Shown here: in pieces, positions 1 through 64,000 of the stretch | How the letters are laid out: each line of letters begins with the position of its first letter | Numbering within the stretch: position 1 is the first letter of the stretch | Assembly (NCBI GenBank): GCA_020058765.1 | Contig: JAGVDM010000005.1 | Coordinates: forward strand, 1 to 64,000 | Origin: Candidatus Peribacterales bacterium | GTDB lineage: Bacteria > Patescibacteriota > Gracilibacteria > Peribacterales > Peribacteraceae | Length of the DNA stretch: 64,000 nucleotides | Reading direction: 5' to 3' | Program-made: the position numbers and the translations under genes | The notes under the pieces: model-generated | Seen by the model: the letters and a program-made list of their open reading frames with translations, nothing else | Database searches by the model: none | Told to the model about the DNA's origin: nothing

Positions 1-90
1 AACCGAGAGCTTCGAAAACGCGATCGACTTCTTTGGATCTTTTACGGGCAGTGAAACGAAAATTTGGGGGGCATTAGTCGAATGTATCAC
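1..90 (-). CDS. VOC (glyoxalase-like) family protein, N-terminal fragment
   Basis: Thirty codons are open from a GTG at 90 to the window edge. The translation begins VIHSTNAPQIFVSLPVKDP and continues into KKSIAF. The stretch 'IFVSLPVKD..KSIAF' is the first beta-strand and helix typical of vicinal-oxygen-chelate proteins of the PhnB/glyoxalase type. The rest of the gene lies outside the window, so metal ligands and substrate cannot be judged. It starts 3 bases after the 3' end of the tmRNA on the same strand, so it may be cotranscribed with it. The start is uncertain because no ATG is in frame. Confidence 0.5.
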   Translation of the reverse strand, partial: MIHSTNAPQIFVSLPVKDPKKSIAFSKLSV

Positions 91-92
91 AA

Positions 93-493
93 TGGTGGAG
101 ATGCCGGGAGTTGAACCCGGGTCCAACGTGTAGCTGCCGTGTCTGTACTGTCATGTCCGGTTCAATGTTCCCTGCAATAAGAATCGGACGAAGAACTGCA
201 GAGAGGGGTGGCGCTAACTGTCAGGACCGATCACGCCAGGTCGGTACTCACCCCACTAGTGACGCCTGTCCCGAATAGTAGGGGTCAACGGGCAGACGTG
301 CTCGCGCTGAGGCGAACTTAAGCAAGTACCGGAACGAGCTGTGGAAGGCGAACCTTACCAGCGATCTCGCGGGCCTTTGCAAGAATATCTGAGTTGGCAG
401 ATATAGGGTGCTACAGTGGGTATCGGGAACCATAGCAATCCCGAACAGAGACGGTCGACGACTAGAATCACGCTGTCGAAGCCTGTCATCCCC
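93..493 (-). ncRNA. ssrA: Transfer-messenger RNA (tmRNA)
   Basis: Trans-translation RNA that rescues ribosomes stalled on broken mRNAs. On the minus strand the 3' end is a tRNA-like T arm and acceptor ending CATCTCCACCA, with CCA encoded at 93-95. The 5' end is GGGGATGACAGGCTTCGACA, the conserved tmRNA opening. The 5' GGGGATG (487-493) pairs with the 3' CATCTCC as a 7-bp acceptor stem with one G-U. Length is 401 nt, normal for a one-piece tmRNA. An open tag frame with its own stop lies in the middle. A TATACT at 519-524 (minus strand reads AGTATA there) is too far for a direct start and would need 5' processing. Confidence 0.95.
318..398 (-). other. tmRNA proteolysis-tag reading frame
   Basis: The likely resume codon is GCC at 398-396, read on the minus strand. 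From there 26 sense codons run to TAA at 320-318. The peptide starts ANSDILAKAR, passes through EIAGKVRLPQ and ends LVPVLA. Most bacterial tags are about 10 residues and end in ALAA or LAA. Here the end is hydrophobic but reads VLA. The resume codon is inferred from the ANS start, which resembles the usual AN/GN tag opening, and from its distance from the 5' end. Confidence 0.65.
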
Positions 494-564
494 AGTGCTG
501 TAAACGAACAGTCCACTCAGTATATTCCACATCCGCTGCTGTTGCAGCCGAAATACCGGAAGTT

Positions 565-594
565 TTGACTTGGGGCAAAAGCGGGGGGTAGGCT
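565..594 (+). promoter_or_regulatory. Promoter of the FTR1 iron permease gene
   Basis: TTGACT (565-570) and TAGGCT (589-594) are separated by 18 bases, a good vegetative sigma-factor promoter. The expected start near 600 leaves a leader of about 55 bases before the ATG at 655. Confidence 0.55.
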
Positions 595-646
595 TGTCGC
601 GGTTCCATTCGTCCCCGCGACAGATACGCGGGGGGACCAATCCCCC
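595..646 (+). promoter_or_regulatory. Tandem hairpins in the FTR1 leader
   Basis: TGTCGCGG (595-602) is the exact inverse of CCGCGACA (615-622). A second stem follows, GGGGG (631-635) with CCCCC (642-646). Both lie between the promoter and the permease start. They could control transcript stability or translation, or the first could be a protein-binding palindrome. Function is inferred only. Confidence 0.4.
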
Positions 647-654
647 ACCCTCTT

Positions 655-1458
655 ATGACTGCTGCAGCATTGATTACGTTGCGCGAAACACTCGAAGCCT
701 CCCTTGTGGTAGGCATTGTGCTTACACATCTGCGCGTGCTGAGTCAGCAGAAACAGAACCATTGGGTGTGGAGCGGCGTTGGTTCCGGGGTGATCATGAG
801 CATTGCACTCGCGGTCGTATTCCACTTTGCATTTGGCGGGTTCACTGGCAGAGCCGAGCAGCTGTACGAAGGTATTATTATGCTTACGGCAGCGGGGCTG
901 ATTACATGGATGTTCCTGTGGATGATCAGTGCGCAACGCGAGATGCGTGCGCACATAGAGGGGCAGGTGCAAGCGCACGTGGAATCCAAGCATCCGTTTG
1001 GCCTTTTTCTGCTCGTGTTCCTTGCGGTACTTCGCGAAGGCGTGGAAACGGTGCTCTTTTTGCAGGCTGCGGCACTGCAAGCGCAGAGCGCAGGTGAGCA
1101 GTTGTTTGGTGCGTGCTTGGGGATTGCGATTGCAATCTTCGCAAGCGTGTTGTTCTTCCGTGGTATGAGCCGGGTGCCTGTGCGCATGTGCTTCCGCGTA
1201 ACGAGCGTGCTGCTCCTGTTGTTTGCTGCCGGGCTTGTGGCACACGGCGTGCACGAATTGCAGGAAGCCGGAGTGATCCCCATTCTTGTAGAGCATGTGT
1301 GGGATACCAATGCACTGCTGAATGAAAACGGCACGGTCGGTAGCCTGATGAAAGGTGTGTTTGGGTACAACGGCAACCCTTCGCTCCTGGAAGCCGCTGG
1401 ATACGGACTATACTTGGCTGTAGTAGTGCTCTTGTGGAGGCGCAGGAGCGCCGCATAG
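655..1458 (+). CDS. FTR1/EfeU-family iron permease
   Basis: Integral membrane protein of the FTR1 family, which moves ferric iron across the cytoplasmic membrane. It has 267 residues and about seven hydrophobic segments. Two family signature motifs of the REXXE type are present: RETLE at residues 10-14 and REGVE at 127-131. Their acidic residues bind iron in this family. No EfeO or EfeB partner, ferroxidase or Fur gene is adjacent, so the source of oxidised iron is unknown. The start ATG at 655 follows a recognisable promoter and leader. Specificity for iron rather than another metal rests on family knowledge. Confidence 0.9.
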   Translation: MTAAALITLRETLEASLVVGIVLTHLRVLSQQKQNHWVWSGVGSGVIMSIALAVVFHFAFGGFTGRAEQLYEGIIMLTAAGLITWMFLWMISAQREMRAHIEGQVQAHVESKHPFGLFLLVFLAVLREGVETVLFLQAAALQAQSAGEQLFGACLGIAIAIFASVLFFRGMSRVPVRMCFRVTSVLLLLFAAGLVAHGVHELQEAGVIPILVEHVWDTNALLNENGTVGSLMKGVFGYNGNPSLLEAAGYGLYLAVVVLLWRRRSAA

Positions 1459-1481
1459 CGAAGATGTGGTATACTGCGCGC

Positions 1482-1766
1482 ATGGAGAACGAAAAGAAAA
1501 CTGGCTCTACGGCAGCAGAGAACCTTGGGCATCTGTTTGCGCACGTGCAGGACGGCGTGGACTTTTTTGTGGAGATGGGATTTAAAGGACTCAAGGCATT
1601 GGGCAAAGATACAAAAGAACCCGTGAAAGAAGATGATTCCCACCCAGCACTGCAGACAGCCAAAAAGGCAGGCAAAGGCGCGGTACGCTTCCTTGGTGAA
1701 GCAGGTGATGCGTTCTACACCAAGTACCAGCAGCTCAAGAGCGAACGAGACAAGAAGGGATCATGA
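1482..1766 (+). CDS. Small charged hypothetical protein
   Basis: A 94-residue protein rich in Lys, Glu and Ala, beginning MENEKKTGST, with predicted amphipathic helices and no signal peptide or membrane segment. I recognise no family. The start at 1482 is chosen over in-frame ATGs further upstream because TATACT (1470-1475) lies only 6 bases before it, matching the leaderless pattern of this genome. The gene ends convergently and overlaps the next gene by 6 bases. Confidence 0.65.
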   Translation: MENEKKTGSTAAENLGHLFAHVQDGVDFFVEMGFKGLKALGKDTKEPVKEDDSHPALQTAKKAGKGAVRFLGEAGDAFYTKYQQLKSERDKKGS

Positions 1767-2591
1767 TTGCTGCCGCTCGCGCTCGCGCTCTGCGGCTTTT
1801 TTGCGCTCCTCTTCTTCTGTATGCAACACCGTACCAATTGCGGTGTGCACGTAGTGCGTAAGCACGCTGCACTCATCCAGGTGACTTGGCACTTCTTGGA
1901 GGCGCTCTAGGCGATGCCACTGGTGCACGCTTGTACCAAGCTTTCCTGTGGGGCCGTTCGATCCGTCTTCGAACCCGTCACTGAATGCGGTAGCGAGCAA
2001 GCGACCTCTGCCGTTGGTCACCTCCAGGCGGTCGCGCTCAGTGGGATCGGGCACACCTTCTGGGCGAAAACCCTCTCCACTATCCCAGCTCTCCACATGC
2101 AGCTCGCCCAAGGGATTGATCCAGTACTCACCGCCTACTTTCTTGCGCGGATCTTTGTTGCCGTGCTTTAAGTGATTGGTGAGCACCTCTTCGAGCGCAA
2201 GCTCAATGCGGTAGATCACCTGCCAAACAGTCTCGCGGAGAATGCGGTGCAACCGAGCATCATCGCGGACAACATCGGGCGGTGCTTGAAGCATTTCTTT
2301 GCGTTGCAGTTCATCGATCGCTGCAATCACCTGCGGCGTTGTGATGCCCTTACTTACTATGTAGCGACGAGCGAATTGAGAAATCTCCTGCTGCACGGCC
2401 ATGATTGCATCGCGGCTTTGGGGCGCGAGGATGTTCACGTTGTCATCGTTCTCGTGAGCCTCGCCCGATGCCACACGAGAAATGTCACTCCGCATGCCTT
2501 GGGGCAACAGTGCATATTCCTCATCGGTCATAGGTCCCACATGGAACGTACGGATCTCGTACTCGCCGGTAGGGAATGCTGCTTTGCTCAT
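1761..2591 (-). CDS. RsbW-like ATPase (anti-sigma factor/HATPase) protein
   Basis: The middle and C-terminal half carry a GHKL ATPase fold of the anti-sigma/serine kinase class. The N box is ALEEVLTNHLKHGN, the G1 box is the DSGEGF stretch, and the later glycine-rich motif is NGRGRLLATAF. Such proteins bind or phosphorylate anti-anti-sigma factors and sigma factors. The N-terminal 100 residues match nothing I know, and the tail is a highly charged Arg/Glu helix. The start MSKAAF at 2591 is preferred because a pyrimidine-rich leader precedes it. An in-frame ATG at 2669 is the alternative. No sigma factor or antagonist gene is nearby, so partners are unknown. Confidence 0.7.
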   Translation of the reverse strand: MSKAAFPTGEYEIRTFHVGPMTDEEYALLPQGMRSDISRVASGEAHENDDNVNILAPQSRDAIMAVQQEISQFARRYIVSKGITTPQVIAAIDELQRKEMLQAPPDVVRDDARLHRILRETVWQVIYRIELALEEVLTNHLKHGNKDPRKKVGGEYWINPLGELHVESWDSGEGFRPEGVPDPTERDRLEVTNGRGRLLATAFSDGFEDGSNGPTGKLGTSVHQWHRLERLQEVPSHLDECSVLTHYVHTAIGTVLHTEEEERKKAAERERERQQS

Positions 2592-2712
2592 ACCAGAGAG
2601 GAAAGAGAAGGGATGATTCTCGCGGAAATCAGCGCTCTCCTCAATGCAAAAGTGAAGAAATTGTGACATGTCCGAAAGGAAAAGGAAAACTGCTGCACGG
2701 CCTACCGCAGCT

Positions 2713-2720
2713 GTTATACT
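2713..2720. promoter_or_regulatory. Overlapping divergent -10 elements
   Basis: GTTATACT reads TATACT on the plus strand (2715-2720), 8 bases before the alaS start. On the minus strand it reads TATAAC, which would serve the RsbW-like gene. The two genes may therefore compete for polymerase. Confidence 0.45.
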
Positions 2721-2728
2721 GCGATCCC

Positions 2729-4522
2729 ATGCGACCTACGACTACAGACGAAATCCGACAGGCCTACCTCGACTTCTTCCGGGAGAAGCACGGCCACGCC
2801 GTGATCAACGGAGCGCCGCTCGTACCGGAGAACGACCCAACAGTGCTCTTTACCACAGCGGGCATGCATCCGCTGGTGCCGTACCTGCTTGGTGAAGCCC
2901 ACCCCGCAGGCAATCGCCTTGTGGATGTGCAGCGTTGTGTGCGCACGCAGGATATTGATGAAGTGGGCGACAGCACGCACCTCACCATGTTCGAAATGCT
3001 TGGGAACTGGTCGCTTGGTGATTACTTCAAAGAAGGCGCGATCAGCATGAGCTTCGAATTTCTTACGAAGATATTGCAGATCCCTGTAGAGAAACTTGCA
3101 GTGACGTGCTTTGAGGGTGATAGCGACGCACCAAAGGATACGGAGTCTGCAGAGATTTGGATGAAGCTCGGCATCCCTAAGGAGCGCGTTGGGTTCTTAC
3201 CGAAGGCGAAGAACTGGTGGGGACCTGCTGGCATGACCGGCCCCTGCGGACCAGATACAGAAATGTTCTACTGGGTAGGCGAAGGCGAGCCACACGGCAA
3301 CCCCGCAGTAAACGATCCGGATTGGATGGAGATTTGGAACGACGTGTTCATGCAGTACAACAAGCAGGCGGATGGAACATTCGTGCCGCTTGCGCAGCAG
3401 AACGTGGATACAGGTATGGGATTGGAGCGCGTTGCCGCTGTGATGCAGGGAGTGAGCAATGTGTACGAAACAGATCGGTTCGCGCCAATCATGGCCAAGG
3501 TGCGTGAGCTTGCCGATCATGATGACGTGCGCCACATGCGCATCATTGTGGATCACCTCAAGGCTGCAACCTTCATGATCGCCGACGGCGTGGCGCCGGG
3601 GAATGTGGACCAAGGCTACGTACTGCGCCGCATCATTCGCCGTGCCATCCGCTCTGCGCGGCAATTGCGTATTGAGCATGACGGCACATTTACGCCGAGC
3701 ATTGCAGAAGAAGTGATCGCTCAGTACGGCGACGCATACCCGCACGTCCGTTCAAAGGCAGCGGAAGTACTCGCGGCACTCCGTACAGAAGAAGAACAAT
3801 TCAGCCGCACACTGAAAGAAGGCATGAAGCACTTCGAGCGCATGACAGAAGGTGCAGGGCAAACGATCGGCGGCACCGATGCTTTCCACTTGTATGACAC
3901 CTACGGCTTCCCACTGGAGCTCACCAAGGAGATGGCAGCGGAGAAGGGGTTGAATGTGGACGAAGCCGGTTTCGCCAAAGCATTCGAGGAGCACCAAGCA
4001 CTCTCGCGCGCAGGCGCCGAGCAGAAGTTCAAAGGCGGTCTCGCGGATCACAGTGGCGAAACCACCAAGCTGCACACCGCAACACATCTTTTGAATGCAG
4101 CCCTACGGCAAGTGCTTGGCGACCATGTGTTCCAAAAAGGCAGCAACATTACGGCTGAGCGTTTGCGCTTCGACTTCAGCCACCCCGACAAAATGACACC
4201 GGAGCAGATCGCCGAAGCCGAGCGTCTCGTGAACGAGGCAATCAAGGCAGACTTGCCGATCTCGTATCACGTTACGACGGTGGACGGCGCAAAGGAGGAA
4301 GGCGCCATTGGCGTGTTCGATGACCGCTACGCCGCAGATGTGAAGGTGTATGTGATGGGAGACTTCAGCAAAGAAATTTGCGGCGGCCCGCACGTAGCGC
4401 GCACAGGGATGCTTGGAAGCTTCAAGATCCAGAAGGAAGAGAGCTCCAGCTCGGGCGTGCGCCGTATTAAGGCCGTGGTGAGCGGTGGCCCGAGTGAGAT
4501 CGAGGTGGCCAAAGAGGTGTAA
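2729..4522 (+). CDS. alaS: Alanyl-tRNA synthetase lacking the C-Ala domain
   Basis: Charges tRNA-Ala with alanine. The 597 residues cover the class II aminoacylation domain (from RPTTTDEIRQAYLDFF, including TTAGMHPLVPYLLG), the tRNA-recognition helices and the editing domain. The editing domain has HTATH near residue 450 and CGGPHV at 551-556, whose His and Cys residues bind zinc. The protein ends just after SSGVRRIKAV, where most bacterial enzymes (about 875 residues) continue into the oligomerisation/C-Ala domain. The gene is cleanly terminated, so this is a naturally short form. TATACT 8 bases upstream fixes the start at 2729 and rules out the 51-residue longer frame. Confidence 0.95.
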   Translation: MRPTTTDEIRQAYLDFFREKHGHAVINGAPLVPENDPTVLFTTAGMHPLVPYLLGEAHPAGNRLVDVQRCVRTQDIDEVGDSTHLTMFEMLGNWSLGDYFKEGAISMSFEFLTKILQIPVEKLAVTCFEGDSDAPKDTESAEIWMKLGIPKERVGFLPKAKNWWGPAGMTGPCGPDTEMFYWVGEGEPHGNPAVNDPDWMEIWNDVFMQYNKQADGTFVPLAQQNVDTGMGLERVAAVMQGVSNVYETDRFAPIMAKVRELADHDDVRHMRIIVDHLKAATFMIADGVAPGNVDQGYVLRRIIRRAIRSARQLRIEHDGTFTPSIAEEVIAQYGDAYPHVRSKAAEVLAALRTEEEQFSRTLKEGMKHFERMTEGAGQTIGGTDAFHLYDTYGFPLELTKEMAAEKGLNVDEAGFAKAFEEHQALSRAGAEQKFKGGLADHSGETTKLHTATHLLNAALRQVLGDHVFQKGSNITAERLRFDFSHPDKMTPEQIAEAERLVNEAIKADLPISYHVTTVDGAKEEGAIGVFDDRYAADVKVYVMGDFSKEICGGPHVARTGMLGSFKIQKEESSSSGVRRIKAVVSGGPSEIEVAKEV

Positions 4523-4526
4523 CGAC

Positions 4527-4886
4527 CTAGAGAATCTCGGACTCCGTGAACGGAGACGCGAACATCGGCAGCACTTCGGATTTCTTGGTCTTTTTCTTCT
4601 TGGTTTTTTTCTTGTCGATCTGGCTGCATGCAACCGGACCACCTGGAGTACACCAGCACATGTCGTTGCTCTTCTTTGTCGCTTTCTTCGGTTTTGGAGT
4701 TTTCAATTTCTTGCAATGCTTGGGCAGTTTCGCGATCAATCCAGAATCCTGAATGACACTGCCTGCCGCAGCGTGTGACTGCGAAAGGAGGGACGCAAGT
4801 GGAGCGAAGCTCAGGCTCGAGGGTCCCGAGAATCCTACAGTGCCCATGAGTACCCAACTGACCGCGCGAAGAATGAAAAATGACAT
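4527..4886 (-). CDS. Secreted lysine-rich small protein
   Basis: 119 residues. The N-terminus MSFFILRAVSWVLMGTVGF is a likely signal peptide. The mature part holds a Cys cluster (DMCWCTPGG, ACSQ) between two very Lys/Thr-rich stretches such as KKKTKKKKTKK. I recognise no family. The basic tails suggest binding to acidic surface polymers, but that is only a guess. A TATAAT about 26 bases upstream on the minus strand supports the start at 4886. It ends 4 bases from the convergent alaS gene. Confidence 0.6.
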   Translation of the reverse strand: MSFFILRAVSWVLMGTVGFSGPSSLSFAPLASLLSQSHAAAGSVIQDSGLIAKLPKHCKKLKTPKPKKATKKSNDMCWCTPGGPVACSQIDKKKTKKKKTKKSEVLPMFASPFTESEIL

Positions 4887-5035
4887 GTGTGTGTATTTGA
4901 AAAGTACTTTAATATTATAACATAATTTTGTACTTAAATAAAGTTTCGAGCCTGCGATCCATTCCAAAGCAAAAGCCGTAGCAAGCCCCTGCAATCGATA
5001 TGGTCAAGAACGCGGGAGGCGCTAGAATCGGTGCA

Positions 5036-6181
5036 ATGCAGTCTCTGCGTTCACTGGTCATCGCTTGCGCACTTCTCGCACTCCCCTGCTCCGCGCTTGC
5101 CGCGCAGGAGACGGTGTGGGATTTTACGAACGGGAATGCGCCTGGCGAATGGCGCGTGACGGGACTCTCGCCCGCACCCACGCTTGGGCGTGATGGCCTG
5201 CGTATTCGATCAAGCAGAGAAGGCCGCATAGAACACGTGTTCGCTCCGCAGCATCGCGTTGATCTGGTAACGATCGAATACACGAGCATGCAGGATGCCG
5301 AGCTTCTTTTCCTATTCGCCGACGGCGACAAGGTGTATCAGATTCCCGTGAAGGTGTACGCTACCGCTACGCCGCAAGAGGTGCAACCACCTGTCACGAA
5401 CTACAAGGCGTGGGATCCCCGCACGGAAATGGTGGGCATTGCCGTGCCCGCCGGTCTCGATCTCACGCTGCAGCGCATCACCGTGTCATCGGTGAACCCC
5501 GTGGAGAAGGTGGGCTATGTACTACAGGGACTGCTCAAATTCGATACGGCAAAACCCTACATCATCAACTTCCTGTGGGGGCCACGGCTCGTGTTCACAC
5601 CAGCGGAACTCAATGATCTTTTTGTAACTATTCCTCCCAAAGCACCCTCGGTGAATGTGCTGCTCTATGGCCTCATCGTGATTGTGATCATTGTCTGTGT
5701 GGCAATGGTTCGCAGCAGGAAATGGCAGGTGTCTCGTGCGTGTACTCTGTGCTGCATCACTGTTGCAACGCTGTGGATTGCGTACGACGTACGCATGGGC
5801 AGCGAATTCATGGGCTACCTGCAAGACGACTACAACATGTATTGGAGCATGCCACCCGAAGATCGAATCTTCCGTGTACGCGGTAGTTTTAATGCGTATG
5901 CCGAGATGATGGCACCTATCCTGCAACAAGTGCCGGAATACGGCTTTGTGGCAGGGGATGAAAACTACGTCGATTTCCTACGATACATCACGTATCCCTC
6001 GCTCCCCGTGCGCCCAGAAGCCATGGGAACAGGCATTACGCTTCTTGCGGTATTCAACCGGCCAGATGCGCTGATGGACGCTGACGGACGACTGATACTG
6101 GGAACTGGTTTCCAGACCCCTCCCGGTGATGTGGTAGCTGTGTACGACCTCGATAGCTTCCTGTTCCGCATACGCCAATGA
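5036..6181 (+). CDS. Secreted/membrane protein paired with a glycosyltransferase
   Basis: 381 residues. A signal peptide (MQSLRSLVIACALLALPCS..LAA) is followed by an extracellular beta-rich region, then two membrane helices near residues 205-250 and a C-terminal outer region. No known family is evident. TAGAAT (5023-5028) 8 bases upstream supports the start at 5036. The last codon overlaps the ATG of the next gene by 4 bases (ATGA), so the two are translationally coupled. A role in making or displaying a surface glycan is inferred from that partner. Confidence 0.65.
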   Translation: MQSLRSLVIACALLALPCSALAAQETVWDFTNGNAPGEWRVTGLSPAPTLGRDGLRIRSSREGRIEHVFAPQHRVDLVTIEYTSMQDAELLFLFADGDKVYQIPVKVYATATPQEVQPPVTNYKAWDPRTEMVGIAVPAGLDLTLQRITVSSVNPVEKVGYVLQGLLKFDTAKPYIINFLWGPRLVFTPAELNDLFVTIPPKAPSVNVLLYGLIVIVIIVCVAMVRSRKWQVSRACTLCCITVATLWIAYDVRMGSEFMGYLQDDYNMYWSMPPEDRIFRVRGSFNAYAEMMAPILQQVPEYGFVAGDENYVDFLRYITYPSLPVRPEAMGTGITLLAVFNRPDALMDADGRLILGTGFQTPPGDVVAVYDLDSFLFRIRQ

Positions 6182-7593
6182 CAATTCTCTCGATTGCGAT
6201 TGGCATAGGCGTGCCTGCACTCAACGGCTGGCTCGCTCTACGCGTGCTCGAGGGAGCGCACCCCGTACTCGCACGGTGGGAACGCTGGGCAATCGGCGCA
6301 ATTCTTGGAGCAACACTCACGGTGTTCATACAGTTTTTGTTGCTGTGGAGTGGGATCATTGGCGTAAATACAGCGGGGCTGCTCATGAGTTCTGGCGGCA
6401 CAACACTGGTACTGGGAATCGTATGGCTCTGGCAATGCAAAGGGCTCAAGGGCATATCGATTGCACTGCCTGCATCAGCACCTCTCCCTGTATGGGGACG
6501 GTGGCTCGCCGGCATTGCCGCAGTATGGATTGTGCTCAAGCTCTGTACTGGGGGCTTTCTGCTCATCATGAGCCCACCGTACTACGACGACGTGATTAAC
6601 AACTGGAACTTCCGCGCGAAGACACTGCTCCATAGAAACGCGCTCACGCTCACGCTCGACCGCGGCTACGGCGTGGTGGACACCAATACCGTTACGTCGT
6701 ACCCACCATCCATCCCACTCATCAAGGCGAACATGACAATCCTCATGGGTAGGTGGAGCGAGGGGCTTGTGAACTTGCCGCACATCGTGTGGTACGCGCT
6801 TGCGCTCGTGATCCTCTTTTGGCAACTGCGATGGCGGCTCTCACTCGGGTGGGGCCTTGTGGGTACGTATCTGCTCTCGAGCATTCCGCTCTACTTACTC
6901 CATGGCAGCGTGGCGTATGCAGATCTGTTCCTGTCTATCCATGTGCTCATTGCGGTATCGCTGTGTTACCGAGCATTGATTGCGGCAGATGGAGCGCACG
7001 CACGATCCTTGTTGCTCATTGCAGCGCTGAGTGCAGGGCTCACAGCATTTACAAAGAATGAAGGAACAGTACTGCTCTTCCCGCTGCTCGCAGCGTGCAT
7101 TGCAGTTGTAACAATCTGGCGGATGCGCAATGACCCCCGTGCAATCAAAACCTTACTACTCTGTGCAGCCCTTTGTGCAGCGCTTGTGTTGCCATGGATC
7201 GCGTACAAATGGATGAACGGTCTGGGCTTTGGCAACGCGAAAGACGTGAGCGGGCTGGATATTGGGTGGCAGAAGGGTGTGGTGGGTGCCTTACTGCGCA
7301 ATTCTTTCCTCACCGGTGGGTGGCTGCTGTTCTTCCCCTGCTTGATCGCGCTGCTCGTTGTGCATTGGCGCAATGCACTGCGCACGCCACTGGTGCTCAT
7401 TACAGGATTCCTGCTGTGCACCTACGGCTTGCAGGCAATGATCTACCTGTTCACTTCGCTCTCTGTAGAGGCGATCTACCAAACGGGGTACGGCCGCGGC
7501 GTGGTGCAGCTCCTTCCCACTGCCTGCTTGTTGGCCACAGTGCTTCTTCATGAAGCGAAACGAACACTTGTGGACAGACATACGAACGCATAA
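6178..7593 (+). CDS. GT-C type membrane glycosyltransferase (PMT/ArnT-like)
   Basis: 471 residues with about ten to twelve hydrophobic helices. The first large outer loop carries YYDDVINNWNFRAK, an acidic motif where GT-C enzymes place their catalytic Asp, and is followed by SYPPSIPL. Such enzymes transfer sugars from polyprenyl-phosphate carriers on the outer face of the membrane. Donor and acceptor cannot be read from sequence. It is the second gene of a two-gene operon, overlapping the preceding membrane protein by 4 bases. Confidence 0.75.
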   Translation: MTILSIAIGIGVPALNGWLALRVLEGAHPVLARWERWAIGAILGATLTVFIQFLLLWSGIIGVNTAGLLMSSGGTTLVLGIVWLWQCKGLKGISIALPASAPLPVWGRWLAGIAAVWIVLKLCTGGFLLIMSPPYYDDVINNWNFRAKTLLHRNALTLTLDRGYGVVDTNTVTSYPPSIPLIKANMTILMGRWSEGLVNLPHIVWYALALVILFWQLRWRLSLGWGLVGTYLLSSIPLYLLHGSVAYADLFLSIHVLIAVSLCYRALIAADGAHARSLLLIAALSAGLTAFTKNEGTVLLFPLLAACIAVVTIWRMRNDPRAIKTLLLCAALCAALVLPWIAYKWMNGLGFGNAKDVSGLDIGWQKGVVGALLRNSFLTGGWLLFFPCLIALLVVHWRNALRTPLVLITGFLLCTYGLQAMIYLFTSLSVEAIYQTGYGRGVVQLLPTACLLATVLLHEAKRTLVDRHTNA

Positions 7594-7649
7594 CACTTCG
7601 GGTTTTTTGCAAAGCTTCCGCAGACCGTATCTGTCTGTATGCTGCACAC

Positions 7650-8891
7650 ATGCCAACTTACGCAGCATTCCTGGGGCACCAGCCCCACATCAGCACAGCA
7701 GAGATCGCTTCGCTCCTCCCAGACATCCGCTTCTCGCGCCGCGAGAAAGTGGTTGCCGTGTTCGAAACCAAGGAAGAGTTGGATCAGTCATTCCTCAATT
7801 TACTCGGTGGCACCATGCTACTGGCAAAGCAGTTGAGCAGCAGCGAGAGCGAGCTTTCTGATATTCCTGCACTCCTGAGCAATGAAGTGCAAGGCGGCAA
7901 GCGCAGCAAGGTGACATTCAGCTTGCGTACGGTGGGTCTGTCGCCGCGCGTGGTGAAGGATCTGTACCGCAACTGCAAGACGCACTTGAAGAAGAAGGAA
8001 CAACCGAGCCGCTACGTAGGCAATGAACACAAGCCTGCCCCGCCGATTGTGCTCCACGAGAACGACATGATCGACGGAAAGCGCGGTGTGGAAATTGTCA
8101 TCATCGCAGATCAAGAATCGGGTGACCTGTGGATTGGCCGCACAGTGGGTGCGCAGGACATTGATGCCTACACCAAGCGAGACATGCAGAAGCCGGTGCG
8201 CGATACTACTGCAGGCCTGCTCCCGCCAAAGCTCGCACAGATTCTGCTCAATTTGGGCGTATGGGCAGTGCAGCAAAACCCCAAAGCAAAGGAGAAGAAA
8301 CCGACAAAGAAGTTCACACTCCCCACGCTCACCGTGCTCGATCCGTTTTGCGGCACGGGAGTGATCCCCATGGAAACGCTGCTGCGCCAATGGCCGGTGC
8401 TCGCAAGCGACATTGGTCTCAAAGGAGTAAACGGCTGCGAGAAAAACCTCGAGTGGCTCCGCAAAGAAGAAAAGATCGCCAAGAAGGATGTGCCAAGCAC
8501 AGTAGTGAAGCACGATGCTCGCAAGCCGTTCCCTTTCAAGCAAGCACCAGACATGATCGTGACCGAAACACACCTGGGTCCATCGCTCACCAAACGCCCC
8601 ACACAGAAGGAAATGCTCTCTATGCGCTCAGAAAACGAGAAGCTTCAGCTGGAATTCCTGCGGAATGCCAAGGAGTGCTACCCCAACGCTCCCGTGGTGT
8701 GCACGTTCCCCGTGTGGTACCCAAGCAAAGGGCCAGAAGGGCTACACAAGATTTGGGAAGCCGCCGCAAAACTTGGCTACAAGGCGGCTCTGCCCGTAGA
8801 ACCAGCACCCGGCCAAGAGCATGCTTCGCTCCTCTACCGCCGTCCCGAACAGTTCGTTGGGCGGGAAATCGCCGTGTTCCTCCCCGTATAA
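7650..8891 (+). CDS. Trm11/TrmG10-like RNA methyltransferase homologue
   Basis: 413 residues. The N-terminal 160 residues resemble the RNA-binding region of archaeal-type tRNA guanine-N2 methyltransferases. The C-terminal half has the SAM-binding motif LDPFCGTGVIPMETLL and the following acidic strand LASDIG. Motif IV, normally (D/N)PPYG, reads VTETHLGPSL, so the catalytic signature is atypical. tRNA methylation is likely but not certain. TATGCT (7638-7643) lies 6 bases before the ATG, giving a leaderless start at 7650. The next gene follows after 3 bases and is probably cotranscribed. Confidence 0.75.
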   Translation: MPTYAAFLGHQPHISTAEIASLLPDIRFSRREKVVAVFETKEELDQSFLNLLGGTMLLAKQLSSSESELSDIPALLSNEVQGGKRSKVTFSLRTVGLSPRVVKDLYRNCKTHLKKKEQPSRYVGNEHKPAPPIVLHENDMIDGKRGVEIVIIADQESGDLWIGRTVGAQDIDAYTKRDMQKPVRDTTAGLLPPKLAQILLNLGVWAVQQNPKAKEKKPTKKFTLPTLTVLDPFCGTGVIPMETLLRQWPVLASDIGLKGVNGCEKNLEWLRKEEKIAKKDVPSTVVKHDARKPFPFKQAPDMIVTETHLGPSLTKRPTQKEMLSMRSENEKLQLEFLRNAKECYPNAPVVCTFPVWYPSKGPEGLHKIWEAAAKLGYKAALPVEPAPGQEHASLLYRRPEQFVGREIAVFLPV

Positions 8892-8894
8892 CCA

Positions 8895-9227
8895 GTGACC
8901 ACACTCACGGTCTTCTACGACGGCAGGTGTACCCTCTGCCGCCGGAGTGTTCGATGGCTACGATCGCTGGATTGGCTGCGACGGATCGAATTTCTGAATC
9001 TGCACGATCCCCTCGCCCGAACAAAGATCGATATTCCCCAGCATGAACTCATGCGAGAGATGCATGCACGTACTGCAGAGGGCAGCATCTTTGTGGGCTT
9101 CTACGCCTTCCGCCGGATTGCACAGGAGCTTCCGCTGCTCCTCCCCTTGTGGCCATTTCTGTGGTTCCCAGGCGCTGCGCGCCTTGGGCAAGCCGTGTAC
9201 GGGCATATTGCCCGTCACCGGGGATAG
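8895..9227 (+). CDS. DCC-family (DUF393) thiol-disulfide protein
   Basis: 110 residues beginning with a GTG codon 3 bases after the previous stop. The N-terminus VFYDGRCTLCRRSVRWLR carries the DGxCxxC motif that defines the DCC family of predicted thiol-disulfide oxidoreductases. The C-terminal part has a hydrophobic segment rich in Leu, Pro and Trp (LPLLLPLWPFLWFPG), as usual in this family. Substrate is unknown. Likely translated from the methylase transcript. Confidence 0.8.
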   Translation: MTTLTVFYDGRCTLCRRSVRWLRSLDWLRRIEFLNLHDPLARTKIDIPQHELMREMHARTAEGSIFVGFYAFRRIAQELPLLLPLWPFLWFPGAARLGQAVYGHIARHRG

Positions 9228-9322
9228 TCGAATTTTTGCTCCACTTTCCGCCAAAGACTTTCTATACTCGGCCTGCCGAATCTTCTGCGGGGTCCGGCTG
9301 ATCTTTGTTCCAATGGAGATAT

Positions 9323-9397
9323 TCCCCTGTAGCTCAGTGGTAGAGCAATCGGCTGTTAACCGATGGGTCGTTGGTTCGAATCCAACCGGGGGAGCCA
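9323..9397 (+). tRNA. tRNA-Asn (GTT)
   Basis: Full cloverleaf. The acceptor TCCCCTG pairs with CGGGGGA, the D arm is GCTC..GAGC, and the anticodon loop has GTT at 9355-9357. The T arm contains GGTTCGAATCC. Discriminator G and CCA are encoded (9395-9397). A TATACT at 9263-9268 probably drives it. Confidence 0.95.
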
Positions 9398-9511
9398 TAA
9401 ATAACTTATTGATATATACACAATGAAAGTTACGACAGAATCGTACGAATCAAACGTCCTCTAGTTGCGAACGTATTTCTCGTTTGTTTAGTTTCATTTC
9501 CCCCATTTTTT

Positions 9512-9646
9512 ATGGAAAATACGAGCTGTCCGGCCTGCGAAACGCCGATGAAAGAAGGTGGCTGTGCTGCCTGCAAGGCACAAGGCCAAGTCTGCACCAA
9601 ATGCTACAAGTGCAATGCCTGTGCAACTACCGGAATGAAGGAGTAA
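9512..9646 (+). CDS. Metallothionein-like Cys-rich peptide
   Basis: A 44-residue protein starting MENTSCPACETPMKEGG. Eight cysteines occur as CPAC, CAAC, CTKC and CNAC, the pattern of small bacterial metallothioneins that bind Cu(I), Zn or Cd in thiolate clusters. It sits at the edge of a copper-resistance island and ends just before a strong terminator, so it is probably a separate transcript. The ATG follows a pyrimidine-rich leader with no Shine-Dalgarno. Copper binding is inferred from context. Confidence 0.7.
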   Translation: MENTSCPACETPMKEGGCAACKAQGQVCTKCYKCNACATTGMKE

Positions 9647-9651
9647 GTATG

Positions 9652-9674
9652 GGGCCTTCGGGCCCTCTTTTTTT
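9652..9674 (+). terminator. Rho-independent terminator after the metallothionein-like gene
   Basis: GGGCC (9652-9656), loop TTCG, GGCCC (9661-9665), then a run of T from 9667. Confidence 0.85.
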
Positions 9675-9688
9675 ATCATAGAAAATAT

Positions 9689-9711
9689 CGCATTCAGAAA
9701 TGCGGTATACT
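9689..9711 (+). promoter_or_regulatory. Copper-island promoter with palindromic operator
   Basis: CGCATT (9689-9694), CAGA, AATGCG (9699-9704) is a perfect inverted repeat. It ends one base before TATACT (9706-9711), 9 bases from the start codon. It fills the spacer where a repressor would block polymerase. Whether CsoR or another factor binds is unknown. Confidence 0.5.
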
Positions 9712-9720
9712 CTTGTCGAA

Positions 9721-10104
9721 ATGCTCAATAAGCGACTCGCCGCACTGGCTTTTGGACTTCACGCGGTTATTGGCAGTTTTTGTATGATGCCAATGGCACA
9801 TGCCATGGCAGCAGAGCAGGCGATGCCAAGCATGAGCGCTATACATAAGGATTGTGACGACTGCCCTCAGGAAGACCATGACTCCGAAAAGAAGATGCTC
9901 TGTGCTTCTGGCCACTGTATCTCTGCACATGCGCCTGAAGGATTGGTTTCATCAAGTGTGACCGTCAACATGCGGAGCCCAGCAGTCACAAATTCTTTGC
10001 CGATTGCAGCACCTGAACCAACGTTCGATCAGCCCTCATGGCAGCTCACTGCGGAGGGACCACCACCGGAAACAGGTATTCACACAATCGTTTTGAGACA
10101 ATAG
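9721..10104 (+). CDS. Secreted Cys/His/Met-rich protein of the copper island
   Basis: 127 residues. A signal peptide (MLNKRLAALAFGLHAVIGSF..AHA) is followed by a short mature region with DCDDCPQEDHD, MLCASGHC and several Met and His residues, consistent with metal binding outside the cell. It resembles the small secreted Cys/His proteins that accompany copper exporters, but I cannot assign a named family. TATACT 9 bases upstream gives the start at 9721. The HMA-SafE-cupredoxin gene follows after about 55 bases. Confidence 0.65.
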   Translation: MLNKRLAALAFGLHAVIGSFCMMPMAHAMAAEQAMPSMSAIHKDCDDCPQEDHDSEKKMLCASGHCISAHAPEGLVSSSVTVNMRSPAVTNSLPIAAPEPTFDQPSWQLTAEGPPPETGIHTIVLRQ

Positions 10105-10159
10105 ACCAGTATTTCTCGTGCGGACTTCCGTCACGTTTTTTACTTTTTTCTTACGAACC

Positions 10160-11530
10160 ATGTCAGCAAACTCTCCAAAAGAACGGTATGCCACAGTCTG
10201 CATAGGCGGAATGACGTGTCCCAGCTGTGAACTTCTTCTTGAAAGAAAGCTCAAGCAAGTACCCGGCGTGAAAGATGTGGATATCAGCTATAAAACCGGT
10301 GTTGCCCGTATCACAGCAAAAGCTGACCAACTCCCCCGCATTGAACGTATTGCTACTGTAATAGAGGATGCTGGGTACAACGTCATTCACGAAAATGCTC
10401 CGTCTCTCTCGACGCTCACACCCGATAAGAGAAAATGGATGGAGATTGGCGTAGCTCTGCTTGTCATTTTTGCAGGCTACAAACTGCTCCAAGCATTCGA
10501 TCTCGTATCACTTGCACCATCTACCTCTGGCGCATTGTCACTCGGAGGAATTCTCATTATTGGCCTTGTAGCAGGGGCAAGTAGCTGTCTCGCTGTAACA
10601 GGTGGACTGTTACTTGCGCTCGCTGCGAGGCATAACGAGCTGCATCAAGCAGAGACTCCATCGCAGAAATTCGCACCGCTCTTGCACTTCAATATTGGTC
10701 GTTTGGCGTCATACTTTTTTCTTGGTGGGCTTATCGGAGTATTAGGCCAATCCATTACTCTGAGCACTCGCATGACAGGCTACATGAATATCATCGTGGC
10801 ACTCGTCATGGTGTTCCTTGCGCTTTCTATTCTTGAAATCATTCCAAAGAGAAATTTCCCCATACGACCACCAAAGAAACTCTCTCGCTGGATCGCAAAC
10901 CTCTCAGAAAGCGACCATCCTGGGGCACCTTTGGCACTCGGTGCATTCACGTTCTTTCTCCCCTGTGGGTTTACGCAATCACTGCAGCTTGTTGCACTGG
11001 CATCGGGCAACTTCATGACAGGCGCAATGGTCATGTTGGTATTTGCACTTGGCACTCTTCCCTCTCTCCTCGGAATCAGTGCCATCTCTTCCACTGCGAC
11101 AGGAAGCTTCTCACGGATCTTTTTGCGTTTTTCTGGTGCACTCGTCCTGCTCTTGGGTCTCTTCAATCTCAATAGCGGTTTTGCCCTTACAGGCATTGAT
11201 CTCTCTCGATCATTTGCCGACAACAGTCAGCAACAAGCCGGCGCGCCTGCACCAATGCTCAATGGCAGTGTGCAAGAAGTATCCATGAAAGTAACTACCC
11301 GTGGCTATGAGCCAAGCAACCTGACTATCACGGCAGGTGTTCCTGTTCGATGGAAAGTCGATGGATCAGGAGCATTGGGATGCACAAGTACACTCACTAT
11401 TCCTTCGCTCAATATTTCAAAGACGCTCAGTAGCGGTGAAAATATTATTGAATTTACAGCTCCTCAGAGGGGTCAGCTCGCCTTCATGTGCTCTATGGGC
11501 ATGGTGCGAGGTTCCTTTACCGTCATCTAA
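10160..11530 (+). CDS. HMA-SafE-cupredoxin fusion, copper handling membrane protein
   Basis: 456 residues in three parts. Residues about 8-75 are a heavy-metal-associated domain with GGMTCPSC. Residues about 95-340 are a six-helix SafE/DsbD-like membrane domain with ASSCLAVTGG and a matching FFLPCGFTQS, a Cys pair in the membrane. Residues about 365-456 are a cupredoxin-like beta domain with GCTSTLTIP and a final FMCSMGM, the expected copper ligands. The likely job is moving copper or electrons from the cytosolic metal domain to the outer cupredoxin. The start at 10160 (MSANSPK) follows a T-rich leader. An upstream in-frame ATG at 10118 is less likely. Confidence 0.8.
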   Translation: MSANSPKERYATVCIGGMTCPSCELLLERKLKQVPGVKDVDISYKTGVARITAKADQLPRIERIATVIEDAGYNVIHENAPSLSTLTPDKRKWMEIGVALLVIFAGYKLLQAFDLVSLAPSTSGALSLGGILIIGLVAGASSCLAVTGGLLLALAARHNELHQAETPSQKFAPLLHFNIGRLASYFFLGGLIGVLGQSITLSTRMTGYMNIIVALVMVFLALSILEIIPKRNFPIRPPKKLSRWIANLSESDHPGAPLALGAFTFFLPCGFTQSLQLVALASGNFMTGAMVMLVFALGTLPSLLGISAISSTATGSFSRIFLRFSGALVLLLGLFNLNSGFALTGIDLSRSFADNSQQQAGAPAPMLNGSVQEVSMKVTTRGYEPSNLTITAGVPVRWKVDGSGALGCTSTLTIPSLNISKTLSSGENIIEFTAPQRGQLAFMCSMGMVRGSFTVI

Positions 11531-11545
11531 TTCCTTCCCTTCTCT

Positions 11546-11692
11546 ATGGCTCAACTCAAATGGAAAGACTCACCCGATGATGCTTCTGCACATAAGCATG
11601 CTCCTTCCAATACATCTGTACAAACTCCTTGGCCTGCAGTGGCCATGGGACTCATTGGAGTGATCGTCGGTTACTTCATTGGCAATCTTTAG
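11546..11692 (+). CDS. Small single-helix membrane protein
   Basis: 48 residues, beginning MAQLKWKDSPDDASAHKHAP, with one C-terminal transmembrane helix (WPAVAMGLIGVIVGYFIGNL). The His-containing soluble part faces one side. It starts 15 bases after the previous stop and lies inside the copper island, so it may be an accessory subunit of the membrane fusion protein. No family recognised. Confidence 0.55.
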   Translation: MAQLKWKDSPDDASAHKHAPSNTSVQTPWPAVAMGLIGVIVGYFIGNL

Positions 11693-11713
11693 GGAATCTC
11701 TTGTGTGAAGAAA

Positions 11714-11746
11714 GGGGTAGAGGTATGGTACCCCTACCCCCTACCC
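11714..11746 (+). promoter_or_regulatory. Likely CsoR operator
   Basis: GGGGTA (11714-11719) and TACCCC (11729-11734) form an inverted repeat. TACCCC repeats directly at 11735-11740, and TACCC again at 11742-11746. G-rich/C-rich repeats flanking A-T steps are the known binding style of CsoR/RcnR proteins. The site lies just before the csoR start, so autoregulation is likely. Confidence 0.6.
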
Positions 11747-11754
11747 ATCCAATT

Positions 11755-12024
11755 ATGAGAGATGATGCCAAGAAGAAAACGCTCGATGCGATTAAACGGC
11801 TAGAAGGCCTGACTACAAAGCTACGAAAAGAAGTTGAGGAAGATGCCTACTGTGCAAAGATTCTCGAACTCGCCCTCGCTATGCAGGGACACATCAAGCA
11901 TATCCAGTCGGCTGTGCTCGAAAGCCACTTGCACACCTGTGCCGCGAAAAAGCTTTCTTCTCCCGCTGACAAGGAAGCGTTCATCAATGAAGTGTTGAAT
12001 GTTGTGGGACTATCCCGACGCTAA
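11755..12024 (+). CDS. csoR: CsoR-type copper-sensing repressor
   Basis: 89-residue all-helical DUF156 protein. Cys33, His58 and Cys62 match in spacing the Cys36-His61-Cys65 Cu(I) site of characterised CsoR. Copper binding releases the protein from DNA and switches on copper export. Met at 11755 (MRDDAKKK) begins the family fold. The longer open frame upstream runs through the operator and is not coding. It lies between the membrane fusion gene and the chaperone/ATPase genes, which it presumably controls. Confidence 0.9.
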   Translation: MRDDAKKKTLDAIKRLEGLTTKLRKEVEEDAYCAKILELALAMQGHIKHIQSAVLESHLHTCAAKKLSSPADKEAFINEVLNVVGLSRR

Positions 12025-12053
12025 TCTTTTTGTTTCTTTTCCCATTTATTCCC

Positions 12054-12269
12054 ATGCAAACCACTGTTTCCATCCCCGGCATTCACTGCGCAGCCTGCGC
12101 GACCCTTATCAAAGATGTGAGTTCTGAATTTTCCCAGATCCAAAAAGCGGATGTCGATATCGAAACGAAGCAAGTGACCTTGGAGCACGGTGAAGATTTT
12201 GATCTGTCCAAGTGGACAGAGGAAATCGAAACCCTTGGTGATACCTACAAAGTCCAATCCGCTTCCTGA
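12054..12269 (+). CDS. CopZ-like copper chaperone (HMA domain)
   Basis: 71 residues forming one heavy-metal-associated domain. The metal site is [12 protein letters not shown] near residues 5-16 (CxxC). It would carry Cu(I) to the ATPase encoded 7 bases downstream. The start at 12054 (MQTTVSIPG) follows a T/C-rich leader. The domain is more acidic than the ATPase's own HMA domain, as often seen for donor chaperones. Metal identity is inferred from the island context. Confidence 0.85.
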
Positions 12270-12276
12270 TACTCTC

Positions 12277-15200
12277 ATGTCTTCCCAATCCACGCTCTCC
12301 ATTACCGGCATGCACTGTGCCAGTTGCAGCGCACTTATCACTCGTAAACTTAAAAAGACGAAAGGTGTTGAAGATGCCAGCGTGAATTTGGCAACTGCAA
12401 AGGCGCGAGTGAAATATGATCCTGCCCAAATCCATGAGCATGATCTTATTAATGCCGTGAAAGGAGCTGGTTATGGAGCAGAAGTGCATGACCCACATAG
12501 TCATCATGGTGTGGATCTGGATAGAAAGCGGCAAGAAGATGAGAATAATAATTATAGAACAAGGTTCCTTATTGGACTTGCATTGAGTCTGCCAATGCTT
12601 GGATTCATGGTGCTCACATTCTTTCCAAATACAGCACTCCATGAAGCACTGATGCACTACATGGGCATTGTCTCTCTCATCCTCGCAACACCAGTGCAGT
12701 TCTGGCTGGGCAGTGGATTCATGAAGGGTTTTTGGTCGAGCCTTCGGATGTTTAGATTCAGTATGGATAGCCTCATCGCTATTGGGACGCTCACAGCTTA
12801 TCTCTACAGCGTTTATAACCTAGTTGTGCATGTCATTATGACAGGATCAATTTTCGGAGAGGTACATGACCTTTACTTTGAAGTTGCAGCCTTTCTCATC
12901 ACGTTCGTGCTTCTTGGGAAGTGGATGGAAGCGCGAGCAAAAGGAAAAACATCTGCAGCCATTCAAAAACTAATGGGGTTGCAGGCAAAGACAGCGCGAG
13001 TACTGCGCAACGGACAAACAGTTGATATACCAATTGAAGAAGTACAAGTAGATGACATCGTTGTAGTCCGTCCGGGTGAAAAGATTCCTGTTGATGGCAC
13101 GGTGATCAAAGGGCTTTCCTCTGTGGATGAATCCATGCTCACGGGCGAGAGCATTCCTACAGAGAAGAAAGAAGGCGATCATGTCTTTGGAGCAACGATG
13201 AACGGGAATGGCAGTATTGAATTTAGAGCAGAGAAAGTTGGATCCGAAACAGCACTCGCACGCATCATCCGTTTTGTTGAGGATGCACAAGGGTCGAAAG
13301 CACCTATTCAGGACTTCGCTGACTGGGTTTCTTCATGGTTCGTTCCGACAGTTATCATTATTGCCATCGTCACGCTTATTGGTTGGCTCATTGCAGAGGC
13401 AACAGTCACGTTTTCCTTGCTTGCCGCAGTCTCCGTCCTTGTGATCGCCTGTCCGTGTGCTTTGGGGCTTGCAACGCCCACAGGCATTATGGTTGCGACT
13501 GGGAAGGGTGCAGAACATGGCATTCTGATTCGTGGCGGAGAACCTTTGGAAGCGGCAAACAAGATCAATGTTATTGTGTTTGATAAGACGGGAACCCTCA
13601 CGAATGGCAAACCCGAAGTAACGGATATTCTCGCATTTGAAGGCACGAATGAAGAATTGCTAATGATCGCTGCCAGCTTGGAGCAAGGGTCTGAACACTC
13701 GCTTGCTGAAAGCATTGTGCAGTATGCCAAAGCAAAGGGTCTCGCTCTTTCTATGAATGGAAATTTCAAAGCAATTCCTGGTCATGGCGTTGAAGGTTCT
13801 GTAGATGGCAAGACGTACTATCTCGGCAATCGCAAATTGATGGAAATGCAGAAGATTGCTCTTGGAGATGTAGAGCAGAAATTAGTGCGCTTAGAGGAAG
13901 AAGGAAAAACGGCGATGCTTCTTGCTGATTCAGAGAAAATTCTCGGCATTGTCGCTGTGGCAGACACAGTGAAGGAAACTTCAAAACAGGCTATCGATGA
14001 ATTACTGAAGATGGGCATCGATGTCTACATGATCACAGGAGACAACAATCGCACGGCTCAGGCGATTGCGAGAAGTGTCGGCATCACAAACGTGCTCGCA
14101 GAGGTTTTGCCCGAACAGAAGGCCAACGAAGTGAAGAAGCTGCAACAACAAGGCAAGAAAGTCGCCATGGTCGGAGATGGAATTAATGATAGTCCTGCGC
14201 TTGCCCAAGCCGATCTTGGCATTGCGATGGGAAGCGGCACGGATATTGCTATGGAGACAGGTGGCATCGTACTTGTGCGGAATGATCTTCGAGATGTGGT
14301 AACAGCTATTAAGCTCAGCCGTGCAACGGTGAATAAGATTAAGCAGAATCTTTTCTTTGCTTTGTTCTATAACGTCATCGGTATTCCTATTGCTGCTCGT
14401 CTATTCATGCATTGGGACATTGTACTTCGCCCTGAGCTCGCTGGGCTCGCTATGGCGTTTAGCTCTGTCTCCGTTGTGACAAACTCGTTGCTCTTGAAAG
14501 GTTTTCATCCGAATAAGAAAAATTGGATCTCCGATATTGCACCATGGGTTATGGTCATTGGATTCACTGCTGTTTTCTTCCTCTTTGCGAAGATCAGCTC
14601 ACCAACTGAAGTCATTTCTTCTCCGGTTTCTGAACATAGTGGCGGGCATATGGAAGACCAGCCAGAAAGCACACGTATGTTGGAAGTTCATGATGAGAGT
14701 ACCGACGGCACTATTGCCTTTGCTGTCATTGAAGACGGCAATGTCTTCTCAGATTATGGAATCAGCCATACGAAGGAAATGCACCTAATCGTCGTGCGCG
14801 ATGACTTACAGCATTTCAGCCACTTACACCCAGACCGAGATGCACAAGGTGTTTGGCATGTTTCCTACACTGCTCCTGCTGCAGGAGCATATTGGCTCTA
14901 CGCAGATTTCATCGAAGAGAATGGGGCATCACATACCATTCGCTTTGAAAGAAAATATGAGGGCGATCTTGGTACATCTGGCATTAAGCCAAATAGTGAA
15001 ACAGTGAAAATTGTGGATGGGTATCGAATCGCACAGGAAACAAATAAGACAGATAAAATTGTTTCCTTCACATATAAGATCACCGATCTGGCAGGCAAGC
15101 CTGTGCGGTTAGAGGAATATCTTGGAGCTAGAGGCCACAGCGTTCTTCTCTCGCCAACAGGCGAATTCATTCATGCCCACGCTTCAGAAGATGGGGCAGA

Positions 15201-15303
15201 CCCTGTATTTAATACTTCCGTACTGGGAGATTTTTACCGCGCCTTCACTCAGTTCCAAATAAATGGGAAGATAGTGACGGTAGATTTCGACTGGCAACCC
15301 TAA
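12277..15303 (+). CDS. copA: Copper-exporting P1B-type ATPase with extra C-terminal domain
   Basis: 1008 residues. An N-terminal HMA domain (GMHCASC, Cys14 and Cys17) is followed by eight membrane helices. The membrane copper site is CPC at 392-394. The phosphorylation motif DKTGT starts at Asp436, with TGES before it and [10 protein letters not shown] after it. The core ends near residue 770. About 230 residues follow that normal CopA proteins lack. They are His-rich near [10 protein letters not shown] and contain HFSHLHPD and [10 protein letters not shown], and look like two beta-rich outer domains. The extension may bind copper after export. The frame is uninterrupted and the start at 12277 is fixed by the [14 protein letters not shown] opening. 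Confidence 0.93.
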
Positions 15304-15314
15304 ACGATACTGAA

Positions 15315-15452
15315 ATACTTTTTTGTACGCTACCCATTGGCTCGTTACTTCTCACTGCATGTGGCCGTGGCAATTCAACTACTTCTTCAAATGATTTCAA
15401 GGGGCATCTGCAGCAGGATGTAAGCCATTTTAAGTTGGCTAGCAAGACTTGA
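15315..15452 (+). pseudogene. Possible small lipoprotein or lipoprotein remnant
   Basis: An open stretch of 45 codons reads ILFCTLPIGSLLLTACGRGN and continues about 25 more residues to TGA at 15450-15452. It has a textbook lipobox (LTAC|G). No ATG, GTG or TTG is in frame; the first candidate is ATA at 15315. It may be the eroded tail of a lipoprotein gene of the copper island. The rest of 15304-15575 shows no other gene. Confidence 0.3.
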
Positions 15453-15575
15453 TGTCGCCAAAGCCGATAATATTAACTTAGAAAGGGATATGGTTTTGAG
15501 TGCCTGATACACTGTCCCCAGTTCTAGAAGGAGCCACGTCGGGGAGCCAATTTATCGTGCTAGACTATCGAAGAT

Positions 15576-15944
15576 ATGAAGGAAAAAGCCGCCGGAACAA
15601 AACACCGTATCTACAGCATGAGCTTCGCGCGCATCTACCCTTTGTATATTACGAAAGTAGAGAGGAAAGGCCGCACGAAAACAGAAGTCGATGCAATCAT
15701 CCGCTGGATGACGGGATACACGCAGAAAGGGTTGGAAAGCGAGCTGAAGAAAGAAACGAACCTGGAGACCTTCCTTATGGATGCTCCGAAACTGAATCCT
15801 GCGCGGAAGCTGATCACGGGTGTGATCTGCGGTATCCGCATTGAAGACATCAAAGATCCCGTCATGCGCGAAATCCGCTACATGGATAAGCTGATTGATG
15901 AGCTCGCAAAGGGCAGAGCGATGGAGAAGATTTTGCGAAAATAA
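15576..15944 (+). CDS. DUF2200 family protein
   Basis: 122 residues beginning [20 protein letters not shown]. The stretch [19 protein letters not shown] and the following WMTGYTQ are typical of the DUF2200 (COG4898) family, a widely scattered family of unknown function. TAGACT (15561-15566) lies 9 bases upstream, supporting the start. It heads a run of small, often horizontally moved genes. Confidence 0.8.
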
Positions 15945-15953
15945 AAGGAAGAA

Positions 15954-16169
15954 CTATGGCCTCTTCTCTGGCTGGTATTCCAATATATCCCCGGGCTGGC
16001 AATCAAGCGCCTTGCAAATCGCATCGAGCGTGGGGAACCGAATTGCTTTGGCCTTCCCATTTTTCAGAATGGAAATATTCGCCATGGTGATCCCCACCTT
16101 CTCCGAGAGTTCGGTGACGCTCATTTTCCGTTTGGCCAGCATGATGTCGAGATTGATGCGAATGGGCAT
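15954..16169 (-). CDS. XRE-family (Cro/CI-like) regulator
   Basis: 71-residue helix-turn-helix protein (MPIRINLDIMLAKRKMSVTELSEKV), with the recognition region ITMANISILKNGKAKAIRF. Proteins of this length are regularly encoded beside DUF2975 membrane proteins. It starts 16 bases after the stop of the DUF2975 gene on the same strand, so it is the last gene of a three-gene operon. It probably autoregulates, perhaps through the inverted repeat at 17216-17235. Confidence 0.85.
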   Translation of the reverse strand: MPIRINLDIMLAKRKMSVTELSEKVGITMANISILKNGKAKAIRFPTLDAICKALDCQPGDILEYQPEKRP

Positions 16170-16185
16170 AGGCGTGGTGTAAGGA

Positions 16186-16662
16186 TCACATTGTGGTGGC
16201 ATTCTTTCGCATAGTCTTTTCGAACACAGCGGCGGCAATGGCAACAGCAGCGCTGCCGACCATAGCAAAGAGCCCCATGGCGACACCGCCGGTAATATCA
16301 TCTTTGCCGTACATGCTGAAGACGATGGAAACTTCCGCGATGAGAACGAGTGCGATGAGGGAGAGCGCACAGTACTTGATTGTCCGCACAGCTCGCAGGG
16401 AATGTGGGGAGAACAGTCTGTTCTGACCAATATACCCAAGCAGCAGAAACGCTTGGTAGAGCGCTACAAAGAACGGAGTGGACGCGGCGTATACGTACGC
16501 CAGGAACGGATCATCGAGGTAAATTTCCGAAAGCGTGGTGGCATTGGCATTCACACCTTCCAGATGCGGTTCCCACAGCATCGCCACAAACGTAGCGATA
16601 CCAATGAGCACGATCACCGCCTTGAGAAACACTGTTTGCGTGCGCGAAATGTGAATAGTCAT
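16186..16662 (-). CDS. DUF2975 membrane protein (downstream copy)
   Basis: 158 residues with four transmembrane helices, beginning MTIHISRTQTVFLKAVIVLI. The central PFFVALYQAFLLLGYI and the following basic loop are typical of DUF2975. Its function is unknown. The family is linked to adjacent XRE regulators, and a role as membrane anchor or sensor is a guess. It is paralogous to the upstream gene, sharing FLKAV(I/L)VLIGIA and ALYQAFLLL. Confidence 0.8.
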   Translation of the reverse strand: MTIHISRTQTVFLKAVIVLIGIATFVAMLWEPHLEGVNANATTLSEIYLDDPFLAYVYAASTPFFVALYQAFLLLGYIGQNRLFSPHSLRAVRTIKYCALSLIALVLIAEVSIVFSMYGKDDITGGVAMGLFAMVGSAAVAIAAAVFEKTMRKNATTM

Positions 16663-16670
16663 AGAAGAGG

Positions 16671-17165
16671 TTAGACTGTTAAATCGTTCTCCATCTTAAT
16701 GAGGAGGGCGCTGTGCAGAAGTTTCTGCAGTACCGCTGCAAAGGTCGCAACCACGAGCGGGGCACACACGAAGGCCAATGCGATTGCACCAAGGCCCGGT
16801 GCATCATCCAGCTCGGCAATGATCATCGCCAGCGGCAAGCCCATGGCATACAGGATGCTCATGGCAATTGCGCAGTACTTTATCTTCACAAGCGCACTGA
16901 TCGCCGTTTGCGAGAATGCAATGTTCTTATCGATCAACTGCAGCAACAGAAATGCTTGGTACAGCGCAAACAAGAATGGAATGGGTGTGAGGTAGAAACC
17001 CAGCAGCCCCGGGTAAGACACGGTATTCAGCTCTGGCACGGCCAAGATTTCCCTCCCGATCAGAGGGAAGAAGAATACACACAGTGCAAGTACAGCGATG
17101 CCTATGAGCACAAGAACCGCCTTGAGGAACAGAGTGGAAACGGCATTGATGGACGTAGCTTTCAT
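16671..17165 (-). CDS. DUF2975 membrane protein (upstream copy)
   Basis: 164 residues with four transmembrane helices. The start MKATSIN at 17165 is chosen because it aligns with the start of its paralogue immediately downstream (TLFLKAVLVLIGIA against TVFLKAVIVLIGIA). A further in-frame ATG at 17201 is possible. It is first in the operon with a second DUF2975 gene (8-base gap) and the XRE regulator. Two diverged DUF2975 copies before one regulator suggest a local duplication. Confidence 0.75.
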   Translation of the reverse strand: MKATSINAVSTLFLKAVLVLIGIAVLALCVFFFPLIGREILAVPELNTVSYPGLLGFYLTPIPFLFALYQAFLLLQLIDKNIAFSQTAISALVKIKYCAIAMSILYAMGLPLAMIIAELDDAPGLGAIALAFVCAPLVVATFAAVLQKLLHSALLIKMENDLTV

Positions 17166-17215
17166 GCGGGAGAAGTAAATGATGTGCGGATATGCAAACA
17201 TAGAATTTATCGAAT

Positions 17216-17235
17216 TACAATAAAAATATATTGTA
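17216..17235. promoter_or_regulatory. Inverted repeat upstream of the DUF2975/XRE operon
   Basis: TACAATA (17216-17222), spacer AAAATA, TATTGTA (17229-17235), a perfect 7-bp arm repeat in an AT-rich stretch. It is a plausible operator for the XRE protein of the same operon. Confidence 0.45.
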
Positions 17236-17275
17236 TTTCAATCAATGTCTACACTCCAACTTCACGTGCATCACA

Positions 17276-17644
17276 TCATGCAATTTTCTTCACGAATTCA
17301 CAGCGCAGCACGATCGCCGTCCCGTTGAGCTTGCAGTCGATCTCGTCGGGATTACCAGTGAGCCTGATGCTGGACGCCTTGGTGCCAATTTTCAACACTG
17401 TGGACGACCCGCGCAGTTTCAAATCCTTGATGAGCACGACCGTATCGCCATCCTTGAGCACGGTACCGTTGCTGTCTTTCGCAACGACCTCGGGGGCACC
17501 GTCAACATCCGCTTTGCCGTGCTTTCCGTCTGCGCATACACATTCTTCCATCATCTCCCATTGGGCAGAACATCCGCTTGTTTCGCAAACACCGATCTGC
17601 TCGAGGGTTCCACCGCAACTGCCTTTACACACAAAATGGGTCAT
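17276..17644 (-). CDS. PhnA/YjdM-like zinc-ribbon protein
   Basis: 122 residues. The C-terminal 70 residues (VAKDSNGTVLKDGDTVVLIK through EIDCKLNGTAIVLRCEFVKK) match the PhnA domain, an SH3-like beta-barrel. The N-terminus carries a Cys-rich zinc-binding region (FVCKGSCGGTL, GVCETSGC, EECVC). Despite the name, a role in phosphonate use is not established for the family. ATG at 17644 or 17653 could start it. It stands alone between the DUF2975 operon and a DUF1801 gene. Confidence 0.8.
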   Translation of the reverse strand: MTHFVCKGSCGGTLEQIGVCETSGCSAQWEMMEECVCADGKHGKADVDGAPEVVAKDSNGTVLKDGDTVVLIKDLKLRGSSTVLKIGTKASSIRLTGNPDEIDCKLNGTAIVLRCEFVKKIA

Positions 17645-17770
17645 GCCATGCATCGTACACCGGAAAATCCTTTCATTCGAGCGTGTGTTCCGTGGTCTCT
17701 TTCCGCACTAAGGAATACGTGTGATGCAAGAAATGCAGTGGCTCGAAAGGAATTTCTGTAGAATCCGCTC

Positions 17771-18160
17771 ATGCAGCAAGATATCCGTGACTACCACGAT
17801 TCCCTCTCGGCAGAAGACAAAGAGATATGCGACGTGCTGGCTGGTGAAATACTGCGTGCACTGCCCGACGCCCAATACAAGATTTGGCACAGGCACCCAG
17901 TGTGGTTCTTGGATGGGAACCCGATTGTTGGGTACCACAAACTGAAAGACTGCGTGCGATTACTCTTTTGGAGTGGCCAATCGTTTCATGAAGCTGGTCT
18001 CCACAAAGAAGGGAGCTTCAAAGCTGCAGAAGCTCGGTACACTTCGGCAGAGCAAATATCGAAGGATGACCTCACCCGTTGGCTCAAGAAATCTAAAGAC
18101 ATCCAGTGGGATTACAAAAACATCGTGAAGCGAAAGGGGCTACTGGAAAGACTGCGATAA
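17771..18160 (+). CDS. DUF1801 family protein
   Basis: 129 residues, beginning MQQDIRDYHDSLSAEDKEIC. The pattern KIWHRHPVWFLDGNPIVGYH and KLKDCVRLLFWSG, ending in a basic helix, resembles DUF1801/YdhG-type proteins, small alpha/beta proteins of unknown role. TAGAAT (17759-17764) 6 bases upstream supports the start. A second, diverged DUF1801 gene lies at 19277-19714. Confidence 0.75.
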   Translation: MQQDIRDYHDSLSAEDKEICDVLAGEILRALPDAQYKIWHRHPVWFLDGNPIVGYHKLKDCVRLLFWSGQSFHEAGLHKEGSFKAAEARYTSAEQISKDDLTRWLKKSKDIQWDYKNIVKRKGLLERLR

Positions 18161-18191
18161 TAGTTGTAGTTCTGCAAGTAATCGATATTCC

Positions 18192-18232
18192 ATGGGCTGA
18201 ATCGCTCAAAACACTAAGGCAGTGCAGCCCAT
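18192..18232. repeat. Inverted repeat after the DUF1801 gene
   Basis: ATGGGCTG (18192-18199) and CAGCCCAT (18225-18232) are exact inverses around a 25-base loop. No T-run follows, so it is at best a weak terminator between convergent genes. Confidence 0.3.
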
Positions 18233-18328
18233 TTACGAGATAAACACACTGATGTTCCAACCGATATTGAGCGAGAGCTCATGATTTCCTAGTAATTGAC
18301 TGTGATATGCACGAACGATCGAACATTT

Positions 18329-19237
18329 TTATTTGGACTCGTATGCTTTGCGCAATGCGGCAAGATCGAATTTCTTCATCTGGAGGAATGCTTTTGTAAC
18401 ACGGTCAACGGCAGCCTGATCGCCACTCTCCATCATTGCGTCCATGGCGGACGGAGTGATCTGCCACGACACGCCGAAGCGGTCTTTAAGCCAGCCGCAC
18501 TGTTCGGCTTCCGACACGGCGGAAAGCGTGTTCCAGAGCGCATCGATCTCCTCCTGATGCTCGCAACGCACGAGCAGGGAAACCGCTTCGTTGAAAACAA
18601 ACGCATGCTTGTGTGCGCTGTCCATCGCTGCAAACCACTGTCCTTCAAGCTGGAAGTCGGCGAACATCACGTTCCCCTCTTTGTCCGGTTCCATTCCCGC
18701 GGGGTAACGTGCAGTCATACCACGCTTAGCACCCTGGAAAGCGGATACATAGAAATCGATTGCTTCATTTGCCTTGCCGCACACGTCGCCCACAAAGAGG
18801 AGCGACGGAATGATGGGCGGACGAGATTCCCCTGCGGGATCGGTGAGGATGAGCTGCCAGGAAACGCCATACTTGTCCTGGATCCATCCATACCGCTTAC
18901 TGAAGGGATATTCGCCAATCTCCATAAGTGCCTTCCCACCATCGGAAAGCTTGTCCCATAGGGCATCTAAATGTTCGCGTGCTTGCGGATCAGCTGATGG
19001 ATCAAAATTGAGCATGAACGAGATCGACGGGTTGAGCGTGAAGTACGGTCCCGCGCTGATGGACATGAACTCGTACCCCCACAATTGGAACCGCAACACA
19101 TCACAATCACCGGACGGCGTGTTCTTGAGGACAGATGCATGAAGGATTTTCGAGTCGCCGCCGAACACGTCGACATAGAACTCTGCTGCTTCCTTTGCCT
19201 GTGTATCGAACCAAAGATGCGGGACGATTTTCTGCAT
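18329..19237 (-). CDS. Two-domain VOC (PhnB-like) protein
   Basis: 302 residues made of two similar VOC domains. The first opens IVPHLWFDTQAKEAAEFYVD and contains KYGVSWQL. The second opens IPSLLFVGDVCGKANEAIDF and contains RFGVSWQITPS. This is the PhnB / '3-demethylubiquinone methyltransferase-like' family, whose members usually have one domain of about 150 residues, so this is a tandem fusion. Enzymatic activity is unknown. The start MQKIVPH is favoured over a GTG eight codons upstream because TACACT lies just before it. The start coordinate may be off by one base. Confidence 0.8.
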   Translation of the reverse strand: MQKIVPHLWFDTQAKEAAEFYVDVFGGDSKILHASVLKNTPSGDCDVLRFQLWGYEFMSISAGPYFTLNPSISFMLNFDPSADPQAREHLDALWDKLSDGGKALMEIGEYPFSKRYGWIQDKYGVSWQLILTDPAGESRPPIIPSLLFVGDVCGKANEAIDFYVSAFQGAKRGMTARYPAGMEPDKEGNVMFADFQLEGQWFAAMDSAHKHAFVFNEAVSLLVRCEHQEEIDALWNTLSAVSEAEQCGWLKDRFGVSWQITPSAMDAMMESGDQAAVDRVTKAFLQMKKFDLAALRKAYESK

Positions 19238-19276
19238 TGGCAAAGTGTAACACATTGGCACTGATGGACCACGGAG

Positions 19277-19714
19277 CTATTTTTTTGCGTGCTCCCCTGC
19301 CCCAGCGAGCCCAAGGTTCTTCTCTGCTGCCTTTAAAACTTGTTTCAATGTATCGATATTGATGTCGCTTACGTTTTTGAAACGGATGCAACTTTTACCA
19401 ACACTCACTTTTCCGAGCTCCTTTTTGTACTTTTCGGCGAGGTACTGACCATCAACCACGGCACAAACATACAGACTGATGTATTGCTTCTGATTGGCGA
19501 GCGCAATCACTGGCCATTCAATCATCTCCTTCTTGTAATTCTTGTATGGAAACGCGCCATAACCGAGCATGTTGTACGAAAAGTATGGTTTGAGTTTTGG
19601 CACGGTTTTTTGAATAAAAGCATGCAGGTATTCCATAGCCCCGCGTCGATCGGCAGGGACAGCCTGCAGATACTCTTTCACAGTGGCAGCCTTTGTAGGC
19701 TTGAACATATTCAT
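19277..19714 (-). CDS. DUF1801 family protein (second copy)
   Basis: 145 residues starting MNMFKPTKAATVKEYLQAVP. The motifs FSYNMLGYGAFPYKNYKKEM and KVSVGKSCIRFKN with a final Lys-rich helix fit DUF1801. It is only distantly related to the copy at 17771-18160. The start at 19714 is set by TAGAAT (minus strand, 19725-19730) 10 bases upstream; the longer open frame upstream is not coding. It is divergent from the giant protease gene, with a shared 87-base promoter region. Confidence 0.75.
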   Translation of the reverse strand: MNMFKPTKAATVKEYLQAVPADRRGAMEYLHAFIQKTVPKLKPYFSYNMLGYGAFPYKNYKKEMIEWPVIALANQKQYISLYVCAVVDGQYLAEKYKKELGKVSVGKSCIRFKNVSDINIDTLKQVLKAAEKNLGLAGAGEHAKK

Positions 19715-19801
19715 AGACCTCTCAATTCTACAGTCTTTGTCATCAATTGTTGACCTATTCACAAAAGTGGTAAGCTCGATCACATTCCTTCCAGTTCTCC
19801 T

Positions 19802-22800
19802 ATGCGCCTCTCCCGTACAAGCCTGACCGTTGCGACATTGCTCTCGCTCACAGCTCAACCGCTGCTTGCAGCGCAAGATAGCGCCGCCACCCTCACATTC
19901 CCCTCGCCGATCGTGCTCACGCCCGATTCGTCTGCAGCCGACGTGCTGCGGCAGTCGGAGAATTTCGATGGCGAGGAGCTCACGGTGGGTGACGATATCT
20001 ACGTTTTCGATGAGAATGATCACCTCCGCATCAAGCCGAAAATCGGCTTCTGGTGCTGGCTACTGCGCAGTTGTACCAAGGGCGACGAAAGTGCAGTTGT
20101 CGTGGATCAGGAAGAAGCAAAAACCATCGTACAGAACATAGTGATACCCGATATTCAGCTGGAAATGCAGAGGGAAACAGGACGCGTGCTGCCACTGCTG
20201 GGTTTTTCGTGGCCCAAACTGCTTGGTGCCGGAACGGTAGTGGAGCGGATGTTCTCGCAGAACGCGCCGGTGAACGTGTCAGAAGATTCATGGTTCTTCT
20301 TCCTCGATCTCGATCCGCATGCGGGCTGGGGGCACCGCGCGGAATATGTACTGGTAGATGCAGCAACGGGGGACGTCTTCCGCAAGCGCGTGTTCTCGCC
20401 ACCAGTACTGGATGGCGAAACATGGTACGTATCGGTGGAGGAACGCTTCGATTCCCCGGATCGCTTCTTCCCGACTTCGATCGATGATCTACCTGCTGCC
20501 GGCGACTGGCCGCTTGTGCCAGAGTCAGAGAGTGCAGCGGATGATCCAGAACCAGAACTGCTTTCGGGCACAGAGAATATGCATACGTACCCAAGCATCG
20601 CGTCGCTGCTGCTCCGCGGGATTGACGAAGCATCTGCTGCCGGTACACAACCGTGTGCGGAACCGCGGAAGAAAGTGGCGATCGTCATCAATGGCGAACA
20701 CCCCGATCACGCAAAGCCCGGCGGCTACCAAGATGGTAAGAGCTTCCAAGCTGCAGCAGGTGCTGCCATGGGTATGTTCCGTCGGCTTGGTGTGCAATCC
20801 GGTGATATGCACTACATGAACCCGCAAACACACCCCACGCTCGCAGAGGTGAAGAGCGAAGTTGATCGGATCATCGCCACCATTGATCCATGCGACAAAC
20901 TCTTCTTCTATGTGGGAGGGCACGGCACCATTACCGATGAAGATGATGATGACAAGCCCGATTCCCTCTCGTCATCTATTACCTACAATGGCTCCACGAA
21001 GGGATACATGAACAAGGGTCGCGGTGGAGACTTGTCGATTGCTGAAACACTGGAACAAGTGAAGGCGAAGGATGTGAACATCATTCTCGACAGCTGCTTC
21101 TCTGGGTCATTCCAAGAGCTCGCTGAACAGCAAGCCGTGAGCCCGCAAGATGGCTCCACATGGCATGTGTTCACCTCGGCAGATAAAGATCATCCATCCT
21201 ATGGCGATGACGATCCTTATCGCGCCGGCCCATATATGGAAACACTATGGTATTGCGTTGCTCTCAAAATGCGGGAGATCCAAAACCCCACGATAGAACA
21301 AATAGAAGCTGCGATGCGTGAATGCCAAAAAGAGATGGCAGACAATCCGGAGCCCGGCAATCTGGCACCTGAGCAACCGAGCAGTGTGATCAGCACGGTT
21401 ATCACACTCGAAACCGGATCGCGCAGTGTGCAGGAAGGTGATGAAGACTCGACGACATCGTTCAACATCACACTAAAGCGCAGCAATACTCTTCGTTCAT
21501 TCGAGAACATCCCCTACTACATCTACGTGCCCAGTGAACCTGCTGCAAATCAGGCGACCGCAGGGCGTGATCACGAGAACATTCGTGAGAACCGCGCAAT
21601 GACTGCAAGTCTCACGGGAGACAGCTTGAGCACCACCATCTCGATTGGTGTCTATGGAGACAATGAGGTGGAAGGCGACGAAGTGTTCTACATCTGGTTC
21701 CCAACTCTGCATCAGATGGTGCTGGTAACGATCGTTGATGATGACAAACCAGAAGAGCAAGCCAGTGTTCCGCCACAAACATCTATCCCCCAAGAAACAG
21801 CTGTTGTCACGCTTCCTCCGATCGTTATGGACGGGAGTACTGCAGTTGGCTTGGACTACGTGATTGAATGGACGGAGGAAGAGCTGAATGAAGCGCCACA
21901 AGCTGGCGGCGACGGAACGATCACTATTGATATGAATGACCTTAAGGTCGGCGCGGGTGAAACTGTCACGGTCGATGTGATGGTAGAAGGCGGTGAAGGT
22001 GCAAAACCTGCACCGATCACCGTGAAGCTGTGTGACCCGTGTGAAAATGAGCGGCTTGCAGTGGAAAACAAGGCGAAAGAATGCGAGCAATTAAGCGCAC
22101 AGGCAACTGCGGCAGAAACCGCTATTGGAGCGGCTCAAGGCGAAGTGGCAACGGCTCAAGCCGATCTTGCCGCCGCAGAAGCAGCATTGGATACGTTCAA
22201 CAATCCACGCAGTTCTGCATCTTCCGATGGGCGCACAACCGATTCCACAGATTTGCGCATCATGGAAGCCTACAACCGCTCCCTCTGGTCGCAGTACGCT
22301 AACGGCGAGCTGACTGCACAAGAACTGGAGGCGAAGTGGGAGCAGGGCTTGAGCGACGAGGAGCGCCAGCGACTGCGCGAAGAGGAGCAGCAACGGCTCG
22401 AAGACGAGGTAGCCAAAGCCATTGATCGTTTGGATGCAGCGGAAACCGCGCTTGCGCAGCGTCGTGCAGCGAAAGAAGCGGCAGATGCAGCAGCTGCCGC
22501 TTGCAAAGCTGAGCTGGAGGCACTGCGCAAAGCATACGAAGACTGTGTAAAGGAACACTGCACACTCGCTCCAGAAGACATGAAATTCTCGGTCACGATG
22601 GATGTACGCATCATCGATAAATACGACTGGAATATTCCCGACTATTCACTCGAATTTGAAGAAGCTGATCCCGTGGTTGAAGAGGAAACAGATGATACGG
22701 AGAGCTTCTGGTGCGAGTGGTTTGGCCTCTTCTGTGACGAAGAGGAAGAGATGGATTTTGATGATTCGGAAAAACCGAAAGATGGCGATGAAGATCCCGA

Positions 22801-24115
22801 AGATGATCTTGATGATTCGGAACAACCGGAAGATGGCGATGAGAACACCGAAGAGGATTCGGATGACCCCTATGAGGGCAATGAGGAGGGAGCGCAGAAT
22901 GAGGAATGTACGGTAGGGGCAGATGCTGATGCTTGTGGCTTCGCGTGTGAAGTGGACTGCGTCATCGAATACACAAGACCCAACGGGAAAGGGTGTTACA
23001 CATGCCCCAATCTCAAGGATGTGTTCGTGCCGTGCGACGGACCCACACAAGACCAATCCACATGCGACAGGGGGTGCCCACGGATTTGCGAGCTCACGTA
23101 CACACGCGCCGATGGGCGGGGTTGCTACACATGTCCTACCAAGTCAGAAGAATGCGAAGCGCCCACTTTGCCCATGGAGGATTGCCGAAAAACGTGCAGT
23201 GGTACATGCGAAAATTCCTACACGCTCAGCAGCGGTACGGAATGTGTCACGTGCAAGGAAAACCTTGTAGCACCTCGCTATGAATGCGATGGCTCCACCA
23301 CAACGTTCGACGAATGCCTTTTCTCATGCCGGGAAAATGACAGTGAATCCTGTGAGAAGGTATACATGCGCCCAGATGGCGTGGATTGCTATGAGTGCAA
23401 GAAGCAGCCAACAACTACAGTCCCTGCACAGTGCCCGAACGGTACATCGGAACTCGCTGCGTGCGAAGACTTCTGCACCGAAGACGGAGGCGAATGCAAA
23501 AAAGCTTCTACTCGATCCGATGGCGTGAGCTGCTACCGATGCGAGGACAAGCCAGTCACCACGCCACCACCCAGCTGCCCTGCAAATTCCGCAAGCCTGC
23601 ATGATTGCCAGGAAATGTGCCCAGAGGATGGTAGTTGCACACCCATAAGCGGTGAGTGCTACCGCTGCGACGTACTCACCTGCCCCAACGGCACAACGAA
23701 GAACGAGTGTCCGTCTTCCTGCCCCAACGGATGTGACGTTGCAGCGCAGCAGGGTGATACCACATGCTACAAGTGCAAGCAGAGCTGTGAAGACGTCTGT
23801 GCGGGTCAGGGCTACGCACAGGTGGGCATCGACTGGTCCAACTACATCCAGAGCTACATTTCGGAATACACATGCGTATCGGGAGCTTCCATTGGCATTC
23901 AGCAAGCGACCATTGGGAGTTGCGTGTGCTCGAATCAGCCGAGCATCACCATGAATACCACCGTGCCAATCTGCAAAGGCACGCCGTGTGGAGATGTAAC
24001 ATGCGGCAGCTCAACAAGCTGCCCAGTGGAAGGCGGCACCGTCACGGTGAACTGCAACTGGAGTGGCTGGCAGAAAGTAGACGTGAACCAATTCAAACCA
24101 GTCATCGGCCAGTAA
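19802..24115 (+). CDS. Giant secreted caspase-like protease with Cys-rich repeats
   Basis: 1437 residues. A signal peptide (residues 1-24, ending LLAA) is followed by about 250 residues of unknown fold. Residues about 285-500 form a caspase-like (clan CD) domain, with KKVAIVINGE opening it, His374 in YVGGHGT and Cys432 in LDSCFSGSF as the catalytic pair. A Calx-beta-like stretch follows (about 540-645, VQEGDEDSTTSF..DDDK). Residues about 745-925 form an Ala/Glu-rich coiled coil. An acidic Asp/Glu linker follows with a duplicated DDSE(K/Q)P(K/E)DGDE unit. Residues about 1035-1335 hold seven Cys-rich repeats of the form C-x3-C-x(2-5)-C..GxxCYxC. The C-terminus has further Cys pairs. No membrane anchor or sortase motif is seen. 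Caspase-like specificity cannot be told from sequence. Confidence 0.85.
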   Translation: MRLSRTSLTVATLLSLTAQPLLAAQDSAATLTFPSPIVLTPDSSAADVLRQSENFDGEELTVGDDIYVFDENDHLRIKPKIGFWCWLLRSCTKGDESAVVVDQEEAKTIVQNIVIPDIQLEMQRETGRVLPLLGFSWPKLLGAGTVVERMFSQNAPVNVSEDSWFFFLDLDPHAGWGHRAEYVLVDAATGDVFRKRVFSPPVLDGETWYVSVEERFDSPDRFFPTSIDDLPAAGDWPLVPESESAADDPEPELLSGTENMHTYPSIASLLLRGIDEASAAGTQPCAEPRKKVAIVINGEHPDHAKPGGYQDGKSFQAAAGAAMGMFRRLGVQSGDMHYMNPQTHPTLAEVKSEVDRIIATIDPCDKLFFYVGGHGTITDEDDDDKPDSLSSSITYNGSTKGYMNKGRGGDLSIAETLEQVKAKDVNIILDSCFSGSFQELAEQQAVSPQDGSTWHVFTSADKDHPSYGDDDPYRAGPYMETLWYCVALKMREIQNPTIEQIEAAMRECQKEMADNPEPGNLAPEQPSSVISTVITLETGSRSVQEGDEDSTTSFNITLKRSNTLRSFENIPYYIYVPSEPAANQATAGRDHENIRENRAMTASLTGDSLSTTISIGVYGDNEVEGDEVFYIWFPTLHQMVLVTIVDDDKPEEQASVPPQTSIPQETAVVTLPPIVMDGSTAVGLDYVIEWTEEELNEAPQAGGDGTITIDMNDLKVGAGETVTVDVMVEGGEGAKPAPITVKLCDPCENERLAVENKAKECEQLSAQATAAETAIGAAQGEVATAQADLAAAEAALDTFNNPRSSASSDGRTTDSTDLRIMEAYNRSLWSQYANGELTAQELEAKWEQGLSDEERQRLREEEQQRLEDEVAKAIDRLDAAETALAQRRAAKEAADAAAAACKAELEALRKAYEDCVKEHCTLAPEDMKFSVTMDVRIIDKYDWNIPDYSLEFEEADPVVEEETDDTESFWCEWFGLFCDEEEEMDFDDSEKPKDGDEDPEDDLDDSEQPEDGDENTEEDSDDPYEGNEEGAQNEECTVGADADACGFACEVDCVIEYTRPNGKGCYTCPNLKDVFVPCDGPTQDQSTCDRGCPRICELTYTRADGRGCYTCPTKSEECEAPTLPMEDCRKTCSGTCENSYTLSSGTECVTCKENLVAPRYECDGSTTTFDECLFSCRENDSESCEKVYMRPDGVDCYECKKQPTTTVPAQCPNGTSELAACEDFCTEDGGECKKASTRSDGVSCYRCEDKPVTTPPPSCPANSASLHDCQEMCPEDGSCTPISGECYRCDVLTCPNGTTKNECPSSCPNGCDVAAQQGDTTCYKCKQSCEDVCAGQGYAQVGIDWSNYIQSYISEYTCVSGASIGIQQATIGSCVCSNQPSITMNTTVPICKGTPCGDVTCGSSTSCPVEGGTVTVNCNWSGWQKVDVNQFKPVIGQ
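22754..22843 (+). repeat. Tandem 51-base repeat inside the protease gene
   Basis: Two near-identical blocks start at 22754 and 22805, 51 bases apart, sharing GATGATTCGGAA and GATGGCGATGA. They encode the acidic linker unit and are a likely site of repeat-number change. Confidence 0.8.
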
Positions 24116-24214
24116 TTTCAGTCGCATTCCTGCTCCATGCGTGCCCAACTGAGTGCGCATGGAGCTTGTGTGTATTGGGCAACACATAGCGCACAAGCAT
24201 GCTATGATGTGCGC

Positions 24215-24475
24215 ATGCGATTTCCTACAAAAATAGGTACGGCACTCGCTGGTGCGTACATTGTGCTGTGTGGAGTGCTCATTGGCACGCAAGGGCTCTT
24301 TGGCGAGAGCTTCATTGCCATCATCCTCGGGTTACCCTGGAGCATGGCATTCGCCTATTTCGAATTCGGAAATGTATCCGGAGCCCTGCTCTATGTATTG
24401 GTGCTCGCGCCAATGGTACTGAACGCAGCGTTGCTCTACTGGATCGGACTATTGATCAGCAAAATATTCCGGTAG
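24215..24475 (+). CDS. Small three-helix membrane protein
   Basis: 86 residues beginning MRFPTKIGTALAGAYIVLCG, with about three hydrophobic helices and a short basic tail (KIFR). No family recognised. TATGAT (24203-24208) sits 6 bases before the ATG at 24215, the leaderless arrangement, which rejects the longer frame that begins 26 codons earlier. Confidence 0.65.
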   Translation: MRFPTKIGTALAGAYIVLCGVLIGTQGLFGESFIAIILGLPWSMAFAYFEFGNVSGALLYVLVLAPMVLNAALLYWIGLLISKIFR

Positions 24476-24508
24476 AAACCGCTGCCGCTAAGGCGAGAAT
24501 ACAAAATC

Positions 24509-24536
24509 CTCCGGCGCACGTTTCCGCACGCCGGAG
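24509..24536 (-). terminator. Hairpin downstream of the SLH protein gene
   Basis: CTCCGGCG (24509-24516) and CGCCGGAG (24529-24536) form an 8-bp stem. On the minus strand it is followed by GATTTTGT, a weak U tract, so it probably ends the SLH transcript. Confidence 0.5.
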
Positions 24537-24551
24537 AACAACTGCACACAG

Positions 24552-25211
24552 CTATTTGATCGTACTGAATTTTGCAGATGCTTTGTCTTCTCTGTCTGCC
24601 TTGAGGCGGAAGACCATTTCTGCCATTTCGCCACGCGTAAGTGTCTGATCGAAGCGCTTGATGCTTGTTGGGATCGCGTTGAGGTCAGAGAGGCGCTGCA
24701 CATAAGGGCGGTACCAGAATTCTCCTGTGTCCTTTTTCTCGATCTGAAGGGAGAACACGTTCGAGAGAATTTTGGCTGCTTCCACGAAGTTGATGGATTC
24801 CGCAGGACGATAGGTGCCATCTGGATAACCATCAATGATCTTTTTCACCTTGGAGTAGCACACTTCTGGAGCGTACCAAGCATCCCTTGCGACATCCGGG
24901 AAGAAGATGATTGCAGAAGACCCAGAGACGTTTTCTGGGATGCAATTACTTAAATTATTTGTATCCAAGATGAACGGATTCACAATGAATTTCACAAATT
25001 CGGCACGATTCACGCGGTTTTCCGCTTTGAATGTGCCGTCCAAGTACCCTTTCAGGACGTTTTGCGTTCGAAGGTATTCGATACCTTCATAGTATGTGCT
25101 GCCTTCTGGCACATCTGTGAACGGCTGCTGCGAGAATGCGGAATCCTGTGCAAAGGCGCCAGTGGTAATAAAGAGTGAGCCGATGATGCCGAGACTAAGC
25201 ATGTGTCTCAT
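24552..25211 (-). CDS. S-layer homology (SLH) domain protein
   Basis: 219 residues. A signal peptide (MRHMLSLGIIGSLFITTGAFA) is followed by three SLH repeats, each with a FxDV..xxYYxGI..GYxDGTF pattern: QPFTDVPEGSTYYEGIEYLR, FFPDVARDAWYAPEVC with IDGYPDGTY, and a third with LTRGEMAEMVF. SLH domains bind secondary cell-wall polymers of monoderm cells. With little else in the protein it may be a pure anchoring or wall protein. The start at 25211 follows a pyrimidine-rich leader. The stop codon faces a small membrane protein gene. Confidence 0.85.
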   Translation of the reverse strand: MRHMLSLGIIGSLFITTGAFAQDSAFSQQPFTDVPEGSTYYEGIEYLRTQNVLKGYLDGTFKAENRVNRAEFVKFIVNPFILDTNNLSNCIPENVSGSSAIIFFPDVARDAWYAPEVCYSKVKKIIDGYPDGTYRPAESINFVEAAKILSNVFSLQIEKKDTGEFWYRPYVQRLSDLNAIPTSIKRFDQTLTRGEMAEMVFRLKADREDKASAKFSTIK

Positions 25212-25246
25212 ACAGAGAGGGGGGAAAGAGAATGAGGGGTGATTCC

Positions 25247-25269
25247 GAATGCAACGCATTCAGTGAATG
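25247..25269. promoter_or_regulatory. Overlapping palindromes upstream of the SLH gene
   Basis: GAATGC-AAC-GCATTC (25247-25261) overlaps CATTCA-G-TGAATG (25257-25269). They lie 36-58 bases upstream of the SLH gene start, a plausible operator. The GCATT/AATGC half-sites resemble the copper-island palindrome at 9689. Confidence 0.35.
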
Positions 25270-25431
25270 TGGCCTTTCTCTCATAGGAGACGTAGAACTG
25301 TATCTATCCTTACAGAAATGACGGAGGCTTCCTGGGGGAACTGACCGGGCGTGGATTCCCCTGGAAAAGTCTGCTATACGCCAGCCAAAGCGCCGCTATA
25401 GTAGGAAGCGTCTTCTTTACCTCATCTTTTC

Positions 25432-25929
25432 ATGCGCACCACTCACCTACTCGCCGTCACACTCTCTGGGGTTTTCTTTCTGGGTGCCTGTGCACCAGAT
25501 GCGCAGGAAGTACTGCTCGAAAATTACCTCACCCAAGCAGAAGAAATCGGCAATGAGCTTGTGGAAGCTGGCGCAAAATTCGAAACGCTCATGAATGTGC
25601 AGAACGATGCATTGGAATGGTCCGAAGCGGAAAAAGATGAGCTGAAAGCAATTGTGGAAGCGTTCGACGCCCTTACAGCAAAAGTAGAGTTCATGTCCGT
25701 GCCGGACATCCTGAGCGATATTCACCCACTGCTCGTCGAAGGTATTGGAGAAATGCGTACAGCAGTCGCTGCTATTTTGGATATTGCAAACGATCCTTCC
25801 AAAGCGACAGAATCTGCAATCGCCAGCATCGAAAGCCATGCGACTCGCGGTGAAGAGCTTGCGGATGAATACGTGGTGAAGATGGAAGCAGCTGTGGAAG
25901 CTGCGTACCCAGATGCATTGGAAGAGTAA
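25432..25929 (+). CDS. Secreted helical lipoprotein
   Basis: 165 residues. The signal sequence ends in a clear lipobox, FFLGAC|A, so the mature Cys is lipidated. The remainder is acidic and helical (LLENYLTQAEEIGNELVEAG), probably a helical bundle. No named family. TATAGT near 25397 is the likely -10, with a leader ending CCTCATCTTTTC. The next gene starts 9 bases after the stop. Confidence 0.75.
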   Translation: MRTTHLLAVTLSGVFFLGACAPDAQEVLLENYLTQAEEIGNELVEAGAKFETLMNVQNDALEWSEAEKDELKAIVEAFDALTAKVEFMSVPDILSDIHPLLVEGIGEMRTAVAAILDIANDPSKATESAIASIESHATRGEELADEYVVKMEAAVEAAYPDALEE

Positions 25930-25938
25930 GCTAGTTGC

Positions 25939-26745
25939 ATGTCTCTCTCTGCTGCCGATCTGCACACATGGATGAGCCGGGATGTACCGCCCGACTACGT
26001 ATCGCTCATCCGCCGGATGCAGTGCTACATAGAACCGGAAATTTCATGTTCTCGGTTCTTTGCTGATGCCTGCCTTGCTTCTCGGCAAACAGACGGGCTT
26101 CACAATGCCTCCCGAACCGAGCTTGGGGAATACATACACAACCATATGCATGGCGCGGCGTTTGTAGACATGCCATGCGGTTTGCATGCAGTACGAGATG
26201 CACAACATGATGTGGCAATCCCACCGCTTGCTGCTGCACTCGGGGCAATGTGTTGTATTGAGGTAGATTGCACGGCAGAAGTGATCGGCGACCGTATGCC
26301 GAATACGATTGACGTTATAGACGCTGCTGGAAACTATGTTCACGACAAGAGCATTGGTGACATCGGTAGCCGGAAAGAGAACGGTATGCCTGTATTCACC
26401 ATGCAAGATGATGTACTTGGCTGGCTCGCAAAAGCCAGTACAGAGCGAACCTTCCCTGTTGTGATCTACTTGTCGGCATTACAGCCACGGCAAGAGCTTT
26501 GTGATGATCCGGCGCAAGAAGCAGAAGTTGTGGTGCCGTACATCACGGCACTCTTCGACGAATTGGCACGGATGTGCGATCATCGTGATCTCATCATTCT
26601 GAATTCAAGCGATATGCTCGTGCAGGGCATCAACCAGGACGCATACCCGTTCATCCACCCTGCAATTGCGCTCCCAGAGCGAGGCTTCACGCTTGTACGG
26701 CGTTGCCCGCTTAACAAGGTACACGTATTTCTCCGGAACGGGTGA
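25939..26745 (+). CDS. Hypothetical protein, possibly methyltransferase-like
   Basis: 268 residues without signal peptide or membrane helices. The order AFVDMPCGL, then AMCCIEVDC, then TMQDDVLGWLAK and FPVVIYLSALQP resembles motifs I-IV of a Rossmann-fold SAM methyltransferase, but the glycine-rich motif is weak. I would not assign activity. It is probably cotranscribed with the lipoprotein gene 9 bases upstream. Confidence 0.5.
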   Translation: MSLSAADLHTWMSRDVPPDYVSLIRRMQCYIEPEISCSRFFADACLASRQTDGLHNASRTELGEYIHNHMHGAAFVDMPCGLHAVRDAQHDVAIPPLAAALGAMCCIEVDCTAEVIGDRMPNTIDVIDAAGNYVHDKSIGDIGSRKENGMPVFTMQDDVLGWLAKASTERTFPVVIYLSALQPRQELCDDPAQEAEVVVPYITALFDELARMCDHRDLIILNSSDMLVQGINQDAYPFIHPAIALPERGFTLVRRCPLNKVHVFLRNG

Positions 26746-26775
26746 CCGGCATAGAGCGGGTGCATAGTTGTTGAA

Positions 26776-26804
26776 TTGCCAATTCTCTCAAGATTCTGTA
26801 TACT
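26776..26804 (+). promoter_or_regulatory. Promoter of the polysaccharide deacetylase gene
   Basis: TTGCCA (26776-26781), 17 bases, TATACT (26799-26804), close to the vegetative consensus. The expected start is about 26811. Confidence 0.7.
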
Positions 26805-26814
26805 AAGAAGATTT

Positions 26815-26859
26815 ATGAACACACACATCTCCTCCCCTCTCCTCTCATGGGTGCACTAG
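26815..26859 (+). other. Short upstream ORF overlapping the deacetylase start
   Basis: ATG at 26815 lies about 10 bases after the -10 box, where leaderless genes here start. It opens a 14-codon frame (MNTHISSPLLSWVH) ending TAG at 26857-26859. The deacetylase ATG at 26847 lies inside it in another frame. If translated, ribosomes ending at 26859 could restart on the overlapped ATG. Confidence 0.4.
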
Positions 26860-27821
26860 TCCGCCGTTCCGCCGTTATTGCGGCCATGTTTATTTTTGCA
26901 CTGACAACAACAAGTGATGCAAAACTGAACGGAGAACTCGCAAATCCTAACGTACCAACCACCGTCCAACTTGAAGAGAAATCTCTCAATCGTAGATCTG
27001 GCCCGCATGCTATTCAAGACACCGATACGGCCAATACTGCTCGGGTCGAAGGAAATGCACCGAATCGTAGATCTGGCCCATATGCTATTGAGGAGACCGA
27101 TACGGCTATTATTCTGAATGCAGAAGGGGAACCAATTTCCAATAGGGATCTGTCAGAACTCCGGATTCCTATCCTGGTATACCACCATGTACGCGAACAC
27201 GAGGGGTGGGCAAAAAGCACATGGAGCTGGAAGATGACCGTATCTCCAACAAATTTCGATCAGCAGATGCAATGGCTGACGGATCATGGATACACGACAA
27301 TTACACTCGATACCTTGGTGAAAATTTTGGATGGCAAAAAGCAGGGACCGGAGAAACCAGTGGTACTCACATTCGATGATAACAATATCAATGTGTTGGA
27401 AAACGGACTGAATGCTATGACATCACGCGGGCACATCGGTGTGTTCTATTTGGTTGCGAATCGGTTGGATCAGCCCGGAGTAATCGGCCGCACCCATATC
27501 CCTGATTTGCTCTCCAAGGGTATGGATATCCAATCCCACACCATGTCTCATGCGGGGCTCACGAACCTGTCGAACGCACAAGCAACCACTGAGCTTGCCG
27601 AGAGCAAGCGTCTGCTGGAAGAGGCAACAGGAAAAACCGTACAGCACGTTGCGTACCCTCTCACGATGCATAATCAGCGCATTCGCGATCTCACCAAAGC
27701 GGCAGGATACGTCACAGGAACAATTATGGATCCACGCCCAATCAAAGGAACAGATGACCGTATGAAACTCGCGCGCATTATGATGACGGACGATACGAAT
27801 TTGGAGCAGGTGCTTCCCTAA
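26847..27821 (+). CDS. Secreted polysaccharide deacetylase (NodB homology)
   Basis: 324 residues. A signal peptide (MGALVRRSAVIAAMFIFAL) precedes a linker with two copies of a unit around RRSGP(H/Y)AI..TDTA (residues about 50-90). The catalytic domain starts near LRIPILVYHHV. The metal and acid motifs are LTFDDNN (usually TFDDG) and SHTMSHAGLTNLS (HxxxxH). Such enzymes remove acetyl groups from peptidoglycan or surface glycans. The change of the Gly after the Asp pair is unusual but leaves both Asp residues. The start lies inside an upstream mini-ORF and after a pyrimidine-rich tract. Confidence 0.85.
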   Translation: MGALVRRSAVIAAMFIFALTTTSDAKLNGELANPNVPTTVQLEEKSLNRRSGPHAIQDTDTANTARVEGNAPNRRSGPYAIEETDTAIILNAEGEPISNRDLSELRIPILVYHHVREHEGWAKSTWSWKMTVSPTNFDQQMQWLTDHGYTTITLDTLVKILDGKKQGPEKPVVLTFDDNNINVLENGLNAMTSRGHIGVFYLVANRLDQPGVIGRTHIPDLLSKGMDIQSHTMSHAGLTNLSNAQATTELAESKRLLEEATGKTVQHVAYPLTMHNQRIRDLTKAAGYVTGTIMDPRPIKGTDDRMKLARIMMTDDTNLEQVLP

Positions 27822-27835
27822 AGCATCACCCCCAG

Positions 27836-27863
27836 TGCAGTGGCGGATATATCCGCCACTGCA
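27836..27863. terminator. 28-bp perfect palindrome between convergent genes
   Basis: TGCAGTGGCGGATA followed directly by its exact inverse TATCCGCCACTGCA, with no spacer. As RNA it folds into a strong hairpin in either direction. It lies between the deacetylase and csbD stops and probably ends both transcripts, although no T-run is present. Confidence 0.6.
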
Positions 27864-27878
27864 TGGGAAAGACACAGA

Positions 27879-28103
27879 CTATTCCAGCCCGAGCTTCTCG
27901 CGGATGATGGCGATATTTTCACCTGTCTTGCGCTGAATTTTTCCCACCAAGGCCTCAATGTTGCCCTTCGTGGATTCCATATCGTCATCGATCATATCCC
28001 CCCAGAGTTCGCGGGCTTTCCCATGAATTTCCTTCCATGCACCTTCTGTTTGCATGTCATGGGCCATGTCCTGAGTATCTGTCGTGGATGGAGTACTACG
28101 CAT
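27879..28103 (-). CDS. CsbD-like stress protein
   Basis: 74 residues, starting MRSTPSTTDTQDMAHDM. The core AWKEIHGKARELWGDMIDDD followed by TKGNIEALVGKIQRKTGE is the CsbD signature, a small hydrophilic protein family induced by general stress in many bacteria; its molecular function is unknown. The start at 28103 follows a T-rich leader. The upstream in-frame extension encodes an implausible Phe-rich stretch. Confidence 0.85.
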   Translation of the reverse strand: MRSTPSTTDTQDMAHDMQTEGAWKEIHGKARELWGDMIDDDMESTKGNIEALVGKIQRKTGENIAIIREKLGLE

Positions 28104-28246
28104 AAAAAATGAGGAAAAGAAAAAAAGTGCCGGCAGAAATGAAGACGGACTTGTGAAGCGATCCTTACAGGGCATCCAAATCACATCAATGATGAAAGAA
28201 TGCACGCGCACTATCGTCATATGAAGTGCGCTACCCCTCTCCTTGT

Positions 28247-28423
28247 ATGAATTCCACTACCACCCTCGTTCATCAGCTGGAACAAGACAAAAAAGATGTT
28301 GAACGCAGTAGAATAGAGCTGCAGCGGCGCCTACGAGATGAGCGCCATCAACTTGATACCCAACGAAAGCTCCTGGAAAGTCGCATAGCAGAGATCGATA
28401 AACTATTTGCCGCATCGCAATAG
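28247..28423 (+). CDS. Small coiled-coil protein
   Basis: 58 residues, beginning MNSTTTLVHQLEQDKKDVER, almost wholly one charged helix with heptad-like Leu/Ile spacing (RIELQRRLRDERHQLD). No family recognised. ATG at 28247 follows the pyrimidine tract CCCCTCTCCTTGT. Confidence 0.55.
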   Translation: MNSTTTLVHQLEQDKKDVERSRIELQRRLRDERHQLDTQRKLLESRIAEIDKLFAASQ

Positions 28424-28512
28424 CGTTCGCTCAAAGGCGAAATTTCACAGAAAACGCTTCGGAAAGCGCAATATTCATGTAGAATATGTGCAATTCCTTA
28501 CAAGAGACTTTG

Positions 28513-29754
28513 ATGCCAGAAGACAATCAACAGCATGCTCCGAGCTTCCGATCGCTCGGTATCGCACCAGCAATTCTCGAAATTCTCGAAAAGCGCTCCT
28601 TTACGGTCCCCACACCCATCCAGCAGCAATCCATTCCTTCTGCTGTGGAGGGGAAAGATATCGTTGGCATTGCGCAAACCGGTACGGGCAAGACCTTTGC
28701 CTTTGGTATCCCGATGCTTCAGCGGCTCGCCGCAGGCAAAGGGCGAGGGCTGGTGGTAGTGCCAACACGCGAGCTTGCGGAGCAGGTGGAGCAGTCACTG
28801 AATATTTTCGCTCCTGCGTTGGGCATTCGTATGGCGGTACTCATTGGCGGTGTCCCCTACCCTCGGCAGTTCAATATGATCCGGAATAATCCGCGCATCA
28901 TCATTGCTACTCCCGGTCGTTTGAACGACCACTTGGAGAAAAAGACCATCACACTCAAAGAGGTGTCTGTACTTGTGCTCGATGAGGCGGATCGAATGCT
29001 AGATATGGGCTTTCGCCCACAGCTGAATCGCATTTTGGCGCACGTGCCTCGAGTACGGCAGACGATGCTCTTTTCGGCAACGATGCCTGCGGAGATCATG
29101 GAAATCGCGCGGCAGGAAATGCAGTTGCCGCTGCGTATAGAAGTGGCACCTGCTGGTACTACAGCCGCACAAATTCAACAGGAGATCTTCATGGTACAGA
29201 AAGCAGACAAATTGAAATTGCTTGGCGCTCTGCTCCAGGAGCAGAAGGGTACTGTGCTGGTGTTTTCCCGCACGAAGCACGGCGCAAAGAAAATCGCACT
29301 CGCCGTGCGCACTATGGGTCACACTGCTGCAGAGCTACACGCTAACCGCTCGCTGGGTCAGCGTCGCGAAGCCCTGGAGGGCTTCAAGCGCGGTAGGTAC
29401 CGCATTCTGGTTGCAACAGATATTGCTGCCCGCGGCATAGACGTTGCAGACATTGCAGTAGTTATTAACTTCGATCTGCCCAACGATGCATCGGATTACG
29501 TGCACCGCATCGGTCGAACTGCACGCGCCGGTCGCGAAGGAAAGGCAATTTCGTTCGCCACGCCCGATCAGGCGAAAGATATTCGGGAAATCGAACGCCT
29601 CATCCGTATCTCCATTAAGCGCGGAAGTCACCCATCGGTTCCCGCTGCCCACGCTCCGCAGCATCGCGCGCCACAGACCTACGGGGAACAACGCCAGGGC
29701 GCCCGCCCACCGTTCCGGCGTTCCGAACGCAAGCCGTTTCGGCGCGGACGGTGA
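28513..29754 (+). CDS. DEAD-box RNA helicase (RhlE-like)
   Basis: 413 residues. All helicase motifs are visible in order: PTPIQQQSIP (Q), AQTGTGKT (I), PTRELAEQV (Ia), TPGRL (Ib), VLDEADRMLDMGF (II), FSATMP (III), VFSRTKHGAKK (IV), ATDIAARGIDV (V) and HRIGRTARAGREG (VI). The short basic tail (RPPFRRSERKPFRRGR) would bind RNA. It likely unwinds structured RNA in ribosome assembly or decay. The start is placed at 28513 because TAGAAT (28480-28485) directly abuts the earlier ATG at 28486, which therefore cannot be in the mRNA. Confidence 0.93.
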   Translation: MPEDNQQHAPSFRSLGIAPAILEILEKRSFTVPTPIQQQSIPSAVEGKDIVGIAQTGTGKTFAFGIPMLQRLAAGKGRGLVVVPTRELAEQVEQSLNIFAPALGIRMAVLIGGVPYPRQFNMIRNNPRIIIATPGRLNDHLEKKTITLKEVSVLVLDEADRMLDMGFRPQLNRILAHVPRVRQTMLFSATMPAEIMEIARQEMQLPLRIEVAPAGTTAAQIQQEIFMVQKADKLKLLGALLQEQKGTVLVFSRTKHGAKKIALAVRTMGHTAAELHANRSLGQRREALEGFKRGRYRILVATDIAARGIDVADIAVVINFDLPNDASDYVHRIGRTARAGREGKAISFATPDQAKDIREIERLIRISIKRGSHPSVPAAHAPQHRAPQTYGEQRQGARPPFRRSERKPFRRGR

Positions 29755-29757
29755 CAT

Positions 29758-29778
29758 GTACTACCGTTTTGGTAGTAC
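29758..29778 (+). terminator. Hairpin after the helicase gene
   Basis: GTACTACC, loop GTTTT, GGTAGTAC, an exact 8-bp stem 3 bases after the stop. The U tract after it is weak. Confidence 0.5.
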
Positions 29779-29874
29779 ACCCTTGAATTTCTAGAGCATT
29801 GCCCCTATGGTGACGCCCGCTTTGGGATCGAATGATCCCGAAAACGCACCCTTTATTTTTCTACATCTTCTTCA

Positions 29875-30519
29875 ATGACAATGCGCAAACTCACACTTTT
29901 GGCTCTCTCCTTGACCCTTGCGGCTTGCCAGCCTGCTGCTCCTAGCACAGATCAGGAAGCTCCTACGCCAGCAGAGCAACCAGCAATGGAGGAAAAACAG
30001 CCTGCTGACACTGCGACTGTCGCATTCAGCGGTACACACTCCGATATCGACGAAGCGAGCAGCAGCATTACCTTCAAGGGCACAAGTACGTTGATTGATC
30101 ACCCAGGTGAATTTGAGGACTTCAACGTAACACTCACTTTGGATGCAGCCGAGCCTGCAAACCTGGAAAAGGCAACGATGGAAATCACCATCGAAGTTGC
30201 CAGCGCAAAGACCGACAACTCGAGTGTGGACGCTCACTTGCAGCGTGAAGACTTCTTCGATGCAGCAAACCACCCACAGGTGACATTCGTATCCACGAAC
30301 ATTGAGGCTGGTACGGACAACATGTACCGCATTACGGGTGACATGACCGCCAAGGGTGTTACCAAGTCCATGACCATTGAAGCCACGATCACCGATGAAG
30401 GAATCAGCACATCCTTCAACTTCCCACGCAAGGAATTCGGTGTAGGCAACGACAGCTACGGCGACAAGCTCCTCTCCGAGGACATGCCTGTTGAGGCACA
30501 GTTCACGTTCGCCAAGTAA
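29875..30519 (+). CDS. YceI-family lipoprotein
   Basis: 214 residues. The signal peptide ends in a lipobox (TLAAC|Q), and a Pro/Glu-rich linker follows. The C-terminal 160 residues are a YceI lipocalin-like barrel: SSSITFKGTSTLIDHPGEF, VDAHLQREDFFDAANHPQVTF and MTAKGVTKSMTI. YceI proteins bind isoprenoid lipids in known cases, so a surface role in lipid or quinone binding is possible. ATGs at 29875 and 29881 are both feasible starts. A hairpin GGGATC-GAAT-GATCCC lies at 29824-29839 upstream. A strong terminator follows. Confidence 0.85.
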   Translation: MTMRKLTLLALSLTLAACQPAAPSTDQEAPTPAEQPAMEEKQPADTATVAFSGTHSDIDEASSSITFKGTSTLIDHPGEFEDFNVTLTLDAAEPANLEKATMEITIEVASAKTDNSSVDAHLQREDFFDAANHPQVTFVSTNIEAGTDNMYRITGDMTAKGVTKSMTIEATITDEGISTSFNFPRKEFGVGNDSYGDKLLSEDMPVEAQFTFAK

Positions 30520-30543
30520 GTAGAGTACGACTCTCACAAAGAA

Positions 30544-30576
30544 ACACCCCTGCATAAGCACAGGGGTGTTTTTTGT
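30544..30576 (+). terminator. Rho-independent terminator after the YceI gene
   Basis: ACACCCCTG (30544-30552), loop CATAAGCA, CAGGGGTGT (30561-30569), then TTTTT. Confidence 0.9.
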
Positions 30577-30647
30577 TTCATGCGCAATTCAACAGTATTC
30601 GCTGGCGGAATATCGCGGGAATCCCTATCCTGCCCCGGATTTCGCCT

Positions 30648-32444
30648 ATGAAGATACGCAACGTCGCCATCATCGCGCACGTCGACCACGGGAAAACCAC
30701 CCTGGTGGATGCACTCCTCAAGCAAGGAGGAGCATTTGCTGCTCACGAAACCGTGGGCGAATTGATGATGGATAGCAACGCACAGGAAAAGGAGCGTGGT
30801 ATTACGATTTACGCTAAGAACACCTCAATCAAGTACAAGGATTGTAAGGTGAACATTGTGGACACCCCTGGGCACGCGGACTTCGGATCGGAAGTGGAGC
30901 GTATTCTGCGCACGGTAGACTCGGTGCTGCTCTTGGTAGACGCACAAGAAGGCCCAATGCCACAGACGAAATTCGTGCTGAAGAAGTCGCTGGAGATTGG
31001 GCTCAAGCCGATTGTGATCATCAATAAGATCGACAAGCCTGCTGCCCGCCCCATGCAAGTGGTGGATATGGTATTCGATCTTTTCTCCGCTCTGGGAGCC
31101 AACGATGAGCAGCTCGATTTCGCCTATCTGTTTGCGATCGCGCGCGAAGGCATCGCCAGGAAAACTCTCGACGATCCTTCCACGGATCTCACCCCACTCT
31201 TCGATCTGATTATGGAGAGGGTACCGGAGGCGCAGCAGAATTTTACTGCTCCGTTCCGCATGCAACCAAGCTCGCTCGGGTATGATTCGTATCTCGGTCG
31301 CATTGGTATCGGCCGTGTGTACGAAGGAACAGTGAAAGCTGGTGACAAAGTCTTTGTAAAGAAGCCAGACGGTGAAACTCGTGCAGGCAAAGTTGCGAAG
31401 ATTTTCGTGAGCCAGGGACTCAAGCGTGCAGAGGTGCAAGAGGCTATTGCTGGTGACATCGTGATGATTGCTGGTATTCCAGATATCTACGTAGGCGAAA
31501 CGATTACTGCCGACGAAAATGCAGAACCATTGCCCGCACTCAGCATTGATCCGCCGACCATTTCCATGTTGTTCCTCGTGAACAATTCGCCGTTCGCAGG
31601 CAAAGAAGGCACGCTGGTGACGACCCGTCACATCAAGGCGCGCCTGGAGAAGGAAAAGGAAACAAACGTGGGACTGCGTGTAGAAGAAATTCCTGGCAGT
31701 GATTCGTACAAAGTGTCCGGCCGCGGCGAGCTGCACCTTTCTGTGCTGATCGAAGACATGCGACGCGAGGGATTTGAATTGCAGGTATCTCGACCAGAAG
31801 TGATCATGCGCGAGGAGGGCGGAACGCTTTTTGAGCCAATGGAACAGGCAATCATCGACGTGCCAGAGGCATACAATGGCACCGTGATCGACATGATGGC
31901 TCGACGAAAGGGTGAAATGCTCGACATGCGCACAGAGAACGGCCACACCCGCATGGAGTTCAAGGTTCCTACGCGCGGTCTGCTCGGCATGCGCGGAGAC
32001 TTCATCATCGAAACACGCGGCGAAGGAATTTTGAGCCATTCGTTCATCAACTACGAACCGTTCAAGGGTGAACTCCCTGGCCGCACCCGCGGCTCCATGA
32101 TTTCCATGGCCACAGGCGAGACCGTTGCCTTTGCACTATGGAATCTCCAGGAGCGCGGAAAGCTTTTCCTCATCCCACAAACAAAAGTGTATGAGGGCAT
32201 GATTATTGGCGAGAGCTCCAAGAGTGAGGATCTCTCTGTAAACCCAATGAAGGAGAAGAAGCTCACGAACATGCGCGCATCAGGGAGCGATGAAGCAATT
32301 CTCCTCACTCCAGTGCAGCCCATGACCCTCGAGCAAGCGCTGGAATACATTGCTGATGATGAGCTCGTAGAGGTGACACCGGCAGCCATTCGCCTACGCA
32401 AAAAGCACCTCAAAGAAAACGACCGCAAGCGCTCTGAGCGATAA
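30648..32444 (+). CDS. typA: Translational GTPase TypA/BipA
   Basis: 598 residues, full length. The GTPase domain has AHVDHGKTTL (G1), the switch region RGITI (G2), DTPGHADFG (G3) and NKIDKP (G4). Domains II, III and V follow, and the C-terminal part unique to BipA contains TRGLLGMRGDF and GRTRGSMISMATG. BipA binds ribosomes and aids growth under stress and 50S assembly. The start MKIRNVAII at 30648 matches the family; an upstream in-frame ATG at 30573 lies inside the preceding terminator and is rejected. Confidence 0.97.
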   Translation: MKIRNVAIIAHVDHGKTTLVDALLKQGGAFAAHETVGELMMDSNAQEKERGITIYAKNTSIKYKDCKVNIVDTPGHADFGSEVERILRTVDSVLLLVDAQEGPMPQTKFVLKKSLEIGLKPIVIINKIDKPAARPMQVVDMVFDLFSALGANDEQLDFAYLFAIAREGIARKTLDDPSTDLTPLFDLIMERVPEAQQNFTAPFRMQPSSLGYDSYLGRIGIGRVYEGTVKAGDKVFVKKPDGETRAGKVAKIFVSQGLKRAEVQEAIAGDIVMIAGIPDIYVGETITADENAEPLPALSIDPPTISMLFLVNNSPFAGKEGTLVTTRHIKARLEKEKETNVGLRVEEIPGSDSYKVSGRGELHLSVLIEDMRREGFELQVSRPEVIMREEGGTLFEPMEQAIIDVPEAYNGTVIDMMARRKGEMLDMRTENGHTRMEFKVPTRGLLGMRGDFIIETRGEGILSHSFINYEPFKGELPGRTRGSMISMATGETVAFALWNLQERGKLFLIPQTKVYEGMIIGESSKSEDLSVNPMKEKKLTNMRASGSDEAILLTPVQPMTLEQALEYIADDELVEVTPAAIRLRKKHLKENDRKRSER

Positions 32445-32517
32445 AGCTGTACGAGTGTGATAGAGAGAGAACACATTACGCTCGCGATACGCAGCGCAAT
32501 TGCGTACGATCGTACTT

Positions 32518-34050
32518 ATGCTTCGTACCATACTCTCTGTTCTCTTTCCTGTGCTATGTCTTACCGCATGCGCAGGAGATACGCCTGCTGCAGTGCCCGA
32601 ACCGCCAGCAATGGCAGAAGGGACAGCTGTGCCCGAAGCTCCCCAGCCAATCGCAGCGGATGAACCCATGGAACAGCTTCCTGCAGAGCTCTCTGTTGCG
32701 TACTTTGGCAACATGCGGCTAGTGGGCAGTAACCTGCAGCTCGTGAAGGTGCTCGACGACAACACTGCCTATACGCGCCACGAAATCCGATATAAAAGTA
32801 ATGGCCTCACGATCAGCGGCATCCTGAATATCCCCAAGGGTGAAGGGCCGTTCCCACTCCTGATTTTGAATCACGGGCACATCCCCCCGTCGATCTACAC
32901 GATCGGTCGCGGACTTAAGCGCGAGCAGGATTACCTGGCGCGGCAGGGATTTGCCGTACTGCACACCGACTACCGCGGGCATGGAGCTTCGGACCCGAGC
33001 CCAGATACGGTACGTATGGCCTACGATGCAGGCCTGGAATACAGCATGGACAGCGTGAATGCCGTGCTTGCGATGCGAGAAGCCAAGATCCCTGGGGTGG
33101 ATACGGAGCACGTAGGCATGCTCGGACACTCCATGGGCGGCGGCGTATCGCTGAATATCGCCACTGCGCGACCGGATAGTGTGGATGCAGTAGTGCTCTA
33201 TGCACCTGTGCATGCCGACGCATGGGAGAACTTCATGCGCTGGCGATCGGAACGCGATGAGGGCGACCGTACCCGTGAGCTCCTTGGCACACGCGAGGAG
33301 AATCCCGCTGCGTGGGACGCCCTCTCCTCCAAAACGTGGATCAAGGATATCGAAGACCCCGTGCTGCTGTTCCATGGTACGAACGACAAAGACGTGCCAA
33401 TTGCCTGGTCCGAAGATTTGCAGCAGACCATGGCCGCACACGGAAAAGCATTCCGCCTGGTGCGATACGAGGGTGAAGGGCATGAGTTCGGGCCGCAGTG
33501 GAACGACTTCATGCGTCAGACCGCGGCATTCTTCGACGAACATCTGCGACCTACACCAGCTGCCGCAACAAGCATCTACGATCCTCTGCGAGTAACAAAG
33601 AAGCCCTTTGGCATTCGCATTGATCCAGTCACTTCACCCGTACAACCAGAACGGTTCAGCGGGTACCACACTGGTGCGGATTTTGAGGTATTGCCAGGTG
33701 AAGAGCCGGAGACAATAGCAGTTTCATCCCTCTGTGAAGGGCTCATTGCGTACTCTGGTTCGGTGAATGGATACGGCGGAGTGGTGGTACAGACATGCCG
33801 TATGAACAATGAAGATGTCACCGTACTGTACGGGCACTTGAGCCCGGCATCTCTTGCGCCCAAAGGCACATCGCTTTCGCTCCAAGAGAAGATTGGCGTA
33901 CTAGGTGCTGCGCATTCCTCGGAAACCGACGGTGAACGTGCGCATCTACACCTCGCCATCCACCGCGGTTCAGCAGTGGAATTGCGCGGCTATGCCGCGC
34001 AGGAGAGCTCGCTCAGCGAGTGGATAGACCCTATCCCCCTCCTTCCGTAG
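32518..34050 (+). CDS. Lipoprotein fusing an alpha/beta hydrolase to an M23 peptidase domain
   Basis: 510 residues. A lipobox signal (VLCLTAC|A) is followed by an Ala/Pro/Glu-rich linker. Residues about 85-350 form a prolyl-oligopeptidase/dienelactone-type hydrolase with oxyanion loop LILNHGH, nucleophile GHSMGG (Ser205), a DKDVPIAW acid region and GEGHEFG His. Residues about 370-505 form an M23/LytM domain with all zinc-site residues: His384 and Asp388 (YHTGAD), His440 (YGHLSP) and HLH at 476-478. M23 domains cut peptidoglycan peptides. Both halves look active. TACGAT (32505-32510) within a palindrome supports the start at 32518. Confidence 0.85.
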   Translation: MLRTILSVLFPVLCLTACAGDTPAAVPEPPAMAEGTAVPEAPQPIAADEPMEQLPAELSVAYFGNMRLVGSNLQLVKVLDDNTAYTRHEIRYKSNGLTISGILNIPKGEGPFPLLILNHGHIPPSIYTIGRGLKREQDYLARQGFAVLHTDYRGHGASDPSPDTVRMAYDAGLEYSMDSVNAVLAMREAKIPGVDTEHVGMLGHSMGGGVSLNIATARPDSVDAVVLYAPVHADAWENFMRWRSERDEGDRTRELLGTREENPAAWDALSSKTWIKDIEDPVLLFHGTNDKDVPIAWSEDLQQTMAAHGKAFRLVRYEGEGHEFGPQWNDFMRQTAAFFDEHLRPTPAAATSIYDPLRVTKKPFGIRIDPVTSPVQPERFSGYHTGADFEVLPGEEPETIAVSSLCEGLIAYSGSVNGYGGVVVQTCRMNNEDVTVLYGHLSPASLAPKGTSLSLQEKIGVLGAAHSSETDGERAHLHLAIHRGSAVELRGYAAQESSLSEWIDPIPLLP

Positions 34051-34061
34051 CACCACGCTAT

Positions 34062-36686
34062 TCAAGAGAACGATAATCCGCGCATGCATGCGCGGAAAAA
34101 TGCGCCGATGCGTTCCCGACGCAGGCGCGGCATGTTGTGAAGTTCGATCGATGCGCGTACATCGAGATCAATGAGCACGGTTGCGCGAAGGCGCTTCCCA
34201 AAGAGGCGAACAGATGGGGGAAGTAGCAATGTTGTGCGCACAGGAATGCCCTGCGCATCACGATCAGTCACAATCCATTCGCTGTAATTGATCGCAACTG
34301 GATCCATTGTGTAATGGTCGTAGAGCACAATGCCAGGCACGGCATCTGCACGTGCGCCGGGTAGCGCCCGAAACTCTGCAATAATTTGTCGCGAATGACG
34401 GTGGTACCGTAGCGACGTTACTTCCAAATTGGGATGCGGACCAAATACCGGTGCAACAGCGCGGAATGTACCTACACCGCAGAATCGCCCTTCGCGATCA
34501 AGGAGACCCCATGGCTCCCAAATGCGCGAAGCCATGATCTCCCAACCAAGAAGGAGCAATTGCCCGCAAGAGTAGAAAAACCGCCCTGCATCTGCAGGTG
34601 CGGGATTCCGCGGGAACCATGAGCGAAGGTATTGCAAAAATGCGCCCAGCTGACGCCAGGAGAATCGCGCAACATCCGAAATGTACGGCAGCTGCATATT
34701 GCGAACGCGCTTCCATACTTCGGAGAGCAAACCAATGCGCGTTTCCGCTAGCATGCTGCCAGCGAGAATACTTTCACCGCTGTACGTAGCGCTAAAACGC
34801 AATCGTGAAAGCGGAACTGGGAATGCAGTGATTTCGTACAAACAGTTGCGACACTCGAGTTCCAACGCACCGTTTTTGTACGTCCCGTGAAAGGCAAAGA
34901 AGAAGAATCGTGGATTCGGAATGCCCACCGATGCGTTTCCGCTGCTATCCACACCAAATTTCTGCACGCCCCACCCAAGTACCTTTCCGGTACGTTCATC
35001 ATGATCGATGATGCGCACTTCTATGGCCAAGCTTGCTATCGCAATTTGGTCGAAGCTGGGTACGATTGCCGGGTCGTAAATCGACATCTGTGTAATACGC
35101 ATCGGCGGCAGTGTGCGGATGCCCGGGAACTCTGCAGGTGCGGGGAGTACCTCGATCGGTATCGCTGTGCGGAAACGCTCCTTCTTCCCTTCTGCTGTAT
35201 ACGGCAATTCGATGCGCAAACTGTAACGACCTGGCTCCTGCAGACCGTGCGGCACGATGTTCACCTGATTCCCTTCGGGCGAAAGAATGGCATCGTGCTG
35301 GTAACACTGCTTGCCTGTTTTGAGCGAGCGACGCTGTAGCCGTATGGGCGTGGTGTCTCCATTCTTCCGCTTGAGGAGACGCAAGCTCACTGTTTCACCT
35401 GATCGAATACGCACTGGCTCTTGCGTTGTAGGGCTCGCGGGAATTCCACCAATAGAGAGTGAGCAGGCAAACACGCCGTTCTGCGGGAATCCATCGGTTG
35501 GATCCATGCACATGCCAGCATGTGTCGGCTCGCGGAGGTAGAAGTCATACGGCACATAGATAACGTCGCCATTGGCGGATGCTGTGGCGACGCCGCCGTC
35601 ACCTAATACAGTTGCGGCATTAATATTGCAGTACTGTGTCCCCTTCTCTGCGCCCGCAAGCGTGTTGTACGACCAGCGTCGCTTACCGGTGGGCTCAAGT
35701 GCATAGAGTAAGCCATTGCCGCCACCCACATAGATGAGGTACGGATGCCGACCTTCCGGATCTGGCCCAAGCGCTGCAGATGATCGAACAGGATCGCCCG
35801 TGTAGAACGTCCAAGCTACTGCGCGTTCCGCTGTATCAATGCAGTAGATCTTTCCATCGGACGAACCGATGTACAGCATACCGTTCTCTGCAAGTGCAGG
35901 AGATGCATAGACGGGAGCATCGGTCTGGATTGACCACAGCGTATCGCCGGTTTTCCCATTGATCGCGTAGATTTTGCCGTCAAAGCTGCCTACATACAGG
36001 GTGCCGTCTTGCCCTACTGCAGGCGACGACACCACGAAGTTCGACAGGTTCTTTGTCCACTTGATTCTGCCCGTATGCAGATCCATGGCATACAAGTGGC
36101 AGTCGAACGATGCAAAGTACACGGTGTCATCTGGACCAAATACTCCAGCAGTCCATACGCAACATCCTGTACGCACCGCCCACTGCACTTCGCCATTCTC
36201 CGGATCAATCGCGTAGATATGAAAATCATCACAACCAATGTAGAGCCAGCCATTGGGGCCCATGACTACATTCCCCTCAAACCAGTAGATGGTGCTAGGC
36301 GTGAATCGTTCATTGCGTGCGAGTACGTCTAAGTGCCAACGCACCGTACCGTCGGGATTGAAACGATAGAGCCCGTCTGCTGCGGGAATATACACGCTGC
36401 CATCTGCGCCTATGCAGCCACCGCTGTCGATGAGTTCACCGAGCTCGTGTTGCCAACGGGTCGTGCCATGCACGGGATCGAATGCATACACGATGTGATC
36501 TGCTGAACCCACGTAGAGCACGTCACCTTTGCCGACTACCGGTGTGGAGAAGACCGAATTCCCCGTACGAAAATGTCGTATGGGGAGCGTAGACTGCGGC
36601 GACGGTTGGCGTCGGAAGACACCGTCATTGCGAATATTGCCGCGCATACACGGCCAGGGCGCTGATTGATCGTAAGGAGAAATCAT
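34062..36686 (-). CDS. PQQ-type beta-propeller repeat protein
   Basis: 874 residues with no signal peptide. Residues about 10-400 hold seven or more PQQ/BamB-like blades (LYVGSADHIVYAFDPVHGTT, LYIGSSDGKIYCIDTAERAV and similar), opening with PWPCMRGNIRNDGVF. Residues about 430-520 are a beta-sandwich-like stretch. The last 350 residues are an unrecognised domain rich in aromatics and Arg. PQQ cofactor residues are not evident, so it is probably a binding scaffold. Its cytoplasmic location is odd for this family and suggests that the true start or secretion route differs from the norm. Convergent with the hydrolase/M23 gene. Confidence 0.75.
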   Translation of the reverse strand: MISPYDQSAPWPCMRGNIRNDGVFRRQPSPQSTLPIRHFRTGNSVFSTPVVGKGDVLYVGSADHIVYAFDPVHGTTRWQHELGELIDSGGCIGADGSVYIPAADGLYRFNPDGTVRWHLDVLARNERFTPSTIYWFEGNVVMGPNGWLYIGCDDFHIYAIDPENGEVQWAVRTGCCVWTAGVFGPDDTVYFASFDCHLYAMDLHTGRIKWTKNLSNFVVSSPAVGQDGTLYVGSFDGKIYAINGKTGDTLWSIQTDAPVYASPALAENGMLYIGSSDGKIYCIDTAERAVAWTFYTGDPVRSSAALGPDPEGRHPYLIYVGGGNGLLYALEPTGKRRWSYNTLAGAEKGTQYCNINAATVLGDGGVATASANGDVIYVPYDFYLREPTHAGMCMDPTDGFPQNGVFACSLSIGGIPASPTTQEPVRIRSGETVSLRLLKRKNGDTTPIRLQRRSLKTGKQCYQHDAILSPEGNQVNIVPHGLQEPGRYSLRIELPYTAEGKKERFRTAIPIEVLPAPAEFPGIRTLPPMRITQMSIYDPAIVPSFDQIAIASLAIEVRIIDHDERTGKVLGWGVQKFGVDSSGNASVGIPNPRFFFFAFHGTYKNGALELECRNCLYEITAFPVPLSRLRFSATYSGESILAGSMLAETRIGLLSEVWKRVRNMQLPYISDVARFSWRQLGAFLQYLRSWFPRNPAPADAGRFFYSCGQLLLLGWEIMASRIWEPWGLLDREGRFCGVGTFRAVAPVFGPHPNLEVTSLRYHRHSRQIIAEFRALPGARADAVPGIVLYDHYTMDPVAINYSEWIVTDRDAQGIPVRTTLLLPPSVRLFGKRLRATVLIDLDVRASIELHNMPRLRRERIGAFFRACMRGLSFS

Positions 36687-36734
36687 AGGAGAGCATGTTC
36701 CGCTCTCTTAGGAGACGTTCTCAAGTGATCTATA

Positions 36735-37472
36735 TTACAAAATTTGTGCCACTCCCTCTGCCACATTGGGGTATCGCGCCAAAACGCTTGGATCATGGAA
36801 AGGGAGAATTATGGCTCCCTGAAGCCGAGAAAGTGATTCTACGTACCCCCGATTCTTCTCCAAATCATACAGATACCCAATCGGAATTCCTTTTTTTGCA
36901 TTGTCCTGCACGTAACACTCGTCCCCTGGAATGATGTAGGTCGTGTCTCCTACCGCAAACCAGACAACGGAAGACCCAATCGTATGCCCTCCCACCTTCT
37001 CTACATGCAGAACATCATGCAGCAACGCCTGTTCTGTAAACGAATGTACGCGCGGATTGTTGGTGAAGAGCGCGGCAAGACCTGCAGATGCATCTGCGTC
37101 CGACACACGCAGAATGCGCTCCAATTCATCTTGTTGGATGAAGACCTGCGCGTTGGGGAAGAGATCGACGTTATCACTATGGTCGAAATCGGCATGTGTA
37201 ATCACAATGTCTGTTACGTCTTGCGGCTGAATGCCGATGGCATTGAGCGGCAGCAGGATATCGCGAATGGTCACCGCATATTGTGCGGCAAGTGTAGGAT
37301 TGCGGAATCCTGTATCGATCAACATAACTGCCGTTTCAGTGCGCAGTACATAGAAGAGCCAATCGAAAGGATCCTCTGCGTCCGATGTATCGCCAGAAAA
37401 TATGTACTTCCTTGCAAAGTGCGATTTGCCGTAGGAAACAGCGAAGAGCGATACTACAGGAGGCGGATGCAT
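36735..37472 (-). CDS. Metallo-beta-lactamase-fold hydrolase
   Basis: 245 residues. THADFDHSDN is the HxDxDH zinc motif. GGHTIGS supplies a further His, PGDECY the bridging Asp, and LPFHDPS the final His. The layout (MLIDTGF before the motif) is like N-acyl-homoserine lactonases and related lactonases, but the substrate cannot be assigned. TAGGAT 6 bases upstream on the minus strand fixes the start at 37472. The next genes on this strand follow separately. Confidence 0.85.
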   Translation of the reverse strand: MHPPPVVSLFAVSYGKSHFARKYIFSGDTSDAEDPFDWLFYVLRTETAVMLIDTGFRNPTLAAQYAVTIRDILLPLNAIGIQPQDVTDIVITHADFDHSDNVDLFPNAQVFIQQDELERILRVSDADASAGLAALFTNNPRVHSFTEQALLHDVLHVEKVGGHTIGSSVVWFAVGDTTYIIPGDECYVQDNAKKGIPIGYLYDLEKNRGYVESLSRLQGAIILPFHDPSVLARYPNVAEGVAQIL

Positions 37473-37498
37473 ACGAGGATCCTAGCAGACCTAAGCAA

Positions 37499-37885
37499 CT
37501 ACCGGTCGCGCCAGCTAAGCAAATTGGGGATTTCCCCAAATCCTTGGCCACGGGTGAGATCCAACGGAATGGGTCCGAAGATGCCAACTGTAGTAGGAGT
37601 GCGAGGAGTGCGTGGAATGCGCGGTGACCCTGTGCCTGTTGATCGGTAGCCATTCCCTAGGCGCATGAATGGTCGGATCGACCATGAGCCGCCACGGGGC
37701 GTGGACTGTGCCACATCCAAAAGGTTTGGTATCGGCCCGAATATTCCTTCATTTGCATCAAGCGTATTGGGTATTCGACCAAACACTTGGGCATCTACGG
37801 AGAATGGCAGAACGAGGGCAACCATGAACGCAGGAAGCATCGCCCAGTGTTTGATGCCAATGTTGAGCTGTAAAGAATGAAACAC
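37499..37885 (-). CDS. Secreted protein with FGxIPNxLD repeats
   Basis: 128 residues beginning at a GTG (37885), with a hydrophobic signal (AMLPAFMVALVLPFSVDAQ). The mature part repeats an FG-x-IPN-x-L motif: VFGRIPNTLD, IFGPIPNLLD, IFGPIPLDL and GFGEIPNLL. A Gly/Arg/Pro/Thr-rich linker joins pairs of units. I know no family with this repeat. Start uncertain (ATG at 37840 is possible). Confidence 0.55.
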   Translation of the reverse strand: MFHSLQLNIGIKHWAMLPAFMVALVLPFSVDAQVFGRIPNTLDANEGIFGPIPNLLDVAQSTPRGGSWSIRPFMRLGNGYRSTGTGSPRIPRTPRTPTTVGIFGPIPLDLTRGQGFGEIPNLLSWRDR

Positions 37886-37889
37886 GAAC

Positions 37890-38450
37890 TTAGAGTTGCG
37901 GATGTTGGGAGCGAAGAACCTCCCTTCTATACAGAAGACGCACGAGCGGCACCCTTCTTTCCGAAGAATCTGGATTCATTTCATCGTACCTACAAAGGAG
38001 CATCATCACCTCTTGCTCATCAAGAAAGGCCCGTTCGCTGCCGGCTTGTTCATTGATTTCTGCAATAGAGCGCTCAATAGAAGCGGAATACGCCTGCAAA
38101 AATTCACATCCTTTCTTTGCTGTTTTGATCAGTGCACGCGACTTTTTTACGCATTCATCCTCTACTTCATCCAATGCAACAGGAATACCGACGCGTTTGG
38201 CGTACTCTTCTATTTCTTTCCTATCCTCCTGCATAAGCGGAGTTTCCGCCATAGTGCCATCTTCTTCATCCTCCTGCAGGAGGTTTTCTAGACTAGCTAG
38301 CATTTCCATATGCGTAGCCATCATCCGTATTTCTATCCCCATCAGCATTAGATCGTTTCGTAAAAGCTCGGCAAACTGCTCCTGTTCGAACGTTGATGGA
38401 CGCTTTGCCTCAGCCTGTGGACAGCAATACTCGCGCAGATTGAATGCCAT
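37890..38450 (-). CDS. Hypothetical helical protein
   Basis: 186 residues, beginning MAFNLREYCCPQAEAKRPST, mostly alpha-helical and acidic with Met-rich patches (MLMGIEIRMMATHMEMLA). No membrane segment or signal. No family recognised. A TTGACA (minus strand, about 38484-38489) upstream in an AT-rich stretch is a likely -35. It is divergent from a small zinc-ribbon gene, and its stop is 5 bases from the FGxIPN protein start, so these two form an operon. Confidence 0.6.
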   Translation of the reverse strand: MAFNLREYCCPQAEAKRPSTFEQEQFAELLRNDLMLMGIEIRMMATHMEMLASLENLLQEDEEDGTMAETPLMQEDRKEIEEYAKRVGIPVALDEVEDECVKKSRALIKTAKKGCEFLQAYSASIERSIAEINEQAGSERAFLDEQEVMMLLCRYDEMNPDSSERRVPLVRLLYRREVLRSQHPQL

Positions 38451-38500
38451 ATAGATATATTTTTACATACGTAAATACATATATGTCAAAGTCTCCAGAC

Positions 38501-38519
38501 ATATTCTATGAGAGAATAT
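38501..38519. promoter_or_regulatory. Inverted repeat between divergent genes
   Basis: ATATTCT (38501-38507), ATGAG, AGAATAT (38513-38519). It lies 4 bases before the zinc-ribbon gene start and downstream of the divergent promoter, a likely operator. Confidence 0.4.
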
Positions 38520-38523
38520 CGGC

Positions 38524-38700
38524 ATGCAGAAACCAGGACATCCCTCGCTATCGCAAACAACCACCCACGCAGATGCCATTCATTGTCCGCTGTGCGGGAA
38601 TGCCGCTATAGAACGGAAGCTCAAAACATTCTGCACACATTGCGGACAACTCTGTACTACCTGCTGTGACGGCGGTTGTGAGCAAGATTTTGCACAATGA
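38524..38700 (+). CDS. Small zinc-ribbon-like protein
   Basis: 58 residues, beginning MQKPGHPSLSQTTTHADAIH. The Cys pairs are CPLC, FCTHCGQLC and TCCDGGC, the pattern of a zinc ribbon or Cys cluster. It is divergent from a helical protein gene with an inverted repeat in between. It might be the regulator or partner of that gene. No named family. Confidence 0.55.
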   Translation: MQKPGHPSLSQTTTHADAIHCPLCGNAAIERKLKTFCTHCGQLCTTCCDGGCEQDFAQ

Positions 38701-39045
38701 ATCCGAGTCTTCTTGGTTGTCGGAAGAAAGTTTCAGTGAAATTCCCAAAACCTGCTTTTTGATTTCAGCCCTGTATGAAAAGGAAAACCCTGAATACAGA
38801 AAGTATATTCCAACATGGAATGCACTCAACGCAATATGTGAATCTTGCGTGTTTCATTTCCAGTGCGTACGATGGCGTGATTTGTCAGTGATCCCTGACC
38901 AATCACAAACAAAGACCAACAGACCCCGGGGTCAACACAAACATTCACCTGCTCCTTCACACCACAGAATACGACAGAGAGGGTAGTGATCATCGCCGCT
39001 CTACACGCACGTTCCCCCTGACCACACTTCATACATAATGATTTT
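38701..39045. other. Intergenic stretch without a convincing gene
   Basis: An open frame of 106 codons starting at 38666 overlaps the zinc-ribbon gene and has no start signal or recognisable domain. A CATAAT at 39034-39039 could be the -10 of the RNA that follows. Confidence 0.4.
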
Positions 39046-39435
39046 GCGGGCGAGGACCGTGATCGTTGGACGACATTCATACCCCATACTGCTTCTAGAG
39101 CTGGCCGATACAAAGGCCCGCACAGGAAGCGGATGTAACGGGTTCATGTGGTCACTCCCCTCTCTGCTCTGCGACGTCGTCCTATCGGTGCGAGGCTGCC
39201 CCTTAGGATGCACCCCCCTACTCCTCATGAGTCCCTCCGCTTTTGCGGGGCCGTGATTCTGGCACGAGGACCTCGCTGCGGTCGCGAGGAGAAACAAGAG
39301 ACCGGAGCAAGGCAGATAGTCGAGGGCTCCTCCCCTCACACTCCCGACAAGTCGTGTTTGCGCCAGCACTGCGCTCGGACTCACACGATGGGAGCCACAA
39401 AAACACAAAAGACCGAATCTTGATTCGGTCTTTTT
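39046..39435 (+). ncRNA. Candidate structured RNA, weakly RNase P RNA-like
   Basis: About 390 bases between a CATAAT and a strong terminator, without a plausible protein. Many compensating stems are visible: GGACGAC (near 39066) with GTCGTCC (near 39176), CCGC-TTTT-GCGG, CCTCGC with GCGAGG, and GTCGTGT with ACACGAT. The segment CCGGAGCAAGGCAGATAG near 39310 closely resembles the conserved CGGAGCAAGG..AATAG block of bacterial RNase P RNA, and the size is right. However, I cannot find convincing P4 strands. Treat as a structured RNA of unproven identity. Confidence 0.4.
39410..39435 (+). terminator. Rho-independent terminator of the candidate RNA
   Basis: AGACCGAATC (39410-39419), TT, GATTCGGTCT (39422-39431), then TTTTG. 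It could also work on the minus strand. Confidence 0.8.
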
Positions 39436-39473
39436 GTTTAATACATGGATTTCCGGTGGTATTCTGCCCCGCC

Positions 39474-39830
39474 ATGCGCAGTTCATTTTGTATGGTTGTG
39501 GCCATTCCAAGCACTCTCGATGAGAATGACTTTGAAGATGAAATCATCGATCACATTAAGAAATTCTCAAAGCGGCTAGCAAAGCGGATGAGCCTGTATC
39601 TCGATAGTGAGGAAGGTGAATGTGAGTGCGATACCGAAGGTATCCCGCTACAGGAGGTCCGCGTGACCTTTGGGAACTTGGAACCACAAGACACAGCCAC
39701 TATTCAGGCACTCATGTACCAGCTGCTCAACGATCCCGAAGCGTACATTTACGGATCGGTTCTCGATCCGGATGCGGGCGACGAAAACGAGGAAATCGAT
39801 GATGATGCCGACTGGTGGAGGGAAGTTTAA
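39474..39830 (+). CDS. Acidic hypothetical protein
   Basis: 118 residues starting MRSSFCMVVAIPSTLDENDF, with a helical middle and a strongly acidic tail (DPDAGDENEEIDDDADWW). No family recognised. TATTCT (39460-39465) 8 bases upstream fixes the start and excludes the longer frame that runs back through the candidate RNA. It overlaps the convergent ogt gene by 4 bases. Confidence 0.65.
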   Translation: MRSSFCMVVAIPSTLDENDFEDEIIDHIKKFSKRLAKRMSLYLDSEEGECECDTEGIPLQEVRVTFGNLEPQDTATIQALMYQLLNDPEAYIYGSVLDPDAGDENEEIDDDADWWREV

Positions 39831-40303
39831 CCTTTAGCTGACTCAAAATTCAGCAACCAGTCCTTTCGCCATGCCCCACAGGCAAACTCTCCGTTGCCGC
39901 CGCTTGCAGGGACAATGCGATGACAGGGAACAACGAGAAGAAGTGGATTGCGATTGAGAGCACTGCCTACTGCGCGTGCCGCATCGGGTGCACCAATGGA
40001 TTTGGCTATATCGCCATAGGTTGCAGTTTCGCCATATGCAACTTCCATAGCGGCATCCCACACCCGCTGCTGAAAATCTGTAGCAGCAATGGCAAGAGCG
40101 AACGAATCGAACACACGTCGTTCACCCGCAAAGTAAGCGGCAAGCTGCTGCATACACTCTTGTAATTGCACATTATTGGCTTCAGGAAGGGCTATAGCGT
40201 CTTTCGTATCCAAAAACCGAATCGAGCGAACCCCGCGCTCCGATGCCTCGACCTCCACGGTGCCGATTGACGTAGCTAGCGCAGAACGAGTGAGCGTAAT
40301 CAT
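39827..40303 (-). CDS. ogt: Methylated-DNA-protein cysteine methyltransferase
   Basis: 158 residues. It repairs O6-alkylguanine by moving the alkyl group to its own Cys, in the VVPCHRIVP motif. The DNA-binding helix (YGDIAKSIGAPDAARAVGSAL) and NRNPLLL precede it, as in Ogt/Ada-C. The N-terminal ribonuclease-like domain is present (TLTRSALATSIGTVEVEASE). TATAGC 6 bases upstream on the minus strand supports the start at 40303. Confidence 0.93.
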   Translation of the reverse strand: MITLTRSALATSIGTVEVEASERGVRSIRFLDTKDAIALPEANNVQLQECMQQLAAYFAGERRVFDSFALAIAATDFQQRVWDAAMEVAYGETATYGDIAKSIGAPDAARAVGSALNRNPLLLVVPCHRIVPASGGNGEFACGAWRKDWLLNFESAKG

Positions 40304-40309
40304 CCTACT

Positions 40310-40317
40310 GCTATACT
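40310..40317. promoter_or_regulatory. Overlapping divergent -10 elements (ogt / membrane protein)
   Basis: GCTATACT reads TATACT on the plus strand (40312-40317) and TATAGC on the minus strand (40310-40315), so the two promoters cannot be used at once. Confidence 0.5.
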
Positions 40318-40343
40318 GGCAGGGTCTCCTCCCCTGTTCAACA

Positions 40344-40559
40344 ATGCTCTTCATGCAAATGGGAACTCCATCGAATCAACCGCGTGGCAATCAGTGGGGC
40401 GCTGGCCTGCTCTTCAACGGCATCCTGTGTGTTGCATTCGGTTTGGCCGTACTTGCTGCACCGGAATTATTGGCATACCTCGTTGCCGTATTCCTCATTA
40501 TTCTGGGCTCTACACTCATTGCTGCAGGCTGGAAGCTGCGCCAAGCTACAAAGCGGTAA
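40344..40559 (+). CDS. Small two-helix membrane protein (DUF3096-like)
   Basis: 71 residues with two transmembrane helices (LLFNGILCVAFGLAVLAAPE and LLAYLVAVFLIILGSTLIAA) and a short basic tail. The pattern of two helices with 'PELL.YLVA.FLI..G' resembles DUF3096 proteins; function unknown. Starts at 40344, 40353 or 40359 are possible after a pyrimidine-rich leader. Confidence 0.6.
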   Translation: MLFMQMGTPSNQPRGNQWGAGLLFNGILCVAFGLAVLAAPELLAYLVAVFLIILGSTLIAAGWKLRQATKR

Positions 40560-40564
40560 GAGTG

Positions 40565-42436
40565 CTAATTGAGTAGCTCCTGGAGCCACGGATTGTCTTT
40601 CCAGAGCACCCGTGCAGCACCAGTACTATCTTGCCAATGAGCGGGCAACAGATCGATGAGCTGCTGCTCAATTTGGCGTGCCTGTGCGGTATCTCCAATA
40701 CGCTGGTAACTATGCGCAAGAATGCGATAGGTATCGACTGTTGTCGGCATGCGGTTCTTTGCTTCTTGAGCAAAGCGGTCGAGAGACGCCGCATCTGGCA
40801 AGAGCGCGGCGTGCCATGCGCGCAAGAGCGATGTCATACCATCGATGTCGCCTGTAAGACGTTCGTTGCGATCAAGCATCTGCCGCGCCATATCGAGCAT
40901 ACCGTTGCGCTGTGCGCCTGCTGGGAGTGACTCCGCCACATGGAGATACGACTCTGCTGCACGGAGGATGGACGCGCGATCCCAAGGAGCAATGTGTACT
41001 GCCTGTACGTACAAACCGGCGGCTGTGCTCACCGAACCGACTGCAAACGCCGCCTCTGCCCTCTCGAGCACCATGCGTTGCGTAGACCACTGCAAGGCAA
41101 GGGCTGTTGTGCAGAGCGCAATCAGTCCAAGCACAATGGAAAGCAATGTGCCTGCAGCAGATGCAGGAGTGTCGCGACGATCCGACCAAGCCAGCCCAAG
41201 CATCCACCCAAGAAAGATCCACGTAAATGCTGCGGTGAGAATGGTATCGAATGCGAACAAGAGCGCGACCTGTGCGCTCACCAGTCCTGCTGCAAGCGGC
41301 AGTAATGACTGCTGCTTTTTGCGGAACCGCACAGCAAGTACCACAGCGGAAATAACAGCCGCATAGTACGCCAACAGGCCTGCAGGCCCCGCAATAACCA
41401 GAAGATCCAACGGTTTATTGTGTGCCCTATCCACACCTGCGCGCAGTGGTTCTAACCCGAGCAATTCTGCACTCTTATACTGTGGGTACATCACTCCCAG
41501 GATCTCTGGACCAATGCCGAGCGGATGTTCGTAGAGCAAAGCAATCGTGTCCTGCCACAAGAACATTCGCGCATTGGTGGATCGTGCGGAGGATTCTTGC
41601 ATGAAGCGATCAGCGAACGCAGAGGAGCCGATGATGAGGAGACCGAGGCACCCTGCAAGAAGCAGGAGGCGTGCTTCCCTGGCGAGAGTGACCATGCGCC
41701 GACGCAGTGGGTTTTCGACGGCCAATAGGCAAACGGTTCCCGCAAGCAGACCAACAAGCCCGCCCCGGCTTGCGGTAGTAAAAAGCACAACCAAGTTCAT
41801 GCTAAGTAATAACAGAAGGAAGCGGCGTTCATCTGTTTTTTTGGCACACACCGCGTTGTATGCAACCAATGGAAATGTGAGAACAATGAACAGAGCGAAC
41901 GCATTGGGTTGCCCTGCGAAGGAAAACGTACGACCCAGAAAACTTTGATCAGCCCAGAACATTGCCAAGGGATCGGTGCCGAAAAATTGCAGGAATCCAT
42001 ACACGACCAGTAGTGCATTGCTCGAGAGAATGGCCTGCAGCAAAGCGGTATCTCCGGCAGGCTTGCGAGCAAGGCAGAATACAATGCAAAACAAACAGCC
42101 ATACAGAGCGTACGTCAGAACGCCCTCCACCCGCGGTGCAGCTCCAAAAAGCGACATCAACGGAGCCTGCGACCGGAGTGCAGTTGCAACGACTGCCACA
42201 AAAAACAGCAGCAAGAACCACCCTGTCATCCGGCGAGGCAGTAGTGACAATGACGATGCGGCGTTCGACCCCAGCACCCAGATCACACCACAGAGAGAAA
42301 GTAGAGAGAAACCAAGGATTTTCGGCAGTGTGAAAGCAACTTCGGCAATAGGGAAAAATGCCGCAGCAGACAGCGCACAAAGCACCACGAACCAGGCAAA
42401 GGGAACACGCTGTGCTTGACTTGTTTTGAATAACAT
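40565..42436 (-). CDS. O-antigen ligase-like polymerase with C-terminal TPR-like region
   Basis: 623 residues. About eleven transmembrane helices occupy residues 10-440. The large outer loop with FLWQDTIALLYEHPLGIGPE and an RAHN motif (GVDRAHNKPLDLLV) is the signature of the Wzy/WaaL O-antigen ligase superfamily. The last 170 residues are soluble, helical and TPR-like. Such proteins polymerise or ligate lipid-linked glycans, here probably a wall or S-layer glycan. The start MLFKTSQ at 42436 follows overlapping -10 elements shared with the divergent SLH gene. Confidence 0.82.
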   Translation of the reverse strand: MLFKTSQAQRVPFAWFVVLCALSAAAFFPIAEVAFTLPKILGFSLLSLCGVIWVLGSNAASSLSLLPRRMTGWFLLLFFVAVVATALRSQAPLMSLFGAAPRVEGVLTYALYGCLFCIVFCLARKPAGDTALLQAILSSNALLVVYGFLQFFGTDPLAMFWADQSFLGRTFSFAGQPNAFALFIVLTFPLVAYNAVCAKKTDERRFLLLLLSMNLVVLFTTASRGGLVGLLAGTVCLLAVENPLRRRMVTLAREARLLLLAGCLGLLIIGSSAFADRFMQESSARSTNARMFLWQDTIALLYEHPLGIGPEILGVMYPQYKSAELLGLEPLRAGVDRAHNKPLDLLVIAGPAGLLAYYAAVISAVVLAVRFRKKQQSLLPLAAGLVSAQVALLFAFDTILTAAFTWIFLGWMLGLAWSDRRDTPASAAGTLLSIVLGLIALCTTALALQWSTQRMVLERAEAAFAVGSVSTAAGLYVQAVHIAPWDRASILRAAESYLHVAESLPAGAQRNGMLDMARQMLDRNERLTGDIDGMTSLLRAWHAALLPDAASLDRFAQEAKNRMPTTVDTYRILAHSYQRIGDTAQARQIEQQLIDLLPAHWQDSTGAARVLWKDNPWLQELLN

Positions 42437-42441
42437 TTTCT

Positions 42442-42452
42442 TGTATACTATA
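42442..42452. promoter_or_regulatory. Overlapping divergent -10 elements (ligase-like / SLH)
   Basis: TATACT on the plus strand (42444-42449) overlaps TATAGT (42447-42452) and TATACA (42442-42447) on the minus strand. Two envelope genes are therefore driven from one site. Confidence 0.45.
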
Positions 42453-42499
42453 TGTACATCAACGCAAAACAGGATACCACACTCTCCATACACACATTG

Positions 42500-43579
42500 A
42501 TGCCGCAACGCCCAACACCCCACAGGACACACGTAACACTTGCCGGCCTTCTTGTAGGCCTCTCTGGCGGTGTGATTGCACTGCAGATTTTCCTGCTAGG
42601 GAACATGGCGGAGCCATCGGTGCATATGGGGATTGCCAGCAGACGACTGCCACTCAAGCCACAGCTCGCAAGCCTGCTCATGGCCAGCGCAGATATGCGC
42701 ACGTCACCCGCGCAGCTTCGAGGCATTCGCATTGAGCCAGATCGAGTGGGCGGCCTGGAGATCCTGCAATCACAAAGCGTACGCCTTACCTCAGTAGGCA
42801 TCTTTGCGACCATGGAACAACAAATTGCTGCGAACTGGTCACTGTTGCTTGGCACAAGCGAGCAGGCACTGAACGGTTGTACTGGGACAAAGGCGTGTTC
42901 GTTCACTCCAAGCCCGGGCATGCAGATGCTCCAAGTGATCGCGCGTAGTGGCGGTTTCCAGGATACGTTACCCGTGCGAATTTTGAGCAGTGCGGACAAT
43001 CCGTTTTCCGATGCATTACCGAACTGGGCCTCCACATCTATCTTGGCACTACAACGATTGGGCGTGATTCAGGGGTATGACGACGGACGATACGGTGCGG
43101 ACGACTCTCTGCTACGCGGTCAGGGCATGATTTTGCTGACACGCGTACTCACGCAAGGTGGCCTGAGTACAGGGCAGAACTGCAATACCGTACTGCAAAT
43201 TCCGGCAACCCACTATGCACACAACGCCACCTGCTTGTTTGTAGAACGTGGGTGGGAACCGGATCAATGGGTGAACCCAGATGCCGTACTCACGCGCGGT
43301 GAAACTGCCGCATACATCAATCGTATTTTTGGACCGGCGCTCTTGCGCGCAATGGGATCTTCGCAGGGTGCGGTGCTCACGAACGGCCAATCTTTTACCG
43401 ACGTGCCAACAGACGACTGGTATTTCTTCGATGCAGGAGTGATGGAGATCACAGGGATCATGACCGGAAATCCCGATGGCACGTTCAGCCCAAATACAGC
43501 GCTCAATCGCGCGGAAGCTGCAGTGATCGTGGATCGTCTGCTGCAGGCCATTGAACGCCTGGGCATACAGCGTCTGTAG
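42500..43579 (+). CDS. SLH-domain surface protein
   Basis: 359 residues. An N-terminal hydrophobic helix (VTLAGLLVGLSGGVIALQIFLLG) anchors or exports it. Residues about 60-165 are an unrecognised beta-rich domain. Residues about 180-350 hold SLH repeats: NPFSDALPNWASTSILALQ with GVIQGYDDGRYGADD, a middle repeat with LTRGETAAYINR, and FTDVPTDDWYFFDAG with GNPDGTFSPNTALNRAEAAV. The start at 42500 is preferred to 42452, which lies only 2 bases after the -10 box. Its stop is 3 bases from the convergent EamA gene. Confidence 0.82.
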   Translation: MPQRPTPHRTHVTLAGLLVGLSGGVIALQIFLLGNMAEPSVHMGIASRRLPLKPQLASLLMASADMRTSPAQLRGIRIEPDRVGGLEILQSQSVRLTSVGIFATMEQQIAANWSLLLGTSEQALNGCTGTKACSFTPSPGMQMLQVIARSGGFQDTLPVRILSSADNPFSDALPNWASTSILALQRLGVIQGYDDGRYGADDSLLRGQGMILLTRVLTQGGLSTGQNCNTVLQIPATHYAHNATCLFVERGWEPDQWVNPDAVLTRGETAAYINRIFGPALLRAMGSSQGAVLTNGQSFTDVPTDDWYFFDAGVMEITGIMTGNPDGTFSPNTALNRAEAAVIVDRLLQAIERLGIQRL

Positions 43580-43582
43580 GCG

Positions 43583-44539
43583 TTACTTACCCAATGGTCC
43601 CATTTCGATGGGCCGAGACGGAACGATTCTCCATCGCGTAAGGGGAATGTTGATTGTGAAGATTCCGATCAACACAAGAGTGAGACTGAGATACTGGTAC
43701 GGCAAAATTGCTTCACCTAAAAACGCGGCAGCGAACACCACCCCCGCAACAGGCCCTGCTCCAGATATGAGCCCCGCCTCGAGCGCAGTGATGTGTCGCA
43801 ATGCACCAAAGAACAGGAAGAACGGTGCAAGTAGACCAAGCATGGGGAAACCGAACACCAATCCCATTTGCTGCGGCTGTAAGAACAAATCAAAGGATTG
43901 GGGCTCAGTAAGAAGCATCCATAGACCAATACACACTATGCTGAGCGTCGCCCGCACCAGCACTACGGAATCCAGATGACGGCACTTCACGTACTTCTTG
44001 TGCAAGATCGTCGTAAGCGCAGCGGTAACGGATGATCCTGCAAGCGCAAGTGACCACCAGTTGAATCCGGTGGATTGGATGTCTGGCCACAATAACGCTC
44101 CAACCCCGAGAAGGAGCATGCACCCACCCAGTGCGCTCGACATAGTGAAGTGTTCCTTGAGCATGAGTACAGCAAACACAACCGTAAAGAACGGGAGAAG
44201 CCCCACAAGCAGCACTGCATCGGAAGCGCGAACATGCGCGAGTGCCGTGAAGTACAGTAGCGGCGAAATTACGCCACCTACCACTGTGGTCAGCAGGATC
44301 CCTTTGATATCCTCGGCAGACATGTCCCATCTCCCCTCCTCGCCGGATTGCAGCAATTCATGCACAGCCAAGAATATTGTGACGACCAAGAGCGCCAAAA
44401 AATAGAGACTCACTGGCGTCCAATCATCTGCATACAGCAGTTTACTAAACATGGGCTGTGTATTCGAACACACTACAGACAAAAATAGTGCGAAGAGAGC
44501 CCACGAGTGCACCCGTTGTGTGTTGCGTGCTCTGAGCAC
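43583..44539 (-). CDS. EamA/DMT-family transporter
   Basis: 318 residues with ten transmembrane helices in two EamA repeats (first around WTPVSLYFLALLVV, second around LAGSSVTAALTTIL). DMT proteins export or import small metabolites. It starts at a GTG (44539) with TAGGAT 6 bases upstream. It is divergent from the polyamine operon, whose third gene encodes another EamA protein, so both may move polyamines or precursors. That is inference. Confidence 0.85.
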   Translation of the reverse strand: MLRARNTQRVHSWALFALFLSVVCSNTQPMFSKLLYADDWTPVSLYFLALLVVTIFLAVHELLQSGEEGRWDMSAEDIKGILLTTVVGGVISPLLYFTALAHVRASDAVLLVGLLPFFTVVFAVLMLKEHFTMSSALGGCMLLLGVGALLWPDIQSTGFNWWSLALAGSSVTAALTTILHKKYVKCRHLDSVVLVRATLSIVCIGLWMLLTEPQSFDLFLQPQQMGLVFGFPMLGLLAPFFLFFGALRHITALEAGLISGAGPVAGVVFAAAFLGEAILPYQYLSLTLVLIGIFTINIPLTRWRIVPSRPIEMGPLGK

Positions 44540-44614
44540 AGTGCAATCCTAGACGATCCATTCTGGAAGGAAAGCTGCATCCCACACCGCAGGAAGGAGA
44601 GTACAGAATGCTTG

Positions 44615-44633
44615 TGAATACATTTTGTATTCA
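44615..44633. promoter_or_regulatory. Inverted repeat between EamA and the polyamine operon
   Basis: TGAATACA, spacer TTT, TGTATTCA, a perfect 8-bp arm repeat placed between divergent transporter and speD-like genes. A good candidate operator. Confidence 0.5.
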
Positions 44634-44710
44634 ATTTTCAGAGAAACGCAGTCTGCGTCTGGGTTGCTGCATCATTGCATTTTTGCGTCTTTCGTAACTC
44701 TCCAGAAAAA

Positions 44711-45316
44711 ATGAACAGACAACAAACTGGTAATTCCGCTTTTGCAAGTTCACCATACTGCACACAGAATCGCGCATGCGATTCGCATCTCTATCATATG
44801 CACGGTATTCACGACTCCGACGTTCGACTTGATCACGAAATCCTGATTCTTGACGCATATCTGCGTGCTCCGCTTTCGGCGGAAAATCGAGAACAGGCGG
44901 CACAGAGTTACATTGGGAATTTGCTCAATACACTGGGCATGGAAAAGCTAGGGCCTATGCAGTTCCACGATGCCGCAGACTTGCGGGCACCAGGGTGGTC
45001 TTTCATACAACCGATCACTACCAGCCATATTGGTGTGCACTACTTTGAAAAACCCGGCCGACTGCCGCATGTTCGCATTGATGTATACAGCTGCAAAACC
45101 GTGGACTGGCGAGCGGTGGTCACTGTAACCGATGCGCATATGCAGTTTGAGCAGTGGCGCGCGACGTTCATTCACCGGGGAATAGAGAGTGCGAGGAAAA
45201 TTCATGACATTCATGGCTCCGGCGCTGTAGTCACGAGCATCGATATCGTGCAAGATGATCTGCCTGCACTCTCCGCAACTCCTGCAGAGCCGGCAATAGT
45301 GCACGCACAGGAGTAG
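44711..45316 (+). CDS. SpeD-family pyruvoyl decarboxylase homologue
   Basis: 201 residues. The stretch ITTSHIGVHYFE with the processing Ser105-His106, then HVRIDVYSCKTVDWRA with Cys128, matches the core of S-adenosylmethionine decarboxylase, which self-cleaves at the Ser to make a pyruvoyl group. SpeD homologues in many CPR bacteria act instead on arginine or ornithine, so the substrate is open. The start at 44711 is a choice; 44675 and 44798 are alternatives. The next gene, 14 bases downstream, encodes a deoxyhypusine-synthase-family enzyme, and an EamA gene abuts that. Confidence 0.75.
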   Translation: MNRQQTGNSAFASSPYCTQNRACDSHLYHMHGIHDSDVRLDHEILILDAYLRAPLSAENREQAAQSYIGNLLNTLGMEKLGPMQFHDAADLRAPGWSFIQPITTSHIGVHYFEKPGRLPHVRIDVYSCKTVDWRAVVTVTDAHMQFEQWRATFIHRGIESARKIHDIHGSGAVVTSIDIVQDDLPALSATPAEPAIVHAQE

Positions 45317-45330
45317 TTTTCGCCGCATCC

Positions 45331-46446
45331 ATGTCTCTCCCCCAGTCCAAATATCTTCGGCAGACAATCGAACACATTGACCCTACAGCGTTTGATGCAG
45401 TGCCAGTTGTGGAGGCGATGTCGAAGATGGCCTTCCAAGCACGAAACCTCGCACGTGGATGTCAGATTGTCGATACCATGGTGCAGGAACGTGACTGCAC
45501 GGTAATCCTCTGCCTTGCGGGCTCCCTGATCAGTGCCGGTCTCAAGAAGACACTGCTCACACTTGTGGAAACAAACAGTGTCGACTGCATTGTGTCTACA
45601 GGGGCGAACATGGTGGACATGGACTTCTTTGAAGGGCTGGGATTCCGCCACTACATTGGCGACCCTGATGCGGATGATGAACAGCTGCAACAATTAGGAA
45701 TCGACCGCATCTACGACACGTTCATTTCGGAACACGAGCTGCGTGTGTGCGATGCCACGATCAGCCTGGTTGCCGATCGCCTGCCTCCGAGGCCACACTC
45801 TTCCCGTGAATTCATGGCGGCATTGGGTGCCTACTTGGAGGAACAGAACCTCGGGCAGGATTCGTTGCTGCGTACCTGCTATGCAAAGCAAGTACCGATC
45901 TTCGTGCCATCACTCTCGGACTGCAGTGCGGGCTTCGGCCTCACATTCCACCAGCAGCACTCGCCCAAGGGGTACGTGAGCCACGACTCCGTTCGTGATT
46001 TTTCTGAGCTCACACGCATCGTGTCTTCATCGGGCTCTTCGGGCATGCTCATTATTGGCGGAGGCGTTCCCAAGAACTTCACTGCAGATACCGTGGTATG
46101 TGCAGATGTACTCGGCATGCCAGCAAAGATGCACAAGTACGCAGTACAGATCACCGTGGCTGATGAACGCGATGGTGCACTCTCCGGCTCCACACTCCGA
46201 GAGGCACACTCCTGGGGCAAGATCGAATCGGGTGCCGAACAGATGATCTTTGCCGAAGCCACACTCGCACTGCCCAACTTAGCGAGCTATGTGTATCACA
46301 AGAAGCACTGGCAGGCGCGGGCTGAAAAGCGCTGGAACAAGATCTTCTCGCCAGTTGCACTCCTCCCCGAAAAAACAGGCTCCGCAGGGGCACAAGAGCT
46401 TTCGAAGGCTCGCGCCGCCCTCGCCGTTCCTGTAGCGTCAAAGTAG
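45331..46446 (+). CDS. Deoxyhypusine-synthase-family protein (likely homospermidine synthase)
   Basis: 371 residues with the NAD-binding fold of the DHS family: TVILCLAGSLISAGLKKTL, IVSTGANMVDMDFFE and IIGGGVPKNF. Lys297 in REAHSWGKI matches the catalytic Lys that forms the imine intermediate. Bacteria lack hypusine-modified eIF5A, so family members here usually make homospermidine or related polyamines from spermidine and putrescine. Directly downstream of the SpeD homologue and 0 bases before an EamA gene, it is the central enzyme of a small polyamine operon. Confidence 0.88.
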   Translation: MSLPQSKYLRQTIEHIDPTAFDAVPVVEAMSKMAFQARNLARGCQIVDTMVQERDCTVILCLAGSLISAGLKKTLLTLVETNSVDCIVSTGANMVDMDFFEGLGFRHYIGDPDADDEQLQQLGIDRIYDTFISEHELRVCDATISLVADRLPPRPHSSREFMAALGAYLEEQNLGQDSLLRTCYAKQVPIFVPSLSDCSAGFGLTFHQQHSPKGYVSHDSVRDFSELTRIVSSSGSSGMLIIGGGVPKNFTADTVVCADVLGMPAKMHKYAVQITVADERDGALSGSTLREAHSWGKIESGAEQMIFAEATLALPNLASYVYHKKHWQARAEKRWNKIFSPVALLPEKTGSAGAQELSKARAALAVPVASK

Positions 46447-47337
46447 ATGTGGCTTCTCTTTGCACTCCTCACTCCCCTGTTCTTCGCCGTTGTACACGTC
46501 GTCGATGCGTACTGCGTTGAGGACGTATTTGACCAGCCGTGGATGGGATTTGTAACAAGTGCTCTTGCTTCCGCAGTGCTGTGCATACCACTGAGCGCTC
46601 TTTTGTTGCTAAGCGAATGGCAAACACCATCACTCGAAATAACGCTGATGGCATTAGGCGCCGGATGTCTCATCCAATTGAGCCAGCTTCTGTACTTCCA
46701 AGCACTCAAATATACAGAAGCCGGCATTGTGGCTGCATACTGGAACATGGTGCCAATGCTTGTGGTGCTGCTCAGCTTCCTGCTCTTGCATGAGCGCTTG
46801 GATACAAATGAATATGCGGGCATCGCGTTGTTGATTGTGGCATCGATCGCCTTCTGCGCACTCGATACTAATTTGGAGATGCGCGGCAGGTCATTCGCAC
46901 TCATGGCAGCGGCTGCTGCACTACAAGCCGCAATGTTCTTGATGGAAGACGTCGTATTCGCTGGAACGTCGTATGCATCGGGGTTTTTGCTCATCACACT
47001 TGGCTTGGTTCTTACGGGTCTCGCACCAATGCTCCTACGCTCTCCGCGGAGAGCATTTGTCGCCAATCTTCCCCGGCTTACACCCGCTGTGGGAATACTG
47101 ATCGGCATAGAAGTGATCAATCTCCTCGCACTTGCGTCATCGCAGCGCGCGGTGGATTTGGGTACGCCGTCGCTCGTGGCTGCAGTGGAAACCACAATCC
47201 CTGCCTACACATTCATGCTCTCGATTGCGATGCTCTCGCTCCTCCCAATGTTCGGTGACACTGATTCACGAAAGCATTTGCCAAAGAAGCTCGGCTTGGT
47301 GGGTCTGATGAGCGCCGGAGTGTTTATGCTCGCTTAG
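46447..47337 (+). CDS. EamA/DMT-family transporter of the polyamine operon
   Basis: 296 residues with ten transmembrane helices and two EamA repeats (GAGCLIQLSQLLYFQALKYT, and the second from LALMAAAAAL). Its ATG follows the DHS stop with no gap, so translation is coupled. Context suggests it exports or imports a polyamine or its precursor. It overlaps the convergent sensor kinase gene by 4 bases. Confidence 0.85.
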   Translation: MWLLFALLTPLFFAVVHVVDAYCVEDVFDQPWMGFVTSALASAVLCIPLSALLLLSEWQTPSLEITLMALGAGCLIQLSQLLYFQALKYTEAGIVAAYWNMVPMLVVLLSFLLLHERLDTNEYAGIALLIVASIAFCALDTNLEMRGRSFALMAAAAALQAAMFLMEDVVFAGTSYASGFLLITLGLVLTGLAPMLLRSPRRAFVANLPRLTPAVGILIGIEVINLLALASSQRAVDLGTPSLVAAVETTIPAYTFMLSIAMLSLLPMFGDTDSRKHLPKKLGLVGLMSAGVFMLA

Positions 47338-48803
47338 GCCTTCTTGTCTGCTTCGAAGACGAGCGGCAATTCCACGGTGAATGTGGTGCCTTTTCCTTCT
47401 GCACTTTCAAAGCCAATGGAACCGCTCTGGCTCTCCACGGCACCCTTGGCGACATACAGACCAAACCCGTTCCCCTCAATGGTGTTGCGGACGTTGGTTG
47501 CACGGAACAGCTTGCCGAAGATCTTGTCTTGATCCTCTTTAGGAATACCGCAGCCACTATCTTTCACTACGTAGTGCAAACGATCATGTGATGGCTGCGT
47601 AATGGTGAGTGTAACCTTGCCGCCCTTTGGTGTGTATTTCACGGCATTCGTCAGCAAGTTTTCGAGTGTCATACGCATGAGGCGACGATCGAGCATTGCC
47701 GTAGGCAGAACCTTGGGGCGATGGATATCGAATATGACACCCTTCTCTTTGGCTTGGGTAAGAATGCCCGTACACACTTCCTCGAAGAACGTATCAAGCG
47801 CAAGTGGCGCCCTGTCTACCTTCATACGACCGAGCTGAATGCGAGATACATCCAAAATCATGCTCACGAGGTCTGCAAGATCCTTGGATGAACGCTGCAT
47901 AGTTTCTAGTTCCTTCGTTTGTTCCTCATTCAGCTTGCCCGCATCACCGTCGAGCAGCATTTCGATATACCACTTCATGGAAGAAATTGGTGTCGCAAGC
48001 TGGTGGCTAACCATGCTGAGCAGTTCGTCCTTCTGGCGATCCAACTCCTCCATGAGGCGCACCTGTTCATGCTGATAACGGAACACCACCATAGTGAGCA
48101 GTGTGAGCAGCAGAATGAGTGCGATAATGAACAACATGAATGGCAACAGTGTGGCCTGCGTACGCACAACGAAGTCATCCACAAGCACATCGACACCGAT
48201 CACTGCGACCGCATCACCCTCGCTGTTATAGATTGGTGAATAGGCAGCCATCACGAGGCCCCACTGATCCGGAATGAGCTCACGGTCAACAGCGGGATGG
48301 TAGAACGCTTCATCGCGTAGCACAGGGTAGTCATCCACCGGGTATGGATCGCCGAGGAGCGGAACAACTTCTGTCTCGGACAGAATGCCATCTCCATCGA
48401 TATCTAGCTCCTCAACAGGAGTGAGGGTGTCTGTATCCGCAATGAACTCAAACACAGACGGATCATCTGTACGGCGCATAAGGTACACAAACTGGATATC
48501 CGCATTGGTATCGCGAATGCGACTCAATCGATCGACCAATCGTGTATAGGACGTCCTGCGCATATCCGCAGGAACTTGGAATGTCTCGAGCTCATCTCCA
48601 TCGAACTGCGTCGCAGCCGTGCTGGCGATTGCAATCAATCGCTCCTGTAAACGCTCCGTAAGCAGGAATTGCGTGTAGTTATAGAGCACATACGTCATGG
48701 TGTTCCCTAACACCGCACAAGCCACCAATACCGCAATCACTTTGCGATTGGCACAGAGCGCATCTATCAGGAGCCGGAGGCCGAATGCGGGTTTCTTGGC
48801 CAT
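47334..48803 (-). CDS. Sensor histidine kinase with an EF-hand in its outer domain
   Basis: 489 residues. Two membrane helices (about 20-45 and 215-240) flank an outer sensor domain of about 170 residues. Inside it, residues 134-145 read DIDGDGILSETE, a complete 12-residue EF-hand calcium loop. The cytoplasmic part has the phosphoacceptor VSHQLATPISSMKW and the ATPase boxes NLLTNAVKYTPKGG, VKDSGCGIPKED and GNGFGLYV. No response regulator is adjacent. TACAAT (minus strand, 48810-48815) 6 bases upstream fixes the start at 48803. Calcium sensing is inferred from the loop. Confidence 0.9.
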   Translation of the reverse strand: MAKKPAFGLRLLIDALCANRKVIAVLVACAVLGNTMTYVLYNYTQFLLTERLQERLIAIASTAATQFDGDELETFQVPADMRRTSYTRLVDRLSRIRDTNADIQFVYLMRRTDDPSVFEFIADTDTLTPVEELDIDGDGILSETEVVPLLGDPYPVDDYPVLRDEAFYHPAVDRELIPDQWGLVMAAYSPIYNSEGDAVAVIGVDVLVDDFVVRTQATLLPFMLFIIALILLLTLLTMVVFRYQHEQVRLMEELDRQKDELLSMVSHQLATPISSMKWYIEMLLDGDAGKLNEEQTKELETMQRSSKDLADLVSMILDVSRIQLGRMKVDRAPLALDTFFEEVCTGILTQAKEKGVIFDIHRPKVLPTAMLDRRLMRMTLENLLTNAVKYTPKGGKVTLTITQPSHDRLHYVVKDSGCGIPKEDQDKIFGKLFRATNVRNTIEGNGFGLYVAKGAVESQSGSIGFESAEGKGTTFTVELPLVFEADKKA

Positions 48804-48853
48804 CCAGATATTGTACCACATTTCTGAGCCGATTGGCACCCGAATATACCCTT

Positions 48854-49690
48854 CTAGAGGCTAGGAATCGCCCCCTCCAGCTCCGCTAAAGTGATGCAGT
48901 CGAGAGAGACCGTGACCCCATCTTCTTCTGCATGCCAATGCGCATTGAATATGGCTTGTTGCTGAGCAGCAAGATGCGGAAACCGCAGTAAGCAGGCACG
49001 TTCATCCTCATAGGAAAAACACCCCAATACGCCCCCTGCTATCAGTTGCTCAAAAGGAATCGGGTGCAATGCTGGTGCACAGAGCTTTGTGGAGCGTTCC
49101 TCGAACACGTCGCGTGAGCAGTAGCGCCGACCCAGGGGTGTATCATGCGCAATCACACGATATGCAACCTTGCGTCGACGTCTGGCCAGCGTGAACCGCT
49201 GACGGATATCGCACAGTGGATCGTCCTCTTCTTTGCAGAAGAGAGGCAAAAAGACATCTATGCTGCCATCTGCAGCATCCAGAATCTGCCAGTACGCTCG
49301 CTCTATTCCCGTACGTCCCTCAAAGTATTCCACAGATGGACGACGGAGCTCCCTCTCTACGGTTGAGAGGAAATTGCAGACATCATCTTCGCGACGTTTG
49401 AGGAGACCAAGGGTTTCGGCCGTATGCTCTCGCAACCAGCGCAGGATGCCATCTGGTGAGGCGAGCACGTACTTTGGGCTGCCGTTCACGGATTCTCTGC
49501 GAAGGATGCATTTGCCGATCAGCTTCTTGGTGGCCTGATCCAGCACGCCAGTGCTCTTGCCCGTTTTCGCCGCAAGCTCGCGCAGCGTAAAGGCACAGCC
49601 ATCGAGCACGTGACGGAGTACAAGGAGCTCCGTGGTTGTGCACCCCGCATTGAGCAGGTGATTTTCGATACTGGAGGGAAGAAAGCCCAT
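48854..49690 (-). CDS. TrmB-like transcriptional regulator
   Basis: 278 residues. The N-terminus is a winged helix-turn-helix (TTTELLVLRHVLDGCAFTLR, then GKSTGVLDQATKKLIGKCIL). A coiled linker and a domain with SVEYFEGRTGIERAYWQIL follow, as in TrmB-like regulators whose C-terminal half is PLD-like. The effector is unknown. It lies 51 bases upstream of the sensor kinase gene on the same strand and could control it. The start MGFLPSS at 49690 is preferred over 49735. Confidence 0.7.
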   Translation of the reverse strand: MGFLPSSIENHLLNAGCTTTELLVLRHVLDGCAFTLRELAAKTGKSTGVLDQATKKLIGKCILRRESVNGSPKYVLASPDGILRWLREHTAETLGLLKRREDDVCNFLSTVERELRRPSVEYFEGRTGIERAYWQILDAADGSIDVFLPLFCKEEDDPLCDIRQRFTLARRRRKVAYRVIAHDTPLGRRYCSRDVFEERSTKLCAPALHPIPFEQLIAGGVLGCFSYEDERACLLRFPHLAAQQQAIFNAHWHAEEDGVTVSLDCITLAELEGAIPSL

Positions 49691-49811
49691 GCAAACGTGC
49701 ACGCTACAATCTTTTGAATAGAATGTAAAGTACACTAGACATTTTCATGTACTGTCCCCCCTCTTCTCGGCAATCTGGAATGGCACGTTTTCTGTGCAGA
49801 AATTACGATTA

Positions 49812-49825
49812 GCTCTATATAGAGC
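49812..49825. repeat. Perfect 14-bp palindrome GCTCTATATAGAGC
   Basis: It lies between the pilT stop and the TrmB-like gene start. It could be a weak terminator of pilT or an operator for the TrmB-like protein. Confidence 0.35.
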
Positions 49826-49861
49826 CAAAATTTCCGTTTCTCGGCATACAAGAACCCCTAC

Positions 49862-50908
49862 CTACTTTCGCCCGAGCGAGGTCAGAACAGCATCCAGCGT
49901 TTCGTCGGTGATGCGCTTTTCCTTGTGGAGGCGCTTTGCGTCGGCTTCGAAGGTAGTCATGTTGTCTTTGGCGCCAGTCTGGAGGACTGTTTTGATTTCC
50001 GGTGTGTGATTTTCGCGAATAAGGTGGGCTACTGCTGCATTGTTCACGAGGATCTCGCGAATAGCGATGAGGCCACCTTCCGCAGCGGGAATAAGGCGCT
50101 GTGCAATAATAGCTCGCAGTGACAGGGAGAGCTGACTACGTACCTGCGCCTGCTGATGCGGCGGGAATACATCTACAATACGATCAATAGTCTGCATGGC
50201 ATTGGGCGTGTGCAACGTACCAAAGACGAGGTGACCCGTTTCGGCGAGCGTGAGAGTTGCACCAATTGTTTCAAGATCGCGCATTTCGCCCACCATAACC
50301 ACATCGGGATCTTGGCGAAGAACCCGGCGCATGGCCTCACCGAACGAATCGAAGTCTGTGCCTGCCTGACGCTGGCGGACTATACCGCCACCATCGCGCG
50401 GGAAGAGGAACTCCACAGGGTCTTCAAGAGTAATGATGTTTGCCGGACGACTGGTGCGAATAGCATTGATCATTGCGGCCATAGACGTGGACTTTCCCAC
50501 GCCGGCAGGACCAGTGAAGAGGATCAAACCATCATTGAGCGAAAGAAATGGTTCCACCTGCCCCACCAAACCTGCCTGCTCGAGTGAGGGAATGTTCTGT
50601 GGGATAAGGCGTGCAGCCAGACTCGGTACACCTCGCTCAAAGTGACAGTTCACACGGAGGCGAAGTGTGTCCGTAACGGTGTAGGACACGTCGACCTCGC
50701 GCAGCTTCTCGAACTCCTTCATACGTGCCTCTCCGAGGATCGTTTTGATTACTTTGCGTACATCCGCCTCGGACACGACGCCTTTGCTCACTGGCGTGAG
50801 CGTATCGGCAATGCGGAAGGTAACAGGAACACCGACGGCAATGTGCACATCGGATGCACCCATCTCCGCGGCTTTCTGAAAAATGGCTTTGGGTTGAATT
50901 GGAGTCAT
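49862..50908 (-). CDS. pilT: PilT-like type IV pilus retraction ATPase
   Basis: 348 residues. The N-terminus GASDVHIAVG is the usual PilT opening. FTGPAGVGKSTSM is Walker A, LEDPVEF the Asp box, VMVGEMRD Walker B and FGTLHTPNA the His box. It powers pilus retraction in type IV pilus systems. No pilin or other pil gene is in the window. TAGAAT (minus, 50915-50920) 6 bases upstream fixes the start. A chorismate mutase-like gene lies 40 bases upstream on the same strand. Confidence 0.95.
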   Translation of the reverse strand: MTPIQPKAIFQKAAEMGASDVHIAVGVPVTFRIADTLTPVSKGVVSEADVRKVIKTILGEARMKEFEKLREVDVSYTVTDTLRLRVNCHFERGVPSLAARLIPQNIPSLEQAGLVGQVEPFLSLNDGLILFTGPAGVGKSTSMAAMINAIRTSRPANIITLEDPVEFLFPRDGGGIVRQRQAGTDFDSFGEAMRRVLRQDPDVVMVGEMRDLETIGATLTLAETGHLVFGTLHTPNAMQTIDRIVDVFPPHQQAQVRSQLSLSLRAIIAQRLIPAAEGGLIAIREILVNNAAVAHLIRENHTPEIKTVLQTGAKDNMTTFEADAKRLHKEKRITDETLDAVLTSLGRK

Positions 50909-50948
50909 CGAACTATTCTAGCCCAAAATGACGGAAACCGCAACGGAT

Positions 50949-51185
50949 CTACTCCTCGTTGCGCTTCTTGCAGAGCGCCAAAACAGAACGGACGACCTTT
51001 TCCATCGCTTCGGCGTCCATATCCATCTCTTCACCTTCCACGACCCACAAGTCGAGTGATTCGGTTTCATCTTCACGATCTCCGGCTTCTCTCGCCTCTG
51101 CAACAACACGTACCCGCTCCTTCAGAAGCTTGAGGAGTTGGTGATCAATGCGGCCGAGGAGTTCTTGATAATCAGTATCAGTCAT
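50949..51185 (-). CDS. Chorismate mutase type II-like protein
   Basis: 78 residues. LLGRIDHQLLKLLKERVRVVAEA has the arginine and helix pattern of the AroQ chorismate mutase fold, which turns chorismate into prephenate. At 78 residues it covers helices 1-3 only roughly, and Lys/Glu active-site partners are not all clear, so activity is uncertain. No other aromatic amino acid genes are nearby. Confidence 0.6.
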   Translation of the reverse strand: MTDTDYQELLGRIDHQLLKLLKERVRVVAEAREAGDREDETESLDLWVVEGEEMDMDAEAMEKVVRSVLALCKKRNEE

Positions 51186-51298
51186 CGCGGCGTATCTTCA
51201 CCGCGTTATTGAGGATATTGCAATTGACCGAATACAAACATGTGCTCTGCGGCCACTATCCCCTTCCGGCATCGACGACGAGTGACTTGTCGCGATAG

Positions 51299-53440
<2,142 letters not shown>

Positions 53441-53553
53441 ATATCACAGAAAACCCGGATACGGCACTTTTTTTCGGCATGTGAGTCCACTCCTCATCCT
53501 TGCATCAGGAAGCCAGAGTGCAATACTCGTCCTCGATTTCTTCCCCATTTTCC

Positions 53554-55020
53554 ATGCGTTCCTTAAAGCGATTCTTGAGTTCCGCAACGTTGCTGTCCTT
53601 CTCAGCAGGGTTGACGCTCGGCACCGTTGTTACAACAGCGAGTGCTGCCCTCCGCGGTTCTGGAGTGTTCCCCGATGTGCCGCAAGGGAGTTACTACGAT
53701 GATGCGATCGGCATCATGTACGGCGAAGGCATTATCACAGGGTATTCCGACGGAAAGTTCGGCCCGGATGATCCTGTCACACGCGGCCAAATTGCCGTCA
53801 TCATGCAGCGCCTGATGCTCGAAATCGGTGCTATCGATGATACTGACTCATCCAGTTCACGCAGCACGCGCTCCAGCTCCTCGAGCCATTCATCGGAAGA
53901 TGATGATGAGGACGAGGATGACGGCGAACCGAACGATAACGGCGCACTGGGCTTCACCGTAACCCAATTCGACGTCAGCGAATCATCCACAAAAGCCTCT
54001 GTGGCGGTTACGCGCAGCGAAGGCGACAATGGCAAAGTAACTGTGGAATACGAAACCGTCGATGACACGGCGAAGGCCGGCGAAGATTACACGGCAAATT
54101 CTGGCACACTCACATTTGAAGATGGCGAAACGAGCAAGACCATCTCGGTCACCCTCAAGAATGACGACTCTGGTGAAGACCTAAAGGCCTTCAAAGTTCA
54201 ACTCAAGAACCCCACCGGAGGTGCTGAGCTGGGCAAGAATCCTACGGTAACAATCCGCATTCTGGATAACGACGGAGGCGCGGGGGCAAGCGGAGGCGGC
54301 ACGTCTTCCACTTCCAGCGTATCAAGCGTAGGCACAGCAGGAGCATTGTCCTTTGGAGGATCTGCATATGCAGTAGAAGAAGACGCCGGAAACCTCACGG
54401 TGTACATAAACCGCACCGGTGGCACCAAGGGGCAGGTGGGCGTCACCTATGACACCAAGAGCGGCAGTGCATCCGATGGCACGCACTTCACACGATCAAC
54501 TGGCACCCTGAGCTTCAGCGACGGAGAAACGCAGAAGTCCTTCACGGTTCCGATTATCGATGATGGTGAAACCAAGGGAAACAAGACCTTCTCCATGACA
54601 CTCGCCGCCCCAACAGGCAGCGCCGTGCTCGGCAAGAACTCAAACGTATCGGTATCCATCGTTGATAACGAGGCAATCACCACGGGTACTGGCACATTCC
54701 GCATTGGTGAAGATGAACTCGATATTCTGGAAGGTGAAACCGCCTACATGCCTGTGTTGCGCATGAGCGGAACAACGACAGAACTCACTGTGAAGTACGA
54801 AACGGTGAACGGTACCGCGCAGGCTGGAGCCGACTTCATCGCTGCAAGCGGAACACTCACATTCAAGCCGGGTGAGTCCTCAAAATATGTGGAGGTAAAA
54901 GTCATTAAGGATGACAAGAATGACGAAGTGAATGAGCGATTCACCGTTCGCGTCTTCGAACCAAGCAATGGTGGCTCACTCGGCTCGCCGACCTCCGGCA
55001 TCGTCAATATTTCCGAGTAG
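53554..55020 (+). CDS. Surface protein with SLH and three Calx-beta domains
   Basis: 488 residues. A signal peptide (MRSLKRFLSSATLLSFSAGL) is followed by an SLH repeat (FPDVPQGSYYDDAIGIMYGE..GYSDGKFGPDDPVTRGQIA) and a Ser/Asp/Glu-rich linker. Three Calx-beta-type domains then begin near LGFTVTQFDVSESSTKA, ALSFGGSAYAVEEDAGN and TFRIGEDELDILEGET. Each has a 'GTLTF..GE..K' middle and the first two end in a D(N/D)-rich turn. Such domains bind calcium and act in adhesion. Its 3' end overlaps the convergent gene by 17 bases. The start follows a pyrimidine-rich leader. Confidence 0.82.
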   Translation: MRSLKRFLSSATLLSFSAGLTLGTVVTTASAALRGSGVFPDVPQGSYYDDAIGIMYGEGIITGYSDGKFGPDDPVTRGQIAVIMQRLMLEIGAIDDTDSSSSRSTRSSSSSHSSEDDDEDEDDGEPNDNGALGFTVTQFDVSESSTKASVAVTRSEGDNGKVTVEYETVDDTAKAGEDYTANSGTLTFEDGETSKTISVTLKNDDSGEDLKAFKVQLKNPTGGAELGKNPTVTIRILDNDGGAGASGGGTSSTSSVSSVGTAGALSFGGSAYAVEEDAGNLTVYINRTGGTKGQVGVTYDTKSGSASDGTHFTRSTGTLSFSDGETQKSFTVPIIDDGETKGNKTFSMTLAAPTGSAVLGKNSNVSVSIVDNEAITTGTGTFRIGEDELDILEGETAYMPVLRMSGTTTELTVKYETVNGTAQAGADFIAASGTLTFKPGESSKYVEVKVIKDDKNDEVNERFTVRVFEPSNGGSLGSPTSGIVNISE

Positions 55021-55564
55021 TCGGGATTTCTCCCATTTCACTGGATTGGCCTAACGTCCGGATCGTCTCCCGCACACAGTTCTGATAGAACGAGCGGGGG
55101 ACGTTTCGGCATGCATTGCGCGCATCGCTCATGCGTTCCTGCAGCAGGAGTGACCGCTGTTTTTGTGCATCCTTGTCCGAGATATCGTCGATAGAGCGCA
55201 GCAGCTCACGGCGAGAAAAAGCACGTGCCCGAATGGGGGTGGGATCCTTTTCTGGATCAAAACGCTCCTGATTCTCGGGAGAGAGGAAACGCTTCCCCTC
55301 ACGAATGCGCCCACGAAACTGACTGGAAATGCGATCGAGACGCTCTTCCGCTCGAAGATACCGACCAGACTGCAGCGCACGTGTCACGCGCTCCTGTACG
55401 CAACGCGAAATACGGTACTCATGTAAACCTACCTTGAGCTCTTCGGCATTGATTTCCATTGCCTGAATGCACGCCGCACGATGCTCGGCATGTGCATCAG
55501 TATCCGCGGGGAGCTCTGCACTCGTCGCCACGGCAAACAATCCCAACGAAAGGAGAAGATTCAT
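55004..55564 (-). CDS. Secreted Arg-rich helical protein
   Basis: 186 residues. The signal peptide is MNLLLSLGLFAVATSA. The mature part is helical and rich in Arg and Glu with four Cys (AACIQAMEI, SRCVQERV, NACRNVP, NCVRETIR) that could form disulfides. No family recognised. It ends convergently inside the SLH/Calx-beta gene, whose 3' end it overlaps by 17 bases. Confidence 0.65.
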   Translation of the reverse strand: MNLLLSLGLFAVATSAELPADTDAHAEHRAACIQAMEINAEELKVGLHEYRISRCVQERVTRALQSGRYLRAEERLDRISSQFRGRIREGKRFLSPENQERFDPEKDPTPIRARAFSRRELLRSIDDISDKDAQKQRSLLLQERMSDARNACRNVPRSFYQNCVRETIRTLGQSSEMGEIPTTRKY

Positions 55565-55867
55565 AGGTGCAGGCTGTCACCGCTGCTATCACGAATCAAG
55601 TGACAACGAGCAGGACACGCTCCGCATACTCTCTGCGCCCATCGCGAACTACGCGATGAGGAAGATTAGCGCAAAAAGCGGAATGAGGAAGAAATGGATC
55701 CTGTGCATGACCGGGAAAGGATACGCAACCGCCGCTGGGGTATCAAGGCACTGCGCTACACCCGGACAGTCCATGCAAGTGAATATCTATTTCGCTGTAT
55801 AAAGCCAAAAACACCGTACAATCGACAAATGACTCCATGGGGGAATCGAGTGCGACGGACAATGCGG
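55565..55867. other. Intergenic stretch without a convincing gene
   Basis: Open frames of 63 codons (55694-55885) and 111 codons are present on the plus strand, but neither has a recognisable domain, and the 63-codon frame overlaps the next gene's 3' end. I see no RNA gene. Confidence 0.4.
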
Positions 55868-57634
55868 TTATTGACGAGTCGCTGAGCGGATATTGAGGAG
55901 GTGGAGCTGTGCTTTTTCGTAGCCAGGATTCATTCGTACAACCTTTTCCAATGCAGACTGTGCCTCCGTCAGCATACCGAGTTCGCCGTACACAGATGCC
56001 AAACGGTACAACGCATCTATGTGATCTGGCTGCAGCACAATTGCATCTTCGAATGCAATGCGCGCATCGTCGTACCGCTGTGATTTGTGCAACAGAATCG
56101 CCAGATTCACGTGTGCATCCACTGCCGCTGGATTGCGGGCAACAGCGCGCCGCAGCATGCTGATGGCACGAGGTAGATCCCCGCGAGTGCTCAAGATATC
56201 TGCAGCAAGGAAGTACGGTGCAAGTTCTGCTGAGCCTACGGGTTGATCACTGCTCTCAAGACCATCTGCCGCCTGCACAAAAAGCTCAAGTGCCTCGCTG
56301 CGGTTCCCCTGCTCTTGGAGCAACAATCCCAAATTTGTGAGTGGAGCGGGCGCAGAAGGATCGAGTGTGAGTGCGGCGCGGAAATGCTCCTCTGCACGCT
56401 GCATATCGCCTGCGGATTGAAAGTACGCACCAAGATTGTTGTGCGCCATCAATGAACGATCGTCGTCTTGTAGCACGAGGGAATACAAGGTCTCCGACGA
56501 TTGCCAGTGGCGGAGCTGCAGCAGAGAAAATGCCCCTGCAGATGCAATAAGTACCACTGCCATGCCGACAGCGAACCGTTTGGCGCGCACGGCAATAGCG
56601 GCAATAGCAGTGCCGAGAGCGATACCAATGCCCAAGAGACCGATGTACGTGTATCGGTCGGATGCAAAGAAGAGAAGACCGCTCTTCTGAAACGTTGCAT
56701 ACGATGGCGTAAACGTGGCCAAAAAGAAGAGTAGCCCGAATGCCGCAGCACGTGAATGGCGAAGGGCGATTACGAGAGCAATGCTGTACACGGCACAGCA
56801 CAGTACCCAAGGCCACATATCTACGAGCATCAGCGGATCGTGTTGTTGGTAGAGCACAGTGAGGTTCGTAGGCACTGCTATGTGCCACAGCGCAATGCCG
56901 CTAGCCTTGATGATCAGCAGGACGTGATCGAACAATGCTATGCCCTGGAAGTTCGACTGCTTACCGAGAACGGCAACGATTCCAAAAATGATCGACAGGA
57001 GGAGAAACGGCCATTTTTCCAGCACACGATTGCGTGAGATCCGCCCTTGCAGCCAATCCACGAGGAGCAGAATCGGGAAGAGCGTGATAGCGGTGACTTT
57101 GGAAAGAAGCCCCAAGAAGAATGCGCCGACGCTCCCCCACCAAAGAGGCTCCCCTCCCCTCCCACCCCCGCGGAGGTACAACCCCATGCCGGCCAGGACG
57201 AAGAACGCAGAGAGAAGATCTTTGCGTGCGGCAATCCACGCTACGGCTTCAACCTGCAGTGGATGTACGGCAAACAGTGCAGCAGCTATAAGCGCGGCAA
57301 AACGATTACGTAGCAATAGGGTGCAGCACCAAAATGCCAAGAGCACGTTTGCAAGATGCAAAAGTAGATTGCTGAAGTGGAACACCATCGGCGAAGAGCC
57401 AAAGAGCATGTGCTCTATTTGGTACGAGATGAATGTCAGCGGAATGTAGAGCTCCGGATCGTATGTGGTAAATGCCGCTCCAACCTGCCCCTTTGTCACA
57501 ATCGGATTGTTGTAGACTAGCAACCCGTCATCCAGACCCACGAAATCGAATGTGAGCACCTGTGCGAATACGAGAACGACCAGCAGCGTGAGTGCTCCGT
57601 AGGAAGAAAAGAGAAATGCACGAATAGCAGCCAT
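55868..57634 (-). CDS. TMTC-like multi-pass TPR membrane protein
   Basis: 588 residues. About eleven transmembrane helices occupy residues 1-390, with LDDGLLVYNNPIV in the first outer loop (Asp-Asp motif), HPLQVEAVAWIAARKDLLS and FASDRYTYIG. Residues about 400-588 hold five or so TPR repeats (LMAHNNLGAYFQSAGDMQRA, PLTNLGLLLQEQGN and others). The layout is that of TMTC proteins, predicted O-mannosyltransferases, so a glycosyltransferase role at the membrane is likely. Starts at 57667 and 57634 are possible. The latter begins a clean first membrane helix. Confidence 0.78.
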   Translation of the reverse strand: MAAIRAFLFSSYGALTLLVVLVFAQVLTFDFVGLDDGLLVYNNPIVTKGQVGAAFTTYDPELYIPLTFISYQIEHMLFGSSPMVFHFSNLLLHLANVLLAFWCCTLLLRNRFAALIAAALFAVHPLQVEAVAWIAARKDLLSAFFVLAGMGLYLRGGGRGGEPLWWGSVGAFFLGLLSKVTAITLFPILLLVDWLQGRISRNRVLEKWPFLLLSIIFGIVAVLGKQSNFQGIALFDHVLLIIKASGIALWHIAVPTNLTVLYQQHDPLMLVDMWPWVLCCAVYSIALVIALRHSRAAAFGLLFFLATFTPSYATFQKSGLLFFASDRYTYIGLLGIGIALGTAIAAIAVRAKRFAVGMAVVLIASAGAFSLLQLRHWQSSETLYSLVLQDDDRSLMAHNNLGAYFQSAGDMQRAEEHFRAALTLDPSAPAPLTNLGLLLQEQGNRSEALELFVQAADGLESSDQPVGSAELAPYFLAADILSTRGDLPRAISMLRRAVARNPAAVDAHVNLAILLHKSQRYDDARIAFEDAIVLQPDHIDALYRLASVYGELGMLTEAQSALEKVVRMNPGYEKAQLHLLNIRSATRQ

Positions 57635-57770
57635 AACAATCGGAAGGCTACTGGAAGTGCCATGCACGGTAAACAGCCCCTGCTTCTGCAGGGGAATACA
57701 TGCGGTGGTGCCGAGAGGTTTTCTGGTTACTGTATTTCTTTGAAAGAAATTTCTCTTAGTTCAACCAATG

Positions 57771-58850
57771 CTATTCCTTATAAACAAACCACATGTCTCC
57801 ACCCTGCTTCTTTCTAATGACAGTTCCGGGCAATACTACACCTGTATTTTCCTCAATTATTCCCTTTAAACAAGCAATGTACATAAGTACAGCTATATAT
57901 CTATGACTTTGCCCATGATAATTCTGATTACTAATTTCAGGCATACCACCACCATGCGCAACTTTATTTCTAAATCTGACAAGCTGCTCGTACCAAAGTG
58001 CATATCTGGTTCTTTTGATCTGCTTTCCATTTGCATCAGTTTCAGGCTTAATTTTGCCATTATTCATAATAAATGAAGGGTGCAGTGCCGCACCTTGAAA
58101 GTATCTATCTATTGCATTTTTAACAGTATGTCTTTTTTCTCCTAATAAATTTTCAAATGCACATACAATGAGAATATATACAGCAGTTGAAGATATAATA
58201 TTGTTATTCATCAACGGAACTACCATCATTTCTGCAGAGTCATAAATTTTCTCGAGAAGGCGATTTTTCCCTTTTCTTAGTTTAAGCAAAGCATTAAGTA
58301 GCTGCATATCAATCTTTGTATTTTCTGGTGTTCTTTCTTTCATGAAAAATGGCTTAGGTATAACTCCATTTCTAATAGGCAAAGTCCAGTATGAGTTCTT
58401 AAAAATGGGATCCATTTTGTGTTTGATGCTCGTTGCTCTTGGATCTATGGAATATGAACTATAGGTGAAGTTTTCAGATGATGAAGAGGTGCTGTCATTT
58501 CCAATTGCACTAGCAAGAGTGTTTCCTTTGGCGAGAGTAGTAATGAAAAGTAGTAATTGTACGTGCCGAATGGTTTTTGCATCAAAACTACAAAGACCAT
58601 TACTACCTTTAGATATGGCATTAACCCACTGGGGGTTTTCATACATATTTACAATCCTGTCTGATTGCGCACGCTTTTCAGCATTTGGAATGTATATATT
58701 TTTAAATTCTTCATAATTCCAAACCCGAATGTCGTTCCATAATTCTATTTCACCTGCACGACCAAGATATGGTAGTAACGTAATAAAGCTCATGAACCAA
58801 TGATACAGAATAGTAAGATATTCACCTGAAAACTCCATAATCCCTACCAT
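57771..58850 (-). CDS. AT-rich HEPN-like domain protein next to tRNA-Leu
   Basis: 359 residues, mostly helical. YEQLVRFRNKVAHGGG near the C-terminus contains R294-x4-H299, the HEPN motif RxxxxH, preceded by a helix and flanked as in Apea-like HEPN proteins. HEPN proteins are often RNases in toxin, defence or abortive-infection systems. The gene is far richer in A and T than its neighbours (for example AATATATTTTT-type codons), and sits 45 bases from a tRNA gene, a classic insertion point. No antitoxin, integrase or second gene is present in the insert. Confidence 0.65.
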   Translation of the reverse strand: MVGIMEFSGEYLTILYHWFMSFITLLPYLGRAGEIELWNDIRVWNYEEFKNIYIPNAEKRAQSDRIVNMYENPQWVNAISKGSNGLCSFDAKTIRHVQLLLFITTLAKGNTLASAIGNDSTSSSSENFTYSSYSIDPRATSIKHKMDPIFKNSYWTLPIRNGVIPKPFFMKERTPENTKIDMQLLNALLKLRKGKNRLLEKIYDSAEMMVVPLMNNNIISSTAVYILIVCAFENLLGEKRHTVKNAIDRYFQGAALHPSFIMNNGKIKPETDANGKQIKRTRYALWYEQLVRFRNKVAHGGGMPEISNQNYHGQSHRYIAVLMYIACLKGIIEENTGVVLPGTVIRKKQGGDMWFVYKE

Positions 58851-58895
58851 TATGAGTTTTTGTCTTTCTTAAGATGAAATGTGTACCTTGATCGG

Positions 58896-58985
58896 TGGTG
58901 CCCAGGAGAAGACTCGAACTTCCACGGGAATGTATTTCCCACTAGCCCCTCAAGCTAGCGCGTCTACCAATTCCGCCACCTGGGC
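58896..58985 (-). tRNA. tRNA-Leu (GAG)
   Basis: A class II tRNA with long variable arm. The acceptor GCCCAGG pairs with CCTGGGC, the anticodon stem is CTAGC/GCTAG with loop TTGAGGG, so the anticodon is GAG (plus-strand 58949-58951), reading CUC/CUU leucine codons. CCA is encoded at 58896-58898. Confidence 0.95.
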
Positions 58986-58998
58986 ACGGAGCCACGGA

Positions 58999-59026
58999 AG
59001 TGTAGCAGCGACCCTAGGGATCACAA
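58999..59026 (-). promoter_or_regulatory. Promoter of the tRNA-Leu gene
   Basis: On the minus strand TTGTGA (59026-59021), 16 bases, TACACT (59004-58999) preceded by TGC (extended -10). Confidence 0.6.
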
Positions 59027-59047
59027 CAGCTTCGCCACGAATTTCCC

Positions 59048-59287
59048 CTAGGAAACGAGTCGGTACGCCTTTCTGCGGGCAGATTCGCCATACAGCATAA
59101 CGGCAGTATCTGCTTCCACTCTATCGATCACCGCAAGCATACGATCGAGGCCAGATGGGCAATTACCAACGTGTTCCATCATGGCCAGTACATCCACAGG
59201 GGGCGGATACCCACAACGCTCCAAATCAGCTTCTTCGAATTCATCGATCACATTGTGTCGTAACTGCTCAAGAGTGGTACGTGGCAT
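59048..59287 (-). CDS. Small hypothetical protein
   Basis: 79 residues starting MPRTTLEQLRHNVIDEFEEA, helical and acidic, no signal or membrane segment, and one CG..C pattern (ERCGYPPPVD, GNCPSG). No family recognised. The start at 59287 is chosen from TATTCT upstream on the minus strand. The longer frame to 59365 lacks support. It lies between purB and tRNA-Leu. Confidence 0.5.
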   Translation of the reverse strand: MPRTTLEQLRHNVIDEFEEADLERCGYPPPVDVLAMMEHVGNCPSGLDRMLAVIDRVEADTAVMLYGESARRKAYRLVS

Positions 59288-59417
59288 GGGCAGAAAAGGG
59301 AGAATATCTGCACCGTACTCCGTAGAAATTTTTGCGCAAAATACTAAATATTTGAAATATGTCAAAGATCAGTTTTCGTTTCTATGAAAGAAAAACATTG
59401 GTGTACCGAAGTAAGTA

Positions 59418-60731
59418 CTACACCAATTTAGACAGACGATCGCGCTCCCCTTTTGGTAGAGGAAGTGCTGCAATAAATGTGCGGAATGCTTCCGGTGTGA
59501 CCTTTTTCCCACGCGTGAGAGCTTTGAGCTTCTCGTATGCATCGTGCACGCCATGCTTGCGCAGAACGATTTGCACTGCTTCTGCCACAACTTCCGGGTG
59601 GAGTGCGAGCTCACGGGCAATGGCACCGCGATCCACGGCCAACTTCCCCATGCCCTTCTGCAAAGAGCGCATCGCAAGCAGGTGATACCCAAATGCAACG
59701 CCGATGTTGCGCTGGACGGTGGAATCCGACAGGTCTCGCTGCAAACGACTAATGGGGAGTTTTTCGGCAAAGTGCGAGAAGAGTGCATTGGAAATACCCA
59801 GATTGCCTTCTGCATTCTCGAAGTCGATAGGATTCACCTTGTGGGGCATGGTGGAAGAACCGATTTCCCCCTGCACTACGCGCTGCGTAAAGACACCGCG
59901 AGAAATGTAGAACCACACATCCCGTGAGAAATCGAGAAGGATTGTGTTCACACGCACCAGCATGTGACTGACTTCTGCCAAGTCATCATGTGGATTGATC
60001 TGCGTGGTATTCGCGAGTGGCGCGAGGCCAAGCGAACGGATGAATTTGGCGCCGAACTGCGGCCAGCGCACATCGGGATACGCAGTGCTTACGGCAGCGT
60101 AATTCCCCACAGCTCCACCGAACTTCCCCTGCATTTTGAATGCTTTGAGCTGCAGGAATTGCCGTTCCAGTCGATCAGCGAACACACGCATTTCTTTGCC
60201 AAGAGTGGTGGGTGTTGCAGGCTGACCATGCGTGAGGCTCAGTAACCGTATGCGATCCCAGCGGCGTGCCATACCCTGCAGGTCGGCAATGCATTTACGC
60301 AGACTCGGGCGAATGACATCGCTCAATGCGCGGTGCACAAGCAGACCGTAGGCCAGGTTGTTCACATCTTCGCTCGTAAGACCGAAGTGAATGAACGCGA
60401 GTCGACTCTGGAGTCCTGGAATCTTTGCGATGCGTTTTTGCAGGTAGTACTCCACTGCTTTTACGTCGTGGTTTGTTGTTTTTTCGATGCGCTTGATCTC
60501 TCGTACATCTGCGCTGCCAAACTGCTCCACAATGGCAAGGAGTGCCTTTGTTTGTGCTGCGGAGAGCTTGGGGAATTCACGAATAGCGGCTTCTTGCGAA
60601 AGTGCGATGAAGTACCGCACTTCCACCTCTGTACGCGCACGAAGTAGTGCATCCTCACTCAAATGCGGCCGGAGCGGTTCAACGTGTGAAGCGTATCGGC
60701 CGTCGAGAGGGGAAAGCGCCATGAAGTCCAT
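59418..60731 (-). CDS. purB: Adenylosuccinate lyase
   Basis: 437 residues, full length. Cleaves SAICAR and adenylosuccinate in purine synthesis. The family signature GSSTMPHKVNPIDFEN carries the flexible loop Ser, and LTHGQPATPTTLG and TSEDVNN are the other active-site segments. TACCAT 8 bases upstream supports the start at 60731. No other purine genes are nearby. Confidence 0.96.
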   Translation of the reverse strand: MDFMALSPLDGRYASHVEPLRPHLSEDALLRARTEVEVRYFIALSQEAAIREFPKLSAAQTKALLAIVEQFGSADVREIKRIEKTTNHDVKAVEYYLQKRIAKIPGLQSRLAFIHFGLTSEDVNNLAYGLLVHRALSDVIRPSLRKCIADLQGMARRWDRIRLLSLTHGQPATPTTLGKEMRVFADRLERQFLQLKAFKMQGKFGGAVGNYAAVSTAYPDVRWPQFGAKFIRSLGLAPLANTTQINPHDDLAEVSHMLVRVNTILLDFSRDVWFYISRGVFTQRVVQGEIGSSTMPHKVNPIDFENAEGNLGISNALFSHFAEKLPISRLQRDLSDSTVQRNIGVAFGYHLLAMRSLQKGMGKLAVDRGAIARELALHPEVVAEAVQIVLRKHGVHDAYEKLKALTRGKKVTPEAFRTFIAALPLPKGERDRLSKLV

Positions 60732-60773
60732 GTGTCCCTATGGTACCTGCTCCTCACGATGAGGGCGAGTGGA

Positions 60774-62123
60774 TCAGCGCGGTGTTACGTCTAGCAGCAC
60801 CCCATCCTGTTGGAGGAGCGGCAAAATGCCGCTGTAGACATTCAACGCATGTGACACCGAATCGGTGCGAATATATCGATCGAGCAAACCCGGCCCCCAA
60901 AAGAGCCCACCGATCGCACTGGAAGGATTGGGTAAATGTGCAGCGTACGCGTCTGAATACGTATGTTGTAACAGCCAGCGAATGGCGCGCACGATTGCAT
61001 CGCGGAATTCATTACAGTCACGCTCCCCTTGCTCCTCGCAGAATTCGTATACCTCTACAAGAACCTCCGCAATCCACGATGTACCACTTGTAGAGAAGCT
61101 GTCTGACCAACGACCATAACGACGCAAGTCCGATGTATCTGTCAGCTGTTTATCGAGAAGTTCACGTGCACAGTTGAGTATGAGATACTCCACAGAAGGA
61201 TCGGGCTGTGCAGTATTGAAATCGATAAGCGAATACAGAATCCACGCACTGGAGATCGGATTGGGATCACGATAGCCATCACCGACGTAGCATCCTTCAC
61301 GATCAACCTTCTGCAGGAAGTAACTGGTGATCTTGCGTGCGCCCTCCAAATAGCGCTCTTGGCCGGTGTGGGAATACAAGCGCGACAGCGCCGAAAGCAC
61401 TTGGCCATTATAGAGTGTGGAATCACTTGAACCTGAGACCCATCGACCATCCTCATTCAAACGTGTGTAGGACTTCACATTGCCCGCAGGCAGGATCATG
61501 GTGAGCAGCCAATCGCCACCAAGCTCCGCTGCCTGCAGATAGCGATCTTCGCTCGTGCGCTCATGGAGCTCAATCAAGGTGTAGATAGCCTTCGATGTTG
61601 TACCTACGACGTAGCGCTCCTCCTTCTCTTCTGTTTCGAGTGCATACATATACGCAAATGCACCCCTGCGCAGATCGCCTTCCTCGGTATTCTGCATTTT
61701 GAGCAAGAAATCGGCTGCACGTGTGGCATCAATCGGCACGCCATTGCCTTCTTGTTGATTGAGAAGTGCAAGAGCGAATGATGCGGTATAGACCGTGTAG
61801 AGATTGGGCTCAAGTTCATCAATAGTCGGATAGTAGTACTTGTGCATGCCTCCATGTTCAGGATGCTGCACACCGCGTAAATAACTCACACCGTATTCCA
61901 TAGAATTCCGAATATCGTCGGTGCTCACAGAATACACACGCGGGATACGCGGCGGACTATTGTCCGGCGCCTCCTGCGAAGCGTCCATTTTCAATTCATC
62001 AGCAGCATCTACAGCATTCTGATCAGCCTGAGGCGCATTGCAGGAAACCAACAATAGAAAAAGTGCCACCATCCCCAGGAGATGCCCCACCAAGGAGAGC
62101 CGATGCTCACAGAGCGAACGCAC
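60774..62123 (-). CDS. Lipoprotein with an alpha/alpha-toroid domain
   Basis: 449 residues. A lipobox (LLLVSC|N) follows the signal sequence, then a 35-residue linker. The remaining 380 residues are repeated helical hairpins with conserved aromatic and Gly residues (YLRGVQHPEHGGMHKYYYP, DFLLKMQNTEEGDLRRGAF), the look of an (alpha/alpha)6 toroid as in glycoside hydrolase or squalene-cyclase-like proteins. Catalytic residues cannot be assigned. The GTG start at 62123 is supported by an extended TGCTACACT (62132-62140 region) 8 bases upstream, the leaderless arrangement. Confidence 0.7.
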   Translation of the reverse strand: MRSLCEHRLSLVGHLLGMVALFLLLVSCNAPQADQNAVDAADELKMDASQEAPDNSPPRIPRVYSVSTDDIRNSMEYGVSYLRGVQHPEHGGMHKYYYPTIDELEPNLYTVYTASFALALLNQQEGNGVPIDATRAADFLLKMQNTEEGDLRRGAFAYMYALETEEKEERYVVGTTSKAIYTLIELHERTSEDRYLQAAELGGDWLLTMILPAGNVKSYTRLNEDGRWVSGSSDSTLYNGQVLSALSRLYSHTGQERYLEGARKITSYFLQKVDREGCYVGDGYRDPNPISSAWILYSLIDFNTAQPDPSVEYLILNCARELLDKQLTDTSDLRRYGRWSDSFSTSGTSWIAEVLVEVYEFCEEQGERDCNEFRDAIVRAIRWLLQHTYSDAYAAHLPNPSSAIGGLFWGPGLLDRYIRTDSVSHALNVYSGILPLLQQDGVLLDVTPR

Positions 62124-62143
62124 CGGGTGCTAGTGTAGCACTT

Positions 62144-64000
62144 CTATTCAACGGCTGTCTCCTCTGATTCCTTGGGGACAGATGCCTTCTTCTTGCCTTC
62201 AAAGATCTCTGTGAACTCTTCTACGGTCATTGTTTCCTTCTTCAGGAGAATGACAGCCAGCTCGTCGAGCTTTGCGCGATGCTTCCGCAGCATTTCCAGG
62301 GCACGTGTGTATTGTTCACTGATGGTATTTTCCACGAACGCATCGATCTGCTGTGCCTTCTCCTCCGAGTAGTTGCGGTTCATGCTCGGATCGGCGCCGA
62401 GGAACACTGTCCCCTGCCGTTCGCCGTACGCCACCAGACCGAGGTCATGGCTCCCCATGCCGTAGCGCATTGCCATGTCGCGCGCGATCTGCGATGCCTT
62501 CTCGATATCGTTGCTCGCGCCTGTTGTGATCTCGTTGTAGATCAATTCTTCCGCTGCCCGACCGCCAAGTAGGCCGCAGATTTCATCGAGGAACTTCGTT
62601 TTGCTCGTGGTGAAGGTGTCTTCCTCTGGCAAGAACCATGTCACACCGAGTGCCGCACCTCTGGAGACAATGGAAATTTTGTGCAGCGGATCGGACTCGG
62701 GGCACAGGTGACCAACAATGGCATGCCCGAGCTCATGGTAGGCAGTGATCTCCTTTTCCTTCTGTGTGAGTTTGCGGGACTTCTTGGCCATACCAATGGT
62801 GACTTTTTCGACAGCCTCCACTAGATCCTTCTGCACGATGTTCTTGGCCTTTCTCTTGGCAGCATTGATCGCAGCCTCGTTCATAATGTTCTCTAGATCA
62901 GCACCAGCAAGACCCACGGTCTGCTTGGCTATGTCGCGCAGATTGAGCCCCTTGGCAATCTTCTTATTGCGCGTGTGCACTTCCAGAATCTTCACGCGTG
63001 CTTCCAGATCGGGTTTGTCGATGAAGACGCTGCGATCGAAACGACCAGGGCGCATGAGTGCTCTATCGAGCACATCGGGGCGGTTGGTTGCCGCCATGAC
63101 AATCACGTTTGTGCCCTGCTCGAAGCCATCCATCTCGGTAAGGATCTGGTTGAGTGTCTGTTCACGCTCGTCGTGACCACCACCAAAACCAGCGCCGCCG
63201 CGTTGGCGACCTACAGCATCAATTTCATCGATGAAGATGATGCAGGGTGAATTGCGCTTCGCTTTGGCGAAGAGATCACGCACGCGGCTGGCACCCACGC
63301 CCACGAACATCTCGACGAATTCGGAACCGGCAATAGAGAAGAACGGCACGCCCGCTTCGCCAGCAACGGCGCGAGCGAGGAGTGTTTTCCCTGTGCCTGG
63401 AGCGCCTACAAGCAGCACGCCCTTCGGAATCTTGGCGCCAATGTTCATGTACTTCTTGGGGTTCTTGAGGAAGTCGACTACTTCTTCGAGCTCCTCCTTT
63501 GCTTCATCCATACCTGCTACATCTTTGAACCGCGTGCGTACCTGCCGCGCATCGGCAATGCGAGCGCGCGACTTCCCAAAGGAAAGCGCCGTGCTCTGGC
63601 TGCGAGCAATACCGCGGAAGAGCCAGAAGATGCCTCCAATGATGAGCAAGAAGAAGAGAAGGTCGGGCAGGATGGCGTAGAACATGTGTGTGCTCTCGCG
63701 GTTTTCGATGCTCACGACTGTGTCGTTGTCTGAATCGTTCCAACCTAAATCTGCAATGCTCTCCCCTGCCTTATATGCCTGTACAAGCGAACCTGTATCG
63801 CTGCGCAGCGTGGCATACACCGTGTTGTCTCGCACAATGATCTCCGCGTACTCCTCCGCATCATATCCGCGCGTGATCTCGCTCAACGACACCTCCTTTG
63901 CATCGCTGAACTTCCGATCATCCGCGCGCTGCGGTGCAGTAATGTTGAGTACTGCGAAAAATAGCAGCAGGCAGAGGAGAAACGCCGTGAAGAGCCATTG
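62144..64000 (-). CDS. ftsH: ATP-dependent zinc metalloprotease FtsH, N-terminus cut by window edge
   Basis: The reading frame is open from the right edge, 36 codons before the internal GTG at 63892, and includes the first membrane helix [20 protein letters not shown]. The second helix is [18 protein letters not shown]. The AAA domain has [17 protein letters not shown] and the SRH region [15 protein letters not shown]. The protease site is HELGH and a downstream Asp. FtsH degrades damaged and regulatory membrane and soluble proteins. The start is missing; only a few residues are probably absent. The tail is Lys/Glu-rich. Confidence 0.96.

What the first reader, a model, noticed from the sequence alone, without database searches (positions are those of the whole stretch)
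19802..24115. 1437-residue secreted caspase-like protease with Calx-beta, coiled coil and Cys repeats
The catalytic His374/Cys432 pair sits in a large extracellular protein with seven Cys-rich repeats and a tandem acidic linker. A small-celled CPR bacterium devoting 4.3 kb to it suggests a role in attachment to, or attack on, a host cell. The combination is not one I know as a described family.
Basis: partly seen in the sequence, partly recalled or inferred. Interest (0 to 1): 0.75.

Follow-up and report, generated by a model that had tools for sequence, protein, structure and literature searches.

The report
Surface-displayed bacterial caspase on Cys-rich stalk
A small symbiont-like bacterium of the Peribacteria group encodes a large exported protein in which a caspase-type protein-cutting enzyme is joined to a long cysteine-rich surface stalk that its relatives make without any enzyme; the cell may thus carry a cutting tool on its outside, but what it cuts is unknown.

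Summary
Window 19802-24115 (+) is one intact 1437-aa ORF: signal peptide, caspase-family (Peptidase C14) domain with His374/Cys432, a Calx-beta-like domain, coiled-coil hairpin, tandem acidic linker, seven six-Cys repeats and a Cys-rich C-terminal domain. (1) The protein joins two lineages. Residues ~100-520 (a domain here called WFF, plus the caspase) recur in only 5 other genomes of 353 in the class, always behind S-layer-homology domains; four of the five keep both catalytic residues, one has lost both. Residues ~670-1437 belong to large Cys-rich surface proteins of about 11 other Peribacteria-family genomes, none with a caspase; most have a first coiled-coil module where this protein has the protease. 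(2) Very Cys-rich large extracellular Peribacteria proteins with a suspected attachment role were already described in 2016. The C-terminal domain also occurs on a contig filed as Woesearchaeota.

Best reading: a secreted, probably active, Arg/Lys-specific orthocaspase held on a Cys-rich scaffold that trims proteins at the cell surface or cell-cell interface. Host attack is possible, not shown. New variant of a known kind. There is no direct evidence of activity, substrate or localisation.

The parts
19802..24115 (+). whole gene, 1437 aa plus stop
19802..19873 (+). signal peptide, residues 1-24, SPase I type, no lipobox
   Evidence: read from the sequence
19874..20074 (+). N-terminal segment, residues 25-91, ending in FWCWLLRSC; weakly similar to a middle segment of scaffold protein L032
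   Evidence: E 7e-4 in a small database
20099..20479 (+). WFF domain with leading helix, residues ~100-226; always N-terminal to the caspase in the homologues found
20480..20665 (+). flexible linker, residues 227-288 (block pLDDT mostly 22-30); contains LLLR-G and EPRKK
   Evidence: possible self-cleavage sites are inference
20666..21361 (+). caspase-like (Peptidase C14) domain, residues ~289-520
20921..20923 (+). catalytic His374
   Evidence: aligned with GHG of homologues
21089..21097 (+). Asp430-Ser431-Cys432, catalytic Cys and invariant Asp
21398..21715 (+). Calx-beta-like domain, residues 533-638
   Evidence: PF03160, sub-threshold
22007..22576 (+). coiled-coil hairpin with DSTDL..N..LW..Y cap, residues 736-925
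22706..22735 (+). FWCEWFGLFC motif, shared with scaffold relatives L032, L034, L040
22736..22906 (+). tandem acidic linker, residues 979-1035
   Evidence: read from the sequence
22907..23776 (+). seven six-Cys repeats, residues 1036-1325 (the seventh overlaps the conserved C-terminal region)
23663..24112 (+). conserved Cys-rich C-terminal region, residues 1288-1437

Best explanation
A secreted orthocaspase-type cysteine endopeptidase displayed outside the cell on a Cys-rich surface scaffold. Shown by sequence: export signal, C14 domain with intact His/Cys dyad, fusion to a scaffold that relatives make without it. Inferred: disulfide-rich repeats and the C-terminal domain bind or hold, the coiled-coil hairpin and Calx-beta-like domain act as stalk and spacer; the WFF domain is a built-in partner of the enzyme (prodomain, or substrate- or regulator-binding); the enzyme may cut itself in the flexible linker and cleaves substrates after Arg or Lys. 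The likeliest substrates are proteins of its own surface or of the interface with neighbouring cells, for maturing or shedding surface proteins or for obtaining peptides; attack on a host is one special case.
For: C14 domain above the Pfam cut-off. Dyad intact, and kept in four of five homologues. Signal peptide and 67 cysteines. All five class homologues have SLH domains, a wall/S-layer attachment module, so the caspase unit is a surface unit also outside this family. The scaffold half is 35-50% identical, over the Cys-rich C-terminal part, to large signal-peptide-bearing proteins of relatives. Large Cys-rich extracellular proteins are typical of Peribacteria, with attachment proposed (PMC4736985). 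Invariant Asp430 and basic P1 preference of characterised homologues.
Against: No activity, substrate or localisation data. One class homologue is a pseudo-enzyme (L047), so the unit can serve without catalysis. The protease fusion is in a single genome. The caspase model is of low confidence (mean pLDDT 48). The anchor of this protein is not identified: no SLH, lipobox or C-terminal membrane segment.
Confidence: 0.55

Rival explanations
1. Host-attack effector: the Cys-rich part binds a partner cell and the caspase cuts that cell's surface proteins, aiding attachment or predation.
For: Attachment role proposed for such proteins in Peribacteria (PMC4736985); the C-terminal domain occurs in a protein filed under Woesearchaeota, another symbiont-like lineage; the 2012 survey speculates on extracellular caspases acting on neighbouring cells (PMC3501461).
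Against: No known partner or substrate; sporadic distribution (1 of 74 family genomes, 6 of 353 class genomes) does not suggest a core host-attachment function.
Confidence: 0.2
2. The caspase domain is here a binding or structural module with little or no proteolytic role (pseudo-enzyme-like).
For: L047 has lost both catalytic residues and still keeps the architecture; pseudo-orthocaspases are common in some bacterial groups (PMC6426788).
Against: His, Cys and Asp430 are intact here and in four of five homologues.
Confidence: 0.12
3. A cell-death or defence caspase acting inside the cell.
For: Many prokaryotic caspases are discussed in cell death and conflict systems; a PADLOC caspase model matches weakly, E 4e-4.
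Against: Signal peptide, 67 cysteines, surface-protein relatives and SLH-bearing homologues all point outside; no partner genes of a defence system were recognised among the neighbours scanned.
Confidence: 0.05
4. Assembly chimera or chance fusion of two genes.
For: The exact architecture is seen once; the two halves have separate relatives.
Against: One continuous frame in a 138-kb contig of a 10-contig, 99.3% complete genome. The N-terminal half has no SLH domain, and residues 25-91 resemble a segment of a scaffold relative, so scaffold-type sequence appears to lie on both sides of the caspase unit.
Confidence: 0.05

Closest known systems
Prokaryotic orthocaspases / metacaspases (Peptidase C14; PMC3501461, PMC6426788)
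   Same: C14 domain with His/Cys dyad, Asp two before the Cys, fused to accessory domains; some are predicted to be extracellular
   Different: WFF domain before the caspase, Calx-beta-like domain, coiled-coil hairpin and Cys-rich scaffold after it; the main text of the 2012 survey mentions neither Calx nor S-layer
SLH-WFF-caspase proteins of other genomes of the class (L042, L046, L047, L064, L065)
   Same: same two-domain unit, residues ~100-520, exported or wall-attached
   Different: SLH domains at the N-terminus in place of the Cys-rich scaffold at the C-terminus; one is a pseudo-enzyme
Large Cys-rich extracellular proteins of Peribacteria (PMC4736985)
   Same: large, exported, very Cys-rich, same lineage; scaffold relatives occur in several named Peribacteria/Peregrinibacteria
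   Different: no caspase in any scaffold relative found here; I could not check the paper's own protein list (supplement) against this family
Caspase, EACC1-associated type (NF047832)
   Same: matches residues 344-468, E 5e-8
   Different: 32.6 bits against a cut-off of 140; not a member

Membership tests
Peptidase C14 (caspase/metacaspase/orthocaspase) | domain match above the curated cut-off | tested here: met
   PF00656 25.4 bits against 21.4, isolated domain; missed when the whole protein or the whole genome is scanned
Peptidase C14 (caspase/metacaspase/orthocaspase) | His/Cys catalytic dyad after the two core strands | tested here: met
   His374 and Cys432; kept in four of five homologues
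Peptidase C14 (caspase/metacaspase/orthocaspase) | caspase fold | tested here: inconclusive
   metacaspase and caspase-8 are top Foldseek matches, but E above 0.001 on a model of pLDDT 48
Peptidase C14 (caspase/metacaspase/orthocaspase) | endopeptidase activity, Arg/Lys at P1 in non-metazoan members | not testable with these tools
   needs an assay; Asp430 invariant
Type I metacaspase (p20 plus p10) | p10 subunit homologue | tested here: inconclusive
   the C14 match runs 80 residues past the catalytic Cys (to residue 512), but no p10-specific model was run; hence the looser name orthocaspase
EACC1-associated caspase NF047832 | score above 140 bits | tested here: not met
   32.6 bits
Calx-beta domain PF03160 | score above 27 bits | tested here: not met
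   18.4 bits, E 0.0022, the only Pfam match of the segment; Ig-like folds among the Foldseek matches
Peribacteria coiled-coil/Cys-repeat surface scaffold (defined here) | signal peptide, coiled-coil module, six-Cys repeats, conserved C-terminal domain | tested here: met
   one coiled-coil module where most complete relatives have two
SLH-WFF-caspase proteins | SLH domains | tested here: not met
   none in this protein; present in all five homologues

The most novel reading that the evidence does not exclude
A CPR symbiont or predator has turned a caspase-family protease into a surface-borne tool that binds and cuts proteins of a partner cell, using a Cys-rich binding domain shared with DPANN archaea and a common stalk on which head modules (protease or coiled coil) are exchanged.
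Probability: 0.2. Interest if true: 0.75.

Novelty: new variant of a known kind. Interest (0 to 1): 0.48.

Why it matters
Prokaryotic caspase homologues are mostly discussed as intracellular cell-death or defence proteases. A small class-specific group of exported, wall- or scaffold-attached caspases in CPR bacteria gives a testable case for extracellular use and names a concrete candidate enzyme for the open question of how CPR cells modify their own or a partner's surface. The stalk with interchangeable heads, and the C-terminal domain shared with a Woesearchaeota-labelled protein, also point to exchange of surface parts between small symbiont-like lineages.

Tried and rejected
Pfam on the whole protein gave nothing useful; isolated domains did. 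The PF00656 six-frame search of the own genome missed the domain, so absence by that route is not evidence. A family-wide survey with NF047832 brought up one other caspase-like protein (G041), without evident signal peptide and of another architecture. Phages and plasmids: no match; viral contigs: no relative of the C-terminal domain. The first genome-contig scan with the single protein found nothing; the profile scan did. The profile match of the C-terminal domain to fungal LmJ1 (E 0.018) looks driven by Cys composition and was not followed. Fold search of the scaffold model gave only generic coiled coils, such as RipA, PI3K and SMC arms. The tree of coiled-coil modules is too weakly supported to say which of the two modules this protein keeps. 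Gene order around scaffold genes is not conserved, so orthology by position could not be shown. C-terminal domain as a wall anchor: considered, but the Woesearchaeota relative starts with a lipobox (LLSGC) and would already be membrane-anchored, so an exposed binding role fits at least as well (inference). Coordinate slips; whole genome not available as a file.

Full report
Observation. The ORF at 19802-24115 (+) is intact and 1437 aa long, and a search of the own genome finds only this one copy. Residues 1-24 read as a signal peptide. The isolated domain passes the Pfam cut-off for Peptidase C14 (25.4 against 21.4 bits); the NCBIfam model matches below its cut-off and the PADLOC caspase model weakly. 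AlphaFold2 on a shallow alignment of six sequences gives a poor model (mean pLDDT 48), yet Foldseek places Candida glabrata metacaspase and caspase-8 on top in the PDB, all at E above 0.001. The Calx-beta call is sub-threshold (E 0.0022). The coiled-coil hairpin and the C-terminal domain are modelled with fair to good confidence. Six Cys repeats fit a strict spacing against 0.01 expected from shuffles, and a shortened seventh lies at 1259-1289. The acidic region is 50% Asp/Glu over 80 residues.

Two lineages joined. Relatives found by the C-terminal domain are named Peribacteria or Peregrinibacteria, plus one contig named Woesearchaeota. Among 115 relatives searched with the whole protein, 13 genomes match: 12 of the same taxonomic family, counting the own genome and one marginal match full of stops (G026), and G081 of the class, which matches the caspase half only. 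The C-terminal profile finds 10 of 74 family genomes, one of them (G120) new. The scaffold relatives that I read (L031 to L038, L040) mostly consist of a signal peptide, two coiled-coil modules with a DSSDL..N..LW..Y cap, variable linkers, six-Cys repeats and the C-terminal domain. Exceptions: L036 is a short form with repeats and C-terminal domain only, L038 runs off its contig, and L040 has a different C-terminus. None has a caspase.

The caspase half occurs in one of the 74 family genomes and in five further genomes of the 353 searched in the class; an even draw of 380 genomes over the phylum found only the own genome. In all five the unit sits behind SLH domains and contains the same ~80-residue WFF domain, which was never found without the caspase (the profile was built from these six, so only the absence elsewhere is informative). 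This protein thus looks like a domain-swap product: an exported caspase unit on a Peribacteria surface scaffold, in place of one coiled-coil module. A weak similarity of residues 25-91 to the middle of scaffold protein L032 (E 7e-4 in a small database) suggests scaffold-type sequence on both sides of the caspase unit, which speaks against a simple assembly chimera.

Catalysis. The dyad is kept in L042, L046, L064 and L065 and lost in L047 (His to Asp in the aligned column, Cys to Ser). Asp430 is invariant. In T. brucei MCA2, Asp95 and Asp211 bind basic P1 residues (PMC8283722); Asp211 lies two residues before that enzyme's catalytic Cys (own knowledge). I therefore expect Arg/Lys and not Asp specificity (inference). 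Apart from Cys432 the protein has 66 cysteines, an even number, mostly in the repeats and C-terminal domain, as expected of a disulfide-bonded exported protein (counts; inference).

What is known. Anantharaman and colleagues (PMC4736985) described large, very Cys-rich, mostly signal-peptide-bearing proteins in Peribacteria, many in a 14-gene cluster, and proposed rigidity or attachment; the scaffold is therefore not new in kind. The 2012 survey of prokaryotic caspase homologues (PMC3501461) lists possible extracellular members and speculates on action at the cell surface or on neighbouring cells; 'Calx' and 'S-layer' do not occur in its main text. Searches of an open-access library found no paper on a CPR caspase of this kind.

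Mechanism. Shown: export signal, intact active-site residues, fusion of a caspase unit to a Cys-rich scaffold. Inferred: display outside the cell, stalk and binding roles of the scaffold, self-processing in the linker 227-288, Arg/Lys specificity, and substrates at the cell surface or cell-cell interface. Host attack is compatible with the data but not specifically supported; the sporadic distribution argues against a core host-attachment role.

Verdict. A real, coherent and unusual architecture; new variant of a known kind; interest 0.48.

Noticed in passing
L056 8126-10381 (JAGVYP010000010.1): A 751-aa protein on a contig filed as Woesearchaeota, starting with a lipobox, ends in the same Cys-rich C-terminal domain (37% identity, E 2e-16): possible exchange of a surface domain between CPR bacteria and DPANN archaea, or a misbinned contig.
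   Followed up: partly
L047 5322-7262: SLH-bearing homologue of the caspase unit that has lost both catalytic residues (His to Asp column, Cys to Ser): a pseudo-caspase on the cell surface.
   Followed up: partly
L036 7541-8413 (-): Short 290-aa protein made only of Cys repeats and the C-terminal domain, with a non-canonical lipobox-like start (LLAQC).
   Followed up: no
window 24552-25259 (-): SLH-domain protein (235 aa) just downstream of the caspase gene on the other strand, of interest because all homologues of the caspase unit carry SLH domains themselves.
   Followed up: no
window 24132-24165 (+): Terminator-like stem-loop (13 pairs) right after the stop codon of the caspase gene; the number of such sites in the region is not above chance.
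   Followed up: no
window 17771-18160 (+) and 19277-20023 (-): Two DUF1801 genes within 2 kb; the second is divergent from the caspase gene, and its listed GTG start overlaps that gene, an internal ATG (MNMFKPTK) being the likelier start.
   Followed up: no
L090 3235-5187 (G041): Another caspase/C13-like protein in the same family (650 aa), without evident signal peptide and with a different N-terminal half.
   Followed up: partly
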